Source of the DNA: Actinomycetota bacterium
Lineage (GTDB): Bacteria > Actinomycetota > Acidimicrobiia > Acidimicrobiales > Iamiaceae
NCBI GenBank assembly: GCA_019639075.1
Contig: JAHBSO010000001.1
Span: 62,001 to 126,000, forward strand
DNA length: 64,000 nt
Reading direction: 5' to 3'
The notes beneath the pieces are model-generated. The model did no database searches. It saw only the letters and a program-made list of their open reading frames with translations, and was not told where the DNA came from. The translations under genes were made by a program, and so were the position numbers. Below, piece after piece: positions 1 to 64,000 of the stretch (the stretch's first letter is position 1; the number at the start of each line of letters is the position of its first letter).

Positions 1-1
1 C

Positions 2-2956
2 AACGACGTCACCCTCGTCGGCCGGGACCACGAGATGGCCCTGCTGCACCACGCCGTCGAGGCGTCGATCACCCACGATCGGGCGCTGCTGATCCTGCTC
101 GTGGCCGACGTCGGGGTGGGCAAGAGCCGTCTCGCCGACGAGATCGCGGGCTGGGCCGTCGACACGTTCCGGGCGGTCCCGGCAAAGGGGCGGTGCCTTC
201 CCTACGGCGAGGCCAACGTGTGGTGGCCGGTGGCCGACGCGCTCCGCGGCGCGCTGGGCGTCGACGTCGGGGCCGGGATCGACGAGGCCCGTCGGTCGGT
301 CCGCGCCGCGGTCGTCCGCACCCTGCCCGCCGACACGGCCGACGACGAGCACGACCGCGTCACCGACGGGATGCTGAACCTCCTCGGCTTCGAGGCCACG
401 GTGGAGGCGGAGCCGGCGACGGTGCGCGAGGAGATCGGGCGGGCGCTCGGCCTGTACCTCAACGCGGTGTCGAGTCGCCGCCCGGTCGTGTTCCAGGTCA
501 GCGATCTGCACTGGGCCGACGAGGTGCTCCTGCGCCTCATCGACCACGTGATCGAGAACGTCGCCAACCGGCCGGCCGTGCTGGTGGCCACCGCCCGTCC
601 CGACCTGCTCGACCGGTGGCAGCCGTCGCCGGGCCGTCACAACGCACTCGTCCTGCACCTCGACCCGCTCGACCGGGAGGCGGCCCGCCGCCTGCTCGAC
701 GAGCTGGCCGGGCGGCCCCTGCCCGAGCACGTGGCCGACGACGTACTCGACCGCAGCGGTGGCAACCCGTTCTTCCTGGAGGAGCTGGTGTCGCTCCTCG
801 AAGCGCCGGCGGGGTCGGCCGGCGAGGATGCCGCGGGCGCGGGCTCCCACGCCGGCGAGCTCCCGGCGACGCTGCGCGGGCTGGTCACCGCGCGCCTCGA
901 CGCGCTCGACCCGGAGGTCCGGGGCCTGCTCCAGCACGCGGCGGTGATCGGCCCGCGGGGTCCGGTCATGGGCCTGCGGGAGCTGTCGCGGGCGCTGCAC
1001 CCGGTGCGGGGCGCCGACATCGACGGGCCGCTCGAGGTGCTGGTCGACGAGGGCATCCTCGACGTGGAGGACGACCGCTGGGCGTTCCGGTCGTACCTCG
1101 TGCGCGACGTGTCGTACCAGGCGATCACCAAGGGCGACCGGGTCAAGGTGCACCACGGCATCGCCCGCTGGCTGGAGGACACCTACGGCGACCAGCGGCC
1201 CCGTCCCGCGTGGTTGGTCGACCAGCTCGCCCACCACTTCGGCGCGGTCGTCACCCTCGGCACGGAGCTGGGGGTCATCGGTCGCAGCCCGGACCTGTCG
1301 ACGGACCTGCGGGACCGTGCCCGGCGTTGGACGGTCGCGGCCGCGGCGCAGGCCCGGCGCGACCAGGCGGTCCCGGCGGCGATCCAGCGCTACGACCAGG
1401 CCATCGCGCTGGCCGAGCTCGATCCGTCGACCACCGACGCCGACCTGGCCGACCTGCACGTCATGCGGGCCGACGTCGGCGTCGAGGCCTGGGACTTCGC
1501 CGTCGCGTCGGAGTCGGTCGACCGCATCGAGGCGTTGGCGCCCGAGGGCGAGTCGGCGATCCGGGCCGCGGCGCTCGCGCTGCGGGGCCGGCTGGCGCAG
1601 CGGCGCGGCGACGTCGAGTCCTCGCTGGGTCACCTCGTGGCGGCCGAGGAGATGTACGGGCGCCTGGACCTCGTGGCCGAGCGGTCGGTGACCCTGCGGC
1701 ACCTCACGCTCGTGCAGATCTTCGCCGGACGGATGGACGACGCCCGGGAGAGCGCGGAGCGGTCCCGGGCCGGGTTCGAGGCCATCGGCGACCGCGCCGG
1801 TGAGGGCTGGGTCGTGCAGCACCTGGCGTGGATCGCGTTCATGCAGGGCGACCGGTCGACCGCCGAGGCCCGGTCGTCGGAGGCGATCGAGCTGTTCGCC
1901 CGGGTCAACGACGTCCGCGGGTTGGCCTGGGCCCGGGGCCTCCAGGCGTGGGTGCGCTTCCAGGGCCACCGGATCGAGGAGGCGGCGGAGCTGGCGACGG
2001 GCGTCCTCGAGGAGGCCCGCTCGCGCCGTGACCCGTGGGCCACCGCCATGATGACCACGCTGCTGGCGTCGATCCGCCTGTGGCTCGGGTCGACCGACGA
2101 TGCCGTCGACCTGGCTCGTGACGCGCACCGCGGCTTCGTCGCCATCGGCGACCCGTTCGGCATCGCGCAGTCGGCCGCGGTCCTCGGCCGCAGCCTCGTC
2201 ATGGCCGGTCGCGTCGACGAGGGCGTCGCGTACCTCGGCGACGTCTCGTCCGATCTCGTGCGGGCCACCCGCATCGCGATCGCCGCGCAGCTCGGTGAGC
2301 CGGAACGGGCCGACGTGCCGGGCGCGACCACTGCGTCGGTGATCGACCAGCGGGTGGCCGACGCGCTCCTCGCGCTCCAGCGGGGCGACCTCGCCGCGGC
2401 CGGTGCGCAGTTGGACGTCGACGGGCCCGGCGACCCCGACACCAACCTCTGGGCGGCCCGGGCGATGTGGCTCGCGGCGAGCGGGCGCGACGGCAGCGAC
2501 GAGATGGCCGACGCGGTCGACGGCGCACCGAGCGCCACCTACCTCGATCGCGCTGTGGCCGAGATCGCGGCCGCGCTGCGGGCCGCCGCGGTCGGCGACG
2601 GCGACACCGCGGCCGTTCGGTTCGAACGGGCGCGGAAGGTCATCGAACCGACGGGTGACCGGGTGGCCCGCAACGCCTACCGGGTCGCCGCCGAGCTGGC
2701 CCGCGACCACCTCGGTGCCGGGTGGTCGTCGAGCGAGGACCAGCGCCGGCCGGGGTGGTCGCTGCCCGGCGCCGAGGCGCACGGGTGGCAGGTGCTCTTC
2801 GAGGCGATCCTCGGCGCGGGCGCGACCACGGCGGGGGGGCTGACCCCGCCGACTACCGGTTGGGTTGCGGGGTGTAGCGGAGGTAGGGCTTCTTCGTGTC
2901 CCACCCCTTGGGGAACCTCTCCTTGGCGTCCTCGTCGGACACGGCGGGGGCGATGA
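2..2956 (+). CDS. AAA-ATPase / TPR regulator, 5'-truncated
   Basis: The reading frame is open from base 2, so the gene begins before the window. Its first residues (LVGRDHEM) are the usual entry to the AAA_16 ATPase domain that follows class III adenylate cyclase domains or heads LuxR/SARP-like regulators. A degenerate Walker A (ADVGVGKS, about residues 36-43 of the visible part) and a Walker B-like DLHWAD (about residue 170) support nucleotide binding. From about residue 440 the protein is a long Ala/Leu/Arg-rich helical solenoid with TPR character. It is probably cytoplasmic signalling or transcriptional control; the effector domain is outside the window. The last about 40 codons run antisense through the peroxiredoxin gene. 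Removing one G from the G7 tract at 2833-2839 would end the gene at 2841, just before its neighbour, so the true end is uncertain. Confidence 0.75.
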   Translation, partial: NDVTLVGRDHEMALLHHAVEASITHDRALLILLVADVGVGKSRLADEIAGWAVDTFRAVPAKGRCLPYGEANVWWPVADALRGALGVDVGAGIDEARRSVRAAVVRTLPADTADDEHDRVTDGMLNLLGFEATVEAEPATVREEIGRALGLYLNAVSSRRPVVFQVSDLHWADEVLLRLIDHVIENVANRPAVLVATARPDLLDRWQPSPGRHNALVLHLDPLDREAARRLLDELAGRPLPEHVADDVLDRSGGNPFFLEELVSLLEAPAGSAGEDAAGAGSHAGELPATLRGLVTARLDALDPEVRGLLQHAAVIGPRGPVMGLRELSRALHPVRGADIDGPLEVLVDEGILDVEDDRWAFRSYLVRDVSYQAITKGDRVKVHHGIARWLEDTYGDQRPRPAWLVDQLAHHFGAVVTLGTELGVIGRSPDLSTDLRDRARRWTVAAAAQARRDQAVPAAIQRYDQAIALAELDPSTTDADLADLHVMRADVGVEAWDFAVASESVDRIEALAPEGESAIRAAALALRGRLAQRRGDVESSLGHLVAAEEMYGRLDLVAERSVTLRHLTLVQIFAGRMDDARESAERSRAGFEAIGDRAGEGWVVQHLAWIAFMQGDRSTAEARSSEAIELFARVNDVRGLAWARGLQAWVRFQGHRIEEAAELATGVLEEARSRRDPWATAMMTTLLASIRLWLGSTDDAVDLARDAHRGFVAIGDPFGIAQSAAVLGRSLVMAGRVDEGVAYLGDVSSDLVRATRIAIAAQLGEPERADVPGATTASVIDQRVADALLALQRGDLAAAGAQLDVDGPGDPDTNLWAARAMWLAASGRDGSDEMADAVDGAPSATYLDRAVAEIAAALRAAAVGDGDTAAVRFERARKVIEPTGDRVARNAYRVAAELARDHLGAGWSSSEDQRRPGWSLPGAEAHGWQVLFEAILGAGATTAGGLTPPTTGWVAGCSGGRASSCPTPWGTSPWRPRRTRRGR

Positions 2957-3491
2957 TGACGTCCTCGCCGTCCTTCCAGTCGGCCGGGGTGGCCACCGAG
3001 TAGCCGGCGGTCAGCTGGAGCGAGTCGATCACCCTGAGGATCTCGTCGAAGTTCCGCCCGGTCGACGCCGGGTAGGTGAGCGTCAGCTTGATCTTGTTGT
3101 CCGGGCCGATCACGTAAACGGAGCGCACCGTGAGGGTGTCGTTCGCGTTGGGGTGGATGAGGTCGTACAGGTCGGCGAGCTTGCGATCGGGGTCGGCGAT
3201 CAGCGGGAAGTTGAGCGCGTTGCCGGTGACGTCCTCGATGTCGCCGACCCACGCACGGTGCGAGTCGATCGGGTCGACCGACACGCCGATGACCTTCACG
3301 TCGCGCTCGTCGAACTCGGGCTTGAGGCCGGCCACCCGGCCCAGCTCGGTGGTGCACACCGGCGTGAAGTCCTTCGGGTGCGAGAACAGGATCGCCCAGC
3401 TGTCGCCCTTCCAGTCGTAGAAGTTCAGCTCGCCGTCGGTGGTCTCGGCGGTGAAGTCGGGGGCGTCGTCGCCCAGTCGGAGCGTTGCCAT
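2853..3491 (-). CDS. 1-Cys peroxiredoxin (Prx6 family)
   Basis: This 212-residue thiol peroxidase reduces hydrogen peroxide or organic peroxides in the cytoplasm. The peroxidatic motif is complete: T43 and C46 lie in FTPVCTTELG, and a conserved SVDP motif follows near residue 90. There is no second cysteine, and the C-terminal extension is the length expected for the Prx6 (1-Cys) branch. An AGAGGA ribosome binding site lies about six bases before the ATG. The leader carries an inverted repeat (annotated separately) that overlaps the likely promoter. The 3' end overlaps the convergent AAA/TPR frame by 104 bp. Confidence 0.93.
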   Translation of the reverse strand: MATLRLGDDAPDFTAETTDGELNFYDWKGDSWAILFSHPKDFTPVCTTELGRVAGLKPEFDERDVKVIGVSVDPIDSHRAWVGDIEDVTGNALNFPLIADPDRKLADLYDLIHPNANDTLTVRSVYVIGPDNKIKLTLTYPASTGRNFDEILRVIDSLQLTAGYSVATPADWKDGEDVIIAPAVSDEDAKERFPKGWDTKKPYLRYTPQPNR

Positions 3492-3520
3492 GGGGTCCTC
3501 TTTCTCTGGTGTCTCCTAAT

Positions 3521-3539
3521 CCTGACCAACCTAGTCAGG
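3521..3539. promoter_or_regulatory. Inverted repeat in the peroxiredoxin promoter, possible Rrf2/IscR-type operator
   Basis: Half sites CCTGAC (3521-3526) and GTCAGG (3534-3539) are perfect complements separated by seven bases. The GAC-N7-GTC spacing is that of the IscR type 1 motif, but the central bases match only partly. It lies 30-48 bp upstream of the peroxiredoxin ATG and overlaps a minus-strand TAGGTT that could be the -10. A hairpin followed by four T on the plus strand is the alternative reading. Confidence 0.4.
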
Positions 3540-3569
3540 TTTTGGGGTCACCGGGCACTCCTCGTCCGG

Positions 3570-4628
3570 TCAGCTCCAGATGTCGTCGTCGACGACCGGC
3601 ACGCTGCCGGTGATGGTGGCGTAGTCGGGGTCGTCGGGATCGATGTGGCCGACGTGGTCGACGACGAAGGGGTCCTCGTCGCGTCGGGGACGGTCCACGT
3701 CGTGGGCGAGGAAGATCTCCGTCGCCGCCGGCACCGCGGAGCGGATCGACCGCTCGATCCGGTCGACGACCGTCGCGGCCTCGCCCGGTTCGAGCTCGGC
3801 CACCAGCTCGACGCGGGCGCCGACCAGCAGGTCCTCGGGGCCCAGTCGCACGGCGCGCAGCTGCACCACCCGGATCACCGTCGGCTCGATCGCGATCGCG
3901 GCGTGCACCGCCTCGAGGTCCTTCGTCGATCCCGACTCGGCGAGCAGCAGGGTCTTCGCCTCGGCGACCAGCGCGAACGCGAGGATCAGGAGGACCGCGC
4001 CGACCCCGACGGCCCCGACGCCGTCCCAGGTCGGGTCGTCGGTGGCGACGAGTGCGCCCACGGATCCCGCGGCGACGATCGACGCGATCGGAGCCGCCGC
4101 GGCGCCCACCAGCGCGACGGGCAGCTCGGGGGAGCGGCCGCGACGGACGAACCGCCGGAGGGCCACCTCCCCCCGGACGCGGTCGGCGGCGGCCCGGAGC
4201 ACGAGGAGCGCCACGACCTGCACGACGGCGGCCCCGGCGAGCACCGCGGCCGCGATCTCGGGTTCGGTCGGCGCGGTGCCGTCGTCGATCCGCGCCGCGC
4301 CGAGCCCGATCGCGACGGCCGCCGCCGCGCCCGCGGCGGCGACCGCCAGGACGAACGCCCAGAAGTAGCGCTCGCGGCCGTGGTGGAACGGGTGGTCGTC
4401 GTCGGGGGTCCGCCGCACCCGGCGTCCACCGAGCAGGATCGCCAACCGACCGACGGCCAGTGCCGCCGCGGCGACCGCGACGGCCAGGCAGCTCCGGGCG
4501 TCGGTGACCGACCACGCGACGCCGGCGGCCGCACCGACGGCGAGGTCGAGGACCACGGCGACGATCACGACACCGGTGCCGTGGCCGGGCGGTGCCGTCA
4601 CCTCGGCTCCGTCGGCGACATCGGTCAT
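3570..4628 (-). CDS. Cation diffusion facilitator-like membrane protein without metal ligands
   Basis: This 352-residue protein has the CDF architecture: four to six membrane segments, the signature HPFHHGRERYFWAF (about residues 79-92) and a soluble C-terminal domain with VxxVxxLR-type strands from about residue 240. Known CDF transporters of this actinobacterial branch carry an HSxxD motif in the second membrane helix and an ED pair after PELP in the fifth. Here those positions read AAAAL (about 54-58) and GA (175-176). I therefore infer that it does not move Zn2+ or Fe2+ in the usual way and may be a regulatory or repurposed paralog. The ATG start has GGGAG upstream and a TACCCT at 4664-4669 (minus strand). 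Confidence 0.8.
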   Translation of the reverse strand: MTDVADGAEVTAPPGHGTGVVIVAVVLDLAVGAAAGVAWSVTDARSCLAVAVAAAALAVGRLAILLGGRRVRRTPDDDHPFHHGRERYFWAFVLAVAAAGAAAAVAIGLGAARIDDGTAPTEPEIAAAVLAGAAVVQVVALLVLRAAADRVRGEVALRRFVRRGRSPELPVALVGAAAAPIASIVAAGSVGALVATDDPTWDGVGAVGVGAVLLILAFALVAEAKTLLLAESGSTKDLEAVHAAIAIEPTVIRVVQLRAVRLGPEDLLVGARVELVAELEPGEAATVVDRIERSIRSAVPAATEIFLAHDVDRPRRDEDPFVVDHVGHIDPDDPDYATITGSVPVVDDDIWS

Positions 4629-4640
4629 GGTCGGTTCGCT

Positions 4641-4667
4641 CCCTCGGTGGCGTCCTGGGACCGAGGG
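4641..4667. promoter_or_regulatory. 8-bp inverted repeat upstream of the CDF-like gene
   Basis: CCCTCGGT (4641-4648) and ACCGAGGG (4660-4667) are exact reverse complements with an 11-bp spacer. The distal arm overlaps the minus-strand TACCCT (4664-4669) that I take as the -10 of the CDF-like gene, so an operator is plausible. It could also form a hairpin in the 5' leader. Confidence 0.4.
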
Positions 4668-4775
4668 TACGCGGGAGCGGAAGCGCAGCGGTGGCGCGTT
4701 CGTCGGACCGGTCTCACGGCAGAACGACGCGACGTGGTGGAATGAACCCACCGCCGCCCGAGCACCGAGGCTCCC

Positions 4776-6293
4776 GTGCTTCCTCGCCACCGCCGCACCC
4801 GCCGCACCCGCCGCCGCCACCGCCACCGCCACCGCCACCGCCACCGCCGGATCGTCCTCGCCGCAGCGCTCGCCCTCGCGCTGGTGCTCGCGGCGTGCGG
4901 GGTCTCGCAGAAGGGCAACGCGCTGTCGGGCGAATCCGGCATCAAGGGCGGGATGGAGGACCCCGGCGAGCAGACCAGCACGAGCGAGCCCACCGAGGAG
5001 GACCTCCTCCCGCCGGTCGAGCTCGACGTGACCGGTGACGACGGCAACGAGCTCAACACGGTCGCCACGACCGCCGTCTCCGACCTCGAGACCTACTGGG
5101 CCGAGGAGTTCCCCCAGCTCTACGGCGGCGAGTACGAGCCGCTCTCCGGCGGACTGTTCGCCTACGACTCCTCGACCGACCCGAGGTCGCTCCCGTGCCC
5201 CGCCGAGTCGATCGACGCCATGCTGGGCAACGCCTTCTACTGCCCGCCCGACGATGCGGTGGCCTGGGACCAGGAGACGCTGCTGCCGGGCCTGGCGAAG
5301 GAGTTCGGGGACTTCACCGTCGCCGTCGTGCTGGGTCACGAGTGGGGCCACGCCATCCAGAACCGGGCCGGCAACTTCGACTCGTCGGTGTTCATCGAGC
5401 TCCAGGCCGACTGCTTCGCGGGTGCGTGGGTGGCCCACGTCCGCGAGTCGCGGCCCACCCACTTCCTCGTCGACACCGCGGTCCTCGACCAGGCGCTCGG
5501 CGGCGTGCTCTTCCTGAAGGACTCGCCGGGCGTCCTCTCCGACGACCCCACGGCGCACGGATCGGGCTTCGACCGGGTCGGGGCGTTCCAGGACGGGTTC
5601 CAGAACGGGGCCGAGGCCTGCGTCGGCTACCTCGACGGCCACATCACGCCCTACCAGTTCCCGTTCACGTCCGAGGACGACCTCGCCAACGAGGGCAACC
5701 TCCCGCTCGACGGCACGGAGGGCATCGAGACGGCGGCCGCGTCGTCGATCGAGGCGTACTGGACGGCCACGTTCCCGGAGCTCTCGGGCGGTGCCGAGTG
5801 GGAGCCGCTCGCCGAACCGGTCCGCTTCGCCGAGGGCGACCCGCCGTCCTGCAACGGCACGACGGTCGACACGTTCCGGCTCTTCCTCTGCCTGCCGGAG
5901 CGCTACGTCGGGTACTCCGCGAGGCTCGCCGAGGACGCCTACGCCCGCTACGGCGACTTCGGCTTCGCCACCCTGCTCGGCAGCCAGTACGGGCTCGCCG
6001 TGCAGGACGCCCTCGGCGACATGCCCGACGACGAGGTGGTCATGACCCTCCGGGGCGACTGCTACGCGGGGTCCTGGGCCGGCGCGCTGCTGCCCGACGA
6101 GGACGGGCTCGGCGACGAGGACCTGCAGCTGGTCCTGTCCCCGGGTGACCTCGACGAGGCCGTCGGCGTGCTCCTCGGCATCCGCAGCGAGTCGGACCGG
6201 ATCCGCCAGGGTCCGGGCTTCGACCGGGTCGCGGCGTTCCGCCAGGGTGTGATCGACGGCGCCGCGTCGTGCGCCGCCATCACCGCGGAATAG
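4776..6293 (+). CDS. Neutral zinc metallopeptidase lipoprotein with a duplicated inactive domain
   Basis: This 505-residue exported protein starts at GTG with GAGG upstream. The n-region is a run of alternating His/Arg residues encoded by a tandem CCGCCA-type hexamer (about 4811-4848). A hydrophobic helix and a lipobox LAAC with Cys about residue 42 follow. The first domain contains HEWGH (H188, E189, H192) in a context (GHEWGHAIQNR) typical of the YpfJ-like neutral zinc metallopeptidases (PF04228). The second half repeats the same layout (EAYW near the start, LLGSQYGLAVQD, then the RGDCYAGSW and GPGFDRVAAF motifs), but the ligands are replaced by S403, Q404 and L407. It is probably a surface-anchored protease with a pseudo-protease domain; the substrate is unknown. 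Confidence 0.85.
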   Translation: MLPRHRRTRRTRRRHRHRHRHRHRRIVLAAALALALVLAACGVSQKGNALSGESGIKGGMEDPGEQTSTSEPTEEDLLPPVELDVTGDDGNELNTVATTAVSDLETYWAEEFPQLYGGEYEPLSGGLFAYDSSTDPRSLPCPAESIDAMLGNAFYCPPDDAVAWDQETLLPGLAKEFGDFTVAVVLGHEWGHAIQNRAGNFDSSVFIELQADCFAGAWVAHVRESRPTHFLVDTAVLDQALGGVLFLKDSPGVLSDDPTAHGSGFDRVGAFQDGFQNGAEACVGYLDGHITPYQFPFTSEDDLANEGNLPLDGTEGIETAAASSIEAYWTATFPELSGGAEWEPLAEPVRFAEGDPPSCNGTTVDTFRLFLCLPERYVGYSARLAEDAYARYGDFGFATLLGSQYGLAVQDALGDMPDDEVVMTLRGDCYAGSWAGALLPDEDGLGDEDLQLVLSPGDLDEAVGVLLGIRSESDRIRQGPGFDRVAAFRQGVIDGAASCAAITAE

Positions 6294-6298
6294 GTGGC

Positions 6299-6304
6299 TA
6301 CGGT
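6299..6304 (+). promoter_or_regulatory. -10-like TACGGT, leaderless start
   Basis: TACGGT ends seven bases before GTG 6312, which argues for that start rather than the GTG at 6294 that directly follows the previous stop. Confidence 0.5.
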
Positions 6305-6311
6305 CCGGGCC

Positions 6312-7430
6312 GTGATCGACGACACCAAGCTGAAGGCCCTCATCACCCGCCTGCACCGCGAGATCGACGAAGGCCTGTCGCCCGCGGTGCAGATCGCGAT
6401 CGCCCGACACGGCGAGCTGCTCGTCGACGAGACGATCGGTGTGCCGTCGAGCAGCCGGTTCGTGGCCTTCTCGGCCACGAAGGCGTTCGTGGCCGGGGCG
6501 ATCTGGCGGCTGGTCGACGAGGGGCTCGTGGTGCTGGACGCGCCGGTGGCCACGTACCTGCCCGAGTTCGCCGGCAACGGCAAGGAGGGCGTCACCGTCG
6601 AGATGGTGCTCACCCACACCGGTGGCTTCCCGTACGCCCCGCTCGGTCCGGGTCGGTGGGAGACGCGGGCGTCGCGGCTCGAGGCCTTCGGGCGGTGGCG
6701 GCTCACGTCCGAGCCCGGCGAGTCGTTCACGTACCACCCGACCGCCGGCCACTGGGTGCTGGGCGAGGTCATCGCCGCGGTCACCGGCGAGGATCACACC
6801 GACGCCATCCAGCGCCTCGTCACCGATCCCCTCGGCCTGCCCCGGGTGCTCGGCATCCGACCCGACGACCGGGAGGGGATCGTCGAGTCGGTGGCCACCG
6901 GGGCGTTGCCCACGCCGGAGGAGGTGGAGGCGCTGATGGGCTTCAAGCTCGATCTCGCCGCGCTGATCCCGCCCGAGGTCGGCGTCCAGGCCCTGCTCAC
7001 GCTCAACGAGCCGTCGGTGCAGGAGATCGGCGTCCCCGGTGGCGGTGGGGTCATGCGGGCCGCCGACCTCGCGCTCCTGTACCAGGCGATGATCGACGAC
7101 CCGCTCGGCCTGTGGTCCCCGGAGATCCTGCGGGCCGGCACCCGCGAGATCCGCGTCGACCTGCCCGACGCCATGGGCGAGCCGTCGAACCGCACGCTCG
7201 GTCTCATCAGCGCGGGCACCGACGGTCGGGCCGCGCAGCGGGGCATGGGCAAGCACGCGTCGCCCGAGGCGTTCGGCCACCGCGGCGCCGGCGGCCAGCT
7301 GGCGTTCGCCGACCCGGCCACCGGGATCTCGGTCGCCTACCTGACCGCCGGGCTCGACCAGCACCTGCTCCGCCAGTACCGGCGCGACACCGCGATCGCG
7401 AGCCTGGCCAGCGACATCCTGGCCACCTGA
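6312..7430 (+). CDS. Beta-lactamase-fold serine hydrolase (family VIII esterase-like)
   Basis: This 372-residue protein belongs to the class C beta-lactamase/EstB/CubicO group (COG1680). The nucleophile and general base are in SATK (about residue 51), the tyrosine motif is YHP within FTYHPTAGHW, and HRGAGG near residue 320 stands in for the KTG strand. The THTGG segment before the tyrosine motif is also typical. No signal peptide is visible, so it is probably a cytoplasmic esterase or amidase. The frame is open up to a GTG at 6294, but the -10-like hexamer favours 6312. The substrate cannot be predicted. Confidence 0.85.
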   Translation: MIDDTKLKALITRLHREIDEGLSPAVQIAIARHGELLVDETIGVPSSSRFVAFSATKAFVAGAIWRLVDEGLVVLDAPVATYLPEFAGNGKEGVTVEMVLTHTGGFPYAPLGPGRWETRASRLEAFGRWRLTSEPGESFTYHPTAGHWVLGEVIAAVTGEDHTDAIQRLVTDPLGLPRVLGIRPDDREGIVESVATGALPTPEEVEALMGFKLDLAALIPPEVGVQALLTLNEPSVQEIGVPGGGGVMRAADLALLYQAMIDDPLGLWSPEILRAGTREIRVDLPDAMGEPSNRTLGLISAGTDGRAAQRGMGKHASPEAFGHRGAGGQLAFADPATGISVAYLTAGLDQHLLRQYRRDTAIASLASDILAT

Positions 7431-7479
7431 CCAGGTCGTCGGCGGTGGTCCGGTCGGGTGGAGGGGCCGTGCCACAATC

Positions 7480-7497
7480 GACGTTCCCGTGAACGTC
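7480..7497. promoter_or_regulatory. Inverted repeat upstream of the helicase
   Basis: GACGTTC (7480-7486) and GAACGTC (7491-7497) are exact complements with a 4-bp spacer. They directly follow CACAAT (7473-7478), a possible -10. The arms are in the order GTTC-N4-GAAC, the reverse of an actinobacterial SOS box, so this is not a LexA site as far as I can tell. It may be an operator or a leader hairpin. Confidence 0.35.
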
Positions 7498-7517
7498 CTG
7501 CGCGCCCCGTCCCCCGA

Positions 7518-9155
7518 ATGACCCGTTCCATCCAGCTCCGGCCGTGGCAGAAGGCGGCCCTGGAGAAGTTCCTCGCCTCGTCGTCGAGCGACTTCCTGGC
7601 GGTCGCCACCCCCGGCGCCGGCAAGACCACCTTCGCCCTCACCGCCGCCCGTCACGTGCTGGCCGACGAGCCCCGCCGACGGCTGATCGTGGTCGCGCCC
7701 ACCGCCCACCTGAAGGTCCAGTGGGCGCAGGCCGCGTCCCGGTTCGCGCTGCACCTCGATCCGGAGTGGTCGGCCGCCGACGGGCGGCTCCCCGCCGACA
7801 TGCACGGCATCGTCACGACCTACCAGCAGGTGGCGTCCAGCGCGGCGGTGCTGCGAGGCCTCAGCGCCGGGGCGTTCGTGGTGTTCGACGAGATCCACCA
7901 CGCCGGCGACGACCGGGCGTGGGGCGAGTCGGTCCTGGAGGCGTTCACCCCCGCCGACCGTCGCCTGTCGATCTCCGGCACCCCGTTCCGCTCCGACACC
8001 CAGGCGATCCCGTTCGTCCGCTACGTGCTCGACGAGGCCGCACCCGACTTCGAGTACGGCTACGCCGACGCGCTCGTCGACCGCCGGGTCGTCCGCCCCG
8101 TCTACTTCCCCCGCACCAACGGGCACATGGAGTGGACGGCGCCGGACGGGTCGCTGCACGAGGCGTCGTTCGACGACCCGCTCGACCAGGCCCGCTCCAG
8201 CCAGCGGCTCCGCACCGCGCTCTCGCTGGAGGGCGAGTGGCTGCCGACCGTGCTCCGCCAGGCCATCGAGCGCCTCGACGCGATCCGGGCCGACCACCCC
8301 GAGGCCGGCGGGCTGGTGATCGCCATGGACCAGGACCACGCCCGGGGGATCGTGTCCCTCCTGCGCGACCGCTTCGGCCAGTCGGCCTCGCTCGTGACCT
8401 CCGACGACCCCAGCTCGTCGGCGCGCATCGCCCAGTTCAGCGCCGGTGCCGACCCCTGGTTGGTGGCGGTGCGCATGGTGTCCGAGGGCGTCGACATCCC
8501 CCGTCTGCGGGTCGGCGTCTACGCCACGACCACCACCACCGAGCTGTTCTTCCGCCAGGCCGTCGGCCGCTTCGTCCGGTGGACCCCTCGGGTGAAGGAC
8601 CAGAAGGCGTTCCTGTTCATCCCCGACGACCCCCGGCTGCGGGCCCGGGCGTTCCAGATCGGCGACCAGCGCCGCCACAGCCTCCGGCGCCGCGAGGTCG
8701 AGCGCATCGAACGGGACCCGGCCGCGCTCGACACCGGGGCCGAGGAGCAGCTGTCGCTGTTCGCCGCGCTCTCGGCGGTGGCGACCGACCACGAGACGCA
8801 CGCGTCGTGGGACGGCGATGTCGTCGACGACGACCTCGATCTCGTGCTCGACGACGACCCGTCCCTCCTCCACGACCTCGCGCCACCGCCCCCGCTCGCC
8901 GGCCAGCGGATGACCGCGGCCGACGCCGGCATCGACCTCGGCGGTGCCGCGGGGCGCACCCGCCGGGAGGAGAAGCGGCGGCTGCGGGAGCAGAACTCCG
9001 AGCTGGTGCAGGTGCTGGCCCGCCGGTCCGGGCAGACCCACGCACAGGTCAACGCCGAGCTCAACCGGCTCTCCGGCGTCGGCCGGATCACCGAGGCCAC
9101 CGTCGCCCAGCTCCGCACGCGCCTCGAGGTCGCCGAGCGCCTCGCCCGTCGCTGA
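7518..9155 (+). CDS. Superfamily 2 DEAD/DEAH-box helicase
   Basis: This 545-residue protein starts at ATG 7518; the longer frame from 7458 has no supporting signal. A Q-like motif LRPWQ (8-12) and Walker A TPGAGKT (31-37) are followed by DEIHH (Walker B/DEAH, about 125), SGTPFRS (motif III, about 155), SEGVDIPRL (motif V, about 320) and QAVGRFVRW (motif VI, about 340). The order is that of XPB/UvrB-like SF2 translocases. The C-terminal part has an acidic linker and a charged helical region (RREEKRRLREQN). It probably translocates on double-stranded DNA in repair or restriction-like processes, but no nuclease or methylase lies beside it. Confidence 0.88.
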   Translation: MTRSIQLRPWQKAALEKFLASSSSDFLAVATPGAGKTTFALTAARHVLADEPRRRLIVVAPTAHLKVQWAQAASRFALHLDPEWSAADGRLPADMHGIVTTYQQVASSAAVLRGLSAGAFVVFDEIHHAGDDRAWGESVLEAFTPADRRLSISGTPFRSDTQAIPFVRYVLDEAAPDFEYGYADALVDRRVVRPVYFPRTNGHMEWTAPDGSLHEASFDDPLDQARSSQRLRTALSLEGEWLPTVLRQAIERLDAIRADHPEAGGLVIAMDQDHARGIVSLLRDRFGQSASLVTSDDPSSSARIAQFSAGADPWLVAVRMVSEGVDIPRLRVGVYATTTTTELFFRQAVGRFVRWTPRVKDQKAFLFIPDDPRLRARAFQIGDQRRHSLRRREVERIERDPAALDTGAEEQLSLFAALSAVATDHETHASWDGDVVDDDLDLVLDDDPSLLHDLAPPPPLAGQRMTAADAGIDLGGAAGRTRREEKRRLREQNSELVQVLARRSGQTHAQVNAELNRLSGVGRITEATVAQLRTRLEVAERLARR

Positions 9156-9158
9156 CGG

Positions 9159-9164
9159 CAGACT
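9159..9164 (+). promoter_or_regulatory. -10-like CAGACT
   Basis: CAGACT ends six bases before ATG 9171. The same hexamer ending, AGACT, with the same spacing occurs before the genes at 23739 (-), 23788 (+) and 29711 (+). Confidence 0.4.
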
Positions 9165-9170
9165 CGGGGG

Positions 9171-10361
9171 ATGCGGTACCGCTTCCACGACGTCGTCGTC
9201 GACACGGCGCGGTACGAGCTCCTCCGGGACGGTGAGCCGTGCCACGTCGAGCCACAGGTGTTCGACGTGATGGTCCACCTCCTCGGCCACCGGGACCGGG
9301 TCGTCACCAAGGAGGAGCTGCTCGACGCGGTCTGGGGCGATCAGTACGTGTCGGAGTCCGCGCTCACGACCCGGATCAAGCAGGTGCGCCGGGCCGTCGG
9401 CGACGACGGCACCGAGCAGCGGGTGGTCCGCACCGTGCACGGCCGGGGCTACCAGTTCGTGGCGGACGTGACCGTCGACGACGATGGGGACGCGCGGCCG
9501 GTGCTCGAGCCCACAGCGTCGCAGCTCCACCAGGAGATCCGCTTCGTCCGGGCGGCCGACGGGACCCGCCTCGCGTGCGGTCTGGTCGGGGAGGGGCCGC
9601 CGTTGGTTCGGGCCGCGCACTGGATCACCCACCTCGACCACGACTGGCGGAGCCCGGTGTGGCACCACTGGCTGGTGGGCCTCGCCCGGCACCGCACGCT
9701 CGTCCGCTACGACGAGCGGGGGTGCGGGCTGTCCGAGCATGACGTCGACGAGCTGAGCTTCGAGGCCTACGTGCGCGACCTGGAGACGGTCGTCGACGAG
9801 CTGGGACTGGAGCGATTCCCGCTGCTCGGTGTGTCGCAGGGAGCGTCGGTGGCGGTCGCGTACGCCGCCCGCCACCCCGAGCGGGTCAGCCACCTGGTGA
9901 TCTACGGCGGCTACGCCCAGGGTCGTCTCGTGCGGGCGACGACCGACGAGGCGGCCCGGGAGGCGGCGCTGCAGGTGGAGATGATCCGCCTCGGGTGGGG
10001 CCGCGACGACCCGTCGTTCCGCCGCTTCTTCACCTCCAGCTTCATCGCCGACGCGCCGCCGGAGCTGTGGGAGGCGTTCGCCGAGCTGCTCCGGCGCACC
10101 TGCTCGGCCGACAACGCGGCCCGCCTGGTCGAGTCGTGGTCGCACATCGACGTCACCGACGAGGCGGCCCGGGTGCAGGCCCCGACGCTGGTGATGCACG
10201 CCACCGGCGACCTGCGGATCCCCGCCGAGCAGGCCCACCTGCTGGCCTCGCTGATCCCCGACGCCCGCTTCGTCCCGCTCGAGAGCCGGAACCACCTGCT
10301 CCGACCGGAGGAGCCGGCGTGGGGCCGGTTCCTCGACGAGGTCGACGCGTTCCTCGCCTGA
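9171..10361 (+). CDS. Winged-helix DNA-binding domain fused to alpha/beta hydrolase
   Basis: Residues 1-105 of this 396-residue protein form an OmpR/PhoB-type winged helix (ELLRDG, VFDVMVHLL, VTKEELLDAVWG, ALTTRIKQVRRAVGD, VVRTVHGRGYQF). After a short acidic linker there is an alpha/beta hydrolase fold with the oxyanion region RYDERGCGLS, the nucleophile elbow GVSQGAS (about 222-228), a likely acid Asp in ATGDLRIP and a likely base His in SRNHLL near the C-terminus. There is no membrane helix between the halves, unlike CadC. Hydrolase activity may sense or modify a ligand that controls DNA binding. It stands alone, with its own promoter-like hexamer, next to a tRNA. Confidence 0.85.
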   Translation: MRYRFHDVVVDTARYELLRDGEPCHVEPQVFDVMVHLLGHRDRVVTKEELLDAVWGDQYVSESALTTRIKQVRRAVGDDGTEQRVVRTVHGRGYQFVADVTVDDDGDARPVLEPTASQLHQEIRFVRAADGTRLACGLVGEGPPLVRAAHWITHLDHDWRSPVWHHWLVGLARHRTLVRYDERGCGLSEHDVDELSFEAYVRDLETVVDELGLERFPLLGVSQGASVAVAYAARHPERVSHLVIYGGYAQGRLVRATTDEAAREAALQVEMIRLGWGRDDPSFRRFFTSSFIADAPPELWEAFAELLRRTCSADNAARLVESWSHIDVTDEAARVQAPTLVMHATGDLRIPAEQAHLLASLIPDARFVPLESRNHLLRPEEPAWGRFLDEVDAFLA

Positions 10362-10378
10362 CCCGCACGCCGTCGCCC

Positions 10379-10455
10379 TGGTGTCCCCGGCAGGAATCGA
10401 ACCTGCGGCCTACCGCTTAGGAGGCGGTCGCTCTATCCAACTGAGCTACGAGGAC
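10379..10455 (-). tRNA. tRNA-Arg (anticodon CCU)
   Basis: The minus strand folds into a complete cloverleaf. The 7-bp acceptor stem pairs 10449-10455 with 10383-10389. The anticodon stem is ACCGC/GCGGT with loop CTCCTAA, so the anticodon is CCU. The T arm is GCAGG/CCTGC with loop TTCGATT. The discriminator A and an encoded CCA (10379-10381) complete the 3' end. It decodes the rare AGG codon. Confidence 0.97.
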
Positions 10456-10466
10456 GTGAGCGCACG

Positions 10467-10472
10467 ATCCTA
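10467..10472 (-). promoter_or_regulatory. -10-like TAGGAT of the tRNA
   Basis: On the minus strand TAGGAT ends 11 bases before the tRNA 5' end. Its TAG is also the stop codon of the 36-codon reading frame upstream. Confidence 0.4.
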
Positions 10473-10580
10473 CGGCGCTCGTCCGGCGAGGTTCTCCTGG
10501 CCGATGCGGCCGGCGGCGATGCGGTTCGGCACGCCCAGCTCGCGGATCAGGTTGGACCCGTGGCCGCGGGCCGGGATCAC
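10470..10580 (-). CDS. Candidate 36-residue protein upstream of tRNA-Arg
   Basis: A GTG at 10580 is preceded by GGAGG (10586-10590) at five bases and opens a 36-codon frame ending at TAG 10470. The first 31 codons all end in G or C, while second positions are mixed, which is the signature of real coding sequence in this genome. The peptide has a basic amphipathic stretch (LIRELGVPNRIAAGRIG) and no membrane helix or cysteine. I do not recognise it. It could be a small protein, the tail of a decayed gene, or chance. A further promoter-like ATAGGT lies at 10593-10598 (minus strand). Confidence 0.45.
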   Translation of the reverse strand: MIPARGHGSNLIRELGVPNRIAAGRIGQENLAGRAP

Positions 10581-10595
10581 GGCCGCCTCCGGACC

Positions 10596-10601
10596 TATCG
10601 T
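10596..10601 (+). promoter_or_regulatory. -10-like TATCGT of the SCO6745-like gene
   Basis: TATCGT lies about 40 bases before GTG 10641 and would give a leader of roughly 33 nt that includes the GGAGG site. It overlaps the promoter-like sequence of the divergent 36-codon frame. Confidence 0.35.
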
Positions 10602-10640
10602 GGCACCGCTGTTGCCACGTTCACCCGTTCGGAGGGGCCC

Positions 10641-11525
10641 GTGACGGACTGGATCGATCTCACCGCCCGCGCCGGGCGCGCCGGCCACGACGTCGTGGGC
10701 TGGTTGATGTGGGACCCCGACGCCATCGCCCGCTACGAGGCGCTCGGCGTCCCGGGCGGTGCGGGCTGGATCCAGGCCTGGCGGCTGGCTCCCCTGGGAG
10801 ACGTGACGGCTGCCGCCGCGGCGGCGACGACGTACTCCATCCACCCCGACGTGGTGGCGATGGTCCTCGACCTGGCCCGGGGCGCCACCGATCCCGCCGG
10901 GGTGCTGGCGGTGCGGGACGCGTCGATCGAGCCGGGGCTGGAAGCCGTCGCACCGGGGCTCGGCGCGCAGCTCGCACCCCTGGCCGAGGACCTGTGGCGC
11001 GGGGTCGACGCGGTCCACTTCGGCGCCCGGCCGTTGTTCGCGGCCAACCGGGCCCTGCCCCGACCCGACGACGTCGACTCGGTGCTGTCGGCCTGGCTGG
11101 CCGTCAACTGCCTCCGGGAGCTGCGCGGTGACAACCACTGGGTGCTGTGCGCGTCCGCCGACCTCGACGGCGTCGAGGTCGGACTCCTCCACTCGGTCAT
11201 GGTCGACCCCGACGAGTACGGCGGCGAGGAGTGGATCGCCCGGAGCCGGGGGAGCGACGACGACGCGGTCGCCCGAGGATGGGCCCGGCTGGAGGCCAAG
11301 GGCCTGGCCACCGACGCGTCCGTGAACGACGAGGGCCGACGGTTCCGCCTGGAGCTGGAGCGGCGGACCAGCGAGCTCACCGCCCCGGCGTGGCGGGCGG
11401 TCGGCGAGGCCGCCACCGAGGCGTTCTGCGCGGCCGTCGAGCCGTACCACGAGGCGTTCGTCGCCAGGATCGACGCCACCGCCGGCCCGCGGTGGATGCC
11501 GGCCGCGCGCCAGCGCCGGTCCTGA
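10641..11525 (+). CDS. SCO6745-like protein of unknown function
   Basis: This 294-residue protein starts at GTG 10641, eight bases after GGAGG; the frame is open to 10560 but without a signal. It resembles the actinobacterial SCO6745 family: WRLAPLGDV near residue 50, an R-G-D-N-H pattern (RELRGDNHW, about 155-165) and a C-terminal helical domain (ELERRTSELTAPAW) that looks like a winged-helix remnant. It is soluble, all-alpha in appearance and without cysteine motifs. The function is unknown; the alternating helical repeats and internal EGL-type segment are compatible with a ligand-binding regulator. Confidence 0.75.
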   Translation: MTDWIDLTARAGRAGHDVVGWLMWDPDAIARYEALGVPGGAGWIQAWRLAPLGDVTAAAAAATTYSIHPDVVAMVLDLARGATDPAGVLAVRDASIEPGLEAVAPGLGAQLAPLAEDLWRGVDAVHFGARPLFAANRALPRPDDVDSVLSAWLAVNCLRELRGDNHWVLCASADLDGVEVGLLHSVMVDPDEYGGEEWIARSRGSDDDAVARGWARLEAKGLATDASVNDEGRRFRLELERRTSELTAPAWRAVGEAATEAFCAAVEPYHEAFVARIDATAGPRWMPAARQRRS

Positions 11526-11542
11526 CGTCTGGGCTAGAGATG

Positions 11543-11562
11543 GTCGCACCAGGAGGTGCGAC
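11543..11562 (+). promoter_or_regulatory. Perfect inverted repeat enclosing the ribosome binding site of the Mo oxidoreductase
   Basis: GTCGCACC (11543-11550) and GGTGCGAC (11555-11562) are exact complements around a 4-base loop, and the AGGAGG Shine-Dalgarno sequence (11551-11556) sits in the loop and the stem base. The repeat ends one base before ATG 11563. As RNA it would hide the ribosome site; as DNA it is a 20-bp palindrome that could bind a dimeric regulator. AGAGAT at 11536-11541 is a possible -10. If that is right, transcription would start inside the repeat, which favours the DNA reading. Confidence 0.5.
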
Positions 11563-13785
11563 ATGACCGAACGATCGCTCCACTACCGGACCTGCCCGCT
11601 CTGCGAGGCCACCTGCGGCCTCGAGCTGACCGTCGACGACGGCGTGGTGGGCCGCATCCGCGGCGACCGCGACGACGTCTTCTCCAAGGGCTTCATCTGC
11701 CCCAAGGGCTCCACCCTCAAGCACCTGCACGAGGACCCCGACCGCCTGCGGGCCCCGATGGTCAAGCGCGGGGAGTCCCACGTCGAGGTGTCCTGGGACG
11801 AGGCGTTCGCCGAGATCGAGCGGCTGCTGATGCCGGTGCTCGAGGCGCACGGCCGGGAGTCCGCCGCTATCTACCTGGGCAACCCGAGCGTCCACAACTA
11901 CGCGCTGACCGTCTACGGGCGGGCGTTGATCACCGCGCTCGGCACGAAGAACATCTACTCGGCCAGCACGGTCGACCAGATGCCCCGCCACGCGTCGTGC
12001 GGGTTCCTCTACGGCGACGGCCTGGCCATCCCGGTGCCCGACCTCGACCGCACCGACTACCTGCTCGTGCTGGGTGCCAACCCCTACGAGTCGAACGGCA
12101 GCCTGGCCACCGCCCCCGACTGGCCCGGCCGGCTGGAGGCGATCCGCGAGCGGGGCGGCCGCCTCGTCGTGGTCGATCCCCGGCGGACGAAGACGACCGA
12201 CAACGCGGATGAGCACCTGCGGATCCGTCCGGGCGGCGACGCCGCGTGGTTGGCGGCGATCGCCCAGGTGCTGTTCGCCGAGGACCTGGTCGATCTCGGT
12301 CCGGCCGGCGAGCACCTCGACGGCGTCGAGGCGGTGGCCGAGCTGGTGGCCCCGTTCACCCCCGAGGCGGTGGAGCGGGCCACGTGGATCGAACCCGAGG
12401 TGACCCGCCGCATCGCCCGCGAGCTGGCCGCCGCACCGACCGCCGCCGTCTACGGCCGCATCGGGACCAACACCGTCGAGTTCGGGACGCTGGCGTCGTG
12501 GCTGACCGACGTGGTCACCGCGCTCACCGGCAACCTCGACCGTCCCGGCGGGCTCATGTGGCCCCACGGCGCGCACCAGAAGGTGCGCCGGACGGGGCCG
12601 GGCCGGGGCTTCACCACCGGTCGGTGGCACACCCGGGTCAGCGGCCACCCCGAGGTGCGCAGCGAGTTCCCGGTGGCCGCGCTGGCCGAGGAGATCACCA
12701 CGCCCGGCGAGGGGCAGATCCGGGCGCTGGTCACCGTGGCCGGCAACCCGGCCCGGTCGATCCCCGACAGCGCGCGGACCGAGGCGGCGCTGGCGTCGCT
12801 CGACGTCATGGTCTCGGTCGACCCGTACCTGAACGAGACCACCCGTCACGCGGACGTGATCCTGCCGCCCCCGTCGCCCCTGGCCCGCAGCCACTACGAC
12901 CTCGCGTTCTACGCCCTGGCCATCCGCAACGTCGCCAACTACTCGCCGCCGCTGTTCGAGCCGACCGGGCCGTTGGAGGAGGACATCGTGGCCCGGTTGG
13001 CGCTGGTGGTCAGCGGGCAGGGAGCCGACGCCGACCCGCAGCTGATCCACGACATGGTGCTCGGCACGGTGCTCGCCGGGGCGGTGGCCGGCGACGAGGG
13101 CCCGTTGGCCGGACGTGACCCGGCCGAGCTGGAGGCCCAGCTCGGCGCCCGCAGCCCGGCCGACCGGGTGCTCGAGGTGATGCTCCGCATCGGGTGGGCC
13201 GGCGACCGGTTCGGCGCCGACCCGGACGGGCTCACCATGGAGAAGCTGGAGGCGAACCCCCACGGGATCGACCTCGGCGCGCTCACCCCGCAGCTTCCCG
13301 GGGTGCTCAAGACGACCAGCGGCCGGGTCGAGCTGGTCGCCGAACCCGTGGCCGCCGACGTGGACCGCCTGCGCACGTGGGTCGACACGGTCGACGACCG
13401 ACCGGTGCTCGTCGGTCGCCGGCACCTGCGGTCCAACAACTCGTGGATGCACAACGTCGAGGTCCTGGTGAAGGGGAAGGAGCGCTGCACGCTCCAAGTC
13501 CACCCCGACGACGCGAAGTCGTGGGGCCTGTCCGACGGCGGTGACGCCAAGGTCACCTCCTCGGTCGGCTCGGTGGTCGTGCCGGTCGAGGTCACCGACG
13601 ACGTGTCGCCCTCGGTGGTCAGCCTCCCGCACGGCTGGGGCCACGACGCACCGGGCACCCGCATGGAGGTCGCCGCCCGTCGCCCCGGGGTCAACAGCAA
13701 CCTGCTCACCGACGGCTCGATCGTCGACCCGCTCTCGGGCAACGCCGTGCTCAACGGGATCCCCGTCGAGGTGGTGCCGGCATGA
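11563..13785 (+). CDS. Molybdopterin-dependent oxidoreductase (formate dehydrogenase / DMSO reductase family)
   Basis: This 740-residue protein begins with the 4Fe-4S cysteine set CPLCEATC (about 9-16) plus the CPKG cysteine near residue 46. The molybdopterin domains then follow in family order, including the GSNPxE-like segment LGANPYESNG, VVDPRRTKT and the C-terminal dinucleotide-binding beta-barrel (LQVHPDDAKSWGL, PHGWGH). No twin-arginine signal is present, so it acts in the cytoplasm or needs a partner. The residue that would ligate Mo lies in the VDQMPRHASCGFLYG segment, where a Cys follows the typical position. The substrate is unknown. The stop overlaps the start of the next gene (ATGA), so the downstream SDR is translationally coupled. 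Confidence 0.88.
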   Translation: MTERSLHYRTCPLCEATCGLELTVDDGVVGRIRGDRDDVFSKGFICPKGSTLKHLHEDPDRLRAPMVKRGESHVEVSWDEAFAEIERLLMPVLEAHGRESAAIYLGNPSVHNYALTVYGRALITALGTKNIYSASTVDQMPRHASCGFLYGDGLAIPVPDLDRTDYLLVLGANPYESNGSLATAPDWPGRLEAIRERGGRLVVVDPRRTKTTDNADEHLRIRPGGDAAWLAAIAQVLFAEDLVDLGPAGEHLDGVEAVAELVAPFTPEAVERATWIEPEVTRRIARELAAAPTAAVYGRIGTNTVEFGTLASWLTDVVTALTGNLDRPGGLMWPHGAHQKVRRTGPGRGFTTGRWHTRVSGHPEVRSEFPVAALAEEITTPGEGQIRALVTVAGNPARSIPDSARTEAALASLDVMVSVDPYLNETTRHADVILPPPSPLARSHYDLAFYALAIRNVANYSPPLFEPTGPLEEDIVARLALVVSGQGADADPQLIHDMVLGTVLAGAVAGDEGPLAGRDPAELEAQLGARSPADRVLEVMLRIGWAGDRFGADPDGLTMEKLEANPHGIDLGALTPQLPGVLKTTSGRVELVAEPVAADVDRLRTWVDTVDDRPVLVGRRHLRSNNSWMHNVEVLVKGKERCTLQVHPDDAKSWGLSDGGDAKVTSSVGSVVVPVEVTDDVSPSVVSLPHGWGHDAPGTRMEVAARRPGVNSNLLTDGSIVDPLSGNAVLNGIPVEVVPA

Positions 13786-14537
13786 GCGGGACCGACGGGG
13801 GCGGCCGGCGGGTCGCCCTGGTGGCCAACACCAACCTCTACCTGGGACCGCCGCTGGCCCGGGAGCTGGCCCGTCGGGGTCACGACCTGGTGATCGGCGA
13901 CCCCGAGCCCGGGCTGGTCGAGGAGCTCGAAGGCACGGGCGCCGCCGTGGAGGTGGTCGAGGGGGTCTGGGACCTCGCCGACGCCGCGAACGCCGAACGT
14001 CTCGTGGCGGCGGGCCTGGAGCGGTTCGGCCGCATCGACGCGGCCACCGCGTTCACCGGCCAGATCATCGTCGGCTCGTTCCTCCGCTCGACCCGCGACG
14101 AGCTGCACACGCTCGAACGGGGGCTCATCGACGCGCCCTACGAGTTCCTCAAGGCCGTGCTCCCGTCGATGGTCGAGCGCGGCCAGGGGCAGGTGCTCGT
14201 GATCACCAGCTCGTCGGGCAACCGGGTCATCGCCGGCGCGCCCCTCTACTCGGCGCTACGAGCGGGGGCGACCCACCTCGTGCGCAACGTCGCCCGGGGC
14301 GTGGCCCGCCACCAGGTGCAGGTCAACGCCCTCGGCACCAACTTCATGGACTTCCCGGCGTTCCGGGAGGCCGCGGGCGCCGACACCCCCGAGGGCCGGG
14401 CCGCCGTCGAGGGCCAGGTCCCGATGCGACGGCTGGGCACCCTCGAGGAGTGCGCGACCCTGTGCTGCGCCTACCTCGACGGCACCTGCGGCTTCGTCAC
14501 CGGTCAGTTCGTGGCCCACGACGGGGGATGGTCCTGA
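13782..14537 (+). CDS. Atypical short-chain dehydrogenase/reductase
   Basis: This 251-residue Rossmann protein has SDR topology, but the usual TGxxxGIG cofactor motif reads ANTNLYLG, the NNAG motif reads AFTGQ, and the catalytic YxxxK reads YSALR. The serine segment (TSSSGN) and the C-terminal FVTGQ...DGGW signature are retained. The changes suggest altered cofactor binding or loss of dehydrogenase activity. It overlaps the molybdoenzyme stop by four bases, so the two are likely made together, perhaps acting in sequence on one substrate. The 3' end overlaps the convergent WS/DGAT gene by 41 bp. Confidence 0.8.
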   Translation: MSGTDGGGRRVALVANTNLYLGPPLARELARRGHDLVIGDPEPGLVEELEGTGAAVEVVEGVWDLADAANAERLVAAGLERFGRIDAATAFTGQIIVGSFLRSTRDELHTLERGLIDAPYEFLKAVLPSMVERGQGQVLVITSSSGNRVIAGAPLYSALRAGATHLVRNVARGVARHQVQVNALGTNFMDFPAFREAAGADTPEGRAAVEGQVPMRRLGTLEECATLCCAYLDGTCGFVTGQFVAHDGGWS

Positions 14538-15897
14538 GGAGCTCGTCGAGCGAGGGCTGGAGCCCCTCGACCAGCTCCCACGGGTCCTCGAGCAGGTCGG
14601 CGTCGCAGTGGAACCCGATGTCGACGTGGCCCTTGTAGCTGATGAGCGTCGTGTTGAGGCCCATGCCGATCATGATCGGGGCGATCGGGAAGATGCCCTC
14701 GACCTCGGCGCCGGCCATGTAGAGCGGGAAGTCGGGACCGGGGACGTTCGAGATCACCGTGTTGACCGCGGCCGGCACCACGGTCTCGAAGCTGTTGGCC
14801 CACAGCGTCCGGCTGGCCAGGGTGACGAGCATCGGGGGCGCCACCTCGCCGATCGACTGGACCCGGCGGGCCTGCATCGCCTTCGAGGTGGTCTTCGCGG
14901 CCTGGGTGCTGCGGTGGATCTCCCGCAGGCGATCGGCCGGATCCTCGACGTGGGTGGCCATCGACGCGAACACCGCCGACACCTTGTTGGTCATCTCGCG
15001 GTCGTCGGCCTCGCGGAGCGACACGGGCACGCCGGCGATGAGCGGCTGGTCGGGCAGTCCCTCCCGTGCCACCAGGTAGCGCCGCAGCGTGCCGGCGACG
15101 ATCGCGATCATCACGTCGTTGACCTTGACCCCGAAGTGGTCCTTGACCCGACGGACGTCGTGCAGGGACAGGTCCCCGAAGGCCACTCGGCGGCGGACGC
15201 CGAGCTTGCCGTTCCAGGACACCTTGGGGGCGTCGAACGGGGTGAGCAGCCGTTCCTCGAGGCGGGCGAGGCTCAAGCCGCGCTGGGCCTGCTGGGTCAG
15301 GTAGCGGGCGATCCGGATCGGCGTGCGCCCCGGCGGCCACAGGCTCCGGGCCGCGAGCTCGACGTCGGAGGGGGTGTCGCCGGCCGATGCCTGGGCGGGG
15401 ACGTCGGCCCGAGGAGGCGGCTCGGGCGTCAGGTCGAACAGCTGCTCGGCCAGGGCCATCCCGCTCATGCCGTCGGCGATGGCGTGGTGGAACTTCATCA
15501 CGAACGCGACCCGGTCACCTTCGAGGCCCTCGATGAACCACGCCTGCCAGAGGGGTCGGCGCCGGTCGAGCTGCTGGCTCATGATCCGCCCGACCATGTC
15601 GCCCAGCGCCCGCTCGTCGCCGGGGCGCGGGCAGGCGGCTCGGATGAAGTGGTTCTCCACGTGGAAGTCGGGGTCGTCGACCCACACCGGCCGGTCGAAG
15701 CCGCCGGGGACCTCCTTCACCTTCCACGCGAACTTCGGCGACAGCGGCAGCCGCTCGTGCAGGACGCGGAGCATGTGGTCGTAGGTGCAGGTCGGGGCCT
15801 CGCTGGCGTCGAGCAGGACCATGCCGCCGACGTGCTGGTGCCACGTGGGGGTCTCCGCCGACAGGAAGACGGCGTCGGTGCCGGCGAGCCGCTTCAC
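14497..15897 (-). CDS. Wax ester synthase / diacylglycerol acyltransferase (WS/DGAT)
   Basis: This 466-residue enzyme transfers acyl groups from acyl-CoA to diacylglycerol or long-chain alcohols at the membrane. The N-terminal motif (LAGTDAVFLSAETP) and the catalytic HHAIADG (H137, H138, D142, G143) are intact. PLW near residue 116, a C-terminal NTVISNVPGP segment and the NVPG-G pattern are also typical. Length matches the family. The GTG start overlaps the stop of the upstream epimerase (GTGA), so they form one operon. Such enzymes make storage triacylglycerol or wax ester in actinomycetes. Confidence 0.92.
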   Translation of the reverse strand: MKRLAGTDAVFLSAETPTWHQHVGGMVLLDASEAPTCTYDHMLRVLHERLPLSPKFAWKVKEVPGGFDRPVWVDDPDFHVENHFIRAACPRPGDERALGDMVGRIMSQQLDRRRPLWQAWFIEGLEGDRVAFVMKFHHAIADGMSGMALAEQLFDLTPEPPPRADVPAQASAGDTPSDVELAARSLWPPGRTPIRIARYLTQQAQRGLSLARLEERLLTPFDAPKVSWNGKLGVRRRVAFGDLSLHDVRRVKDHFGVKVNDVMIAIVAGTLRRYLVAREGLPDQPLIAGVPVSLREADDREMTNKVSAVFASMATHVEDPADRLREIHRSTQAAKTTSKAMQARRVQSIGEVAPPMLVTLASRTLWANSFETVVPAAVNTVISNVPGPDFPLYMAGAEVEGIFPIAPIMIGMGLNTTLISYKGHVDIGFHCDADLLEDPWELVEGLQPSLDELLRTIPRRGPRTDR

Positions 15898-16919
15898 GAC
15901 GAGACCTCCAGCGCACCGACACGCCGCATGAACTCGACGGCGTCGCGGAACGTGTCGGCCGTCGGGCGCCAGGTGACGCCGAGGTCCGCCAGGGTGGCCG
16001 AGTCGTCGGTCGGGACGCCGCAGGTCATCACGATCGCCGCCTCCTCCGACAGCGCCGCGAACGGGCCCAGGTCCTCGCCGGCGGCCCGCTGCTCGTCGAA
16101 CTGTCGGCCCATCGCGATGATCCCCTCGGCATCGATCTCCTGCGACGCCACCGGAACCCCGGCGCCCTCGCTCAACGCCTCGACCCACTCGGGCCAGGTG
16201 AGGAAGGCGCCGCCGGCGACGTAGCGACGGGGTCCCCGCCCCGGCTCGAGCGCCCGGGTGATGGCGACGGCCAGGTCGCGCACGTCGACGACGTTGGACC
16301 CGCCCGGCGGTGTGAGCATCAGGAGGCCCATGGCGGCGGCGATCGCGGCGAAGCTGCTGTTCAGGTGCGGGGAGGTCGGGCCGTAGACGCCGCCGATCGT
16401 GAAGCTGACGATCGGGGCGCCCTGCGCCTGCCAGTCCCGCACCAGCAGCTCGGCGCGGTGCTTGGACTCGCCGTAGCTCGACAGCGGCTCGGCGAGCGGG
16501 CTGTCCGGCGTGATCGCGGACCCGTCGTTGGGCAGGTGGGCCATCACCGACGACGTGTAGACGATCGGGTCGAGGCGCAGGTCCACCGCGGCGCCGATCA
16601 CGGTGCGCACGCCGTCGACGTTCGCCGTGCTCGTGGGACCGCTGCCACCGTCCACCCCGATCTCGGCCGCGGCGTGGACCACCGCGTCGCAGCCGTCGAG
16701 GGCGGCGGCGACCGCGGCCTCGTCGGTCATGTCGCCGACCGCCACCTCCACCTCGGTCGCATCGATCCCGTGGGGTTCGAGCGCCGCCGGCACCTTCTCG
16801 GGGTTCCTGGCGAGCACCCGCACCCGCTGGCCGTCGCGCACGAGCGCGGCCGTGACGTGCGAACCGACGAACCCGGTGGCCCCGGTCACGAGGACGCGTC
16901 GCTGGGGAGGGGTGGGCAT
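15894..16919 (-). CDS. NAD(P)-dependent epimerase / dihydroflavonol-4-reductase-like
   Basis: This 341-residue extended SDR has the N-terminal cofactor motif GATGFVGSH (about 13-21), a VHAAAE segment near residue 83 and the catalytic YGESKH (about 155) preceded by YTSSV. It acts on a sugar nucleotide, sterol or polyketide-like carbonyl; the sequence alone does not tell which. Coupling to a WS/DGAT suggests a role in lipid or alcohol metabolism. Confidence 0.87.
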   Translation of the reverse strand: MPTPPQRRVLVTGATGFVGSHVTAALVRDGQRVRVLARNPEKVPAALEPHGIDATEVEVAVGDMTDEAAVAAALDGCDAVVHAAAEIGVDGGSGPTSTANVDGVRTVIGAAVDLRLDPIVYTSSVMAHLPNDGSAITPDSPLAEPLSSYGESKHRAELLVRDWQAQGAPIVSFTIGGVYGPTSPHLNSSFAAIAAAMGLLMLTPPGGSNVVDVRDLAVAITRALEPGRGPRRYVAGGAFLTWPEWVEALSEGAGVPVASQEIDAEGIIAMGRQFDEQRAAGEDLGPFAALSEEAAIVMTCGVPTDDSATLADLGVTWRPTADTFRDAVEFMRRVGALEVSS

Positions 16920-17045
16920 CTGCGGTTCGCGTCCTTGGGGTCGGCGGCGGTGCGTTCACCAGGAGCATCGCGCCGTCGGCGGCTGCCCGCGTGGCGGATC
17001 GGGATGTGCCAAGGTCGGCCCGCCGGAAGGACCGGAGGAGGGGCG

Positions 17046-18113
17046 ATGACCGAGGACCGACCCATGCGGGTGGTGCAGTGGACGACGGGGAACATCGCGC
17101 GGCAGGCGGTGCGGGCGGTGCTCGGCCGGGCGGACCTCGAGCTCGTCGGCGCGTACGCGCACAGCGCCGACAAGGAGGGTCGCGACGTCGCCGACCTGTG
17201 CGGGCTCGACGCGGCGACCGGGATCACCGCCACCGGCGACGTCGACGCGCTCCTCGCGCTGGAACCCGACTGCGTCGTCTACGCGCCGCTGCACCCGGAC
17301 GTGGGCGAGCTCGTCCGGTTGCTCGGCGCGGGCGTGAACGTCGTGACCACGTCCGAGCTGCTCACCGGTCGGTGCCTCGACGTCGGCGAACGGGAGCGGA
17401 TCGAGGACGCGTGCGCCACCGGCGGCGCGACGCTGTTCGGCACCGGCATGAACCCGGGGTGGGCGCAGCTCCTGGCGGGCGTCGCGGCGGGGATCGGCCA
17501 GCGGGTGCGCCACGTGACGGTCTCGGAGTCGGTGGACGTGAGCCTGTTCGCCGGCGACGCGAACTTCGACGCCTTCGGTTGGGGCCGCCCCGCCGGCGAC
17601 CCGGGCCACGCCGCCGACGTCGAGGCCGCGACGCGGACCTTCTCCGAGGGGGCGGAGGTCCTGGCCCGCATCCTCGGCATCGACGACCCCGAGCTGCGGT
17701 GCACCGTCGCGTTCGCCCACGCGACCGCCGACCTCGACCTCCCCGGCCGCCCGATCGCGGCCGGGACCGTCGCGGGGATCGACCTGCGGTGGGAGGTGCT
17801 GATCGACGGTCGGGCCGTGGCCGAGCTGCACTCCCGGTTCGTGATGGGCAAGGACCTCGACACCGGCTGGACCGTCGATCACGGCTACCGGATCGACGTC
17901 GACGGGGACCCGCGGATCACCCTCAGGGTCGAGATCTGGCCGGACCTGGACGACCTGTCGGCGCTCACGGTGGAGGAGATGCACGCCATCGGGATGCGCA
18001 TCTCCGCCACCCCTGCCGTGAACGCCATCCCGGCGGTGTGCCGCGCCGCGCCCGGCATCCGCAGCTACGCCGACCTGCCGGTGCCGAGCGCGAACCTGGG
18101 CGCGGGCCGATGA
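17046..18113 (+). CDS. Dihydrodipicolinate reductase-like NAD(P)-dependent dehydrogenase
   Basis: This 355-residue protein has the N-terminal Rossmann motif WTTGNIARQAVRAVL (about 12-26), then VYAPLHPDVGEL and VVTTSELLTG. This layout is typical of the DapB-N family proteins of mycobacteria and of diaminopentanoate-type dehydrogenases. The GTGMNPGW motif near residue 140 is conserved in that group. Start ATG 17046 has GGAGGAGG upstream; the frame is open to 16991. A lysine-biosynthesis role is unlikely, because the catalytic HHxxK of true DapB is not visible. The gene overlaps the following SDR by ATGA, so they probably share a catabolic pathway. Confidence 0.82.
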   Translation: MTEDRPMRVVQWTTGNIARQAVRAVLGRADLELVGAYAHSADKEGRDVADLCGLDAATGITATGDVDALLALEPDCVVYAPLHPDVGELVRLLGAGVNVVTTSELLTGRCLDVGERERIEDACATGGATLFGTGMNPGWAQLLAGVAAGIGQRVRHVTVSESVDVSLFAGDANFDAFGWGRPAGDPGHAADVEAATRTFSEGAEVLARILGIDDPELRCTVAFAHATADLDLPGRPIAAGTVAGIDLRWEVLIDGRAVAELHSRFVMGKDLDTGWTVDHGYRIDVDGDPRITLRVEIWPDLDDLSALTVEEMHAIGMRISATPAVNAIPAVCRAAPGIRSYADLPVPSANLGAGR

Positions 18114-19036
18114 CCGGCCCGGGTGGTGCGCTGGCGGGGCGACGGGTGGTCGTGGCCGGGGCGAGCATGGGGATCGGACGGGCGGTCGCGGTGCGGTGCG
18201 CCGATGAGGGGGCGTCGGTGGTGGTGGGCGCCCGTGGTCGGGACTCGCTGGACGACGCGGTGGCGGCGGTGGCCGCGGTCGCCGTCGACGGCGCCGAGGT
18301 GCTCGGCGTGGCCGGGTCGATCGCCGACCACGACATCGCCGGTCGGCTGGTCGGAACCGCCGTCGAAGTGCTCGGTGGCGTCGACGTGCTGATCAACTGC
18401 GCGGGCATCGCGGAGCCGGTCGGGTCGTCGATCCTCGACATCGACCCGTCCGATTGGCAGGAGCTGATCGACGTCCACCTCACCGGCACGTTCAACACCT
18501 GTCAGCACGCGGCCCGGGTGATGGTCGACCAGGGCCGTGGCGCCATCGTCAACACCAGCTCGCACGCCTTCCTCGGGATGTACGGCGGCACCGGCTACCC
18601 GGCCGGCAAGGGCGGGACCAACAGCCTGACCTTCGCCATCGCCGCCGAGCTGGCCGAGCACGGCGTGCGGGCGAACGCGGTCTGCCCCGGCGGCCGGACC
18701 CGGCTGTCGACCGGTCCGGAGTTCGAGGCCCACGTCGAACGGCTGCACGCCCGGGGGCTGCTCGACGACACCATGCGGGAGGCCTCGCTGTCGCCGGCCC
18801 CGCCCGAGCACGTCGCCGCGCTGTACGCGTTCCTCGCCAGCGAGGCCTCGGCGCCGGTGACCGGCGAGCTCTTCTGGGGGGCCGGGCCGTTCGCCGGCCG
18901 GTTCCCGGCCCCGTCCATGACCGTCGAGGTCGTACGCGACCCCGAGGCGCCACCGGCGTCGATCGCCGAGCTGGCCTCGGCGTTCGGCACGGGGCCCGGG
19001 CCCGGCTCCGACGAGATCGTCACACCCCCTGGGTAG
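18110..19036 (+). CDS. Short-chain dehydrogenase/reductase
   Basis: This 308-residue classical SDR has GASMGIG (about 18-24), NCAGIAE (about 96), NTSSH and the catalytic YPAGK (about 160). It has a C-terminal extension of about 50 residues rich in Ala/Pro beyond the usual GELFWGAG end. ATG overlaps the TGA of the preceding dehydrogenase. The specific substrate is unknown. Confidence 0.9.
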   Translation: MTGPGGALAGRRVVVAGASMGIGRAVAVRCADEGASVVVGARGRDSLDDAVAAVAAVAVDGAEVLGVAGSIADHDIAGRLVGTAVEVLGGVDVLINCAGIAEPVGSSILDIDPSDWQELIDVHLTGTFNTCQHAARVMVDQGRGAIVNTSSHAFLGMYGGTGYPAGKGGTNSLTFAIAAELAEHGVRANAVCPGGRTRLSTGPEFEAHVERLHARGLLDDTMREASLSPAPPEHVAALYAFLASEASAPVTGELFWGAGPFAGRFPAPSMTVEVVRDPEAPPASIAELASAFGTGPGPGSDEIVTPPG

Positions 19037-19039
19037 GTT
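19034..19039 (+). promoter_or_regulatory. -10-like TAGGTT before the HNH gene
   Basis: TAGGTT uses the SDR stop codon as its first three bases and lies 41 bases before ATG 19081. No good ribosome site follows. Confidence 0.3.
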
Positions 19040-19080
19040 GCGGTGAGGAGTTCGGCGGCGGTGGAAAGGCGGCCTCATCG

Positions 19081-20502
19081 ATGGACCAGACGGTGGACGA
19101 GACGACGGTGGCGGGTGGGGCCGGAGCGCCCGGGTTCATGGCGCGGGTCGACGCGGTGCAGGCGCGGGTGGCCGAGGTCGCCGGGGTGCTGCACGGGGGA
19201 TACGGCGCGCTGGTCGAGCTGACCGGCGAGGCGCTCGACCACGATCTCTGGGGCGGGTGGGGTCTCCACTCGCCGGCGCAGTGGTTGGCGTGGCGGTCGG
19301 GTCTGTCGATCGCCCGGGCCCGTCAGATCGTGGCGATCGCCCGTCGCCGCCGGGAGGTGCCCACGGCGGTGGCCGCCCTGGTGGCGGGCGAGCTGTCGCT
19401 CGACCAGGTGCGGATCATCGCCGCGCACGTGCCGTCGCGCTTCGAGGCGTCGGCATCGCTGCTGGCCCGCGACATGACCGTGGCCCAGATGGAGCGGACC
19501 ATGCCCCGCCACTTCTTCGATGAGGAGGACGACGACGAGCCCGTGCCGGATCCGCCGGGGGACGAGACGCCACCATCACCCCGGCCGCCGCCGGCCGAGG
19601 AGGCCGCGCAGGCCACGGCCAACGAGGACCGCCGGCGGGCGTCGTGGTGGTGGGACGACCGGTCCTGCGGCCACCTGTCGGCCACGTTGCCGACCGACGA
19701 GGCGATCGTGCTGGAAGCAGCGTTGAAGGCCGCCCGCGCCGACCTCTACACCGAGCGTCGGGCCGAGGTGCCGGCGGGGGAGCGGGTGCCGTGGATCGGT
19801 GAGGCCGAGGTCGTGCTGCACCTGGCCCGCACCTACCTGGCGGGCGGTCGTTCTGCTCGGCCGGGTGCGGACCGGTACCTGGTCAACGCCCATCTCGACC
19901 ACGATCGTGACGGCACGCCGCGCCTGCGGGGCCATCTCGCCGCCGTGCTGCCCGACGCGCTGCGCCGCCTGGTGTGCTGCGACGCGGACGTGCGCCCGGT
20001 GTGGGAACGGGAGGGCACGGCCCTGAGCGTCGGGCGGGCCGAGCGGATCGTGCCCGACCGGGCCCGGCGGCTCATCGAGCACCGCGACGGCGGCTGCGTC
20101 GTCCCCGGCTGCACCCGTCGCACGGGCCTCGACGTCCACCACGTCGTCCACTGGGAGGACGGCGGACGGACCGACACGTCGAACCTCTGTTGTCTGTGCC
20201 GCAAGCACCACCGACAACACCACCTCGGGCTGCTGGGCATCACCGGCGACGCCGACGTGCCCGGTGGCCTCGTGGTGACCGACCGGTGGGACCGGCCGAT
20301 GGCGGCGGCCGGTCGACCGGTCGCGGTGCCCGACGGTGCGTCGCCCGAGCGGGCGGCGGGAGATCGTGGCATGCCGGTGCCGGACTACCGACCGGCGTCG
20401 GGTGAACGGATGTCGGTGCGGGACTTCTTCGTCCCGCCGGACGCTCAGCTCTTCGGTTCGAGCACGAAGACCGGGATCCGTCGGTCGGTCGACGCCTGGT
20501 AG
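19081..20502 (+). CDS. HNH endonuclease with DUF222 (13E12 repeat family)
   Basis: This 473-residue protein carries an N-terminal helical DUF222 domain (about 20-330; LARQIVAIARRRREVP and LSLDQVRIIAAH are typical). A C-terminal HNH nuclease domain follows (about 340-395; CVVPGCTRRTGLDVHHVVHWEDGG, then SNLCCLCRKHH) with two zinc-ribbon-like cysteine pairs. An acidic, proline-rich linker interrupts DUF222 near residue 150. Such genes are multicopy in actinomycete genomes and are often linked to mobile DNA, but no intein, intron or direct repeats are visible here. The last 58 bp overlap the convergent Ddn-like gene. Confidence 0.9.
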   Translation: MDQTVDETTVAGGAGAPGFMARVDAVQARVAEVAGVLHGGYGALVELTGEALDHDLWGGWGLHSPAQWLAWRSGLSIARARQIVAIARRRREVPTAVAALVAGELSLDQVRIIAAHVPSRFEASASLLARDMTVAQMERTMPRHFFDEEDDDEPVPDPPGDETPPSPRPPPAEEAAQATANEDRRRASWWWDDRSCGHLSATLPTDEAIVLEAALKAARADLYTERRAEVPAGERVPWIGEAEVVLHLARTYLAGGRSARPGADRYLVNAHLDHDRDGTPRLRGHLAAVLPDALRRLVCCDADVRPVWEREGTALSVGRAERIVPDRARRLIEHRDGGCVVPGCTRRTGLDVHHVVHWEDGGRTDTSNLCCLCRKHHRQHHLGLLGITGDADVPGGLVVTDRWDRPMAAAGRPVAVPDGASPERAAGDRGMPVPDYRPASGERMSVRDFFVPPDAQLFGSSTKTGIRRSVDAW

Positions 20503-20888
20503 TCGTCGTAGTTCGGCCAGACCTGCATCGCGCGGGCCCACCACTCGGCACGCTCGTCGCCGTCGACCTCGCGCGCCGTGAGGTCGACGACGTCCGGGCC
20601 GTCCTGCACGCGCGCCACACCGTGGGCCCGCAGGTTGTGGACCCAGTTCGGGTTGGTGGGCGCCCCGCCCTGCGAGCCGATCACCGCGTAGGACCCGGCC
20701 TCGTCGGTCACCCGGACGAGCGGGGTCTTGCGGACCTTCCCCGACTTCGCCCCGACGGACCAGAGGATCATCCACTGGTCGCCCACGAGGGCGCTGGGCT
20801 CGGCGCCGGCGGAGCGCTCGTAGAGGGCGACCTCCTCGGCGATCGGCTCCCAAGGGCTCGGTTCGTACTCGGCGTCGAAGGCGGTCAT
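20445..20888 (-). CDS. F420-dependent nitroreductase-like protein (Ddn family)
   Basis: This 147-residue split-barrel protein matches the deazaflavin-dependent nitroreductases of mycobacteria. It shows GAKSGKVRKTPLVRV (about 50-64), a conserved VIGSQGGAPTNPNWVHNL motif and YQASTDRRIPVFVLEP at the end. It probably uses reduced F420 to act on quinones or other low-potential acceptors in the cytoplasm. It is the last gene of a minus-strand run after the SDR, but has its own TAGGGT promoter-like hexamer. Confidence 0.9.
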   Translation of the reverse strand: MTAFDAEYEPSPWEPIAEEVALYERSAGAEPSALVGDQWMILWSVGAKSGKVRKTPLVRVTDEAGSYAVIGSQGGAPTNPNWVHNLRAHGVARVQDGPDVVDLTAREVDGDERAEWWARAMQVWPNYDDYQASTDRRIPVFVLEPKS

Positions 20889-20896
20889 GGTCCGGG

Positions 20897-20902
20897 ACCC
20901 TA
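20897..20902 (-). promoter_or_regulatory. -10-like TAGGGT
   Basis: TAGGGT (minus strand) ends eight bases before the Ddn-like ATG at 20888. Confidence 0.5.
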
Positions 20903-20909
20903 CGCCGCG

Positions 20910-21692
20910 TCAGGCACCGACGATCCCGAGGATGTCGGGGTAGCGCATGATGTGCGCGCCGCCGTCGACCAGTTGCAGCGTGCCCGAGACGTAGGCGGCG
21001 TCGTCGGAGGCCAGGAACGCGGTGACCGCGGCGATGTCATCGGGCGTGCCGTGCCGGCCGAGCGGGGTGTTCTCGACGTAGCCGTCGACGATCTCCGGCA
21101 GCAGGAACGCGCCCTCGGTGAGCGCGGTGCGCACGAACCCGGGCCCGACCGCGTTGACCCGGATCCCCCGGGGCCCGAGCTCGAGGGCGGCCACCTGCAC
21201 CAACATGGCGACCCCGGCCTTCGATGCGCAGTACGCGGCCATGCCCGTCCCGGCCTGCACCGCGTTGAGCGAGGCCGTCACGATGATCGATCCGCCGCGG
21301 TCCATGACCCGCCCGGCGTGCTTCACGAGCAGGAACGGTCCGGTGAGGTTCACGTCGAGGACCTTCGACCACTCGGCGAGGTCGGCGTCGACGATGCGTT
21401 GCGCCGAGCCGATGCCGGCGTTGGCGAACGCCACGTCGAGCCGGCCGAAGCGCTCCACCGCAGTGGCGACCAGCGCGGTGACGTCCTCCTCGTTCGAGGC
21501 GTCGCCCTCCACGACCTCCACGGCGTCGCCCACCTCGGCGGCGAGGTCCGCCAGACCGGCCCCGTCGCGGTCACCGACGACCACCCGGGCCCCCTCGGCG
21601 ACGAAGCGCAGCACCGACGCCCGCCCGATGCCCGACGCCCCGCCGGTGACGACCGCGACCTTCCCGCTGAGCCGTTCGTTCGAAGTGGACAC
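20910..21692 (-). CDS. Short-chain dehydrogenase/reductase
   Basis: This 260-residue classical SDR has TGGASGIG (about 16-23), NAGIG, catalytic Ser in VTASLN and YCASKAG (about 156-162), and ends with the usual YVSGTLQLVDGG. GTG 21692 is preceded by GGAGG. It lies 12 bp after the zinc alcohol dehydrogenase on the same strand, so the two are likely co-expressed. Confidence 0.92.
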   Translation of the reverse strand: MSTSNERLSGKVAVVTGGASGIGRASVLRFVAEGARVVVGDRDGAGLADLAAEVGDAVEVVEGDASNEEDVTALVATAVERFGRLDVAFANAGIGSAQRIVDADLAEWSKVLDVNLTGPFLLVKHAGRVMDRGGSIIVTASLNAVQAGTGMAAYCASKAGVAMLVQVAALELGPRGIRVNAVGPGFVRTALTEGAFLLPEIVDGYVENTPLGRHGTPDDIAAVTAFLASDDAAYVSGTLQLVDGGAHIMRYPDILGIVGA

Positions 21693-21704
21693 GGTGACCT
21701 CCGG

Positions 21705-22691
21705 TCAGGCGAGGGCGGGATCGATGACGACCTTGAGGTCGTCGGGGTCGGGGGCGTCGAGGGTCGCTTCGAGGTCGGCGAGCGAGGCCGTCCGGGTGAC
21801 GAGGGGCGACGGGTCGATGCTCCCGTCGGCGAACGCCTCGACGACCGCCCGGAACTCCGCCGGCCGGTAGTAGACGGCGAAGGCGATCGTCAGCTCCTTC
21901 AGCAGGGGCACGATCGGCAGGTACGTGTCGGCGACGTCGCAGACACCGGCCACCACGATGCGGCCCCGGGTGCGGACGGCGGCGCACGCTGCGTCGAGGA
22001 GTCCGGGCTTGCCGACGCAGTCGACGACGACGTCGTAGGGGCCGCCGAGGTCGTCGGCGGTCGGGTCGACCGTCGCGGTCGCGCCGAACGCGGCGGCCCG
22101 CTCGCGCCGGGACGCGGCCGGGTCCGAGACGGTGATCGCCTCGGCGCCGAGACGAGCGGCCCAGGTGGTCGTGGTCATGCCGACCGGACCGCCGCCCACC
22201 ACGAGCACCCGGGCCCCGGGGGTGACGGCGGCGGCGTGGGCGGTGTGGAGCCCGACGGCGTACGGCTCCACCAGCGGGCCGAACCCGCCCGGCACGGCGT
22301 CGGGCAGCGCGAACGCGTGGTCGGCGCTGATGCGCACCAGCTCGGCGAACCCGCCCGGCGCCCCGCCGAGGCCGACGAGCGCGGCGTCGGTGCAGTGGGC
22401 GACGTCGCCGTCCTCGCACCACCGGCAACGGCCGCACGAGAACACCGGGAGCGCCGCGGCCCGCATCCCCACGCTCCACCGGTCGGCGGCCGCGGCGCCG
22501 ACGGCGACCACCTCGCCGGCCAGCTCGTGGCCCATGACCGTGCCCTCCGGCATCGCCGGACGGGCCTTCACGTCGGACCCGCAGATACCGCACCCTGCCA
22601 CGCGGAGGACGATGTCGTCGGGGCCCGGGACCGGGTCGTCGATCCGTTCGACGGCGATGGTCCCGGTCGGGCCGAGGACGGCGGCTCTCAC
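21705..22691 (-). CDS. Zinc-dependent alcohol dehydrogenase (MDR family)
   Basis: This 328-residue medium-chain dehydrogenase has catalytic zinc ligands in CGICGSD and GHELAG, the structural zinc set CGRCRWCEDGDVAHC and the Rossmann motif VVGGGPVGM. I chose GTG 22691 over the more upstream frame because TACCTT ends exactly six bases before it. The promoter then lies inside the end of the oxygenase gene. It probably oxidises a polyol or secondary alcohol with NAD(P). Confidence 0.9.
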   Translation of the reverse strand: MRAAVLGPTGTIAVERIDDPVPGPDDIVLRVAGCGICGSDVKARPAMPEGTVMGHELAGEVVAVGAAAADRWSVGMRAAALPVFSCGRCRWCEDGDVAHCTDAALVGLGGAPGGFAELVRISADHAFALPDAVPGGFGPLVEPYAVGLHTAHAAAVTPGARVLVVGGGPVGMTTTTWAARLGAEAITVSDPAASRRERAAAFGATATVDPTADDLGGPYDVVVDCVGKPGLLDAACAAVRTRGRIVVAGVCDVADTYLPIVPLLKELTIAFAVYYRPAEFRAVVEAFADGSIDPSPLVTRTASLADLEATLDAPDPDDLKVVIDPALA

Positions 22692-22695
22692 GGCG

Positions 22696-23739
22696 TCAAG
22701 GTAGGTCAGGGGTGGGGGAGCCGCCACCGTCCAGGACGTCGGCCCCGAGCGCCGGGAACACCTTCGCCACCTTGGCGGTGAGGTAATCGCCGTAGGTGCC
22801 CTGCCACTCGTGGACGCTGGCCCCGTCCCAACGCGATGCCCGGTCGTCGTCGGGAGCCGGGTCGGTCAGCGGCAGCGCGGCCACCTCGGCGTCCCACGAC
22901 GGATCGAAGAAGAACGGGATCGAGATGCGGTCGTCCCGGCCGCCGTCCGCCGCGGTCGTCGACCGGACGCGGTGCGGTGTCGAGCGGTACCGGCCCCCGG
23001 TCATGCGGTCCAGCATGTCGCCGAGGTTCACCACGAACGACCCGTCGACCGAAGGGACGGGGATCCAGCCGTCGGCGGTGCGCACCTCGAGTCCCGGGCG
23101 GCCGTCGTGGGCCAGGATCGTCACCAGCCCGTAGTCGGTGTGCTCTCCGACGCCCCAGTCCTCGTCACCGTCACCCGGCGGGTAGCGGAACAGGCGCAGC
23201 AGGACGGTCGGCTCGGCGGTCAGGTGCTCGTCGAACCACGACGGGGTCAGCCCGAGCCCGACGCCGATGGCCCGCACCAGCAGGTGGCCCAGACCGGTCA
23301 TGGCATCGATCCAGTCGTCGACCGCGCCTCGCAGCGCCGGGAGCAGATCGTCGGGCAGCAGGTTGGGGCCGTGCAGGGGCAGCCCCGCCCGCACGCGCGG
23401 GTCGTCGGGGCCGAGGTCCTCGCCGAGGTAGAGCCCCTCCTTGCGGTCGGCGCGCCCGGACGTCAGCTCACCGCCCTCGGGGAACCAACCGCGCCAGGCC
23501 CGCCCGCCGCGGGCCATGGCCACCGTCTCCTTCGCCGCGGTCGGAAGCGCGAAGAACGAACGGGCCTCGGCATCGAGACGCCGGTACCGCTCGGGGTCGA
23601 TCCCGTGGCCCGTGACCAGGAAGAAGCCCGAGGCCCGGCAGGCGCCGTCGATCGCCGCCGCGGTCGCCCGGGCGGCACCGCCGGTCACGTCCGGGTCGGC
23701 GCGCAGGGCCGACACGTCGATCACTGGCATCTCGGTCAT
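22696..23739 (-). CDS. 2-oxoglutarate/Fe(II) dioxygenase (isopenicillin N synthase-like)
   Basis: This 347-residue protein contains the N-terminal DIOX_N region (IDVSALRAD, GFFLVTGHGID) and the jelly-roll with the Fe(II) triad: HTD in GEHTDYG (about 212-214) and a distal His in TPHRV. The 2OG-binding arginine lies in DRISIPFF. Its substrate is unknown; related enzymes hydroxylate or cyclise amino acids, hormones or nucleobases. It heads a minus-strand run with an alcohol dehydrogenase and an SDR, so its product may be oxidised further by them. Confidence 0.9.
   Translation of the reverse strand: MTEMPVIDVSALRADPDVTGGAARATAAAIDGACRASGFFLVTGHGIDPERYRRLDAEARSFFALPTAAKETVAMARGGRAWRGWFPEGGELTSGRADRKEGLYLGEDLGPDDPRVRAGLPLHGPNLLPDDLLPALRGAVDDWIDAMTGLGHLLVRAIGVGLGLTPSWFDEHLTAEPTVLLRLFRYPPGDGDEDWGVGEHTDYGLVTILAHDGRPGLEVRTADGWIPVPSVDGSFVVNLGDMLDRMTGGRYRSTPHRVRSTTAADGGRDDRISIPFFFDPSWDAEVAALPLTDPAPDDDRASRWDGASVHEWQGTYGDYLTAKVAKVFPALGADVLDGGGSPTPDLP
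22698..22703 (-). promoter_or_regulatory. -10-like TACCTT of the alcohol dehydrogenase
   Basis: TACCTT on the minus strand ends six bases before GTG 22691 and overlaps the oxygenase stop codon. Confidence 0.5.
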
Positions 23740-23745
23740 CGTCGG

Positions 23746-23751
23746 AGTCTC
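23746..23751 (-). promoter_or_regulatory. -10-like GAGACT of the oxygenase
   Basis: GAGACT on the minus strand ends six bases before ATG 23739. It is the mirror partner of the identical hexamer at 23776-23781. Confidence 0.45.
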
Positions 23752-23775
23752 CCACCGCGGGCCGTTCCCAGCCGC

Positions 23776-23781
23776 GAGACT
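23776..23781 (+). promoter_or_regulatory. -10-like GAGACT of the PAP2/pseudokinase/YbhN fusion
   Basis: GAGACT ends six bases before GTG 23788. The two divergent hexamers are 24 bp apart in a 48-bp intergenic region. Confidence 0.45.
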
Positions 23782-23787
23782 GCCCGG

Positions 23788-26196
23788 GTGATCGCCGCGA
23801 CGTCGGAGGACGACGATCTCCTCTCCGGCCCCGCGTGGAGTCGGCACCCCTCCGACATCGCCCGCGCCCTCCTGGCGGCGTTCGTCCTGGTGATCTCGCT
23901 CGGCCTGAGCCTCCGGCATCCGGCCGAGGTGCGATCGGTCGCCGTCGACGTCGTCGAGCTGGTCAGCCAGCTCCCGGCCTGGGTGCGCACGCTCATCCTC
24001 GGCGTGACCCAGCTGTCGATGGTGGTGGCCGGGTTGCTGATGGTCCTGACGGCGTTCCGCCGCCCGATGCGCATGACCGTCACCTCGATCGGTGCGGCCG
24101 CCGTCGCGGCGGCGACCATGGCGATGGTGCAGGGCTGGCTCGACCAGGTGGTCCCGAACCGCGTCGTGCAGGTCAACCTGCAGTCGTCGTGGATCGTCGG
24201 GGCCGCGTTCCCCTCCGGCGCGTTCATCGCCGCGTTCGTGGCCGCGATCGTCGTGCTCGGTCCGACGGTGTCGGCCGGGTGGCGCAAGGTCATGTGGGTC
24301 ACCGTGTTCGTCGCCGTGGCGCTCCGCCTGGTCACGGCGGTGGCGGTGCCGCTCAACCTCGCCGTCACCATGGCGCTCGGCTTCGCCGTCGGCTCCGGCT
24401 GCCTGGCGCTCACCGGCTCGCCGAGGCGGCGGGCGTCGCGGCGCGACGTGCTCGCCGGCCTGGCGGCGGCCGGGTTCCCGGCCGAGCGGATCGACCCGAT
24501 CGAGCTCGGCGCCACCCACGCCCGCACCTTCGTCGCCGCGACCGACGACGGCGTCGACGGCCTGGTGAAGCTGACCGGCCGCGACGAGCGCGAGGCCTAC
24601 CTGATCAACCGACTGCTGAAGCAACTGCGGGTGAAGGGCCTCGAGGACACCCGGGCCGGCTGGAGCGTGGGCGAGCTCAGCCGCCACGAGTCGTTGTCCG
24701 CGCTCCTCGTCCGGCGGCGGGGCGTCGAGGCGGCCGACGCGATCGCGGTCGGTTCCACCGTCGGCGGTGACGGCCTGCTCGTGTTCGACCCCGCCCCCGG
24801 TCGCCGGCTCTCGGAGCTCCCCGAGGAGCTGATCACCGACGAGCTCCTCGATGACGTGTGGGCGCAGGTGGTGCAGCTCCGCGCCATCGGGTTGGCCCAC
24901 CGGTGGCTGACCACGTCGCAGATCCTCGTCGACGTCGACGACGCGTCCGGTCGACCGCCGCTCGTGACGATCCTCGACTTCCGGTGGGCGGTGCACCAGG
25001 CCGAACCCGACGCGATCGCCGCCGACATCGCCATGCTCGTCACCAGCACCGCGGTCCAGGTCGGACCGGAGCGGGCCGTCGCCGCCGCGGCGCGGGTGCT
25101 CGATCCCGACGAGCTGGCGACCGCGCTGCCGCTCATGCAGCCGCTGGCCCTGCCCCAGGACGTGCGTCGGTCGATGGGCGACCACGACGGGCTCCTCGAC
25201 GAGTTGAGCGACCGACTCCAGGCCGCGGCCGGCGGCGTCGAGTACGAGCCGCGGGACCTGGGTCGGATCAAGTGGGGACAGATCCTCGGCGTGATCGGCG
25301 GGGTGCTGCTCGTCTACACGCTGCTCTCGTTCGCCACGAGCTGGAGCTACATCTCCGACGCGCTCGGCCGCGTGCCGACGACCGCCTACCCGGAGCTGGT
25401 CCTGTTCGCGTTCCTCCCGTGGGTGTTCTCGACGATCCTGACCATGGCCGTCGTCCTGAAGCCGTTGCCGTTCGGTCAGGTCCTCCTGGTGATGATGGGC
25501 CAGACCTTCATGAACCGGTTCACCCCCGCGAACGCCGGTGGCATCGCGCTGCGCATCCGCTACCTCCAGAAGCGCGGCGTCGAGCTCGGTGCCGCCGCGG
25601 CGGCCGTGGGCCTGTCGAGCGCGGCGAACGGGGCGGCGTCGGTCATCGTCTTCGTCACGTTCACGATCTGGACGGGCTCGTCGTCGACCGGCGTCGACTT
25701 CCAGCTCCCCGACGCCGACACCGTCGCCATCGCACTGTTCCTCGTCCTCGTCCTGGCCGGCGTCGTCTGGGTCACGCCGTGGGGCCGCCGCTTCGTCGCC
25801 AACGAGATGGCGACGACGCTGCACCAGGTGTGGACGAGCCTGCGTCAGCTCGTCCGGCGCCCCGGCCGGTTCTTCGTCGGCATGTCGGCCATCACGACCA
25901 GCAAGTTCGTCTCGGTGGTGACGTTTACCGAGTGCTGCCGCCTGGTGGGCATCTCGATGTCGTTCCCGAAGCTCGGGCTGCTCTACCTCACGGCGTCGAC
26001 GCTGGCCTCCGCGGCCCCGACCCCCGGTGGAGTGGGGGCGGTCGAGGCCGCGCTCACCGCGGCGCTCACCGGTGTCGGCGCCCCCCAGCCCGACGCCCTT
26101 TCGGCGGTCTTTCTCTTCCGGCTGGTCACCTACTGGCTGCCGGTCCCGTTCAGCTACCTGGCGCTCCGCCGCCTCCGGGGAACCGTGCTCGACTGA
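23788..26196 (+). CDS. Multidomain membrane protein: PAP2-like, pseudokinase-like and YbhN/MprF-like flippase region
   Basis: This 802-residue protein has three parts. Residues about 20-215 are membrane helices in which FPSGA (141-145) sits where PAP2 phosphatases have PSGH, and later PLNLAVTMALGF replaces the second His motif; it looks like a dead PAP2 domain. Residues about 220-470 resemble a protein-kinase or ABC1-like fold: a Lys in GLVKLTG, HRWL (371-374) where kinases have HRD, and DFRW (397-400) in the DFG position, so catalysis is doubtful. Residues about 485-802 form the UPF0104 (YbhN/MprF N-terminal) lipid-flippase-like region with FMNRFTPANAGGIALR and SAAPTPGGVGAVEAAL. I infer a regulated lipid or isoprenoid-phosphate translocase. 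DsbB-like and TlpA-like genes follow within 30 bp. Confidence 0.8.
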   Translation: MIAATSEDDDLLSGPAWSRHPSDIARALLAAFVLVISLGLSLRHPAEVRSVAVDVVELVSQLPAWVRTLILGVTQLSMVVAGLLMVLTAFRRPMRMTVTSIGAAAVAAATMAMVQGWLDQVVPNRVVQVNLQSSWIVGAAFPSGAFIAAFVAAIVVLGPTVSAGWRKVMWVTVFVAVALRLVTAVAVPLNLAVTMALGFAVGSGCLALTGSPRRRASRRDVLAGLAAAGFPAERIDPIELGATHARTFVAATDDGVDGLVKLTGRDEREAYLINRLLKQLRVKGLEDTRAGWSVGELSRHESLSALLVRRRGVEAADAIAVGSTVGGDGLLVFDPAPGRRLSELPEELITDELLDDVWAQVVQLRAIGLAHRWLTTSQILVDVDDASGRPPLVTILDFRWAVHQAEPDAIAADIAMLVTSTAVQVGPERAVAAAARVLDPDELATALPLMQPLALPQDVRRSMGDHDGLLDELSDRLQAAAGGVEYEPRDLGRIKWGQILGVIGGVLLVYTLLSFATSWSYISDALGRVPTTAYPELVLFAFLPWVFSTILTMAVVLKPLPFGQVLLVMMGQTFMNRFTPANAGGIALRIRYLQKRGVELGAAAAAVGLSSAANGAASVIVFVTFTIWTGSSSTGVDFQLPDADTVAIALFLVLVLAGVVWVTPWGRRFVANEMATTLHQVWTSLRQLVRRPGRFFVGMSAITTSKFVSVVTFTECCRLVGISMSFPKLGLLYLTASTLASAAPTPGGVGAVEAALTAALTGVGAPQPDALSAVFLFRLVTYWLPVPFSYLALRRLRGTVLD

Positions 26197-26224
26197 GCGC
26201 GACTGCCGGCCCGAAAGCACCATC

Positions 26225-26782
26225 GTGGACACCGAGACGACGACGACCTTCTTCGCCCTGCTCGCCGTCGTCGCGCAGGTCGTCGTCGGGGCGGCGGTGG
26301 TCCTCGCCGTCGTCGGTCGGTTCGTCCCCGCGGTGGCCCGCGTGCGGTCCCGGCTGGCTGCGTTCGTCGGCCCGCAGGCCGTCGCGCTGGCCGCCGTCGT
26401 CGCGCTGGTGTGCACCCTCGGCAGCCTGTACCTGTCCGAGGTGGCGGACTTCGTGCCCTGCCGGCTGTGCTGGCTGCAACGGTTCGCGATGTACCCGCTC
26501 GTGGTCGTCCTGGGCGCCGCCGCGCTGACCCGCTGGCGCGCCCTGCGGATCGCCGGGGCCGTCATGGCGGCGGTCGGCGCCTCGATCTCGATCTACCACA
26601 TGCTCATCGAGCGGTTCCCCGAGCTCGAGAACTCGACGTCGTGCGACCCGACCAACCCGTGCTCGCTCATCTGGGTGGAGCACTTCGGCTATCTGACCAT
26701 CCCCGCGATGGCCCTCTCGGGCTTCGCGCTGATCCTGACCCTGCTCGCGATCGCGGGCACCACCACCGAGGAGCACCCATGA
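26225..26782 (+). CDS. Disulfide bond formation protein (DsbB/BdbC-like)
   Basis: This 185-residue membrane protein has about four helices, a cytoplasm-proximal quinone-site motif PCRLCWLQR (CxxC, about 77-80) and a second cysteine pair in SCDPTNPC in the next external loop. This is the layout of DsbB-type enzymes that re-oxidise a thioredoxin-like partner. Its start is GTG and its stop overlaps the TlpA-like gene by ATGA, making the pair an obvious redox couple. Confidence 0.9.
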   Translation: MDTETTTTFFALLAVVAQVVVGAAVVLAVVGRFVPAVARVRSRLAAFVGPQAVALAAVVALVCTLGSLYLSEVADFVPCRLCWLQRFAMYPLVVVLGAAALTRWRALRIAGAVMAAVGASISIYHMLIERFPELENSTSCDPTNPCSLIWVEHFGYLTIPAMALSGFALILTLLAIAGTTTEEHP

Positions 26783-27423
26783 CCCCCAACCCGAAGTCGG
26801 CGAACCGCGGCGCGACCGTGCTCTGGGTGGGCGTCCTCGCGGTGGTGGTCGTCCTCGGCGTCGTGGCGGTGGTGCTGGCCCGGGGCAAGGGCGACGACAA
26901 GCCGCCGATCGAGGACGAGACCTCCGCGATCACCGTCACCGGCGACCCGTTGCCCGCGCAGACCTCGACCGAGGACCCGGCGATCGGTGAGACGATCCCC
27001 ACCGTCAGCGGCACCGCGGTCGACGGGACGCCGATCACCATCGAACCCGACGGCAAGGCGAAGGTCATCGTCTTCATGGCCCACTGGTGCCCCCACTGCC
27101 AGCGTGAGATCCCGCTGCTCGCCGAGCACCTCGCCGAGACCGGCCTGCCCGACGACGTCGAGATCATCGGGGTCGCGACCAACACCGCCACCAACCTCGA
27201 CAACTACCCGCCGACCTCGTGGCTCGACCGCGTGGGCTGGGACGTGCCGACGCTCCTCGACTCGCCCGAGAGCGAGGCGTACGCCACCTTCGGGATGTCG
27301 TCGTTCCCGTCCTTCCTCGTGGTCGACGCCGACGGCAAGGTGGTCGTGCGCACGAGCGGCGAGCTGCCGGTCGAGACGTTCGACCAGCTGGTCGAGGCCG
27401 CCCGCTCCGGTCAGGTGGAATAG
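26779..27423 (+). CDS. Membrane-anchored TlpA-like thiol-disulfide oxidoreductase
   Basis: This 214-residue protein has a short cytoplasmic N-terminus, one membrane helix (about 12-33), a linker and an extracytoplasmic thioredoxin fold with WCPHC (about 101-105) and the cis-Pro segment SSFPSFLVVD. The TlpA/ResA-type pattern and the coupling to DsbB support an oxidative folding role outside the membrane. The WCPHC motif is closer to oxidising DsbA-like enzymes than to thioredoxin (WCGPC). Confidence 0.9.
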   Translation: MTPNPKSANRGATVLWVGVLAVVVVLGVVAVVLARGKGDDKPPIEDETSAITVTGDPLPAQTSTEDPAIGETIPTVSGTAVDGTPITIEPDGKAKVIVFMAHWCPHCQREIPLLAEHLAETGLPDDVEIIGVATNTATNLDNYPPTSWLDRVGWDVPTLLDSPESEAYATFGMSSFPSFLVVDADGKVVVRTSGELPVETFDQLVEAARSGQVE

Positions 27424-27881
27424 ACCCGGGCCAGCCAGGAGCCGGTGAGCGGCGCGGCGCACAGCACGTGCGCCGCGGTGAGCAGCCAGTGGACCGCGTC
27501 CGAGCGGTCGGCGCCGTCGGGGACCGTGCACACGATGCCCCGACGGGCGTGATCGGTGACCTTGATCCACCCGGGCGGCAACGTGAGCCCCGCCCCGGCC
27601 AGTCGGGCCAGCCCCCGCGGCCCGGCGCCGTGCGCGATGCCGACCGACGCCCGCCCGCCGGGCCGCGCCGGCGGCGTCCAGGTGATCATCGGGACGGGCT
27701 CGCCGCGGGATGCGAAGACCCATGCGGCGAAGCTCCTCGGCGCCGGCTGGTGGTCCTCGTGCACCTCCGGGACCAGGTTGATCCATCCCGTGCCCCGTTC
27801 GGACAACAGGTCGATGGCGTCGACCACCGCCGCGTAGTCGTCCTCCTCGAACGGGATCTCCTCCGCCGGCGTGACGACCAT
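27411..27881 (-). CDS. Hypothetical protein
   Basis: This 156-residue protein has no motif I recognise. It is soluble, rich in Trp/Pro in the middle (ITWTPPARPGG), and ends with a hydrophobic helix (HWLLTAAHVLCAAPLTGSWLA) that may pack internally. The codon pattern is clearly coding, and a TACGCT promoter-like hexamer precedes the ATG. The 3' end overlaps the TlpA-like gene by 13 bp. Confidence 0.65.
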   Translation of the reverse strand: MVVTPAEEIPFEEDDYAAVVDAIDLLSERGTGWINLVPEVHEDHQPAPRSFAAWVFASRGEPVPMITWTPPARPGGRASVGIAHGAGPRGLARLAGAGLTLPPGWIKVTDHARRGIVCTVPDGADRSDAVHWLLTAAHVLCAAPLTGSWLARVYST

Positions 27882-27889
27882 GGTCGCCG

Positions 27890-27895
27890 AGCGTA
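27890..27895 (-). promoter_or_regulatory. -10-like TACGCT
   Basis: TACGCT (minus strand) ends eight bases before ATG 27881. Confidence 0.45.
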
Positions 27896-27903
27896 CCGGC
27901 GTG

Positions 27904-28773
27904 CTACCGGGAGCCGGCGGGCCGCTCCAGCCGCACCACCACCCAGCCGTCGAGCTGGCCGACCCCGGCCGGGGCGAGGCCCGGGTCGGCCCCGGTGACG
28001 GCGTCGGTGGCCGGGCGCCACCGCGCCACGAGCAGCCCGGAGAGGAGCAGCGTCCCCCCGGGTGCGACGACGGCCGCCAGGTCCTCTGACAGATCGGCGA
28101 TCACCGGCGCCAGGAGGTTGGCGGCGACGACGTCGAAGGTGCGCCCGGCGGCCGAGACCGCGGCCAACGGCTCGGTCGAGGCGGTGACGCGATCGGCCAC
28201 GTCGTTCGCCGCCGCGTTCGCGAGGGTGGTCGCCGGGGCCGCCGGGTCGACGTCGATGCCGTGGACCGCTCCGGCGCCGCACAGGGCCGCGCCCACGGCG
28301 AGCACCCCGCTGCCGCAGCCGACGTCGAGGACCGACGCGCCCGGGGCCACGACGTCGGCCAGCTCGGCCAGGACCAGTCGGGTGGTGGGGTGCGACCCGG
28401 ATCCGAACGAGCGCCCCGGATCGACGACCAGCGCCCGCCGTCGGTCGTCGGTGGGTGCCGGGATCCACGGCGGGACGATCACGAACGGGCCGGCGTCGTG
28501 CGGTTCGGCGTGGGCGCGCCACGCGTCGAGCCCGTCGTCGACGACCGCGACGACCTCGACGTCGGTGGCCCCGGCCCGGCGAACCGCGGTCGCTGCGAGC
28601 TCGGCGGTCGACCGGGAGGGGTAGCCGGCGACGAACGTGGTCGCGCCGTCGCCCGAGCGCTCCTCGACCGCCGGCGGCGCGTGCTGCCAGAGGGCGTCGA
28701 CGACCAGGTCGGCCACGGTGGCCGCACCGGGCGGCACCGTCACCCGGACCCGGAACCAGGCGTCGTCGTCCAT
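27904..28773 (-). CDS. prmA: Ribosomal protein L11 methyltransferase-like (PrmA)
   Basis: This 289-residue protein has an N-terminal alpha/beta substrate-recognition domain and a C-terminal SAM-binding fold. The family signature around FGSGSHPTT (usually GTGTHPTT, about 145), DVGCGSGVLAVGA (motif I) and AANLLAPVI (motif IV, usually NILxxPL) are present. It probably methylates lysines of ribosomal protein L11, though the changed GSGSH and short N-domain leave room for another target. It has its own TAGGGT-N6-ATG promoter. Confidence 0.8.
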   Translation of the reverse strand: MDDDAWFRVRVTVPPGAATVADLVVDALWQHAPPAVEERSGDGATTFVAGYPSRSTAELAATAVRRAGATDVEVVAVVDDGLDAWRAHAEPHDAGPFVIVPPWIPAPTDDRRRALVVDPGRSFGSGSHPTTRLVLAELADVVAPGASVLDVGCGSGVLAVGAALCGAGAVHGIDVDPAAPATTLANAAANDVADRVTASTEPLAAVSAAGRTFDVVAANLLAPVIADLSEDLAAVVAPGGTLLLSGLLVARWRPATDAVTGADPGLAPAGVGQLDGWVVVRLERPAGSR

Positions 28774-28779
28774 GGCCGC

Positions 28780-28785
28780 ACCCTA
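28780..28785 (-). promoter_or_regulatory. -10-like TAGGGT of prmA
   Basis: TAGGGT (minus strand) ends six bases before ATG 28773. Confidence 0.5.
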
Positions 28786-28836
28786 CGGAGCGGGCCGGCA
28801 CCGGTGGGAAAGGGTTCACGCCGGGGAACGCAGGGG

Positions 28837-28842
28837 TACGGT
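28837..28842 (+). promoter_or_regulatory. -10-like TACGGT
   Basis: TACGGT ends eight bases before ATG 28851; the sequence from the hexamer to the start nearly copies that before GTG 6312. Confidence 0.5.
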
Positions 28843-28850
28843 CGGGCCCG

Positions 28851-29246
28851 ATGGCCGACCGGATCGAGCTCCAGCCTGCGCCGGAGAGCGTCGCTGCGGC
28901 GCGCCGCTGGTCGGTGCAGTGCGTCGAGCGTGCCGGCCTCGGTGCGTTGCGGGACACGGTCGCGCTGCTCGTCAGCGAGGTCGTCAGCAACGTCGTGCTG
29001 CACGCCCGCACGCCGTGCGAACTGCGCGTCGACACCGACGTGCGGCCGCTGCGGGTGGAGGTGCGCGACCGCAGCGATCGGCTGCCGAACCCGGTCGCCG
29101 CCGTCGACCCGATGTCCGCGTCGGGGCGGGGCATGGTGCTCGTCGAGGCGCTGAGCGAGGCCCACGGCAGCGCGCCCCTCCCGGGCGGCGGCAAGGTCGT
29201 GTGGTTCCAGCTCGCCGAGCGGCCGCGGACGGGGACCGATGGCTGA
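28851..29246 (+). CDS. RsbW-like histidine-kinase-fold ATPase (anti-sigma / serine kinase type)
   Basis: This 131-residue single domain has the GHKL N-box (LLVSEVVSNVVLHA, about 41-54), a D-box equivalent (VEVRDRS) and the G-box (SGRGMVLVEALS). That is the HATPase_c_2 form found in anti-sigma factors and PP2C-partner kinases. It probably binds ATP and a sigma factor or STAS antagonist. The next gene starts within its end (8-bp overlap), so the unknown downstream protein is the likely partner. Confidence 0.85.
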   Translation: MADRIELQPAPESVAAARRWSVQCVERAGLGALRDTVALLVSEVVSNVVLHARTPCELRVDTDVRPLRVEVRDRSDRLPNPVAAVDPMSASGRGMVLVEALSEAHGSAPLPGGGKVVWFQLAERPRTGTDG

Positions 29247-29688
29247 GGCCGTGGCCGTCCGGCTCACCGGCCTGCCGGCCCAGGCCTTCCGGACGGCGGT
29301 GACCTACCTCGAGGACACCCTGCGCGAGTGCCAGCTCGTCCTGGTCGCACCCGCGGCCGACCCGGCGGACCGCGTCGCGGTCGACCTCCGGCGGATCGCC
29401 GCGGCGATCGTGCCGGACCTCGAGGAGATCCGGGCCGTGTTCCGCTCGGCCGCGGTGGTCACCGAGGGACCCGTCGTCACCCTGGAGATGCACTCGTCGC
29501 CCCACCTCGCCGTGACCCTCGCCCACCTCCAGACCCACCTGGTGCAGCTGCGGTTCGTCGGGCGCAGCGGCGGTCTGCTGGTCGAGAGCGACCCGACGAC
29601 CTCGGCGCTGCTCACCTGGATCTGGGACGAGGCCGCGGACCAGCTCCACGGTCGCCCTCCCCGGCCGTTCCCGAGCGGCATCACCTGA
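29239..29688 (+). CDS. Unknown partner of the RsbW-like ATPase
   Basis: This 149-residue protein is translationally coupled to the upstream ATPase. It is helical in appearance (LPAQAFRTAVTYLEDTLREC; RIAAAIVPDLEEIRAVF), with no membrane segment, and ends at a Pro-rich tail. It has no STAS, sigma-70 or PP2C motif that I can see. Given the coupling, it may be a regulator or ligand-sensing partner in a sigma-factor switch. Confidence 0.65.
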   Translation: MAEAVAVRLTGLPAQAFRTAVTYLEDTLRECQLVLVAPAADPADRVAVDLRRIAAAIVPDLEEIRAVFRSAAVVTEGPVVTLEMHSSPHLAVTLAHLQTHLVQLRFVGRSGGLLVESDPTTSALLTWIWDEAADQLHGRPPRPFPSGIT

Positions 29689-29698
29689 TCGACGCGGC

Positions 29699-29704
29699 AA
29701 GACT
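29699..29704 (+). promoter_or_regulatory. -10-like AAGACT of the sulfatase
   Basis: AAGACT ends six bases before GTG 29711. Confidence 0.4.
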
Positions 29705-29710
29705 GCCGCG

Positions 29711-31237
29711 GTGCCCGCGTCGAACGTCCTGTTCATCACCGTCGACCAGTGGCGGGGCGACTGCCTGTCGGCCGGCGGCCACCCGGTCGTGCGCACCCCC
29801 AACCTGGATGCGCTCGCCGCTCGGGGCGTCCGCTTCGCCAACCACTGGTCGGTGACGGCGCCGTGCGGACCGAGCCGCGCGTCGCTCCTCACCGGTCGGT
29901 ACCTCATGAACCACCGGTCGGTGCACAACGGCACGCCGCTCGACGACGGCATCGACAACCTGGCCCGGGTCGCTCGCGCCGCGGGCTTCGACCCGACCCT
30001 CTTCGGCTACACCGACACCACCGTCGACGTCCGCCGGGTCGCCGACCCCGACGACCCCCGGCTCCGCGACTACGAGGGCGTCCTGCCGGGGTTCCGGGTC
30101 GGCACGCTGCTGACGGGCGGTCGGCTCGACCCGTGGCTGCGGTGGCTGGAACGGCACGGCATCGACGTCCCCGCGGACCCGGAGCGGCTGTTCGACGGCA
30201 TCGCCGACTATCCCGGGGCGGACGACCGCGCGCCGTCGTGGGCCCCCGGCCCGGTGCCGGCCGCGCTGACCGAGACGGCGTTCCTCACCGAGGAGGTGTG
30301 CCGCTGGCTCGACCGCCGCGGCGGCGACGGCTGGTTCGCGCACGTCTCGTACCTGCGGCCCCACCCGCCGTACCGGGCGCCCGAGGGCTACCACGACCGC
30401 TACGACCCCGACGACGGCGAGCCGTTCCGACGCCTCGACGACCGGGACGAGGAGACGTCCGTGCACCGGCTCCACGCGGCCGCCGTCCACATCACCGGGT
30501 GCGACCCCGACGAGGCGGTGGCCCGGCAGGTGCGCGCCACCTACTGGGGCAACATGGCCGAGGTCGACGACCGGATCGGTGAGCTGCTGGCCCACCTCGA
30601 CGCGCTCGGCGCGACCGACGACACCCTGATCGTGCTGACCTCCGACCACGGCGACCAGATGGGCGACCACTGGCTGGTGCAGAAGCTGGGGTGGTGGGAC
30701 GAGAGCTTCCACGTGCCGCTGATCGTGGTCGATCCCCGGCCCGACGCTGACGCCACCCGGGGCACGGTCGTCGACGCGTTCACCGAGTCGGTCGACGTGA
30801 TGCCGACCATCTGCGAGTGGATCGGCGCCGAGGTGCCCGTCGCGGTCGACGGGCGCTCGCTCGGACCGTTCCTCCACGACGGCGCGGCGCCGGCCGACTG
30901 GCGCGACGCCGCGCACTGGCAGTGGGACTTCGGCGACCCCGACGAGCACCTCGCCGAGGACGTCTACGGGTTGACCATGGAGGAGTGCCGGCTCGACGTG
31001 ATCCGCACCGCCACCGAGAAGTACGTGCGCTTCGGTGACGGCTCCAGCCTCTACTTCGACCTCGCCTCCGACCCCTACGGGCTCCGGGACCTGGCCACCG
31101 ACCCCGCGACGGCGGGGGCGCAGCTCGCCCTCGCCGGCGACCTGTTGACGTGGCGCCAACGGCACGACGACCGGACCCTCACGGGTCACCTCGTCACGCC
31201 GAACGGCCTCGTCGTGCGCCGCGACGCGCGACGTTGA
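29711..31237 (+). CDS. Type I sulfatase / phosphonate monoester hydrolase-like
   Basis: This 508-residue alkaline-phosphatase-superfamily enzyme carries the formylglycine motif C-x-P-S-R as APCGPSRASLLTGRY, with the nucleophile precursor Cys52. The metal site begins with D12 in FITVDQWRGD and includes LTSDHGDQMGDH downstream. No signal peptide is visible, so it is cytoplasmic like phosphonate monoester hydrolases, which also share the VDQWRGD start. Activity requires a formylglycine-generating enzyme encoded elsewhere. The substrate class (sulfate or phospho-/phosphonate ester) is open. Confidence 0.9.
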   Translation: MPASNVLFITVDQWRGDCLSAGGHPVVRTPNLDALAARGVRFANHWSVTAPCGPSRASLLTGRYLMNHRSVHNGTPLDDGIDNLARVARAAGFDPTLFGYTDTTVDVRRVADPDDPRLRDYEGVLPGFRVGTLLTGGRLDPWLRWLERHGIDVPADPERLFDGIADYPGADDRAPSWAPGPVPAALTETAFLTEEVCRWLDRRGGDGWFAHVSYLRPHPPYRAPEGYHDRYDPDDGEPFRRLDDRDEETSVHRLHAAAVHITGCDPDEAVARQVRATYWGNMAEVDDRIGELLAHLDALGATDDTLIVLTSDHGDQMGDHWLVQKLGWWDESFHVPLIVVDPRPDADATRGTVVDAFTESVDVMPTICEWIGAEVPVAVDGRSLGPFLHDGAAPADWRDAAHWQWDFGDPDEHLAEDVYGLTMEECRLDVIRTATEKYVRFGDGSSLYFDLASDPYGLRDLATDPATAGAQLALAGDLLTWRQRHDDRTLTGHLVTPNGLVVRRDARR

Positions 31238-31372
31238 CCCGAGCACCGGAGAAACGGACACCGACGGTGAGACATCAGCCACAAGGTGGGGTCGTCGACC
31301 AGGGAGAACGGCGGGATTGGGCCAGATGGCCCACGGACGGATCCCGGCACGATCCGTAGTGTGAGCCCCATC
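31238..31372. other. Intergenic region with two inverted repeats
   Basis: TGGGCC (31318-31323) pairs with GGCCCA (31328-31333). ACGGATC (31337-31343) pairs with GATCCGT (31351-31357). The second repeat ends at the -10-like TAGTGT and so covers the -35 region of the next gene. No open reading frame with a good start is seen here. Confidence 0.4.
31357..31362 (+). promoter_or_regulatory. -10-like TAGTGT
   Basis: TAGTGT ends ten bases before ATG 31373. Confidence 0.4.
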
Positions 31373-31651
31373 ATGTCCGGCTTCCGCTTCTGGCGTTCCT
31401 CCCGATGGCGCAAGGTGCTCCAGGTCGATTCGGACCTGGCCGAGGCGGAGGGTCTCGCCGCGGGCACGGGCCTGCTCACCGGGTCGCTCGCCGGCGAGGT
31501 CGACCTGCCCGAGGAGACCTGCCCCCGCTGCCAGTCGCCGGGGGAGGTCGTCTCGATCGACCTGCTCGACGGCGAGGTCGTGCGTCGCTGCCGGTCCTGC
31601 GCGTTGGCGTGGGCGCAGCACCACCCCGGTCGGATCCGCCCCGCGAGCTGA
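31373..31651 (+). CDS. Small zinc-ribbon protein
   Basis: This 92-residue protein has one C-terminal zinc ribbon (CPRC ... CRSC, about 50-74). The N-terminus is basic and aromatic (GFRFWRSSRWRKV). It has no membrane helix. The role is unknown; the ribbon could bind RNA or a partner protein. Start ATG 31373 is set by the promoter-like hexamer, the frame being open to 31286. Confidence 0.7.
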   Translation: MSGFRFWRSSRWRKVLQVDSDLAEAEGLAAGTGLLTGSLAGEVDLPEETCPRCQSPGEVVSIDLLDGEVVRRCRSCALAWAQHHPGRIRPAS

Positions 31652-31682
31652 ACCTCCGGCCCCGGCCGGTTCCGCCCGGTTG

Positions 31683-31688
31683 TAGGGT
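31683..31688 (+). promoter_or_regulatory. -10-like TAGGGT of the VWA operon
   Basis: TAGGGT would start transcription about 20 bases before TTG 31716, which has GAGGGGAG (31703-31710) as ribosome site. Confidence 0.45.
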
Positions 31689-31715
31689 TTGCCGACCGCT
31701 GCGAGGGGAGTCGAG

Positions 31716-32042
31716 TTGGGGGGAGAAGACACGAAGGCGGAAGACCCCACCAGGGTCGGTCCGCCCATCCTGCTGCTCGGTCTGGGCTTCGCGTCGGTGC
31801 TCGTCAGCGTGCCCCTGATCCCCGCCGACTCGAACCTGCTCCACGTGCTCGGCTACGTCACCGGCGCCCTCGTCCCCATCCTCGTGATCGGGCTCGTCCG
31901 TCGCTCCGACATCGAACGCCGCCGCAGCCCGTTCTACGAGCCGGTCCGCCTCTTCGCTCCGGCGCTCGCGGTGCTCGCGGTGCTCGCGGTGATCGCTGCC
32001 GGACTCCACGTCTGGCCCGTGGCGACGGGGCTGGCATCGTGA
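31716..32042 (+). CDS. Small two-helix membrane protein, first gene of the VWA operon
   Basis: This 108-residue protein starts at TTG 31716 on the strength of the ribosome site. Two hydrophobic segments (about 17-56, broken by PADSNLL, and about 78-103) flank a basic loop (RRSDIERRR). A GTGCTCGCG triplet repeat (about 31966-31992) encodes Ala-Val-Leu repeats in the second helix. Its stop overlaps the start of the VWA protein (GTGA), so the two are coupled. I do not recognise a family. Confidence 0.7.
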   Translation: MGGEDTKAEDPTRVGPPILLLGLGFASVLVSVPLIPADSNLLHVLGYVTGALVPILVIGLVRRSDIERRRSPFYEPVRLFAPALAVLAVLAVIAAGLHVWPVATGLAS

Positions 32043-34675
32043 CGCGGGTGAGGGTCCGTCCGGTCGCCGGGGCGTGCGCCCTGGTGCTCGTCCTCCTCCT
32101 GGGCGGCGGGCTGGTGTCGCCCTCCACCGCGAGCGCGCAGGACGACGGGTCCGACGGCTCCTCCGGGGAGTCCGCCGACGGCCTGCTGGCCCTCGCCGGC
32201 TGCCTCCAGGGCAACCCGCACCTCGCCGTCTCCCTCGTGTTCGACGAGTCCCGATCGCTGCGGTCCTCGGATCCCGACGCGCTGCGCGTCGATGCCGCGG
32301 TCAACGCCCTCGACGGCCTGGCCGAACTGACCTCGGGTGCGGCCGGCAAACCGATCCAGGTCGACGTCGAGGTCGCTGCCTTCTCGGACCGCTATCGCAC
32401 CGCGCTGCCCTGGACCACGCTCGACGACGAGACGGTGCCGACCATCCGGGCGTCGCTGCTGACGTTCAAGGACCGGACCGACGGGATCGAGACCGACATC
32501 GTGTCCGCGCTGATCGGCGCGCGGGCCGCGCTGTCGGCCCACAGCGCGGCGCTCGAGTCCGAGACCGAGCAGTCGCCGTGCAAGGCCGTGGTGCTGTTCA
32601 CCGACGGCGACTTCGTCGTGAACGCCCGCAAGGCCGACGAGGTGGCGACCGCCGGCACCTCCAAGAGCTATGCGCCCGGAGCGGACCTCCGGACCGACGA
32701 GGGCGCGGCGGCCGCGACCGAGGCGGGGCGTGAGGCCGCCTGCGCACCGGACGGCGTCGCCGACGGACTCCGGGGCGACGACATCGTGCTGCTCAGCGTG
32801 ATGCTGAAGCCCCCCGGGGCGAAGGTCGACGACGACTTCCTGGCGAGGATCACCACCGGCGACGGTGCGGCCGGCCCGTGCGGTCGCCTGCCGGCGTCCG
32901 GCGAGTTCCTCCGGGCGTCCGATGCCGATGCCCTGATCAGCGGGTTCGACGAGGTCGCGGCGCGCGCCGCGGGCGGCAGCCCCGTCGCGCCCACGGACGG
33001 GCTGGTGGTGTGCGACAAGGCCGACTGCTCCGAGGGGGGTCAGACCTTCGTCCTCGATGCCCTCACCCGGCGGTTCCGGGTGCTGGCCATCGGCCCGGGT
33101 GGATCGGTCGGCGTCCGGGTCTCCGGACCGGACGGGTCGACGCTCGTGCAGGAGGCCGGCTCGTTCGAGGTGGCCGGTCTCACCGGCGAGGCCTCGGAGG
33201 TCGCCGGCCGTGGGTTCACGGTCTCGATGGACCGGCCCGACGACGGGGAGGGGTGGGACGGAACGTGGACGGTCAGCGTCGAGAGCGTCGCCCTCGCGGG
33301 CGAGCCGGCGACCATTCGCGTGTACCTGTTCAGCGACGTGACCGTCAGCGTCGGGACCGAGCCGCTCCGGCGGGGCTCGGCGGCGGAGGTGTCCGCGAAG
33401 CTCGTGCTCCCGGCCGGTCGCAAGGCCGGTGACTTCCTCCGGTCCGCCGAGGCGAAGGTGCAGATCCAGGACCCGATCTCGGGCGCACGCAGCACCGTCG
33501 AGCTCGACGGTCCCGTCGCGGGTCCGTTCGTCGGAACGTTCACCACCCCGACCGACACGACGGCCAACGCGTTCGACGTGTCCGCGGAGCTGACGGTCGT
33601 GACCGCCGACGGAGCGAGCATCACCACCCGGTCGCCCCGGTCGAAGGTGCTGGTGCTGCGGCCCGAGGGTTCGATCCAGTTCACCCCGGCGACGCTGTCG
33701 CTGCCCACCATCACCGGCGACAGCTCGACGTCGGCCGACCTCACGATCGTCGGCGGCAAGGCCGACGGCTGCGTGTGGCTGGAGAAGTCGACCTTCGACG
33801 TGAGTGGCTTGACGGTCACCATCGACGGTCGTGACGCGATCAGCGAGGCCTCGTGCCTGAAGGTGACGGCCGGTCAGCCGCTGACCGTGCCGGTCGAGGT
33901 GACCTCGGCGCGGCGGGCCGATGCCACGGTGAGCGGGGTCCTGCGCCTCCACGAGGCCACCACCGGTCAGAAGGCGACCGTCACCGATCTCGAGGTCTCC
34001 ACCTCGCTGGTCCGGGGTGTCGACGAGGCCCGTCGCGTCTTCCTCGCGGTCGTCCTGATGGCTGCGGGCCTGCTGCTCCCGCTGGGTCTCCTGCTGGTCA
34101 TCAACGCCGTGAGCGCCCGGTTCCAGTCCCTCGACGTCGTGCGGGGCGCCGCGATCCCGGTGCGGATCACCAACGGCGCGGTCGAGCGCACCGACGGCCA
34201 GCCCCGTCGGTTGCGGTTCAACAACAGCGACTTCGAGTCGCTCGCCGGGACCGGCAACGTCCGTCGCTTCACCTTCGGCGGCGTCGAGTTCCGGGCGCGC
34301 GCGTCGCGGAACCCGTTCGGGGCCACGGTCGCGCTGGCCGCGCCGGCCGGCGGTGCGGAGAAGCTCAAGGGCGGGGTCGGGCGGAAGGTGGAGCTCGACA
34401 CGATGCTCGCCGGCTCGTGGGTCTACCTGCTCGATCCGGACCGGACGCGCGCGGATCGCAAGGGTGCTTCGGACGGCACGCTCCTCGCGTTCGTGACCGA
34501 GGGTCCGACGACCGACCAGTTCACCCGCCTCCAGGCCGACCTCGATCGTCGTCTCCTCAAGGTCGCGGCGGATCTGGAGGGTGCCGTGCGGGCGAAGGCC
34601 CCGACGCCCGCTCCTGCCGCGGACCCGTCACCGGAGCCGGCGTCCGAACCGCCCGTCGTGGATGCCGATGGCTGA
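32039..34675 (+). CDS. Membrane-anchored von Willebrand factor A protein
   Basis: This 878-residue protein has a signal peptide (cleavage near ASA, about residue 34) and an extracytoplasmic VWA domain (about 60-305) with the metal-dependent adhesion site DESRS (about 71-75), a following Thr and LFTDGDF (about 188). Beta-rich Ig-like segments come next. One membrane helix (about 667-690) is followed by a basic cytoplasmic domain of about 185 residues ending in a Pro/Ala/Glu tail. The domain after the helix is not familiar. The gene is coupled on both sides: GTGA with the small membrane protein, and an 8-bp overlap with an Fe(II) dioxygenase. I infer a surface or envelope sensor or scaffold. 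Confidence 0.8.
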   Translation: MTRVRVRPVAGACALVLVLLLGGGLVSPSTASAQDDGSDGSSGESADGLLALAGCLQGNPHLAVSLVFDESRSLRSSDPDALRVDAAVNALDGLAELTSGAAGKPIQVDVEVAAFSDRYRTALPWTTLDDETVPTIRASLLTFKDRTDGIETDIVSALIGARAALSAHSAALESETEQSPCKAVVLFTDGDFVVNARKADEVATAGTSKSYAPGADLRTDEGAAAATEAGREAACAPDGVADGLRGDDIVLLSVMLKPPGAKVDDDFLARITTGDGAAGPCGRLPASGEFLRASDADALISGFDEVAARAAGGSPVAPTDGLVVCDKADCSEGGQTFVLDALTRRFRVLAIGPGGSVGVRVSGPDGSTLVQEAGSFEVAGLTGEASEVAGRGFTVSMDRPDDGEGWDGTWTVSVESVALAGEPATIRVYLFSDVTVSVGTEPLRRGSAAEVSAKLVLPAGRKAGDFLRSAEAKVQIQDPISGARSTVELDGPVAGPFVGTFTTPTDTTANAFDVSAELTVVTADGASITTRSPRSKVLVLRPEGSIQFTPATLSLPTITGDSSTSADLTIVGGKADGCVWLEKSTFDVSGLTVTIDGRDAISEASCLKVTAGQPLTVPVEVTSARRADATVSGVLRLHEATTGQKATVTDLEVSTSLVRGVDEARRVFLAVVLMAAGLLLPLGLLLVINAVSARFQSLDVVRGAAIPVRITNGAVERTDGQPRRLRFNNSDFESLAGTGNVRRFTFGGVEFRARASRNPFGATVALAAPAGGAEKLKGGVGRKVELDTMLAGSWVYLLDPDRTRADRKGASDGTLLAFVTEGPTTDQFTRLQADLDRRLLKVAADLEGAVRAKAPTPAPAADPSPEPASEPPVVDADG

Positions 34676-35627
34676 CGAGATCCTCGAGGTCGACCTGCTC
34701 GTGTTCGAGCGGGGTGGAGCCGACGCCCGTCGGGCGGTGGTCGACGGCCTCATGCGTTCGCTCGGCACGGGGTTCGTGTACGTCCAGCACGACGTCAGCA
34801 GCGATCTGATCGACACGGCCTACGAGCTGCTGGAGCGCTTCTTCACCCTGCCGGCGGACCGGAAGGCGCAGTTCGTCGCGCCCGGCACCCACGGCCAGAC
34901 CGGCTACACGGGACTCCTGGTGGAGACCGCGGCGACCGCTGAGGTGGCCGACTGGAAGGAGATGCTCAACTGGGGCCGCGACGTGCCGGCGCGGCACCCG
35001 CTGCGGACCCGCTTCCCGCACCGCTACCACGACCAGGTGCTGCCCGAGGCCGCCGTGCCCGGCATCAGCGAGGTGCTGAACCGGTTCCACGACGAGATCG
35101 CCGATCTGCAGCGCCGGATCCTCCGCATCATCGCGGTCGGGATCGGCTGCCACGAGACGTTCTTCGAGAAGATGCTGGTCGACGGCTCCACGCTGAGTCG
35201 GGCGATCCACTACCCGGCGATGGACTCGGCCCCGGACGCGCCGCACGTGTGGGCGGGCGAGCATGCGGACATCAACCTGATCACCGCCCTGCCCCGGGCG
35301 ACGGCCAAGGGCCTCGAGGTGAAGCTCAAGGACGAGGGTCGGTGGATCGACGCGGTCGCCCCCGACGACGGGGCGATCATCAACACCGGCCTGATGCTGG
35401 AGATCGTGACCAACGGCACCATCGCACCCGGGATCCACCGGGTCGTGGCCGAACCGGGGCAGACGGGGGATCGGTACTCGGTCGTGCAGTTCTGTCACCC
35501 GACGCCGTGGACGGTCCTGGCGCCCGTGGCGTCGTGCATCACGCCCGAGACGCCGCAGCGGTTCGCTCCGATCGCGGCGGCCGACGCGCTCGACCTCGTC
35601 CTGTACGAGATCAACCTCATCGAGTAG
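34668..35627 (+). CDS. 2-oxoglutarate/Fe(II) dioxygenase (isopenicillin N synthase-like), VWA operon
   Basis: This 319-residue soluble protein has an N-terminal DIOX_N-like domain and a jelly-roll with HAD in GEHADIN (about 202-204) and a distal His in PGIHRVV as Fe(II) ligands, and RYSVVQF for 2OG. Its start lies inside the end of the VWA gene. A second in-frame ATG (34662) is possible. A role in modifying a small molecule linked to the VWA protein is inference only. Confidence 0.87.
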   Translation: MADEILEVDLLVFERGGADARRAVVDGLMRSLGTGFVYVQHDVSSDLIDTAYELLERFFTLPADRKAQFVAPGTHGQTGYTGLLVETAATAEVADWKEMLNWGRDVPARHPLRTRFPHRYHDQVLPEAAVPGISEVLNRFHDEIADLQRRILRIIAVGIGCHETFFEKMLVDGSTLSRAIHYPAMDSAPDAPHVWAGEHADINLITALPRATAKGLEVKLKDEGRWIDAVAPDDGAIINTGLMLEIVTNGTIAPGIHRVVAEPGQTGDRYSVVQFCHPTPWTVLAPVASCITPETPQRFAPIAAADALDLVLYEINLIE

Positions 35628-35649
35628 GCCCGATCGGCGATCGTGCCGG

Positions 35650-36357
35650 TCAGACCTTGGGGCCGGACATGCGGGCCATGTCGTCGACGACGCCGGCGAG
35701 GCAGCGCTCGATCATCTGCCCGCGCAGGTTCGCCTTGGTGCCGCCGTAGGCCGTGGTGTTGCGCTCGGCGAGCGCCCGGGCCTCGGCCATGGCCGTGGGC
35801 AGCAGCTCCTCCTCGGACACGACGGCATCGAGGAAGCCCGCCGCGACGGCGCCGGACGGGTCGTAGACCTGACCGCTGACCGTCCGCCACAGGTGGTCGC
35901 TGGCGATCCGGTCCCGGGCGAGCTCGACCGCGAAGATCGGGAGGGTCATCCCGATCGCGACCTCGTTCAGCCCGATCTTGCCCACGCCGTCGACCCCCAC
36001 CCGCACGTCGCAGGACAGCAGCGTGATCGCGCCGCCCGCGAGCGCGTGGCCCGTGCACGCCGCGACGGTCGGGACACCGAGGCCGTAGAGCCGCATCCAC
36101 CACCGGCAGCCCCGCACGACGAGCGCGCGCATCGTCTCGTCGTCCGCCGTCATCTCGCCCAGGTCGAAGCCGGCGGAGAAGCGGCCGGGCCGTCCCACGA
36201 GCACCAACGCCCGAGCCCCCTCGGACTGGACGCGGTCGAGCAGCGCCTCCAACGCCTCGAGCGCAGCGTTCGAGAAGACGTTCGCCTTGCCGTCGTCGAG
36301 CGAGATCACCGCCACGTCGTCGTCGAGTCGGTAGGTGGGCAGCGCGGAGTCGGTCAT
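35650..36357 (-). CDS. Enoyl-CoA hydratase/isomerase (crotonase) family protein
   Basis: This 235-residue protein has the crotonase oxyanion segments FSAGFDLGEM (about 60-69) and GHALAGGAITLLSCD (about 105-118). The catalytic Glu pair of enoyl-CoA hydratase is not obvious: the second position lies in KIGLNEVAIGM, where a Glu is present, whereas the first (usually E in the helix after AGG) is a hydrophobic residue. It is about 20 residues shorter than typical. It may be an isomerase or hydratase on an acyl-CoA. Confidence 0.85.
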   Translation of the reverse strand: MTDSALPTYRLDDDVAVISLDDGKANVFSNAALEALEALLDRVQSEGARALVLVGRPGRFSAGFDLGEMTADDETMRALVVRGCRWWMRLYGLGVPTVAACTGHALAGGAITLLSCDVRVGVDGVGKIGLNEVAIGMTLPIFAVELARDRIASDHLWRTVSGQVYDPSGAVAAGFLDAVVSEEELLPTAMAEARALAERNTTAYGGTKANLRGQMIERCLAGVVDDMARMSGPKV

Positions 36358-36363
36358 ACCCGA

Positions 36364-36369
36364 AACGTA
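36364..36369 (-). promoter_or_regulatory. -10-like TACGTT
   Basis: TACGTT (minus strand) ends six bases before ATG 36357. Confidence 0.5.
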
Positions 36370-36373
36370 GCGT

Positions 36374-37519
36374 TCAGTCGCTCCGGGTCACGGCGAGCTG
36401 GCGCCGTTCGGCGATGTGGTACACGGCACGCGCGTCGATGGTCCCCGCGACCGTGCCGTCGGGGCCGACGACCAGTCCCTCGCGCACGTCGCCGCCGTCG
36501 ATCCGTTGCACCGCGGGGAGCAGCGGGTCGTCGGTGCGCACCACCGTCAACCGGTCGAGCGGATACGCGAGCGCGTCCACGCGGAGTTGGTCCCACAGGG
36601 TGCTGTCGGTGGCCCGGATCGCGGTCGCGGTGAGGAGGCCGGCCGCGTGCCCGCGCTCGTCGACGACCGGGTAGGCCTGCGCCGTCTCGGAAGGATCGAG
36701 ACCTCGGAGGAATCCGCCGACGGTGTCGAAGGAGCGCGCGGTCGGCGGATCCGTGACCATGCCCTCCGCGACCGTGACGCCGTCGAGCAACGCGAACAGC
36801 GGTTGGGCCCGCAGCGACCGCCAGGCCGCGAACAGCACGAACGCCCCGACGAGGACCAGGGACCACCCGTTGATGCTGGCCGCGCCCCCGTCGCCGGTCA
36901 TCCCGAGGCCCCACCACGCCAGGCCGGCGCCGACCAGGATCCCCGCCCACGCCGACCACTTCATGCCGGTCGCCTGGCTCCCGGTGCGCTTCCACACGAT
37001 CGAGGCCAGGACGGTGCCGCCGTCGAGCGGCGCGGCCGGGATCAGGTTGAACGCCGCGAGGAGCAGGTTGATCCGTCCGAGCAGCTCGAACACGTTGCCG
37101 ACCAGGCCGGCGGTGCCGTCGGGGGGCAGCACGTACGCGCCGCACAGGAGGACGATCCCGCAGGCGAGGCTCGCCAGCGGCCCGACCACGGCGATGCGGA
37201 ACTCCGAGCGGGCCTGTGTCGGCGACGACTCCAGCTTGGTGACCCCGCCGAGGAGCCAGAGGCTGATGCCCCGCACCCCGATGCCCTCGTCCCGGGCGAC
37301 CAGCGCGTGGCCCAGCTCGTGCACGAGCAGCGAGAGGAAGAAGAGGAGCGCGCCGCCGATCCCGGCGATCCAGTAGGTCGTCTCGGTGTGGCCGGGGGCC
37401 TCGATCGGGAACCGGTTGGTGGCGAGGGCGACGGTGTAGAACGCGACGAGCAGGAGGACCGTGAGGTCCATCGTCACCTTGACGCCGGCGATCCGTCCGA
37501 GCGGGATGTCACGGCCCAT
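36374..37519 (-). CDS. Site-2 protease (M50 family) with CBS domains
   Basis: This 381-residue integral membrane protease has HELGH (H67, E68, H71) in the first third and NLIPAAPLDGG as the third zinc-ligand motif, about six membrane helices, and two C-terminal CBS-like regions (about 250-375; VTDPPTARSFDTVG, PVVDERGHAAGLL, LVVGPDGTVAGTID). Such enzymes cleave membrane-bound regulators; the CBS part may sense adenylates. It stands alone between crotonase and icmF. Confidence 0.9.
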   Translation of the reverse strand: MGRDIPLGRIAGVKVTMDLTVLLLVAFYTVALATNRFPIEAPGHTETTYWIAGIGGALLFFLSLLVHELGHALVARDEGIGVRGISLWLLGGVTKLESSPTQARSEFRIAVVGPLASLACGIVLLCGAYVLPPDGTAGLVGNVFELLGRINLLLAAFNLIPAAPLDGGTVLASIVWKRTGSQATGMKWSAWAGILVGAGLAWWGLGMTGDGGAASINGWSLVLVGAFVLFAAWRSLRAQPLFALLDGVTVAEGMVTDPPTARSFDTVGGFLRGLDPSETAQAYPVVDERGHAAGLLTATAIRATDSTLWDQLRVDALAYPLDRLTVVRTDDPLLPAVQRIDGGDVREGLVVGPDGTVAGTIDARAVYHIAERRQLAVTRSD

Positions 37520-37525
37520 CGGCCC

Positions 37526-37531
37526 ACGCTA
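37526..37531 (-). promoter_or_regulatory. -10-like TAGCGT of the site-2 protease
   Basis: TAGCGT (minus strand) ends six bases before ATG 37519. Confidence 0.5.
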
Positions 37532-37538
37532 CCGGTGG

Positions 37539-40500
37539 TCAGACGTTTCGGCGGTAGCGCCCACCGACCTCGAACAGCGCGTCGGTGATCTGACCGAGCG
37601 AGCAGGTGCGCACGGCATCCATGAGGACCTCGAAGACGTTGTCGCCGGCGAGGGCGGCGTCGCGGAGCCGCTGGAGGTCCCGTTCCCGGCCCTCGGCGTG
37701 GGCCTCGGAGAAGGCGGCGAGGCGGGCCAGCTGCGACCGCTTCTCGTCGTCGGTGGAGCGGGCGAGCTCGATCTCGACGACCTCGTCCTCCTGGCCCTGC
37801 GGGGGAAGGAACGTGTTCACGCCGATGATCGGCAGCGTGCCGTCGTGCTTGCGGGTCTCGTAGAGGATCGACTCGTCCTGGATGCGTCCCCGCTGGTAGC
37901 CGGTCTCCATCGCGCCGAGCACGCCGCCCCGCTCGGTGATCCGGTCGAACTCCGCCAGCACCGCCTCCTCGACCAGGTCGGTGAGCTGCTCGACGATGAA
38001 CGACCCCTGGTTCGGGTTCTCGTTCGTCGCCAACCCCCACTCCTCGTTGATGACGAGTTGGATGGCGAGCGCCCGGCGGACCGACTCGGCCGTGGGCGTG
38101 GTCACCGCCTCGTCGTACGCGTTGGTGTGGAGGCTGTTGCAGTTGTCGTAGATCGCGATCAGCGCCTGGAGCGTGGTGCGGATGTCGTTGAAGCTCATCT
38201 CCTGGGCGTGCAGCGACCGGCCCGAGGTCTGCACGTGGTACTTCAGCTTCTGGCTGCGCTCGTCGGCCCCGTAGCGGTCGCGCATGGCGATGGCCCAGAT
38301 GCGCCGGGCCACCCGGCCGAGGACCGTGTACTCGGGGTCCATCCCGTTGCTGAAGAAGAACGACAGGTTGGGGGCGAAGTCGTCGACGTCCATGCCGCGT
38401 GCCAGGTACGCCTCCACGTAGGTGAACCCGTTGGCCAGCGTGAACGCGAGCTGGCTGATGGGGTTCGCGCCCGCCTCGGCGATGTGGTAGCCGGAGATCG
38501 ACACGCTGTAGAAGTTCTGGACCCGGTGGTCGACGAAGTACTGCGCGACGTCCGCCATCATCCCGAGGCTGAACTCGGTGGAGAAGATGCACGTGTTCTG
38601 GCCCTGGTCCTCCTTGAGGATGTCGGCCTGGACCGTGCCCCGGACGTTGGCCAGCACCCAGGCCCGTAGCTCAGCGACCTCGTCCGAGGTCGGCTCGCGG
38701 CCCTCCTCGTCCCGGAAGCGGTCGAGCCGCTGGTCGATCGCGGTGTCGAGGAACATGGCGAGGATCGTCGGCGCCGGGCCGTTGATCGTCATCGACACCG
38801 AGGTGCTGGGGTCGCACAGGTCGAACCCGGCGAACAGGGCCTTCATGTCGTCGAGCGTGCAGATCGAGACGCCGGAGTTGCCGACCTTGCCGTAGATGTC
38901 GGGCCGCAGGTCGGGGTCGAAGCCGTACAGCGTGACCGAGTCGAACGCCGTGGAGAGCCGGGTGGCGGGCTGGCCCTCCGACAGGAGGTGGAACCGGCGG
39001 TTGGTGCGGAACGCATCGCCCTCGCCGGCGAACATCCGGGCCGGCCGCTCGCCGTCGCGCTTGAAGGCGAACACGCCGCCGGTGAACGGGAACCGCCCGG
39101 GCAGGTTCTCGGTCATGAGGAACCGCAGGAGCTCGCCGTCGTCGCCGAAGCGGGGGAGCGCGACCCGGGGCACGTGGGTGCCCGACAGCGAGGTCTTGGT
39201 CAGCTGCGTCGTGATGTCGCGACCCCGCACGGTGACGGTGTGCTCGTCGCCCGAGTACGCCTCGACCGTCGCCGGCCAGTCGGCGAGCAGCGCCCGGGCC
39301 TCCGGGTCGAGCTCGGCCTCGGCGGCCGCGGCCAGCTCGGGGAGCTTGGCCGCCCCGCCGTCGCCCCCGACACCGGCGACCAGCGCCGACACGGCGCCGA
39401 GCTGTTGGCGCCGCCGGGCCACGTCGACCTGCCGGTCCACCTTGGCGTGGTGGTCGCGCACCGAGGTGGCCACCTCGGCCAGGTAGCGGACCCGGGACGG
39501 GGGCACGATCGCCGTGTCGGCCGAGGAGGTCCGCACGTCGACCGGGGTGAGCGCTCCGCCGGTGGACGGATCGAGTCCGTGGCGCGACAGCTGGCGGATC
39601 ACCTCGCCGTAGAGCGCGGTGACCCCGTCGTCGTTGAACCGTGACGCCACGGTGCCGAACACCGGCATGTCGTCGGGGCCCCGGTCGAACGCCTCGCTGT
39701 TGCGGACGAGTTGGCGGCCGACGTCGCGCAGGGCGTCGTGGCCGCCCCGCCGGTCGAACTTGTTGATGGCCACGACGTCCGCGAAGTCGAGCATGTCGAT
39801 CTTCTCGAGCTGGCTCGCGGCGCCGAACTCGGGGGTCATCACGTACAGCGACGTATCGACGTGGTCGACGATCGCCGCGTCACCCTGGCCGATGCCGGGC
39901 GTCTCCACGACGACCACGTCCGCACCCCAGGCCTTGGTGGCGGCGACGATGTCGTCGATGCCGTCGGGAACGGTGGTGGCGGTGCGGGTGGCCAGGCTGC
40001 GGAAGTAGACGATCCCCGGCTCGATCGAGTTCATCCGGATCCGGTCCCCGAGCAGGGCCCCGCCCCCGCGGCGACGGGTCGGGTCGATGGCGATCACCGC
40101 GACCTTGAGCTTGTCCTCGTGGTCGAGGCGGAACCGGCGTACCAGCTCGTCGGTGAGCGACGACTTGCCGGAGCCGCCGGTGCCCGTGATGCCGAGCACC
40201 GGCACCGGTCGGGCCTCGGCCGCGGCCCGCAGCTCGGCGCGCAACGACGAGGGCAGCACGTCGGCCTCGATGCCGGTGATCACCCGGGCGAGGGTGGCGT
40301 CGTCGCCGCTGAAGAGCGCGTGGAGGTCCGACGGCAGGTCGTCGGCCAGCGACACGTCGGCCTGGGCGACGAGCGAGTTGATCATGCCGGGGAGGCCCAG
40401 CTCCTGGCCGTCGTGCGGGCTGAAGATCCGGGACACCCCGTAAGCGTGCAGCTCCTCGATCTCCCGGGGAACGATCACCCCGCCCCCGCCGCCGAACACC

Positions 40501-40787
40501 TTGACGTGGCCGGCGCCCCGCTGGCGCAGCAGGTCGACCAGGTAGCGGAAGTACTCGACGTGGCCGCCCTGGTAGGAGCTGATCGCCACGCCCTGCACGT
40601 CCTCCTGCACCGCGGCCGTGACCACCTCGTCGACCGACCGGTTGTGGCCGAGGTGGATCACCTCGACCCCCTGGCTCTGCAGGATGCGCCGCATGATGTT
40701 GATCGAGGCGTCGTGCCCGTCGAAGAGGCTGGCGGCCGTGACGAACCGGACGGGGTGGACGGGCTGGTGCAGGGCGTTGGCGGTCAC
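37539..40787 (-). CDS. icmF: Fused isobutyryl-CoA mutase IcmF
   Basis: This 1082-residue enzyme interconverts isobutyryl-CoA and n-butyryl-CoA using coenzyme B12. Its order is B12-binding domain (about 12-140, FDGHDASINIMRR), MeaB-like G-protein chaperone (about 195-430, Walker A GTGGSGKSS, then DDIVAATKAWG and NKFDRRG), linker, and TIM-barrel mutase domain. The two substrate-selecting residues fit an isobutyryl mutase: F586 (in MFAGEGD, where methylmalonyl mutase has Tyr) and Q730 (in QNTCI, where it has Arg). Their 144-residue separation equals that of the pair I recall from C. metallidurans IcmF. GTG 40787 follows TACCTT at seven bases. It is likely cytoplasmic and part of valine or fatty acid catabolism. 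Confidence 0.97.
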   Translation of the reverse strand: MTANALHQPVHPVRFVTAASLFDGHDASINIMRRILQSQGVEVIHLGHNRSVDEVVTAAVQEDVQGVAISSYQGGHVEYFRYLVDLLRQRGAGHVKVFGGGGGVIVPREIEELHAYGVSRIFSPHDGQELGLPGMINSLVAQADVSLADDLPSDLHALFSGDDATLARVITGIEADVLPSSLRAELRAAAEARPVPVLGITGTGGSGKSSLTDELVRRFRLDHEDKLKVAVIAIDPTRRRGGGALLGDRIRMNSIEPGIVYFRSLATRTATTVPDGIDDIVAATKAWGADVVVVETPGIGQGDAAIVDHVDTSLYVMTPEFGAASQLEKIDMLDFADVVAINKFDRRGGHDALRDVGRQLVRNSEAFDRGPDDMPVFGTVASRFNDDGVTALYGEVIRQLSRHGLDPSTGGALTPVDVRTSSADTAIVPPSRVRYLAEVATSVRDHHAKVDRQVDVARRRQQLGAVSALVAGVGGDGGAAKLPELAAAAEAELDPEARALLADWPATVEAYSGDEHTVTVRGRDITTQLTKTSLSGTHVPRVALPRFGDDGELLRFLMTENLPGRFPFTGGVFAFKRDGERPARMFAGEGDAFRTNRRFHLLSEGQPATRLSTAFDSVTLYGFDPDLRPDIYGKVGNSGVSICTLDDMKALFAGFDLCDPSTSVSMTINGPAPTILAMFLDTAIDQRLDRFRDEEGREPTSDEVAELRAWVLANVRGTVQADILKEDQGQNTCIFSTEFSLGMMADVAQYFVDHRVQNFYSVSISGYHIAEAGANPISQLAFTLANGFTYVEAYLARGMDVDDFAPNLSFFFSNGMDPEYTVLGRVARRIWAIAMRDRYGADERSQKLKYHVQTSGRSLHAQEMSFNDIRTTLQALIAIYDNCNSLHTNAYDEAVTTPTAESVRRALAIQLVINEEWGLATNENPNQGSFIVEQLTDLVEEAVLAEFDRITERGGVLGAMETGYQRGRIQDESILYETRKHDGTLPIIGVNTFLPPQGQEDEVVEIELARSTDDEKRSQLARLAAFSEAHAEGRERDLQRLRDAALAGDNVFEVLMDAVRTCSLGQITDALFEVGGRYRRNV

Positions 40788-40794
40788 CCCGTCC

Positions 40795-40800
40795 AAGGTA
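40795..40800 (-). promoter_or_regulatory. -10-like TACCTT of icmF
   Basis: TACCTT (minus strand) ends seven bases before GTG 40787. Confidence 0.5.
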
Positions 40801-40869
40801 CTGCTGCACCCGGCCTCCCGGCCGTGGTCGACCTGCCCAGCGGGACCGGTGGCGGGCGCTCCCCCGACC

Positions 40870-40904
40870 GGGGGATCTTCACCGATCCTCGGTCGCGATC
40901 CCCC
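40870..40904. promoter_or_regulatory. 35-bp two-stage inverted repeat between icmF and a membrane protein gene
   Basis: GGGGGATC (40870-40877) pairs with GATCCCCC (40897-40904), and nested inside ACCGA (40881-40885) pairs with TCGGT (40889-40893) around TCC, leaving a symmetric 3/3 internal loop. All 13 pairs are Watson-Crick. It lies between the divergent promoters of icmF and the 163-residue membrane protein, so it could be an operator; as RNA it would be a strong structured element. An overlapping CCCCC/GGGGG repeat (40861-40874) adds an alternative fold. Confidence 0.5.
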
Positions 40905-40925
40905 ACCTGGACGTGACATCGGTCA

Positions 40926-40931
40926 TACATT
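40926..40931 (+). promoter_or_regulatory. -10-like TACATT of the small membrane protein
   Basis: TACATT lies about 50 bases before ATG 40982. The predicted leader contains a GGGCCC ... GTCCGGAC ... GGGCCC hairpin and AGGAGG (40967-40972). Confidence 0.35.
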
Positions 40932-40981
40932 GCGTGTCCGGGGCCCGACGTCCGGACGGGCCCGACAGGAGGAGCCGAGCC

Positions 40982-41473
40982 ATGAGCGAACCGCAACCCC
41001 GCCCCGACGACCCACGCGTGGTCGAGCAGCGCACCGTCGTCCGCGACGTCGAGACGACCGGCAACGCGCTGCGGATCTTCCAACTGGTGACCGCCGGCAT
41101 CGGCGCCGTGCTCTTCATCATCGGCCTGCTCGCCGTGTTCCAGGTCGACTTCGGGGCCGGGTGGCTCAAGCTGTCGGGCGAGGTGGGCGGGTTCGGCTTC
41201 AGCCCGGCCGTCGCCATCGGCGCGATCGTGCTCGGGGCCGCGCTGCTCGGGGTCACGCTGTCGGACCAGGACCGGGCGGGGGCGGCCCTCGTGTCGTTCC
41301 TCGTGCTGGCCGCGGGGATCGCCGGGATGGTCTTCAACGACGAGCCGACCTCGGACGTGCAGGTCGACGCCTCCACGGCGACCCTGTTCATCGCGCTCGG
41401 TGCGATCGGGTTCGTGTGCTCGCTGATCCCGTGGTGGTCGGGCCGGCGCTACCGCACCACCAGCTACGACTGA
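40982..41473 (+). CDS. Small four-helix membrane protein
   Basis: This 163-residue protein has a polar N-terminus with an acidic stretch, then about four hydrophobic helices (about 30-55, 75-95, 100-120, 130-150). It starts at ATG with a strong AGGAGG at nine bases, unlike most leaderless neighbours. No family was recognised. The long structured leader suggests regulated expression. Confidence 0.75.
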   Translation: MSEPQPRPDDPRVVEQRTVVRDVETTGNALRIFQLVTAGIGAVLFIIGLLAVFQVDFGAGWLKLSGEVGGFGFSPAVAIGAIVLGAALLGVTLSDQDRAGAALVSFLVLAAGIAGMVFNDEPTSDVQVDASTATLFIALGAIGFVCSLIPWWSGRRYRTTSYD

Positions 41474-41484
41474 CCCTCGACGGC

Positions 41485-42339
41485 CTAGCCCGGGGCCGGC
41501 TCGGTCACGAAGTCGATGAGCTCCTCCACCGCGCCGATCAAGGGCGGTTCGAGGTCGGTCCACGACGTGACCTTCCCCAGGAGGTGCTTCCAGAACCGAC
41601 CGGGCTCGGCCGTCACGCCGAGGCGCTGCAGCACGCCCGTCTTCCAGTCCTCGCCCCGGGGGACCTCGGGCCAGGCCGGGATGCCGAGGACCGAGGGCTT
41701 CACCGCCTGCCACACGTCGATGAAGGGATGGCCCGTGACCAGCACGTCGGGGTGATCGACGGTGGCGGCGAGGCGGGTCTCCTTCGACCCGTCGACGAGG
41801 TGGTCGAGCAGGATCCCGAGGCGTCGGCCGGGGCGGGGCCCGAACGTGCGCACGACCACGTCGAGGTGGTCCGCGCCGTCGAGCCGCTCGACGACCACGC
41901 CCTCCACCCGGAGGTCGTCGCCCCACACCTTCTCGACGAGCTCGGCGTCGTGCACGCCCTCGACGAGGATCCGGCTGGCCTTCGCGACGCGGGCCGGTGC
42001 GCCGGGGACGGCGATCGAACCGGAGGCGGTGCGACCCGGTTCGGCGGCGGGGGTGCCCGGAGCCGGACCCCGCGGTTCGACCAGGGTGACCACCTGTCCT
42101 TCGACCTCGAAGCCCCCGGGTTGGAGCCGCATCCGGTGCTCGAAGCCGTGGCGGTCCCGCACGGCCAGTGCGCCGTTGACGACGCCGAGCACCACGCCGC
42201 TGATCGGGGTGCCCCGCTGCTTGACCTCCAGGCCCGGTCGGGCGGCGACGGTGGGGAAGCGGTGCCGGGGCGAGCGGGGGCCGTCGAGGTCGATCGGATC
42301 GCCGATGCCCGAACGGACACGTTTCGCGGGAGGGACCAC
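41485..42339 (-). CDS. DUF3097 family protein
   Basis: This 284-residue actinobacterial family protein has an N-terminal SH3-like barrel segment (GVVLGVVNGALAVRDRHG) and a VEGVHDAELVEKVWGDDLR motif (about 125-143) that resembles a Toprim acidic centre. A C-terminal alpha/beta part follows (VDHPDVLVTGHPFIDVWQ, about 193-210). The function is unknown; a nucleic-acid role is suggested by the Toprim-like motif. Confidence 0.85.
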   Translation of the reverse strand: MVPPAKRVRSGIGDPIDLDGPRSPRHRFPTVAARPGLEVKQRGTPISGVVLGVVNGALAVRDRHGFEHRMRLQPGGFEVEGQVVTLVEPRGPAPGTPAAEPGRTASGSIAVPGAPARVAKASRILVEGVHDAELVEKVWGDDLRVEGVVVERLDGADHLDVVVRTFGPRPGRRLGILLDHLVDGSKETRLAATVDHPDVLVTGHPFIDVWQAVKPSVLGIPAWPEVPRGEDWKTGVLQRLGVTAEPGRFWKHLLGKVTSWTDLEPPLIGAVEELIDFVTEPAPG

Positions 42340-42345
42340 GGCGCG

Positions 42346-42351
42346 ACGCTA
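42346..42351 (-). promoter_or_regulatory. -10-like TAGCGT of the DUF3097 gene
   Basis: TAGCGT (minus strand) ends six bases before GTG 42339. Confidence 0.5.
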
Positions 42352-42417
42352 CGTCCGGGGGCCCGGCGTGGCGGCGATGCCGACCGCCCGACCCCGCCGC
42401 TCGGTGCCGCCGGTGCG

Positions 42418-42423
42418 TAGCCT
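42418..42423 (+). promoter_or_regulatory. -10-like TAGCCT of murA
   Basis: TAGCCT ends seven bases before ATG 42431. Confidence 0.5.
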
Positions 42424-42430
42424 GGGATCC

Positions 42431-43741
42431 ATGTCTCCCCGCGCCTGGTCCGTCACGCCGTCCGGTCCGCTCCGCGGCGACGTGTTCGTCCGGGGCTCCA
42501 AGAACTCCGTCACCAAGCACATGGTGGCCGCCGTGCTCGGTGACGGCCCCAGCACGATCCGGAGCGTCCCCGAGGTCGGCGACGTCGCGATCACCGCCGA
42601 CATCCTCCGCTCGCTCGGGGTCGGCGTGGACCACGACGAGAAGACGGGCACGATCGTCGTCGAGAGCCACGGCGCCATCGCCACCGAGGTGCCCCTGTCG
42701 TTCAGCGGCCTCAACCGCATCCCGATCCTGCTGCTCGGCCCGCTGCTGCACCGGGCGGGCGAGGCGTTCGTCCCGATGGTCGGCGGGGACCCGATCGGCC
42801 AGCGGCCCGTGAACTTCCACATCGACGCGCTGCGCCAGTTCGGCGCCGAGATCGAGGTCGGCGACGACGGCATCCGGGCCAAGGCCTCGCACCTGCACGG
42901 CGCCAAGATCGAGCTGCCGTACCCCAGCGTGGGCGCCACCGAGACGGTGCTGCTCACCGCCGTGCTGGCCGAGGACCGCACGGTGATCAGGAACGCGGCC
43001 ACCGAGCCCGAGGTCACTGAGCTGGCGCTGTTCCTGCAGCGCATGGGCGCCCGGATCGAGATGTCGCCGGGCCGCAAGATCACCATCGACGGCGTGCCGT
43101 CGCTGAAGGGCGCGGCGACCACCCTCGCCGGCGACCGCAACGAGGCGTTCAGCTACCTCGTCGCCGGGCTGGTCACCGGGGGCGAGGTCCGGGTCCGCAA
43201 CTGCCCGCAGGACCGCCTGGTCACCGCGATCACCACGCTGCACCGCATGGGCGCCCGCTTCGACATCACCGACGACTACATCAGCGCCTCGGCGCCCGAC
43301 GGGCTCCGACCGGCCGCCGTCTCCACCGACACCCACCCGGGGTTCATGACCGACTGGCAGACCCCCCTCGTGGTCCTCTTCACCCAGGCCGACGGCATGT
43401 CGGTGCTGCACGAGACCGTCTACGAGGACCGGCTCGTCTACGTCCCGGCCCTGAAGCAGATGGGCGCGGAGGTGGAGCTGTTCTCGACCTGCCTCGGTGG
43501 CGAGTCGTGCCGGTTCCACGACACGAACGCCAAGCACTCGGCGGTCGTCAAGGGGATCTCGAAGCTGCGGGGAGCCGACGTCGAGGTGCCCGACGTGCGG
43601 GCCGGCTTCTCGTCGGTGATCGCCGCCGCGATCGCCGACGGGCCGTCGCGGATCTCCGGGATCCACCACCTCGAGCGGGGCTACCACCGGCCGGCGGAGC
43701 AGTTCGCCGACCTCGGGCTGTCGATCGAACCCTCCTCGTAG
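42431..43741 (+). CDS. murA: UDP-GlcNAc 1-carboxyvinyltransferase (MurA), Asp active-site type
   Basis: This 436-residue enzyme transfers enolpyruvate from PEP to UDP-GlcNAc, the first committed step of peptidoglycan synthesis. The GSKNS Lys-Asn pair is at about 22-24, and the EPSP-synthase repeats run the full length. The usual catalytic Cys (Cys115 in E. coli, GGCAIG) is Asp120 here, in GGDPIG. The same replacement in mycobacterial MurA is known to keep activity and confer fosfomycin insensitivity. It is not in a mur/fts cluster. Confidence 0.94.
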   Translation: MSPRAWSVTPSGPLRGDVFVRGSKNSVTKHMVAAVLGDGPSTIRSVPEVGDVAITADILRSLGVGVDHDEKTGTIVVESHGAIATEVPLSFSGLNRIPILLLGPLLHRAGEAFVPMVGGDPIGQRPVNFHIDALRQFGAEIEVGDDGIRAKASHLHGAKIELPYPSVGATETVLLTAVLAEDRTVIRNAATEPEVTELALFLQRMGARIEMSPGRKITIDGVPSLKGAATTLAGDRNEAFSYLVAGLVTGGEVRVRNCPQDRLVTAITTLHRMGARFDITDDYISASAPDGLRPAAVSTDTHPGFMTDWQTPLVVLFTQADGMSVLHETVYEDRLVYVPALKQMGAEVELFSTCLGGESCRFHDTNAKHSAVVKGISKLRGADVEVPDVRAGFSSVIAAAIADGPSRISGIHHLERGYHRPAEQFADLGLSIEPSS

Positions 43742-43879
43742 CCGACGTCCCCGAAGGTTCATCGGGAGACCTCCGAACGTCCACGTCTCCTCCGATCGGG
43801 CGTCATCCGGCGTCCGTAGGTTCGCCGACGTCACCCCGTCACCGACGCTCCGGCCCCCGCCGGACGAGGAGGAGCCCCC
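43742..43879. other. Leader region of the PhoX-like gene
   Basis: TAGGTT (43817-43822) is the likely -10, giving a leader of about 50 nt with a GAGGAGG ribosome site near 43866-43872. GGAGAC (43765-43770) and GTCTCC (43785-43790) form a short inverted repeat. GTTCATC at about 43758 resembles half a PHO box, but no second half with the right spacing is seen. Confidence 0.35.
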
Positions 43880-45814
43880 ATGTCGCAGGTCGATCGCCCC
43901 GTCGCGCCCGACGCAGGTCCGAACACGTTCGAGGCCGTGGCCGGCCGGCGGTTCGGCCGCCGGCGGTTCCTCGCCGGCGGCGCGGCCGTCGGCCTGGCCG
44001 CGGTCCTCCCGGTCTCGGTGGCCGAAGCCGCGCTGGGCGCCGTCGCCGGGGCGGACGGCCGTCGGAGGCCGGGCGGTGGCACGTCCCCGGCGACGCCGGC
44101 CGCGCTGACGTTCCTGGGCATCGCACCCGACCGCACCGACGAGGTGACGGTGCCGCCGGGCTACCGCGCCGACGTCCTCGTCGCATGGGGCGATCCGCTC
44201 TTCCACGGCGACGGACCGTTCAGGATCGATCGGCTCACCGCCGCCGAGCAGGCCCGGCGGTTCGGGTTCAACAGCGACTTCGTGCAGTTCCTCCCGCTGC
44301 CCGGGTGGGGCGCGTCCGGTGGCGACCGGGCGCTCCTGTGGAACAACCACGAGTACACCGACGCGTCGATGATGTTCCCGGACCTCGACCCCGCGACGTA
44401 CCCGACCGCGGAGCAGGCCGCGATCGAGCTCGCCGCCCACGGCGCGTCGGTGGTCGAGATCCAGCGGTTGGGCAACGGTCGGTGGAAGGCCCGTCCGGGG
44501 TCCCGCTTCAACCGCCGGATCACGGCCACGACCCCGATGCGCATCTCGGGCCCGGCGGCGGGCGACCCGCGCGTCGGCGATCGCGTCGAGGGCATGCTCA
44601 ACAACTGCGGTGGTGGCCTCACGCCGTGGGGCACGGTGCTGACCGCCGAGGAGAACTTCCAGCAGTACTTCGCGAACAACGACGCGGTCACCGACCCGGC
44701 GGTGCAGGCCGCGCACCGCCGCTACGGCGTCAACGGCGGGGCGAGCGATCGCGGGTGGGAGCGCCACCACGCCCGGTTCGACCTCGCGCAGACCCCGAAC
44801 GAGCCGTTCAAGTTCGGTTGGGTCGTCGAGGTCGACCCGTACGACCCGCGGTCCACCCCGGTGAAGCGCACCGCCCTCGGCCGCATCAAGCACGAGGCGG
44901 CCACCACCCGCGTCGCCGCCGACGGCCGGGTCGCCGTCTACTCCGGTGACGACGAGCGGTTCGAGTGCCTCTACAAGTTCGTCACCGCGAAGAAGATGTC
45001 GCGGGACCGTCGGGCCAACCGCGACCTGCTCGACGAGGGCACCCTGTACGCCGCCCGGTTCGACGACGACGGCACCGGCACCTGGCTCCCACTCGTGTTC
45101 GGCCCCGAGCTCGCCGCCGCGGGCTTCACCGGCCAGGCGGACGTGCTCATCCGCCTGCGGGACGCGGCTGCCGCGCTCGGCGCCACGAAGATGGACCGAC
45201 CCGAGGACGTCGAGGCCAGCCCGACGACCGGCAAGGTCTACATGGCCTGCACGAACAACACGCGGCGGGGGACCGCCGGCAACCTGCCGGTCGATGCCGC
45301 CAACCCGCGTGCGGTCAACCGCAACGGCCACGTGATCGAGATCACCGAGGGCGGCGACGATGCCGCTGCGACCTCCTTCACCTGGGAGATCCTCATCCTG
45401 TGCGGTGATCCCGCGGACCCGTCGACCTACTACGCCGGGTTCGACAAGACGAAGGTGAGCCCGATCGCCTGCCCCGACAACCTGTCGTTCGACTCCAGCG
45501 GCAACCTCTGGATCGCCACCGACGGGGCCCCGAGCGCGTGGTCGGGGGTGTTCGACCCGGCCCCCAACGACGCCATCCACGCCGTGCCGGTCGAAGGGGC
45601 CGATCGCGGTGCGGCCAAGCAGTTCTTGAGCGGCGTGGTCGACTGCGAGGTGGCCAGCCTCCTCGTCGCCGACGACGATCGGGTGCTGTTCGCCTCGATC
45701 CAGCACCCCGGTGAGGGATCCTCTCTGGCCGCGCCCTCGAGCACCTGGCCGGGTGGAACGCCCCGACCCGCCGTCGTCGCCGTGACCAAGCGGGGTCGTC
45801 GCATCGGGTCCTGA
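43880..45814 (+). CDS. Tat-exported PhoX-like phosphatase (DUF839)
   Basis: This 644-residue protein starts with a twin-arginine signal (RRFGRRRFLAGG, about 29-40, followed by a hydrophobic helix and AEA). The mature part has DUF839 features: NNHEYTD (about 154), NNCGGGLTPWGT (about 240), GWVVEVDPY (about 313), a KHEAATT segment and YMACTNN. PhoX enzymes are periplasmic Ca2+/Fe3+ phosphomonoesterases; whether all metal ligands are present is not proven here. The role would be phosphate scavenging outside the cell. Confidence 0.9.
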   Translation: MSQVDRPVAPDAGPNTFEAVAGRRFGRRRFLAGGAAVGLAAVLPVSVAEAALGAVAGADGRRRPGGGTSPATPAALTFLGIAPDRTDEVTVPPGYRADVLVAWGDPLFHGDGPFRIDRLTAAEQARRFGFNSDFVQFLPLPGWGASGGDRALLWNNHEYTDASMMFPDLDPATYPTAEQAAIELAAHGASVVEIQRLGNGRWKARPGSRFNRRITATTPMRISGPAAGDPRVGDRVEGMLNNCGGGLTPWGTVLTAEENFQQYFANNDAVTDPAVQAAHRRYGVNGGASDRGWERHHARFDLAQTPNEPFKFGWVVEVDPYDPRSTPVKRTALGRIKHEAATTRVAADGRVAVYSGDDERFECLYKFVTAKKMSRDRRANRDLLDEGTLYAARFDDDGTGTWLPLVFGPELAAAGFTGQADVLIRLRDAAAALGATKMDRPEDVEASPTTGKVYMACTNNTRRGTAGNLPVDAANPRAVNRNGHVIEITEGGDDAAATSFTWEILILCGDPADPSTYYAGFDKTKVSPIACPDNLSFDSSGNLWIATDGAPSAWSGVFDPAPNDAIHAVPVEGADRGAAKQFLSGVVDCEVASLLVADDDRVLFASIQHPGEGSSLAAPSSTWPGGTPRPAVVAVTKRGRRIGS

Positions 45815-45888
45815 CGGACCGCGGGCCCCATCGTTCGTTCCATCCGCTTCGTGACGAAGTGTCGTTCGGCCTGGTCGCGCACCTCTTG

Positions 45889-45904
45889 TGTGATGGGCGT
45901 CACA
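45889..45904. promoter_or_regulatory. Perfect CRP/GlxR-type operator
   Basis: TGTGA (45889-45893), six bases, then TCACA (45900-45904) is a full match to the TGTGA-N6-TCACA consensus shared by E. coli and mycobacterial CRP and corynebacterial GlxR. Its centre lies about 24 bp before the presumed leaderless start at ATG 45921, overlapping the -35/-10 spacer, so binding of a CRP homolog would be expected to repress. Confidence 0.65.
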
Positions 45905-45908
45905 GGCT

Positions 45909-45914
45909 TACGGT
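45909..45914 (+). promoter_or_regulatory. -10-like TACGGT of the FG-GAP lipoprotein
   Basis: TACGGT ends six bases before ATG 45921 and follows the CRP-type site by four bases. Confidence 0.5.
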
Positions 45915-45920
45915 GCAAGG

Positions 45921-47108
45921 ATGAAGCGAGCGATGCGGGTCCTCGGTCTGTTGGCGGCACTGGCGTTCCTGGCCGGGTGCATCGAGTTCAGCGACGGCGC
46001 GGTGATGCAGGCGAGTGCGACGGCGACCAGCCGTGCCGTCGCCGTCGCATGGGGTGACGTCGCCGACCGCGGGGTGGCCGACCCGCTCGTGGTGACGAAC
46101 GACGGCACGGTCGTGCGCATGACCGCGTGCGGTTCCGGGTGCTGGCAGCGCCAGGAGACCGTGGCGCTCGGTGCCTCCGGGCAGTCGATCGCCGTGGGCG
46201 ACCTCGATGGTGACGGGGTCGACGACGTCGTCGTGGGCACGGCCGCCGGAGTCACGGCCTTCTTCGGCGGCGCCGCCGGCCCCGGCCGCGCGGCCGGTCT
46301 GGTCGCCACCGACAGCGCGGAGGTGATCGGCGCGTCGGAACCGTACGGCGACCTGAGCGGCGGTTCGGTCTCGCTCGGCGACCTCGACGGCGACGGCGAC
46401 CTCGACGTCGTCGTCCTCGGCACCTCGAACGTCTACGGGGGTCCGGTCCCGACGCTGGCGACGATCGCGGGCGACGGTGCCGGTGGCTTCGGACCTCTCA
46501 CCGGCGCCCGGAACGAGTACCTCTCGGCGGGCAGCTCGGTGGTGCCGCCCGCGGTGGGTGACGTCGACGGCGACGGGGCCGACGAGGTGCTCACGTCGGA
46601 GGGCCACGCTGCGCTCGGGACCAGCTACCTGGTCGTGTACTCCGGCCTCACCGGTGCCGGGGCGACGTCGATCGAGGTCGGCCCCACGGCCGCGATCGCG
46701 GTCGGTGACCTCGACGGCGACGGCCTGGCCGACGTCGCCGTCCGCAGCACGGGGTGGACCGGCAACCCGGCCACGATCGCGTTCGACTGCTCGACCGGGA
46801 CCTCGTTCGCCACCTGTGGCACCCCGGTCGGCACCGACGACGGATCGACCGCCACGCTCGCGATCGCCGACATGGACGGCGACGGCCGCTCGGACGTCGT
46901 CTCCCTCGGGGCCGGAACGCTGTCGGTGTGGCGGGGCGCCGGTCCCTCCAGCACGCACGCGTTCAATGCCGGCGGTCGGAGCACGCACGCGGTGGCCGAC
47001 GCCAAGGGGTCCTTCGCCGTGGAGCCGGGGGCGACGCTCCCCGACGTGCTGGTCCCCCTGACCACCGACGGCGCCGCCGTCCGTCACCTCGACAACGTCA
47101 CGAGCTGA
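45921..47108 (+). CDS. FG-GAP/VCBS beta-propeller lipoprotein
   Basis: This 395-residue protein has a lipoprotein signal peptide (LAGC, Cys about residue 20). At least four calcium-binding repeats of DLDGDGxxD/VDGDGxxE type follow (DLDGDGVDDV, DLDGDGDLDV, DVDGDGADEV, DLDGDGLADV, DMDGDGRSDV), characteristic of an integrin-like propeller. It should sit on the outer face of the membrane; ligands and partners are unknown. It is placed directly behind a perfect CRP-type site. Confidence 0.88.
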   Translation: MKRAMRVLGLLAALAFLAGCIEFSDGAVMQASATATSRAVAVAWGDVADRGVADPLVVTNDGTVVRMTACGSGCWQRQETVALGASGQSIAVGDLDGDGVDDVVVGTAAGVTAFFGGAAGPGRAAGLVATDSAEVIGASEPYGDLSGGSVSLGDLDGDGDLDVVVLGTSNVYGGPVPTLATIAGDGAGGFGPLTGARNEYLSAGSSVVPPAVGDVDGDGADEVLTSEGHAALGTSYLVVYSGLTGAGATSIEVGPTAAIAVGDLDGDGLADVAVRSTGWTGNPATIAFDCSTGTSFATCGTPVGTDDGSTATLAIADMDGDGRSDVVSLGAGTLSVWRGAGPSSTHAFNAGGRSTHAVADAKGSFAVEPGATLPDVLVPLTTDGAAVRHLDNVTS

Positions 47109-47126
47109 CCTGAGGAGATGGCCGGG

Positions 47127-47132
47127 TAGCGT
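47127..47132 (+). promoter_or_regulatory. -10-like TAGCGT of the ABC-F gene
   Basis: TAGCGT ends nine bases before ATG 47142. Confidence 0.45.
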
Positions 47133-47141
47133 GACCCGGCC

Positions 47142-48926
<1,785 letters not shown>

Positions 48927-48934
48927 CGCCCGGA

Positions 48935-49651
48935 TCAGGCGGTGTGGTCGGCCAGCTCCATGTCGAGCTCGATCGAGGCGGTGACCTCCACGTCCTCGGA
49001 CGTCAACTCCACCAGCACCGCGGCATCGGCGTCGTCGCCGTCGGCCTTCGCGGCCGCACCCCGGAACATCATCGGCGCCGGCGGGGCGTCGTCGCGACCG
49101 CCCAGGCCGGGCTCGGTGAGGCGGAGCACCCGGCCGAGCGTCAGCCCCAGTCCGGACGCGTAGGCCGAGGCGACCCGGCGGGCATCGGCGGCCGCCGCGG
49201 CCCGGACCTCGTCGTGCACGGGATGGTCGTCGCGCAGGCCGTAGCTGGGGCCGGCGAGCCCGAGGTCGGGCACCGCGATCGCGATCGCCCGCAGCACCTC
49301 GCCGGCGTCGGCCGGCGGGGCGAAGCGGACGGTCTCGGACCTCGTCGCCTCGAACCCGTCCCGGTGCATCCGGCCCGTCTCGGGGTCGTGGCGGTGGATC
49401 GGTCGCACGCCGAGGGCGACCGTGGTGCGGTGGGCGACCACCCCACCGGCCCCGACCAGCGTGCCGTCGAGGAGGACGTAGGCCTCCGAAGCGAGCGCGA
49501 CCGCGCCGGCGCTCGTGTGGTGCCGCCGCCGGACCGTGAAGGTCACGTCCGCGTGGTCGGCGGTCACCCATCGGCTGGCCGAACCCCGGACCCGGACCCG
49601 CCCGGGCCGACCTCGGCGTTCGTGTTCGTGATCGTCTCGGTGGTGGGTCAT
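48935..49651 (-). CDS. SIMPL (DUF541) domain protein
   Basis: This 238-residue protein has VRVRGSASRWVTADHADVTFTV at the N-terminus and YASGLGLTLGRVLRLTEPG (about 163-181), matching the SIMPL domain. The usual signal peptide is missing: the N-terminus is charged (HHRDDHEHERR), so it may be cytoplasmic. GGAG lies before the ATG. It lies ten bases after the DUF2804 gene on the same strand, and both are likely one transcript. Confidence 0.8.
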   Translation of the reverse strand: MTHHRDDHEHERRGRPGRVRVRGSASRWVTADHADVTFTVRRRHHTSAGAVALASEAYVLLDGTLVGAGGVVAHRTTVALGVRPIHRHDPETGRMHRDGFEATRSETVRFAPPADAGEVLRAIAIAVPDLGLAGPSYGLRDDHPVHDEVRAAAAADARRVASAYASGLGLTLGRVLRLTEPGLGGRDDAPPAPMMFRGAAAKADGDDADAAVLVELTSEDVEVTASIELDMELADHTA

Positions 49652-49661
49652 GGCGCTCCTC

Positions 49662-50711
49662 TCACCAGCGGGAGACGGACTCCTCGGCGAAGCCGAGCAG
49701 CCCGTCGAACGTGCTCCGACGGCCGTCGTCGTTCGTGACGTGGCCCGTCCACCGGCCGAACACCTGGTGCACCTCGGTGGCCAGCACCACGGCGTTGGTT
49801 CTCGAGTGCCGGTCGTAGGTCGGGGTCAGGGTGACGTCGAGGCTGCCGTCGGGGTGGCGAACCCGCCACGGCTGCAGCGGGTTCGCCCAGTCGTACTCCC
49901 ACACCAGCTCGGCCCCGATCTTCGTGAGGCGCCCGTCGACCAGCACGCCGTTTTCCGTCGCGCCCGTGCCCTCGGTCCACCGGCCGCCGAACTGCAGCCC
50001 GATCACGGTCGAGCCGTCGTCCGCGAGGCCGGCGCCCCCGCCCCAGTTCCAGCGGGTTCGGTACGGCCACCGACCGCGGCCGACGTCGAGCACGCCCCAC
50101 GACGCGCCACCGCCCGCCTCCTGGCCGGCCGGCACCCCGAAGCGCCGGATCTCGCCGCCGACGGTGAGGGTGCCCCGCGCCGGCCGGGCCTGGTGCTTGG
50201 ACGTGTACTGGAAGGTCGTGTCGTCCCACGGGATGACCACGTTGAGCGACTCGTGATCCTTCGGGAGGTCGACCCGAAGCACGAGCGACGCCGGTTCGCC
50301 CTTCTCGCTCCACGACGCGGTGATGGTCGTGCCGTCCTCGTCGTCGACCAGGTCGACCGAGCTCTTGCGGGCCCTGGCCCGCAGCGGCGCGGTGCCGGGC
50401 CGGTCCGGCAGGGACACCCCGCGGGCACCCGGTCGGTTGTCCGGCCGCCCACCGGTGCGGCCGGTCGACGGCTCGCACCACCAGACGTCGGCCATGCCGA
50501 GGTACCCCACGTCGGCGTAGGTGACCGACACGACCAGGTCGTCGGCCAGCACCGCCCAGTAGTCCCACTTCTTCGTGCGCAGCCGGCGCCCTCGGAGGTT
50601 CGCCGTGTGGAGCGGGGTCCGCGACCAGCCGGACGCCGCCGGGTTCAGGTGGACGCCGTCGGGCAGGCACAGGTCGACGGGCTCGGTGATCTCGGTTTCG
50701 TCGGTGGACAC
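49662..50711 (-). CDS. DUF2804 family protein
   Basis: This 349-residue protein matches DUF2804: HLNPAASGWSRTPLHTANLRGRRLRTKKWDYW near residue 20 (WSR and KWDYW are diagnostic), then multiple beta strands with WGGGAG and FGGRWTEGTGATENG. The start is GTG 50711; a TTG at 50723 is possible. The function is unknown; members are often adjacent to lipid or fatty-acid genes, which is not the case here. Confidence 0.85.
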   Translation of the reverse strand: MSTDETEITEPVDLCLPDGVHLNPAASGWSRTPLHTANLRGRRLRTKKWDYWAVLADDLVVSVTYADVGYLGMADVWWCEPSTGRTGGRPDNRPGARGVSLPDRPGTAPLRARARKSSVDLVDDEDGTTITASWSEKGEPASLVLRVDLPKDHESLNVVIPWDDTTFQYTSKHQARPARGTLTVGGEIRRFGVPAGQEAGGGASWGVLDVGRGRWPYRTRWNWGGGAGLADDGSTVIGLQFGGRWTEGTGATENGVLVDGRLTKIGAELVWEYDWANPLQPWRVRHPDGSLDVTLTPTYDRHSRTNAVVLATEVHQVFGRWTGHVTNDDGRRSTFDGLLGFAEESVSRW

Positions 50712-50742
50712 CCGGCCAGTCAACCAGCCGCCGGCTCCCGGG

Positions 50743-50982
50743 TCAGGCGACGCCCGACACCAGGAGCACCACCGTCACGAAGGCGAGCTGGGCGGCGAGC
50801 AGTTGGAGCAGCAAGCGGTTGAACATGCCCTGGGTCTGCCCGACGATGTCGCTGCGCAGGAGCGTGATCTCGGCCCGGAGCGACCGCTCGAGGTTGTCGA
50901 GATCCGATCGCCGGGCGACGTCGGCCCAGCCGACCGGTGGGAGGTGCTCCATCAGCGTCGTGGCCTCCTCGGTGCCGAGCAC
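50743..50982 (-). CDS. Small coiled-coil membrane protein
   Basis: This 79-residue protein has [14 protein letters not shown] near the start, then a coiled coil ([21 protein letters not shown], about 27-47) and one C-terminal membrane helix ([22 protein letters not shown]). This arrangement occurs in many actinobacterial short proteins. A tail-anchored or trimeric role is possible. GTG 50982 is about 20 bases after a TAGCGT hexamer. Confidence 0.7.
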
Positions 50983-51003
50983 GGTGTTCCGAACCGTGGC
51001 GGC

Positions 51004-51009
51004 ACGCTA
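51004..51009 (-). promoter_or_regulatory. -10-like TAGCGT
   Basis: TAGCGT (minus strand) would give a leader of about 14 nt before GTG 50982. Confidence 0.4.
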
Positions 51010-51036
51010 CCCAGGGCACGGGCCTCGGGAAACGGG

Positions 51037-51042
51037 AATGAT
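51037..51042 (+). promoter_or_regulatory. -10-like AATGAT of the CHAD gene
   Basis: AATGAT ends six bases before ATG 51049. Confidence 0.4.
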
Positions 51043-51048
51043 GGGCCG

Positions 51049-51972
51049 ATGGCGTACCGCCTCGACCCGGAGCTGCCCACGCCGATCGAGCTCCGTCGCC
51101 TGTTGCGGGAGCAGGTCGACGCCGCGGTGGACCTGCTCCGCGGCGTGGAGCCGCCCGACGGCGACCGGCTCCACGACGCCCGGCTGTGCGTGAAGAAGGC
51201 CCGGTCGGTGGTCCGGCTGGCCCGGGGCGACCTCGGTCGGGCGGTGGCCCGTCAGGCGAACGCCGAGCTGCGGGAGGTCAACCGGTCGCTGGCCGAGGCG
51301 CGCGACGAGGACTCGATGGGCGAGTGCCTGGCCCGGCTCGCCGCGGCGGCGACCGACGAGGCCGAGACGGGTGCGCTCGACGGCGTGCGGCGGGTCGTCA
51401 CCGGCGACGGCGCGGTCGGGGACGCCCCGGCGACGTTGAGCCGGAGCACCGCGCACGGCGCGGCGCTCGTGCTCGCCCGCGTCGCCACGTGGATCGACCA
51501 GGTGCCACCCCGTCGCGAGGGCTGGGCCGCGCTCGCCCCCGGGTTCGGCCGCGAGTATCGCCGGGGTCGCCGGTCCTACCTGGAGCTCGGCGAGGACCCC
51601 TCGGTCGACGCGCTCCACCACTGGCGGGCCCGCGCGAAGTCGTTCGACCACCATCAGCGGATCCTCCGCGGGCTCTGGCCGGAGGCCCAGAAGCCCCTTC
51701 GACAGGCGGCCACCGACCTGGCGAAGCTGCTCGGCGACGACCACGACCTGGCCGTGCTCCGCGACGGGCTGACGTCGGACCGGTGGCCCGTCCGGCCGAT
51801 CGATCGCGACGTCGTCGTGTCGATGATCGACGCCGAACGGCTCCGCCTGCAGGTCGAGGCCCGTGAGCTGGGGGGCTTCCTCTACGCGGACGAGCCCGGC
51901 GCCTGGGTCGCCCGGCACGGTGCCTGGTGGGGGCACCGCCTAACCTGCTCCGGCGGCCCGCGCCCGGCATGA
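51049..51972 (+). CDS. CHAD domain protein
   Basis: This 307-residue all-helical protein has conserved His/Arg/Lys patches typical of CHAD (HDARLCVKKARSVVRL near 45; HHWRARAKSFDHHQRIL near 192; LLGDDHDLAVLRDGL near 230). CHAD domains bind inorganic polyphosphate and associate with polyphosphate granules. No CYTH partner is encoded beside it. It ends just before the inositol-phosphate synthase. Confidence 0.9.
   Translation: MAYRLDPELPTPIELRRLLREQVDAAVDLLRGVEPPDGDRLHDARLCVKKARSVVRLARGDLGRAVARQANAELREVNRSLAEARDEDSMGECLARLAAAATDEAETGALDGVRRVVTGDGAVGDAPATLSRSTAHGAALVLARVATWIDQVPPRREGWAALAPGFGREYRRGRRSYLELGEDPSVDALHHWRARAKSFDHHQRILRGLWPEAQKPLRQAATDLAKLLGDDHDLAVLRDGLTSDRWPVRPIDRDVVVSMIDAERLRLQVEARELGGFLYADEPGAWVARHGAWWGHRLTCSGGPRPA
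51941..51946 (+). promoter_or_regulatory. -10-like TAACCT of the inositol-phosphate synthase
   Basis: TAACCT lies inside the CHAD gene end and would give a leader of about 70 nt carrying GGAGG (52016-52020) before GTG 52026. Confidence 0.4.
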
Positions 51973-52025
51973 GCCCGGACGCCGCGGGGTCCCGCCCCGA
52001 TCCCCTTCTTCCCCCGGAGGCCTCC

Positions 52026-53347
<1,322 letters not shown>

Positions 53348-53348
<1 letters not shown>

Positions 53349-53971
53349 TGCTGCTGATCTTCGGGTTCAAGATCCGGACGAAGCTGCTGGGCACGGTCGC
53401 GTTCTTCTGCCCCCGCTGCGGTGGCGACCGCACGGCGAAGCGGCTCGTGGCCCGCCGATGGTTCACCCTCTTCTTCATCCCGGTGATCCCGCTGAAGGAG
53501 GTGGGTGAGGTGGTGGAGTGCTCGACCTGCGGCACCACGTTCGCCCCGACGGTCCTGCAGCACGCCACCACGGCATCGCTGCACGAGATGCTGGCCAACG
53601 CCGGCTACGCCCTCACCCTCATGGTGGTCCGCACCGCGGATGCGCCGTGCCCGGCCACACGGGCCGCGGCGGTCCGGGACCTGCAGGCCCACCTCGGCGG
53701 CTACGACGAGGCCCGCCTCGACCGCGAGCTCGCCGGCGTCGACCCGGGCCTCGCCGAGGACTACGTGCGGCCGCTCGCCGATGGCCTGGAGGTCGCGGGC
53801 AAGGAGCGCCTCGTCGCCGACCTCTACCGCACGGCCACGGCCGACCGGCCGCTCAACCCCGCCCAGCGGGACCTCTTCGAGCGCATCGGTCGCGGGCTCG
53901 GGCTCACCCCGGCGCACCTGACGGGCATCGAGGCCTCGGCCTCCCAGCTCCGCGCCGTGGACGACGACTGA
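53348..53971 (+). CDS. Zinc-ribbon plus TerB-like helical protein
   Basis: This 207-residue protein has an N-terminal zinc ribbon (CPRC at about 21-24 and CSTC at about 58-61) with a hydrophobic loop (WFTLFFIPVIPL) that may touch the membrane, and a C-terminal helical bundle with TerB-like features (LYRTATADRPLNPAQRDLFERIGRGLGL). It is one base out of register with, and immediately follows, the inositol-phosphate synthase. The function is unknown. Confidence 0.75.
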
Positions 53972-54001
53972 CCGACGGTGGGGTGCGCGGTGGTCCGGCG
54001 G

Positions 54002-54007
54002 TAGCCT
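54002..54007 (+). promoter_or_regulatory. -10-like TAGCCT of the NfuA-like gene
   Basis: TAGCCT ends 11 bases before ATG 54019. Confidence 0.4.
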
Positions 54008-54018
54008 CGAACCCGCCT

Positions 54019-54717
54019 ATGGACGACACCGCCGCCCCGACCACCGACGACACCTCGGCCGACGCCACCGAGAAGGTGTCGCCGTTCGCCTCCACCCCGG
54101 CGGCCGAGCACGGCGCGGTGCCGCTGAAGGTCTCCGAGGCGGCGCTGCACAAGGTGCTCGACATCCTCTCGGCCGAGGACGAGCCCGAGAAGCTGGCCCT
54201 GCGGGTCGAGGTCGTCGGGATCAACGGCGCCGAGTACTCCTACGACGTCTCCTTCGAGGAGTCGGCCACCACCGAGGAGGTCCTGCGCTACCAGCAGGGC
54301 GACCTCCCGGTGATGATCCCGGTCGAGAGCGTCGACTCGCTGTGGGGCGCCACCCTCGACCTGCCGAGCACCCCCGGCCAGGGCGGCCTGGTCATCCGCA
54401 ACCCGAACCGCCCCGACCCGCTCACCGCCTACGACGTCGACCTGTCGGGCACCGTGCGCGAGCGGTTGGAGCAGCTCCTCGCCCAGATGATCAACCCGGG
54501 GCTGGCGTCCCACGGCGGCTTCGCCGAACTGGTCGACGTGATCGACGAGGACACGAAGGCGGTCATCACCATGGGCGGCGGCTGCCAGGGCTGCGCCGTC
54601 AGCGCGATGACGCTCCGCGAGGGCATCCAGAAGTCGATCCTCGAGCACATCCCCGAGATCACCGAGGTCGTCGACGCCACCGACCACGAGGCGGGGGAGA
54701 ACCCCTACTACACGTAG
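54019..54717 (+). CDS. NfuA-like Fe-S cluster carrier
   Basis: This 232-residue protein has an N-terminal region with A-type scaffold features but without the conserved cysteines (about 35-130) and a C-terminal NifU domain with GGGCQGC (C189, C192). The 2x CxxC of a dimer would bind a 4Fe-4S cluster. It is the typical fold of NfuA, which delivers clusters to targets. An acidic, Thr-rich N-terminus of about 30 residues is extra. Confidence 0.88.
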   Translation: MDDTAAPTTDDTSADATEKVSPFASTPAAEHGAVPLKVSEAALHKVLDILSAEDEPEKLALRVEVVGINGAEYSYDVSFEESATTEEVLRYQQGDLPVMIPVESVDSLWGATLDLPSTPGQGGLVIRNPNRPDPLTAYDVDLSGTVRERLEQLLAQMINPGLASHGGFAELVDVIDEDTKAVITMGGGCQGCAVSAMTLREGIQKSILEHIPEITEVVDATDHEAGENPYYT

Positions 54718-54720
54718 GCT
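54715..54720 (+). promoter_or_regulatory. -10-like TAGGCT
   Basis: TAGGCT starts with the stop codon of the NfuA-like gene and ends eight bases before ATG 54729. Confidence 0.45.
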
Positions 54721-54728
54721 CGCCGGCG

Positions 54729-56210
54729 ATGCCGAGCCGGACCGACGCTGACCCCGACGCGTCGCGGCGGTTCTGGTGGTGGACCGTCGGTTCGGCGCTG
54801 TTCGCTGCCCTGGTGCGGTTCCGCTACGTGTTCGAACCGCTCGCCCCCGACGAGGGCGGGTACCTGGCGATCGCCCGGGCCTGGCGCGACGGCGGCGCGC
54901 TCTACACCGAGGTCTGGATCGATCGCCCGCAGGGGATGCTCGTCCTCTACCGGATCGGCGATCTGTTCACCGGTCTCGGCCTCGGGTGGCTGCGGATCCT
55001 GGCCGTCGTGCTCGGCACCAGCGGGATCGTCGGTGTGGCCTGGATGGGGCGGCAGCTCTCGGGACGGTGGCAGGCCGGAGCGGTGGCCGCGGTGTTCGCG
55101 GCGATCCTGTCGTCGTCGCCGGCCATCGAGGGCTTCACCGCGAACGGCGAGCTGATGTCGGCGGCGTTCGTCGTGCCCGGGATGGCGATCACCGCCGCCG
55201 TGGTCTGCGAGCGACTCGACCGCCGCTGGCTGTTCGTCGCCGGGGTGTTCGTGGGCCTGGCGCTGTCGGTCAAGCAGTCGGGTTACGACGGCCTGATCGG
55301 CACGGGTCTGTGGCTCCTCGTCGCGTGGTTCACCGGCTGGCGCGAGCGCAAGGACCTGATCGCCATGGGCCTGTGGCTCACCGCGGGGTTGGCCGCGTTC
55401 CTCGGGCTGCTGTTCTGGCACGGGTCGACCTTCGGGTGGGACGCGTACTTCGACGCGACGATCGGTTTCCGGCTCCACTCCCGCAGCGCCGTCTCCACCC
55501 CCCAGTGGGGTCGGTTGGCGATCACCACGGGGATCACCGTCGGCATCAGCATCGGCATGCTGGCGCTGGCCGCGTGGCGCATGCACGAGCTCGGTCGGTC
55601 GCTGCGCTCCATGCTCGACCGCCGCCGCGCGCTCGCGGTGTGCTGGCTGGTCGGGGCGGGCCTCGCGCTGCTCACCGGCGGCAACTACCACCGTCACTAC
55701 TGGATCACCGTCGTGTTCCCGCTGGCGCTCGTCCTGGCGCTGGTCGTCACCGACCGCCCGCCCGCCGCCGACGGTGCCTGGCCGCTCCCGCCCCGCGAGC
55801 TGGCGCTGGCCTGCGTGGTCCCGTTCGTCGTCACCGCGGTGCTCCTGGCCTTCCCGGGCCTCGAGCAGGACCACCGCCTGGAGCAGAACCGGGCCGTCGC
55901 CGCGTGGGTCGACGAGCACGGCGAGGGGACGAACGGCATCCTGCTGCCGATCTGCGGCAGCGCCGACTACCACGTCGTGGCCGGCCAGACGCCGCCCTAC
56001 CGCTACCTGTGGGTGGACAACGTGGTGGCCGCCGACGACGCCATCGACCAGATGGAGGCGCTGCTCGACGACCCCGAGGGTCCGGCGTTCGTCGGTCGGT
56101 TCCAGCCGTTGACCGACTGCGACGACACCGGTCGGATCGAGGCCGCCCTGGAGCGGAACTTCGTCCAGGTGGCGGTGGTCGACGGGATCCCGGTGCTACG
56201 CCGGCGTTGA
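54729..56210 (+). CDS. GT39/ArnT-like integral membrane glycosyltransferase
   Basis: This 493-residue protein has about ten membrane helices and an acidic pair in the first external loop (LAPDEGGYLAIARAW), as in dolichyl- or undecaprenyl-phosphate-sugar-using mannosyltransferases. A soluble C-terminal domain of about 110 residues follows. It probably glycosylates a lipid or protein on the outer face. It overlaps the convergent dxs gene by 15 bp. Confidence 0.8.
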   Translation: MPSRTDADPDASRRFWWWTVGSALFAALVRFRYVFEPLAPDEGGYLAIARAWRDGGALYTEVWIDRPQGMLVLYRIGDLFTGLGLGWLRILAVVLGTSGIVGVAWMGRQLSGRWQAGAVAAVFAAILSSSPAIEGFTANGELMSAAFVVPGMAITAAVVCERLDRRWLFVAGVFVGLALSVKQSGYDGLIGTGLWLLVAWFTGWRERKDLIAMGLWLTAGLAAFLGLLFWHGSTFGWDAYFDATIGFRLHSRSAVSTPQWGRLAITTGITVGISIGMLALAAWRMHELGRSLRSMLDRRRALAVCWLVGAGLALLTGGNYHRHYWITVVFPLALVLALVVTDRPPAADGAWPLPPRELALACVVPFVVTAVLLAFPGLEQDHRLEQNRAVAAWVDEHGEGTNGILLPICGSADYHVVAGQTPPYRYLWVDNVVAADDAIDQMEALLDDPEGPAFVGRFQPLTDCDDTGRIEAALERNFVQVAVVDGIPVLRRR

Positions 56211-58121
56211 CGGTCGGCCGTCGAGGAGCGCCCGGGCGCTGGCCTCGACCCCCGCGGCATCGAGGCCGAGCTCGGCCAGGATCGCGTCGGGATCGCCGTG
56301 GGTCAGGAACCGGGTGGGCGTGCCCAGCACCGCGACCCGCGGGGAGCGGTCGGTGTCCTGGGTGCGTCGGGCGACCTCGTCGGCGATCGCGGCGCCGATG
56401 CCGCCCTCGCGGAGGCCGTCCTCGACGGTGACCACGTGGTCGAAGCCGGCGGCGTCGTCGAGCATCTCGGGGTCGAGCGGCTTGACCACCCGCGGATCCC
56501 AGACGGTGGCCTCGATGCCGTCGGCGGCCAGCGCGTCGGCGACCGCCAGGCACGTCCAGAGCATCTTGCCGACACCGATCAGGCAGATGTCGCCGCCCTC
56601 GCGCGCCTTGCGGGCGTGGAGGCCGACGCCGACCTCGTGGTCCTCGACCATCGGGGCCGCGGTGCGGCTCCACCGCAGCGACGCCGGACCGTCGCACAGC
56701 TCGACGGCGTCGTGGAACATCACGCCGACCTCCTGGTAGGAGGACGGGGCGAACATCGTCATGCCCGGCACCTTCGAGAGCAGGACCATGTCGAGCACGC
56801 CGTGGTGCGACGCGCCGTCGGGGCCGGTGATGCCGGCCCGGTCGAGGCAGAAGACGACGGGCAGCTCGTGCAGCCCGACGTCGAGGTTGGCCTGGTCGAA
56901 CGCCCGGCTGAGGAAGGTGGAGTAGAGCGCGACCACCGGCCGCAGACCGCCCATGGCCATGCCGGCGGCGGCGGTGACCGCGTGCTGCTCGGCGATGCCG
57001 ACGTCGACGAAGCGCTCCGGGAAGCGCTCCTGGAACGGGAGGAGCCCGGTGGACCCCGGCATCGCCGCGGTGATCGCGACCAGCTCGGGGTGGGACTCGC
57101 CCTCCTTGAGGATCGCCTCGGTGAAGGCCCCGGTGTAGCTCGGCTTGGCCGGCTTGCCGGACGGCTGCGGGCCGATCTCGGGGTTGAAACCGCCGGCGTC
57201 GTGGAGGCACTTCTCCTCGTCCTGCTCCGCCGGCGGGTAGCCCTTGCCCTTCGTGGTGAGGACGTGGACCACGACGGGACCGTCGAACTCGGCGGCGTTG
57301 CGCAGCGCCTCCTCCATGATCTCGATGTCGTGGCCGTCGAAGGGCCCGCTGTAGCGGACGCCGAGGGTCTCGAAGAAGATCGGCGGCTCGAACAGCTCCC
57401 GCAGCCCGGCCCGGGCACCCGCGAGCCCCCACACCAGGTGCTGACCGACCCCCGGCACCTTGCGGACGACCTCCTCGGCCCGGCGGCGCTGGCGCAGGTA
57501 GCGGGGGTGGAGGCGCAGGCGGGACACGCTGGCGGTGAGTCGACCGACGGTGGGGGCGTAGGAGCGGCCGTTGTCGTTGAGGATGATGACGGCCTTGCGA
57601 CCGGAGTGGCCGAGGTTGTTCAGCGCCTCGTAGGCCATGCCGCCGGTGAGGGCGCCGTCACCGATGACCGCGACGGTCTCGCGGCGGCGTCCGACCTTCT
57701 CGCCGGTGCGGGCCGCGGCGTCGATGCGCAGGTCCTCGGCCATCGCGAGCCCGTGGGCGTAGGACAGCACGGTCGACGCGTGGCTGTTCTCGATGAAGTC
57801 ATGCTCGGACTCGGCCCGGCTCGGGTAGCCCGACAGCCCGCCGCCCTGGCGGATCGAGTCGAAGTCGTCGTTGCGCCCGGTGAGCAGCTTGTGGACGTAG
57901 GCCAGGTGGCCCGTGTCCCACAGGATGCGGTCGGTCGGCGAGTCGAACACCCGGTGCAGTGCGAGGGTCAGCTCGACGACCCCGAGGTTGGATCCGAGGT
58001 GGCCGCTGTTGCGGGCCACGACCTGCACGATCCGGTCCCTGATCTCCGACGCGAGCTGGGCCAGCTGCGCGTCGTCGAGGCCGCGGAGGTCGGCCGGACT
58101 GCTGATCGTTTCCAGGAGCAT
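56196..58121 (-). CDS. dxs: 1-deoxy-D-xylulose-5-phosphate synthase
   Basis: This 641-residue thiamine-diphosphate enzyme condenses pyruvate and glyceraldehyde 3-phosphate in the MEP isoprenoid pathway. Typical features are GHLGSNLG (about 41), WDTGHLAYVHKLLTGR (about 68), the TPP motif GDGALTGGMAYEALNNLG with its Asn (about 152), DRAGITGPDGASHHG (about 420) and a C-terminal transketolase domain. It is full length. TAGCGT lies nine bases before the ATG. Confidence 0.97.
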   Translation of the reverse strand: MLLETISSPADLRGLDDAQLAQLASEIRDRIVQVVARNSGHLGSNLGVVELTLALHRVFDSPTDRILWDTGHLAYVHKLLTGRNDDFDSIRQGGGLSGYPSRAESEHDFIENSHASTVLSYAHGLAMAEDLRIDAAARTGEKVGRRRETVAVIGDGALTGGMAYEALNNLGHSGRKAVIILNDNGRSYAPTVGRLTASVSRLRLHPRYLRQRRRAEEVVRKVPGVGQHLVWGLAGARAGLRELFEPPIFFETLGVRYSGPFDGHDIEIMEEALRNAAEFDGPVVVHVLTTKGKGYPPAEQDEEKCLHDAGGFNPEIGPQPSGKPAKPSYTGAFTEAILKEGESHPELVAITAAMPGSTGLLPFQERFPERFVDVGIAEQHAVTAAAGMAMGGLRPVVALYSTFLSRAFDQANLDVGLHELPVVFCLDRAGITGPDGASHHGVLDMVLLSKVPGMTMFAPSSYQEVGVMFHDAVELCDGPASLRWSRTAAPMVEDHEVGVGLHARKAREGGDICLIGVGKMLWTCLAVADALAADGIEATVWDPRVVKPLDPEMLDDAAGFDHVVTVEDGLREGGIGAAIADEVARRTQDTDRSPRVAVLGTPTRFLTHGDPDAILAELGLDAAGVEASARALLDGRPSTPA

Positions 58122-58130
58122 CGCGGGACA

Positions 58131-58136
58131 ACGCTA
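58131..58136 (-). promoter_or_regulatory. -10-like TAGCGT of dxs
   Basis: TAGCGT (minus strand) ends nine bases before ATG 58121. Confidence 0.45.
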
Positions 58137-58170
58137 CCGCCTCGGCGCCGATCCGCCCGATCGGACTGCC

Positions 58171-58176
58171 TACGAT
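58171..58176 (+). promoter_or_regulatory. -10-like TACGAT
   Basis: TACGAT ends six bases before GTG 58183. Confidence 0.5.
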
Positions 58177-58182
58177 GCCGAG

Positions 58183-59253
58183 GTGGGATCCCGAGGACGA
58201 CCCGGGCGGGACGGTGTCGAGGACCTGCGCCTGGACGAGGTCGTCGACGCCCAGCGCCTCGGCTGCGAAGCGGCCGGCTCGCCGCTGTACGCGACGGTCC
58301 TGGACGCGGTCGTCGACGACGTGGTCACCGACGGGCCCAGCCGTCGGCTCCTCTCGCTGTGCGAGGGCGCGACCTTCGGCGACGCGATCGTGCTGCGCTA
58401 CCTGGCCGGGGTCCACGAGCTGGTGCTGGCCGGTCGCGCCCCGGAGCTGGCCCGCCACTACCCGTCGGTCGGCGGGACGCCGGGCCCGGGGCTGGCGGCG
58501 ACGTTCCTCGACACGGTCGCGGCGCACGAGGACGAGCTCGGCGCGGCGATGGGCCGACCGGTGCAGACCAACGAACCCGGTCGCAGCGTCGCCCTCCTCG
58601 TCGGGTACCTGGAAGCCGCCCGTCCCGGCCTGCCGCTCCGGGTGCTCGAGGTCGGGGCGAGCGCGGGGCTCAACCTCTGGTTCGACCGCTACCGCTACGA
58701 CGGCACCGATCTCGCCGTCGGGCCGTCCCACTCGGCGCTGCAGTTCATCGACCCCTACGTCGGCGCCCCGCTGGCCGCGCTCGGCACGCCCGAGGTGGCG
58801 ACCCGGCGGGGCTGCGACCTCGCACCGATCGACCCGTCGACGTCGTCGGGCCGCCGCCGACTGCGGTCCCACGTCTGGCCCGACCACGCCGATCGCCGCC
58901 GACGGCTGGAAGCCGCGATCACCGTGGTGCGCGACCTGCCCGCGCTCGTCGACCGGGCCGACGCCGTCGCCTGGACCGAACGGGCGCTCGCCGAGCCGGT
59001 GCCCGGGGTGACGACCGTGGTGAGCCACTCGATCGTCCTGCAGTACCTGCCGCTGCCGCAGCGCCGCCGGTTCGTGGAGGTCGTCGAGGAGGCCGGCGGG
59101 CGGGCGACCGCCGAGGCGCCCCTGGCCTGGCTGCGCACGGAGCCGGCGGGTGACCGGGCCGAGACCCGCATCACGACCTGGCCCGGCGAGCAGACGTCGG
59201 TGCTCGCGCTGAGCGGCTTCCACGGGCCGCCGGTGACCGTGCTCCCGCGGTGA
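58183..59253 (+). CDS. DUF2332 family protein
   Basis: This 356-residue protein matches DUF2332: GATFGDAIVLRYLAGVHELVLAG, then VQTNEPGRSVALLVGYLEAA (about 125), VGASAGLNLWFDRYRY (about 155, likely SAM/nucleotide-binding type loop) and VVSHSIVLQYLPLPQRR near 285. It is found in many actinomycetes; the exact reaction is unknown, a methyltransferase-like fold being my guess. Confidence 0.88.
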   Translation: MGSRGRPGRDGVEDLRLDEVVDAQRLGCEAAGSPLYATVLDAVVDDVVTDGPSRRLLSLCEGATFGDAIVLRYLAGVHELVLAGRAPELARHYPSVGGTPGPGLAATFLDTVAAHEDELGAAMGRPVQTNEPGRSVALLVGYLEAARPGLPLRVLEVGASAGLNLWFDRYRYDGTDLAVGPSHSALQFIDPYVGAPLAALGTPEVATRRGCDLAPIDPSTSSGRRRLRSHVWPDHADRRRRLEAAITVVRDLPALVDRADAVAWTERALAEPVPGVTTVVSHSIVLQYLPLPQRRRFVEVVEEAGGRATAEAPLAWLRTEPAGDRAETRITTWPGEQTSVLALSGFHGPPVTVLPR

Positions 59254-59268
59254 CCGTGCCCCGGTCGG

Positions 59269-60129
59269 TCAGGGCTGGGCGCCGACCGGGTCCCGGGACA
59301 CCTCGTGGCGGGCTGCGTTCCACTCCCGGAGCCGCTGGAGCGCGTGGGCGAGGAGCCATCCGCAGAGGAGGGCGAGGCCGCCGAAGAACGCGTCGAGCCA
59401 GAAGTGGTTGGCGGTGACGATGATGCAGAAGAGCGTCGCGGCCGGGTAGAGGAGCCACAGGAACCGTCGGCGGCCCTTCCCGATCACCCAGATCATCGTG
59501 AGCGCGCACCACGACGACCAGCCGAAGTGCAGGCTCGGCATGGCGGCGTACTGGTTGGACACGACGGCGGCCCCGCCCTCGCCGAACTTCCAGAGTCCAC
59601 CCCAGCGCTCGATGGTGTCGATGAGGCCGTAGTCGTTGCAGCCCTGTTCGAGGCCGGCGCAGGCCCCGTACGGACCGTTGGCGTCGAGCAGGCGCGGCGG
59701 CATGAGCGTGTAGAGCGCGAAGCCGACCAGGGCCAGGGCGGTCGTGGCCGCGAGCACCGTGCGGGCGAACAGGTACTTGCGGGGCGCGGCCCAGAACGCG
59801 AAGACGAGGACCCCGATCGTGACGATGAAGTGGGCGGTGCCGTAGAAGACGTTCCAGGCCCGGATGAACCCGTTGAACGGAAGATCGAGGTACCACTGCT
59901 GGATCGTCGGCTCGTGCCACAGGCCGAGGAAGTCCTCCACCTTGATGACCCCTCGGGCGTGCCGGAACGCGATCGATCGCGACTCGGCGCCGGCACCGAA
60001 CGTGCTGCGGACCACGGAGTAGACGACGTAGAACGCCAGCGCGATGAGCACCTCGCGCCACCAGCGGAGCCCCAGCCCGTCGTCGCCCCGTGGGGTGCGC
60101 GGTCGCCAGCCCCGGGTCTGCTCGGTCAC
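59269..60129 (-). CDS. PAP2-superfamily lipid phosphatase/transferase
   Basis: This 286-residue membrane protein has five to six helices and the intact PAP2 motifs MPSLHFGWS (about 208-216) and NHFWLDAFFGG (about 248-258), of the Aur1/inositolphosphotransferase-like branch. It should act on lipid phosphates or phosphoinositol headgroups. The start GTG overlaps the stop of the upstream flippase-like gene (GTGA). Confidence 0.87.
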   Translation of the reverse strand: MTEQTRGWRPRTPRGDDGLGLRWWREVLIALAFYVVYSVVRSTFGAGAESRSIAFRHARGVIKVEDFLGLWHEPTIQQWYLDLPFNGFIRAWNVFYGTAHFIVTIGVLVFAFWAAPRKYLFARTVLAATTALALVGFALYTLMPPRLLDANGPYGACAGLEQGCNDYGLIDTIERWGGLWKFGEGGAAVVSNQYAAMPSLHFGWSSWCALTMIWVIGKGRRRFLWLLYPAATLFCIIVTANHFWLDAFFGGLALLCGWLLAHALQRLREWNAARHEVSRDPVGAQP

Positions 60130-61145
60130 GCCGGCACGTCCTCGGTGGCGTCGTCGGGTTCGGCGGCGTCCTCGGACGGGCCGCGGGAGTGGCCGACCGC
60201 GAACGCGGGCGCGCCGAGCAGGCTCACCACGAGGTTGAGGAGGTAGAGCAGCAGGCCGAGGGCGATCGCCTGGCTGTCGGGGACGCCGAGCGGGCGCAGG
60301 AACAGCACGAAGAGACCTTCGCGGACGCCGAGGCCCGAGATCGAGATGGGCAGGACCTGCGCGGTGAGGACCGCGGGCACGAACGCCAGGAGGGCGGTGG
60401 GGCCGGCGCCGGAGGGGAGGTTGAGCGCCCGCGCGGCCATGAGCGCGGAGCCGATGAGGATCAGCTGGTAGGCGAACCCGGTGGCGATGATCCTGGCGGT
60501 CGGGCCCGGTTCGCGGACCAGGTGCTGGATGCCCAGGCGGACGGCGCTGGTGAACCGCCGCCACCCCTCGTTGTGCTCCAGGCGGCCCTCCAGGCCCTTG
60601 CCCTGACGGGCGGTGAGCACGAGCACGACGAGGAGGAGCGCGAGCGTGACGACGGCGACGCCCGCGGCGAGCGCGCTGGCCCGGCCGAGCTCGCGCAGCC
60701 CCGGGTTGACGGCCAGCCCGGTGAGCGTGATCACCGGGAGCACGAGCCAGCCGGTGAGCCGTTCGAGCACGACCGACGCGAACACCGTCGGCGACTCGCC
60801 CGTCTCCCGGCCGAGCCGGGTGACCCGCAGCGCGTCGCCGCCGATCGTGCTGGGCAGGACGTTGCCCATGAACTGGCCGGCGAAGTAGAGGGTCAGGAGC
60901 CGCCGGAACGGGGCGCGGATGTCGAGCGCGTCGAGGACCGCGGCCCAGCGGACGGCCGAGAGGACGACGCCGACGAGGGTGAGGACGAGCGCGCCGGCGA
61001 GCCAGGCGAAGGTCTTCGCGGTGGGATCGGGGATCGCCTCGGACCAGCTGGCGCCGATCTTGGTGACGAGGATCCACAGCAGCCCCGCGCTCAGGACCAG
61101 CCGCGCGAAGAGGACGACCTGCGGGTTCGGCCGTCGCAACGTCAC
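60126..61145 (-). CDS. UPF0104 (YbhN/MprF N-terminal) flippase-like membrane protein
   Basis: This 339-residue protein has about eight membrane helices with FMGNVLPSTIGGDALRVTRLG (about 92-112), SVVLERLTGW and PISISGLGVREGLFVLFL, the signature of the lysylphosphatidylglycerol synthase membrane region without the synthase domain. Related proteins are proposed to move lipids or isoprenoid phosphates. It is coupled to the PAP2 enzyme, mirroring in separate genes the domain pair fused at 23788-26196. Confidence 0.88.
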   Translation of the reverse strand: MTLRRPNPQVVLFARLVLSAGLLWILVTKIGASWSEAIPDPTAKTFAWLAGALVLTLVGVVLSAVRWAAVLDALDIRAPFRRLLTLYFAGQFMGNVLPSTIGGDALRVTRLGRETGESPTVFASVVLERLTGWLVLPVITLTGLAVNPGLRELGRASALAAGVAVVTLALLLVVLVLTARQGKGLEGRLEHNEGWRRFTSAVRLGIQHLVREPGPTARIIATGFAYQLILIGSALMAARALNLPSGAGPTALLAFVPAVLTAQVLPISISGLGVREGLFVLFLRPLGVPDSQAIALGLLLYLLNLVVSLLGAPAFAVGHSRGPSEDAAEPDDATEDVPA

Positions 61146-61151
61146 CCGGGA

Positions 61152-61157
61152 ACTTTA
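61152..61157 (-). promoter_or_regulatory. -10-like TAAAGT of the flippase-like gene
   Basis: TAAAGT (minus strand) ends six bases before GTG 61145. Confidence 0.45.
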
Positions 61158-61188
61158 TCGACGGCGGTTCCGTCCGACCGATGACGGA

Positions 61189-61194
61189 TACGAT
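61189..61194 (+). promoter_or_regulatory. -10-like TACGAT of the Met-rich lipoprotein
   Basis: TACGAT lies about 60 bases before ATG 61253, giving a leader of about 50 nt. Confidence 0.35.
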
Positions 61195-61252
61195 CGCGTC
61201 GATCTCCGGGCCCGTCCGCCCGGCCCGGCGCACCGACACGAAGGGCCTTCCC

Positions 61253-62224
61253 ATGACTCGATCCCGTGCTCGCACCTCGCTGGCGGCACTCGCGGCCGCC
61301 ACGGTGCTCGTCACCGCCGGCTGCGGCGTGAAGGAGGTCGACGGCGGCGTCCAGGCGGCGAGCGGGGACTCCGGCGTCGACGCGCCGATCACGACCGGGC
61401 CGACCCAGCCGGGCAGCTTCGAGGGCACCGGCGGCGTCGTCTTCCTGCAGGAGGCCGCCGACGCCACGGCGTCGCTCGACGCCATGAGCATGTCGATGGA
61501 CATGGAGATGTCGGGCATGCCGATGCTCGGCGACGTGTCGATCACGATGGACGGCTCGATCGACAACGCGGCGAAGAAGGCCCACATCGTCATGGACATG
61601 TCCGACATGTTCGACGCGCTCGGGTCGATGGGTTCCGGGGACCAACTGCCCGACGACGCCGGCGTGATGGAGATGATCGTCGACGGCGACACCACCTACG
61701 TGAGGTCGTCGCTCTTCTCGATGATGCCGGGCATCGACACCGACAAGCCGTGGATGAAGGCGTCGACCGACGAGATGTCCGACAGCGAGATGTTCGGCCA
61801 GGGCGCGACCGATCCCAACGAGTTCCTCGACTTCCTGAAGAACAACGGCAACGACGTCACCGAGGTCGGCACGGAGGAGGTCCGCGGCGTCGAGACCACC
61901 CACCTGCACACCGTCCTCGACCCCGAGAAGATGCTCGCGAACGCCGCGCCCGAGGATGCCGACGACCTCGAGGCCTCGATCGAGGACCTCGGGGCGACCG
62001 GCATCCTGGAGATCCCGGTCGACGTCTGGATCGACGGTGACGGCCTGGTCCGCAAGATGGTCATGGAGATGGACCTGTCCGAGGTGGAGAGCGACGGCGT
62101 CAGCATGGACGGTGCCTCGATGGCGATCACCGTCGAGATGTACGACCTCGGCGAGCCGGTCGACGTCGAGATCCCGGACCCGTCCGAGGTCCAGGAGCTG
62201 GACGCCAGCCTGCTCGGCGACTGA
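61253..62224 (+). CDS. Methionine-rich lipoprotein, possibly LppX/LprG-like
   Basis: This 323-residue protein has a lipoprotein signal (TAGC, Cys about residue 24). The first beta strand of the mature domain is strikingly Met-rich: SMSMDMEMSGMPM at about 78-90, with more Met-rich strands later (MDMSDMF, MVMEMDLSEV). The strand layout resembles the LolA/LppX/LprG fold. Met clusters on an exported protein may bind copper or a lipid chain. A later strand reads HLHTVLDPEKML. Its ligand is unknown. Confidence 0.8.
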   Translation: MTRSRARTSLAALAAATVLVTAGCGVKEVDGGVQAASGDSGVDAPITTGPTQPGSFEGTGGVVFLQEAADATASLDAMSMSMDMEMSGMPMLGDVSITMDGSIDNAAKKAHIVMDMSDMFDALGSMGSGDQLPDDAGVMEMIVDGDTTYVRSSLFSMMPGIDTDKPWMKASTDEMSDSEMFGQGATDPNEFLDFLKNNGNDVTEVGTEEVRGVETTHLHTVLDPEKMLANAAPEDADDLEASIEDLGATGILEIPVDVWIDGDGLVRKMVMEMDLSEVESDGVSMDGASMAITVEMYDLGEPVDVEIPDPSEVQELDASLLGD

Positions 62225-62245
62225 CCCCGCGGCCGTGCCGGTCGC

Positions 62246-62941
62246 TCAGCGACCGGCCAGCCAGTTCGGCAGGTCCCTGATCGTCTCGAGCACGTCGACC
62301 GCGCCGTCGTGGTCGACGTGCTCGTGCGCCCAGGTGACGTGGTACGGGACGTGCACGGCGTGGCCGCCGATCTCGAGGACGGGCAGCACGTCGGAGCGCA
62401 CGGAGTTCCCGACCATCGCGAAGCGGTCGGGACCGATGCCCATCGATGCCACCACCCGCCGGTAGGTCGCGGGGTCCTTCTCCGACACGATCTCCATCCG
62501 CTCGAAGTGCCGGGACAGGCCCGAGGCGGCGATCTTGCGCTCCTGGTGGTGCAGGTCGCCCTTGGTGACCAGCAGCAGGCGGAACCCGTCGGCCGTCAGG
62601 GCCGTGAGGGTCTCGTCGACCCCGTCGATCACGTCGACCGGGTGGTCGAGCATCGTGCGTCCGGCGGCGAGGATCTGACCGATCTCCTCGACGCCGATCG
62701 CGCCCTCGGTGATCTCGATCGCCGCCTCGACCATGGAGAGCGTGAACCCCTTGATGCCGTAGCCGTAGCGCTCGAGGTTCCGGTGCTCGACGTCCACGAG
62801 GCGGGCGGCGACGTCCTCGTCGTCGGGGACGTACCGGGCGACGAGCTCGCGGAAGCGGCGCTCGGTCCGCTCGAAGTACACCTCGGAGTGCCAGAGCGTG
62901 TCGTCGGCGTCGAGGGCGACGACCTCGACCGTCGAGCTCAC
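62246..62941 (-). CDS. HAD-superfamily hydrolase
   Basis: This 231-residue protein has DADDTLW (motif I, nucleophile Asp about 11), VTKGDL (motif II, Thr), a Lys in SEKDP and GNSVRSDVLP (motif IV). It is a phosphatase-like HAD. I placed the start at GTG 62941, because that overlaps the stop of the thioesterase (GTGA) like other coupled genes here; GTG 62947 is also possible. Confidence 0.88.
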   Translation of the reverse strand: MSSTVEVVALDADDTLWHSEVYFERTERRFRELVARYVPDDEDVAARLVDVEHRNLERYGYGIKGFTLSMVEAAIEITEGAIGVEEIGQILAAGRTMLDHPVDVIDGVDETLTALTADGFRLLLVTKGDLHHQERKIAASGLSRHFERMEIVSEKDPATYRRVVASMGIGPDRFAMVGNSVRSDVLPVLEIGGHAVHVPYHVTWAHEHVDHDGAVDVLETIRDLPNWLAGR

Positions 62942-63315
62942 CGGCACTTGTCGAGGAACCGCTCCCGGTCGACGACGGCACGCGTGATCTTGCCGGCGGC
63001 CACCAGGCCGCGGCCGTCGTTGACCGACACGGAGAAGACGAGGCGCCGGCCCTCGACCTTCTCGAGCTTGGCGTCGACCTTCACGACGTCGCCGACCGCG
63101 GTGGGGTTGACGTGGTCGAGCTGGACCCGCATGCCCACGGTGGTCTCACCGGCGGCCAGCTTGCCGTCGACGGCCTTCCGGGCCGCCTCCTCGCACAGCG
63201 CGGCGATGCGGGGGGTCGAGAGGACGGCGACGTCACCCGAGCCCATGGCGATCGCCGTGTCGGCGTCGCCGACGACGAGCTCGGTGTGGCCGACGAGGCC
63301 GGGTTCCAACTGCAC
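62938..63315 (-). CDS. Hotdog-fold thioesterase (FlK-like)
   Basis: This 125-residue protein resembles fluoroacetyl-CoA thioesterase-like hotdog proteins: VLSTPRIAALCEEAA (about 31-45), TVGMRVQLDHVNPTAVGD (about 59-76) and a conserved R/E tail. It hydrolyses acyl-CoA or related thioesters. The start is GTG 63315, six bases after the shared divergent -10. Confidence 0.88.
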   Translation of the reverse strand: MQLEPGLVGHTELVVGDADTAIAMGSGDVAVLSTPRIAALCEEAARKAVDGKLAAGETTVGMRVQLDHVNPTAVGDVVKVDAKLEKVEGRRLVFSVSVNDGRGLVAAGKITRAVVDRERFLDKCR

Positions 63316-63320
63316 GTCGT

Positions 63321-63327
63321 TACGATA
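63321..63327. promoter_or_regulatory. Shared divergent -10 (TTACGATAA palindrome) for two leaderless genes
   Basis: The palindrome TTACGATAA (63320-63328) reads TACGAT on the plus strand, nine bases before ATG 63336, and TATCGT on the minus strand, six bases before GTG 63315. The whole intergenic region is 20 bp, so one -10 element appears to serve two opposite, leaderless genes. Confidence 0.6.
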
Positions 63328-63335
63328 AGCCGCCC

Positions 63336-64000
63336 ATGGTGGCCCTGGCGAAGCCGGAGGTCACCGACCCGCACGACCGCGAGAAGGGCCTGCCCGTGAT
63401 CGACGACGCCTTGGTGTCCACCGCACTCGACGCCGCCCTGCGCACGGGTGGTGAGTTCGCGGAGGTCTTCGTGGAGGACCGGCGGTCCTCCTCCGGCCGC
63501 CTCGACGACGGCCGCATCGAGGAGCTCGGCTCGGGCCGGAGCCGGGGTGCCGGGATCCGGGTGGTGTCGGGCGACACCACCGGCTTCGCCCACACGGCCG
63601 ACCTCTCCGAGGCCGGCCTCCTCGCCGCGGCGACGGCCGCGGCGGCCGCGGCCCGCGGGGGCGGCGGCGGGGTCCGCACCGTCGACCTCGACCGCACCGC
63701 CACCAGCCCGCAACCGGTCACCACCCGCCCGGAGGACGTCGCCAAGACCACCAAGGTGGAGCTGCTGCGCCGCGCCGACGAGGCGGCCCGCTCGGCGGGC
63801 GACGCGATCCGGCAGGTCTCCGCGTCCTACGGCGACAGCCGGCGTCGGTTCCTCGTGGCCAACTCCGACGGCCTGCTCACCGGCGACGACCAGACCCGCA
63901 CGCTCTTCGTCGTCGGCGTGGTGGCGTCGGGCGACACCGGGATGCAGACGGGGCGGCGTTCGGTCGGCCACACCATGGGGTTCGAGCTGTTCGACCGCTA
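63336..64000 (+). CDS. tldD: TldD/PmbA family metallopeptidase, 3'-truncated
   Basis: About 221 residues are visible before the window ends. The N-terminal domain matches TldD: FAEVFVEDRRSSSGRLDDGRIEELGSG, then GAGIRVVSGDTTGFAHTADL (about 65-90) and VANSDGLLTGDDQTRT. The zinc-binding region lies beyond the window. TldD/TldE-type proteins process peptides (microcin, CcdA-like) and are common as pairs; a TldE partner may follow. Confidence 0.9.
   Translation, partial: MVALAKPEVTDPHDREKGLPVIDDALVSTALDAALRTGGEFAEVFVEDRRSSSGRLDDGRIEELGSGRSRGAGIRVVSGDTTGFAHTADLSEAGLLAAATAAAAAARGGGGGVRTVDLDRTATSPQPVTTRPEDVAKTTKVELLRRADEAARSAGDAIRQVSASYGDSRRRFLVANSDGLLTGDDQTRTLFVVGVVASGDTGMQTGRRSVGHTMGFELFDR

Follow-up and report, generated by a model that had tools for sequence, protein, structure and literature searches.

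A conserved TANNNTA core as a probable bidirectional promoter of the divergent flk and tldD genes in Acidimicrobiales

Bidirectional promoters are said to have been set out as a class by Warman et al. (Nat Microbiol, 2021). As far as the accessible text of two papers goes, one symmetric -10 element is read both ways in such promoters, which are enriched between divergent genes on the chromosomes of E. coli and Salmonella, and the divergent transcription starts lie 7-25 bp apart, most often 18 (PMC12825309, PMC10268837). At five E. coli bidirectional promoters described there, basal transcription is too low for polymerases to compete, and competition occurs only upon strong activation of one direction (PMC12825309). 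Leaderless genes with a TANNNT -10 have been described in M. tuberculosis (PMC3898074) and in mycobacteria (PMC4633059); in the accessible portions of these sources they appear singly, without two genes on one -10, and they belong to another actinobacterial class. A close case is that of M. tuberculosis prpD (Rv1130) and Rv1129c, divergent neighbours that were both mapped as leaderless in a species in which closely juxtaposed divergent promoters are called common; the available sections do not report the sharing of one -10 for this regulator-target pair, both members of which are induced by starvation (PMC3898074). The word "leaderless" is absent from PMC12825309, and a literature search of partial coverage found no direct precedent for divergent leaderless pairs sharing a -10. 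Bidirectional promoters and leaderless genes are thus each known; what seems new here is deep conservation together with a compact, predicted double-leaderless form.

The locus lies in a 64,000-nt stretch (C1:62001-126000; the window) of a 2.74-Mb, 28-contig metagenome-assembled genome (MAG) of Acidimicrobiales. A 20-bp gap at 63316-63335, GTCGTTACGATAAGCCGCCC, separates GTG 63315 (minus strand) from ATG 63336 (plus strand), i.e., the candidate start codons, 21 bp apart, of two divergent genes encoding a FlK-like thioesterase (flk) and TldD (Table 1). The two -10 hexamers of the original prediction were correctly placed and spelled, and they overlap by 5 bp on opposite strands. The element had also been called palindromic, which holds for its symmetric TA ends and the resulting TANNNT on both strands, and fails for TTACGATAA as a whole, the centre of which, CGA, is non-palindromic; symmetry is confined to TANNNTA, the reverse complement of which is TANNNTA again. 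Overlapping opposite-strand -10s are also what characterizes the Warman-type promoters, and the distance between starts, judged from the start codons, would be exactly 18 bp in one relative (L094, see below). The differences are that the known cases, as far as the accessible sources show, derive from transcript maps, mainly of enterics, whereas the present one derives from sequence comparison, and that here the start codons themselves would mark the inferred +1, in a symmetric arrangement kept order-wide. On the flk side, the -35-like hexamer falls within tldD codons 4-6 if ATG 63336 is the start, and the TTGG-type enrichment at -24 to -21 among orthologs is weak (T-23 0.65, with 17 tree changes at -23). 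In the tldD direction of the core, no -35 is visible.

The two genes had been named as a thioesterase and TldD from their translations, and Pfam domains (PF22636 and PmbA_TldD) bear out both ORFs as real. The flk product scores 105 bits against PF22636 in a profile search (cutoff 27) and is predicted to be a FlK-type thioesterase, for which specificity towards fluoroacetyl-CoA is only putative. Its T34, E42 and H68 are spaced like the Thr-Glu-His triad of FlK. The tldD frame runs past the window edge into the rest of the contig, where it terminates at 64784 (window numbering); it matches PmbA_TldD domains 1 and 2 (PF01523, E 6e-16; PF19290, E 4e-16) and the full ORF carries HEACGHGLE, so that its product is predicted to be a TldD-type metalloprotease. 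A gene for a HAD-family hydrolase likely belongs to the same operon as flk. The flk stop and the hydrolase start overlap by 10 bp (window 62938-62947), and translational coupling is likely.

Table 1. Features of the flk/tldD locus (window coordinates).
Feature	Coordinates	Strand	Basis
TANNNTA core TACGATA	63321..63327		Two overlapping -10 hexamers, one on each strand; sequence, rarity, conservation
flk -10 TATCGT	63322..63327	-	6 nt ahead of GTG 63315; TANNNT at 6-8 nt in 126/133 orthologs
tldD -10 TACGAT	63321..63326	+	9 nt ahead of ATG 63336; sequence
flk -35-like TTCGCC	63347..63352	-	19-bp spacer; weak TTGG-type column enrichment in orthologs
flk, FlK-like hotdog thioesterase, 125 aa	62938..63315	-	Predicted leaderless GTG start; PF22636, E 2e-30
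tldD from ATG 63336	63336..64000, past window edge	+	PF01523/PF19290; first 20 codons score coding
HAD-family hydrolase	62246..62947	-	Start overlaps flk end by 10 bp; PF00702, E 2.5e-15
Shine-Dalgarno-like GAGAAGG	63381..63387	+	Precedes alternative start GTG 63396; same place as relatives' Shine-Dalgarno
Alternative tldD start GTG	63396..63398	+	Aligns with relatives' start codon (VIDEAV...)

The reading that we favor, with a probability of roughly three in four, is that one TANNNTA serves both flk and tldD as a conserved bidirectional promoter of the housekeeping-sigma type. RNA polymerase holoenzyme would bind the core in either of two opposite orientations, and we infer from the sequence that transcription proceeds both ways. 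One orientation, aided by the weak TTGG-type -35, would yield a leaderless flk(-HAD) mRNA starting from or beside GTG 63315; the other would yield a tldD mRNA starting around 63332-63336. Since a -35, and a weak one, is visible on the flk side only, flk would be expected to be the stronger direction. The tldD frame appears to be extended here to ATG 63336, and its mRNA would then probably be leaderless or nearly so (0-4 nt), whereas in most relatives the tldD mRNA would carry a leader, most often of about 40-200 nt and usually with a Shine-Dalgarno sequence. Competition between the flk and tldD outputs, as had been proposed, is possible and would follow from a choice between the two orientations.

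The spacing of both hexamers can be compared with that used elsewhere in this genome, of which 776 kb of the 2.74 Mb were surveyed with a custom gene caller that misses ORFs of <90 aa. TANNNT occurs at 6, 7, 8 and 9 nt before early ATG/GTG codons with frequencies of 28.6, 15.2, 14.0 and 10.1 per 1000, against 0.7, 1.3, 0.5 and 0.1 per 1000 before internal ones, and there is little enrichment at other distances from early starts. Thus, the 6 nt of flk and the 9 nt of tldD fall within the range used here, the latter at its edge. For flk, the placement of the -10 within 6-9 nt of a conserved RTG start leaves no room for a Shine-Dalgarno sequence, and a leaderless flk is predicted to be conserved order-wide, the -10 lying 6-8 nt from the start in 126 of 133 orthologs. 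The original prediction that both genes are leaderless finds support on the flk side; a leaderless tldD would be confined to this lineage at best. Most relatives begin tldD 20 codons downstream (VIDEAV or similar), often after a GAGAGG-type Shine-Dalgarno, and conservation of ATG 63336 breaks down even within the genus. It is possible, though less likely than not, that the window tldD is leadered, being translated from GTG 63396 behind GAGAAGG, with ATG 63336 a chance in-frame codon. This variant of the favored explanation differs from it only in the tldD start; it accounts for the start and Shine-Dalgarno conserved in relatives, and it fits the 9-nt spacing. In mycobacteria, leaderless translation requires the mRNA to open with an RTG (PMC4633059, in its accessible part). 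The leadered variant sits poorly with the coding character of the 20 codons in question, however. Read in frame, 63336-63395 has a GC content by codon position of 0.80/0.40/1.00. Its codon log-odds is 10.3, where the medians are 8.7 for in-frame and near -12 for out-of-frame windows; the stretch thus ranks at the 66th percentile among true coding windows, exceeds 99.5% of the out-of-frame ones and comes first among 76 leaders (itself included; median -7.9). Additionally, a distance of exactly 9 nt from TANNNT to an early start codon recurs at 17 other places in the survey. The high coding score suggests that tldD was probably lengthened in this lineage until it reached the promoter; whereas conservation favors GTG 63396, the coding score favors ATG 63336, which we regard as the somewhat better candidate for the start in use. 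The same score weakens the objection that the start used by relatives, which corresponds to GTG 63396, forbids a leaderless tldD in the window.

Conservation of the shared core was assessed in 133 distinct flk loci, nearly all within the order Acidimicrobiales; the named relatives retrieved with the thioesterase are Acidimicrobiales MAGs. In 92 of the 126 orthologs with a flk -10, the seventh base is A (A7), and TANNNT is hence kept on the tldD strand too. Poor conservation of the palindrome in relatives had been named as grounds for abandoning the idea; the symmetry is instead kept. A divergent tldD start was recognised at 119 loci, and at 17 of them tldD is preceded, at 6-8 nt, by a separate TANNNT. 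A7 is present in none of the 15 loci that have such a tldD -10 of their own in addition to the flk -10, as opposed to 83/97 others, and a Shine-Dalgarno-like motif precedes tldD in 1/17 loci with their own -10, as opposed to 78/102 others. The Fisher p for A7 loss with a separate tldD -10 is 5e-11, a value made unfair by kinship, since the rows with their own -10 are essentially a single clade and one evolutionary event. In the TldD tree, which comprises 116 rows, almost all of those with their own -10 group in one clade of 17, beyond which a separate tldD -10 occurs in two lone rows without a recognisable flk -10, and only 2-3 independent pairs, none of them informative, can be drawn between A7 loss and a separate tldD promoter. 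Outside this clade, A7 is kept in 81/92 rows. Over these 92 rows the tree calls for a minimum of 9 changes at A7; spacer positions between -21 and -2 take 24-42, roughly 35 as a rule, and those between -20 and -2 take 27-42. Among positions unfixed by the search, only G5 (6 changes) and C-1 (9) are as slow. Inside the clade, where most tldD genes have a -10 of their own, all 17 rows have lost A7; the site shows 6 changes between G, C and T, and neighboring positions behave alike. Being slow outside and free inside, the base responsible for the symmetry of the -10 appears to be constrained where tldD depends on the symmetric core, the relaxation having a single origin. Together, ortholog conservation and the tree comparison lend good support to the earlier proposal of one -10 common to both genes. 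Bidirectional promoters are known from transcript maps, and selection on their symmetry for the sake of both products is hard to show. In high-GC genomes nearly devoid of TANNNTA, comparison suffices to read the symmetric base, and the clade in which the flk and tldD promoters became separate constitutes a natural control. The reverse case is represented by three loci (L007, L008 and L026), in which the tldD -10 TACGAT persists and the flk -10 no longer has its TA. In five others (L080, L081, L082, L084 and L086), flk and tldD both have leaderless-type starts, each with its own -10, the two standing back to back within 30-63 bp.

The rarity of the core bears on the remaining alternatives. Among 120 leaderless-type -10s in the 776 kb, base 7 is A in only four, two of which are those of the flk/tldD locus itself (2/118 elsewhere), which rules out TANNNTA as the plain -10 consensus of the lineage. 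It is unlikely that flk alone uses the core -10, A7 being kept for a repressor site or as flk promoter context, and tldD having its promoter elsewhere and its start at GTG 63396. The better geometry of flk, its -35-like element, the unusual conservation of G5 and C-1 in the core and the relatives' tldD start 20 codons further in would all agree with such an arrangement; yet it leaves unaccounted for the atypical A7 and its release within the clade whose tldD gained a -10 of its own, and in L094 there is no space for another tldD promoter outside flk. That the TANNNTA in the gap is a coincidental AT-rich sequence is scarcely credible, for although the motif is short, it has 5 copies in 776 kb (3 of them between divergent genes), i.e., an expectation of about 1e-4 in 20 bp, and order-wide conservation refutes chance.

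Clean examples occur in relatives with still smaller gaps. In L094 (Acidimicrobiales MAG RYN_50), the flk GTG and the ATG of a full 462-aa tldD are 17 bp apart (CCCGGTACGATACGACG), with both starts leaderless-type, each 6 nt from its -10, and TANNNTA exactly central. In L079 (BP_115), flk stands opposite a 613-aa S9-type peptidase (named by eye) across a 16-bp gap with a symmetric -10. At this locus (reverse complement, 3367-3382), the symmetric promoter is retained and the partner tldD is swapped for the peptidase. The pattern CAYN{5,7}TANNNTAN{5,7}RTG is found at 31 sites, spread over 24 genomes of the family; a spacing control with N{12,14} gave 5. This control replaced a reversed-pattern one, set aside because AT...AT, which it counts, is far more frequent than TA...TA. 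Of the 32 matches at these 31 sites, 15 have on both flanks an ORF that is coding by its score and either long or open to the end of the piece; none of the 5 controls does. Among these 15, divergent related membrane proteins of the permease type recur in about eight genomes of the family (L255, L258, L259, L261, L262, L263, L264 and L273). Others of the 15 place an acyl-CoA dehydrogenase opposite an enoyl-CoA hydratase (L270) and an enolase-superfamily enzyme opposite an RpiR-type regulator (L260), all named by eye, across a shared TANNNTA. Whether these cases represent a recurrent Acidimicrobiales architecture we consider evenly balanced: divergent leaderless gene pairs would have both start codons at the +1 of one shared TANNNTA, in a gap of 16-21 bp without untranslated RNA on either side, and flk/tldD would be an order-wide selected bidirectional promoter, the partner gene of which can be swapped or can escape via its own -10. 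Such pairs would be close to the smallest possible two-gene control region, in which the choice of orientation by polymerase could be tested without leader effects.

In the divergent membrane-protein pair, both starts are leaderless-type on one TANNNTA, a second conserved example of the architecture. Additionally, outside the window in the same genome (G000, C1:264223; locus L045), another TANNNTA, TATTCTA, lies between divergent genes in a gap of 49, flanked by an HTH regulator with a leaderless-type GTG at 6 nt and by an Mrp/ApbC-type ATPase.
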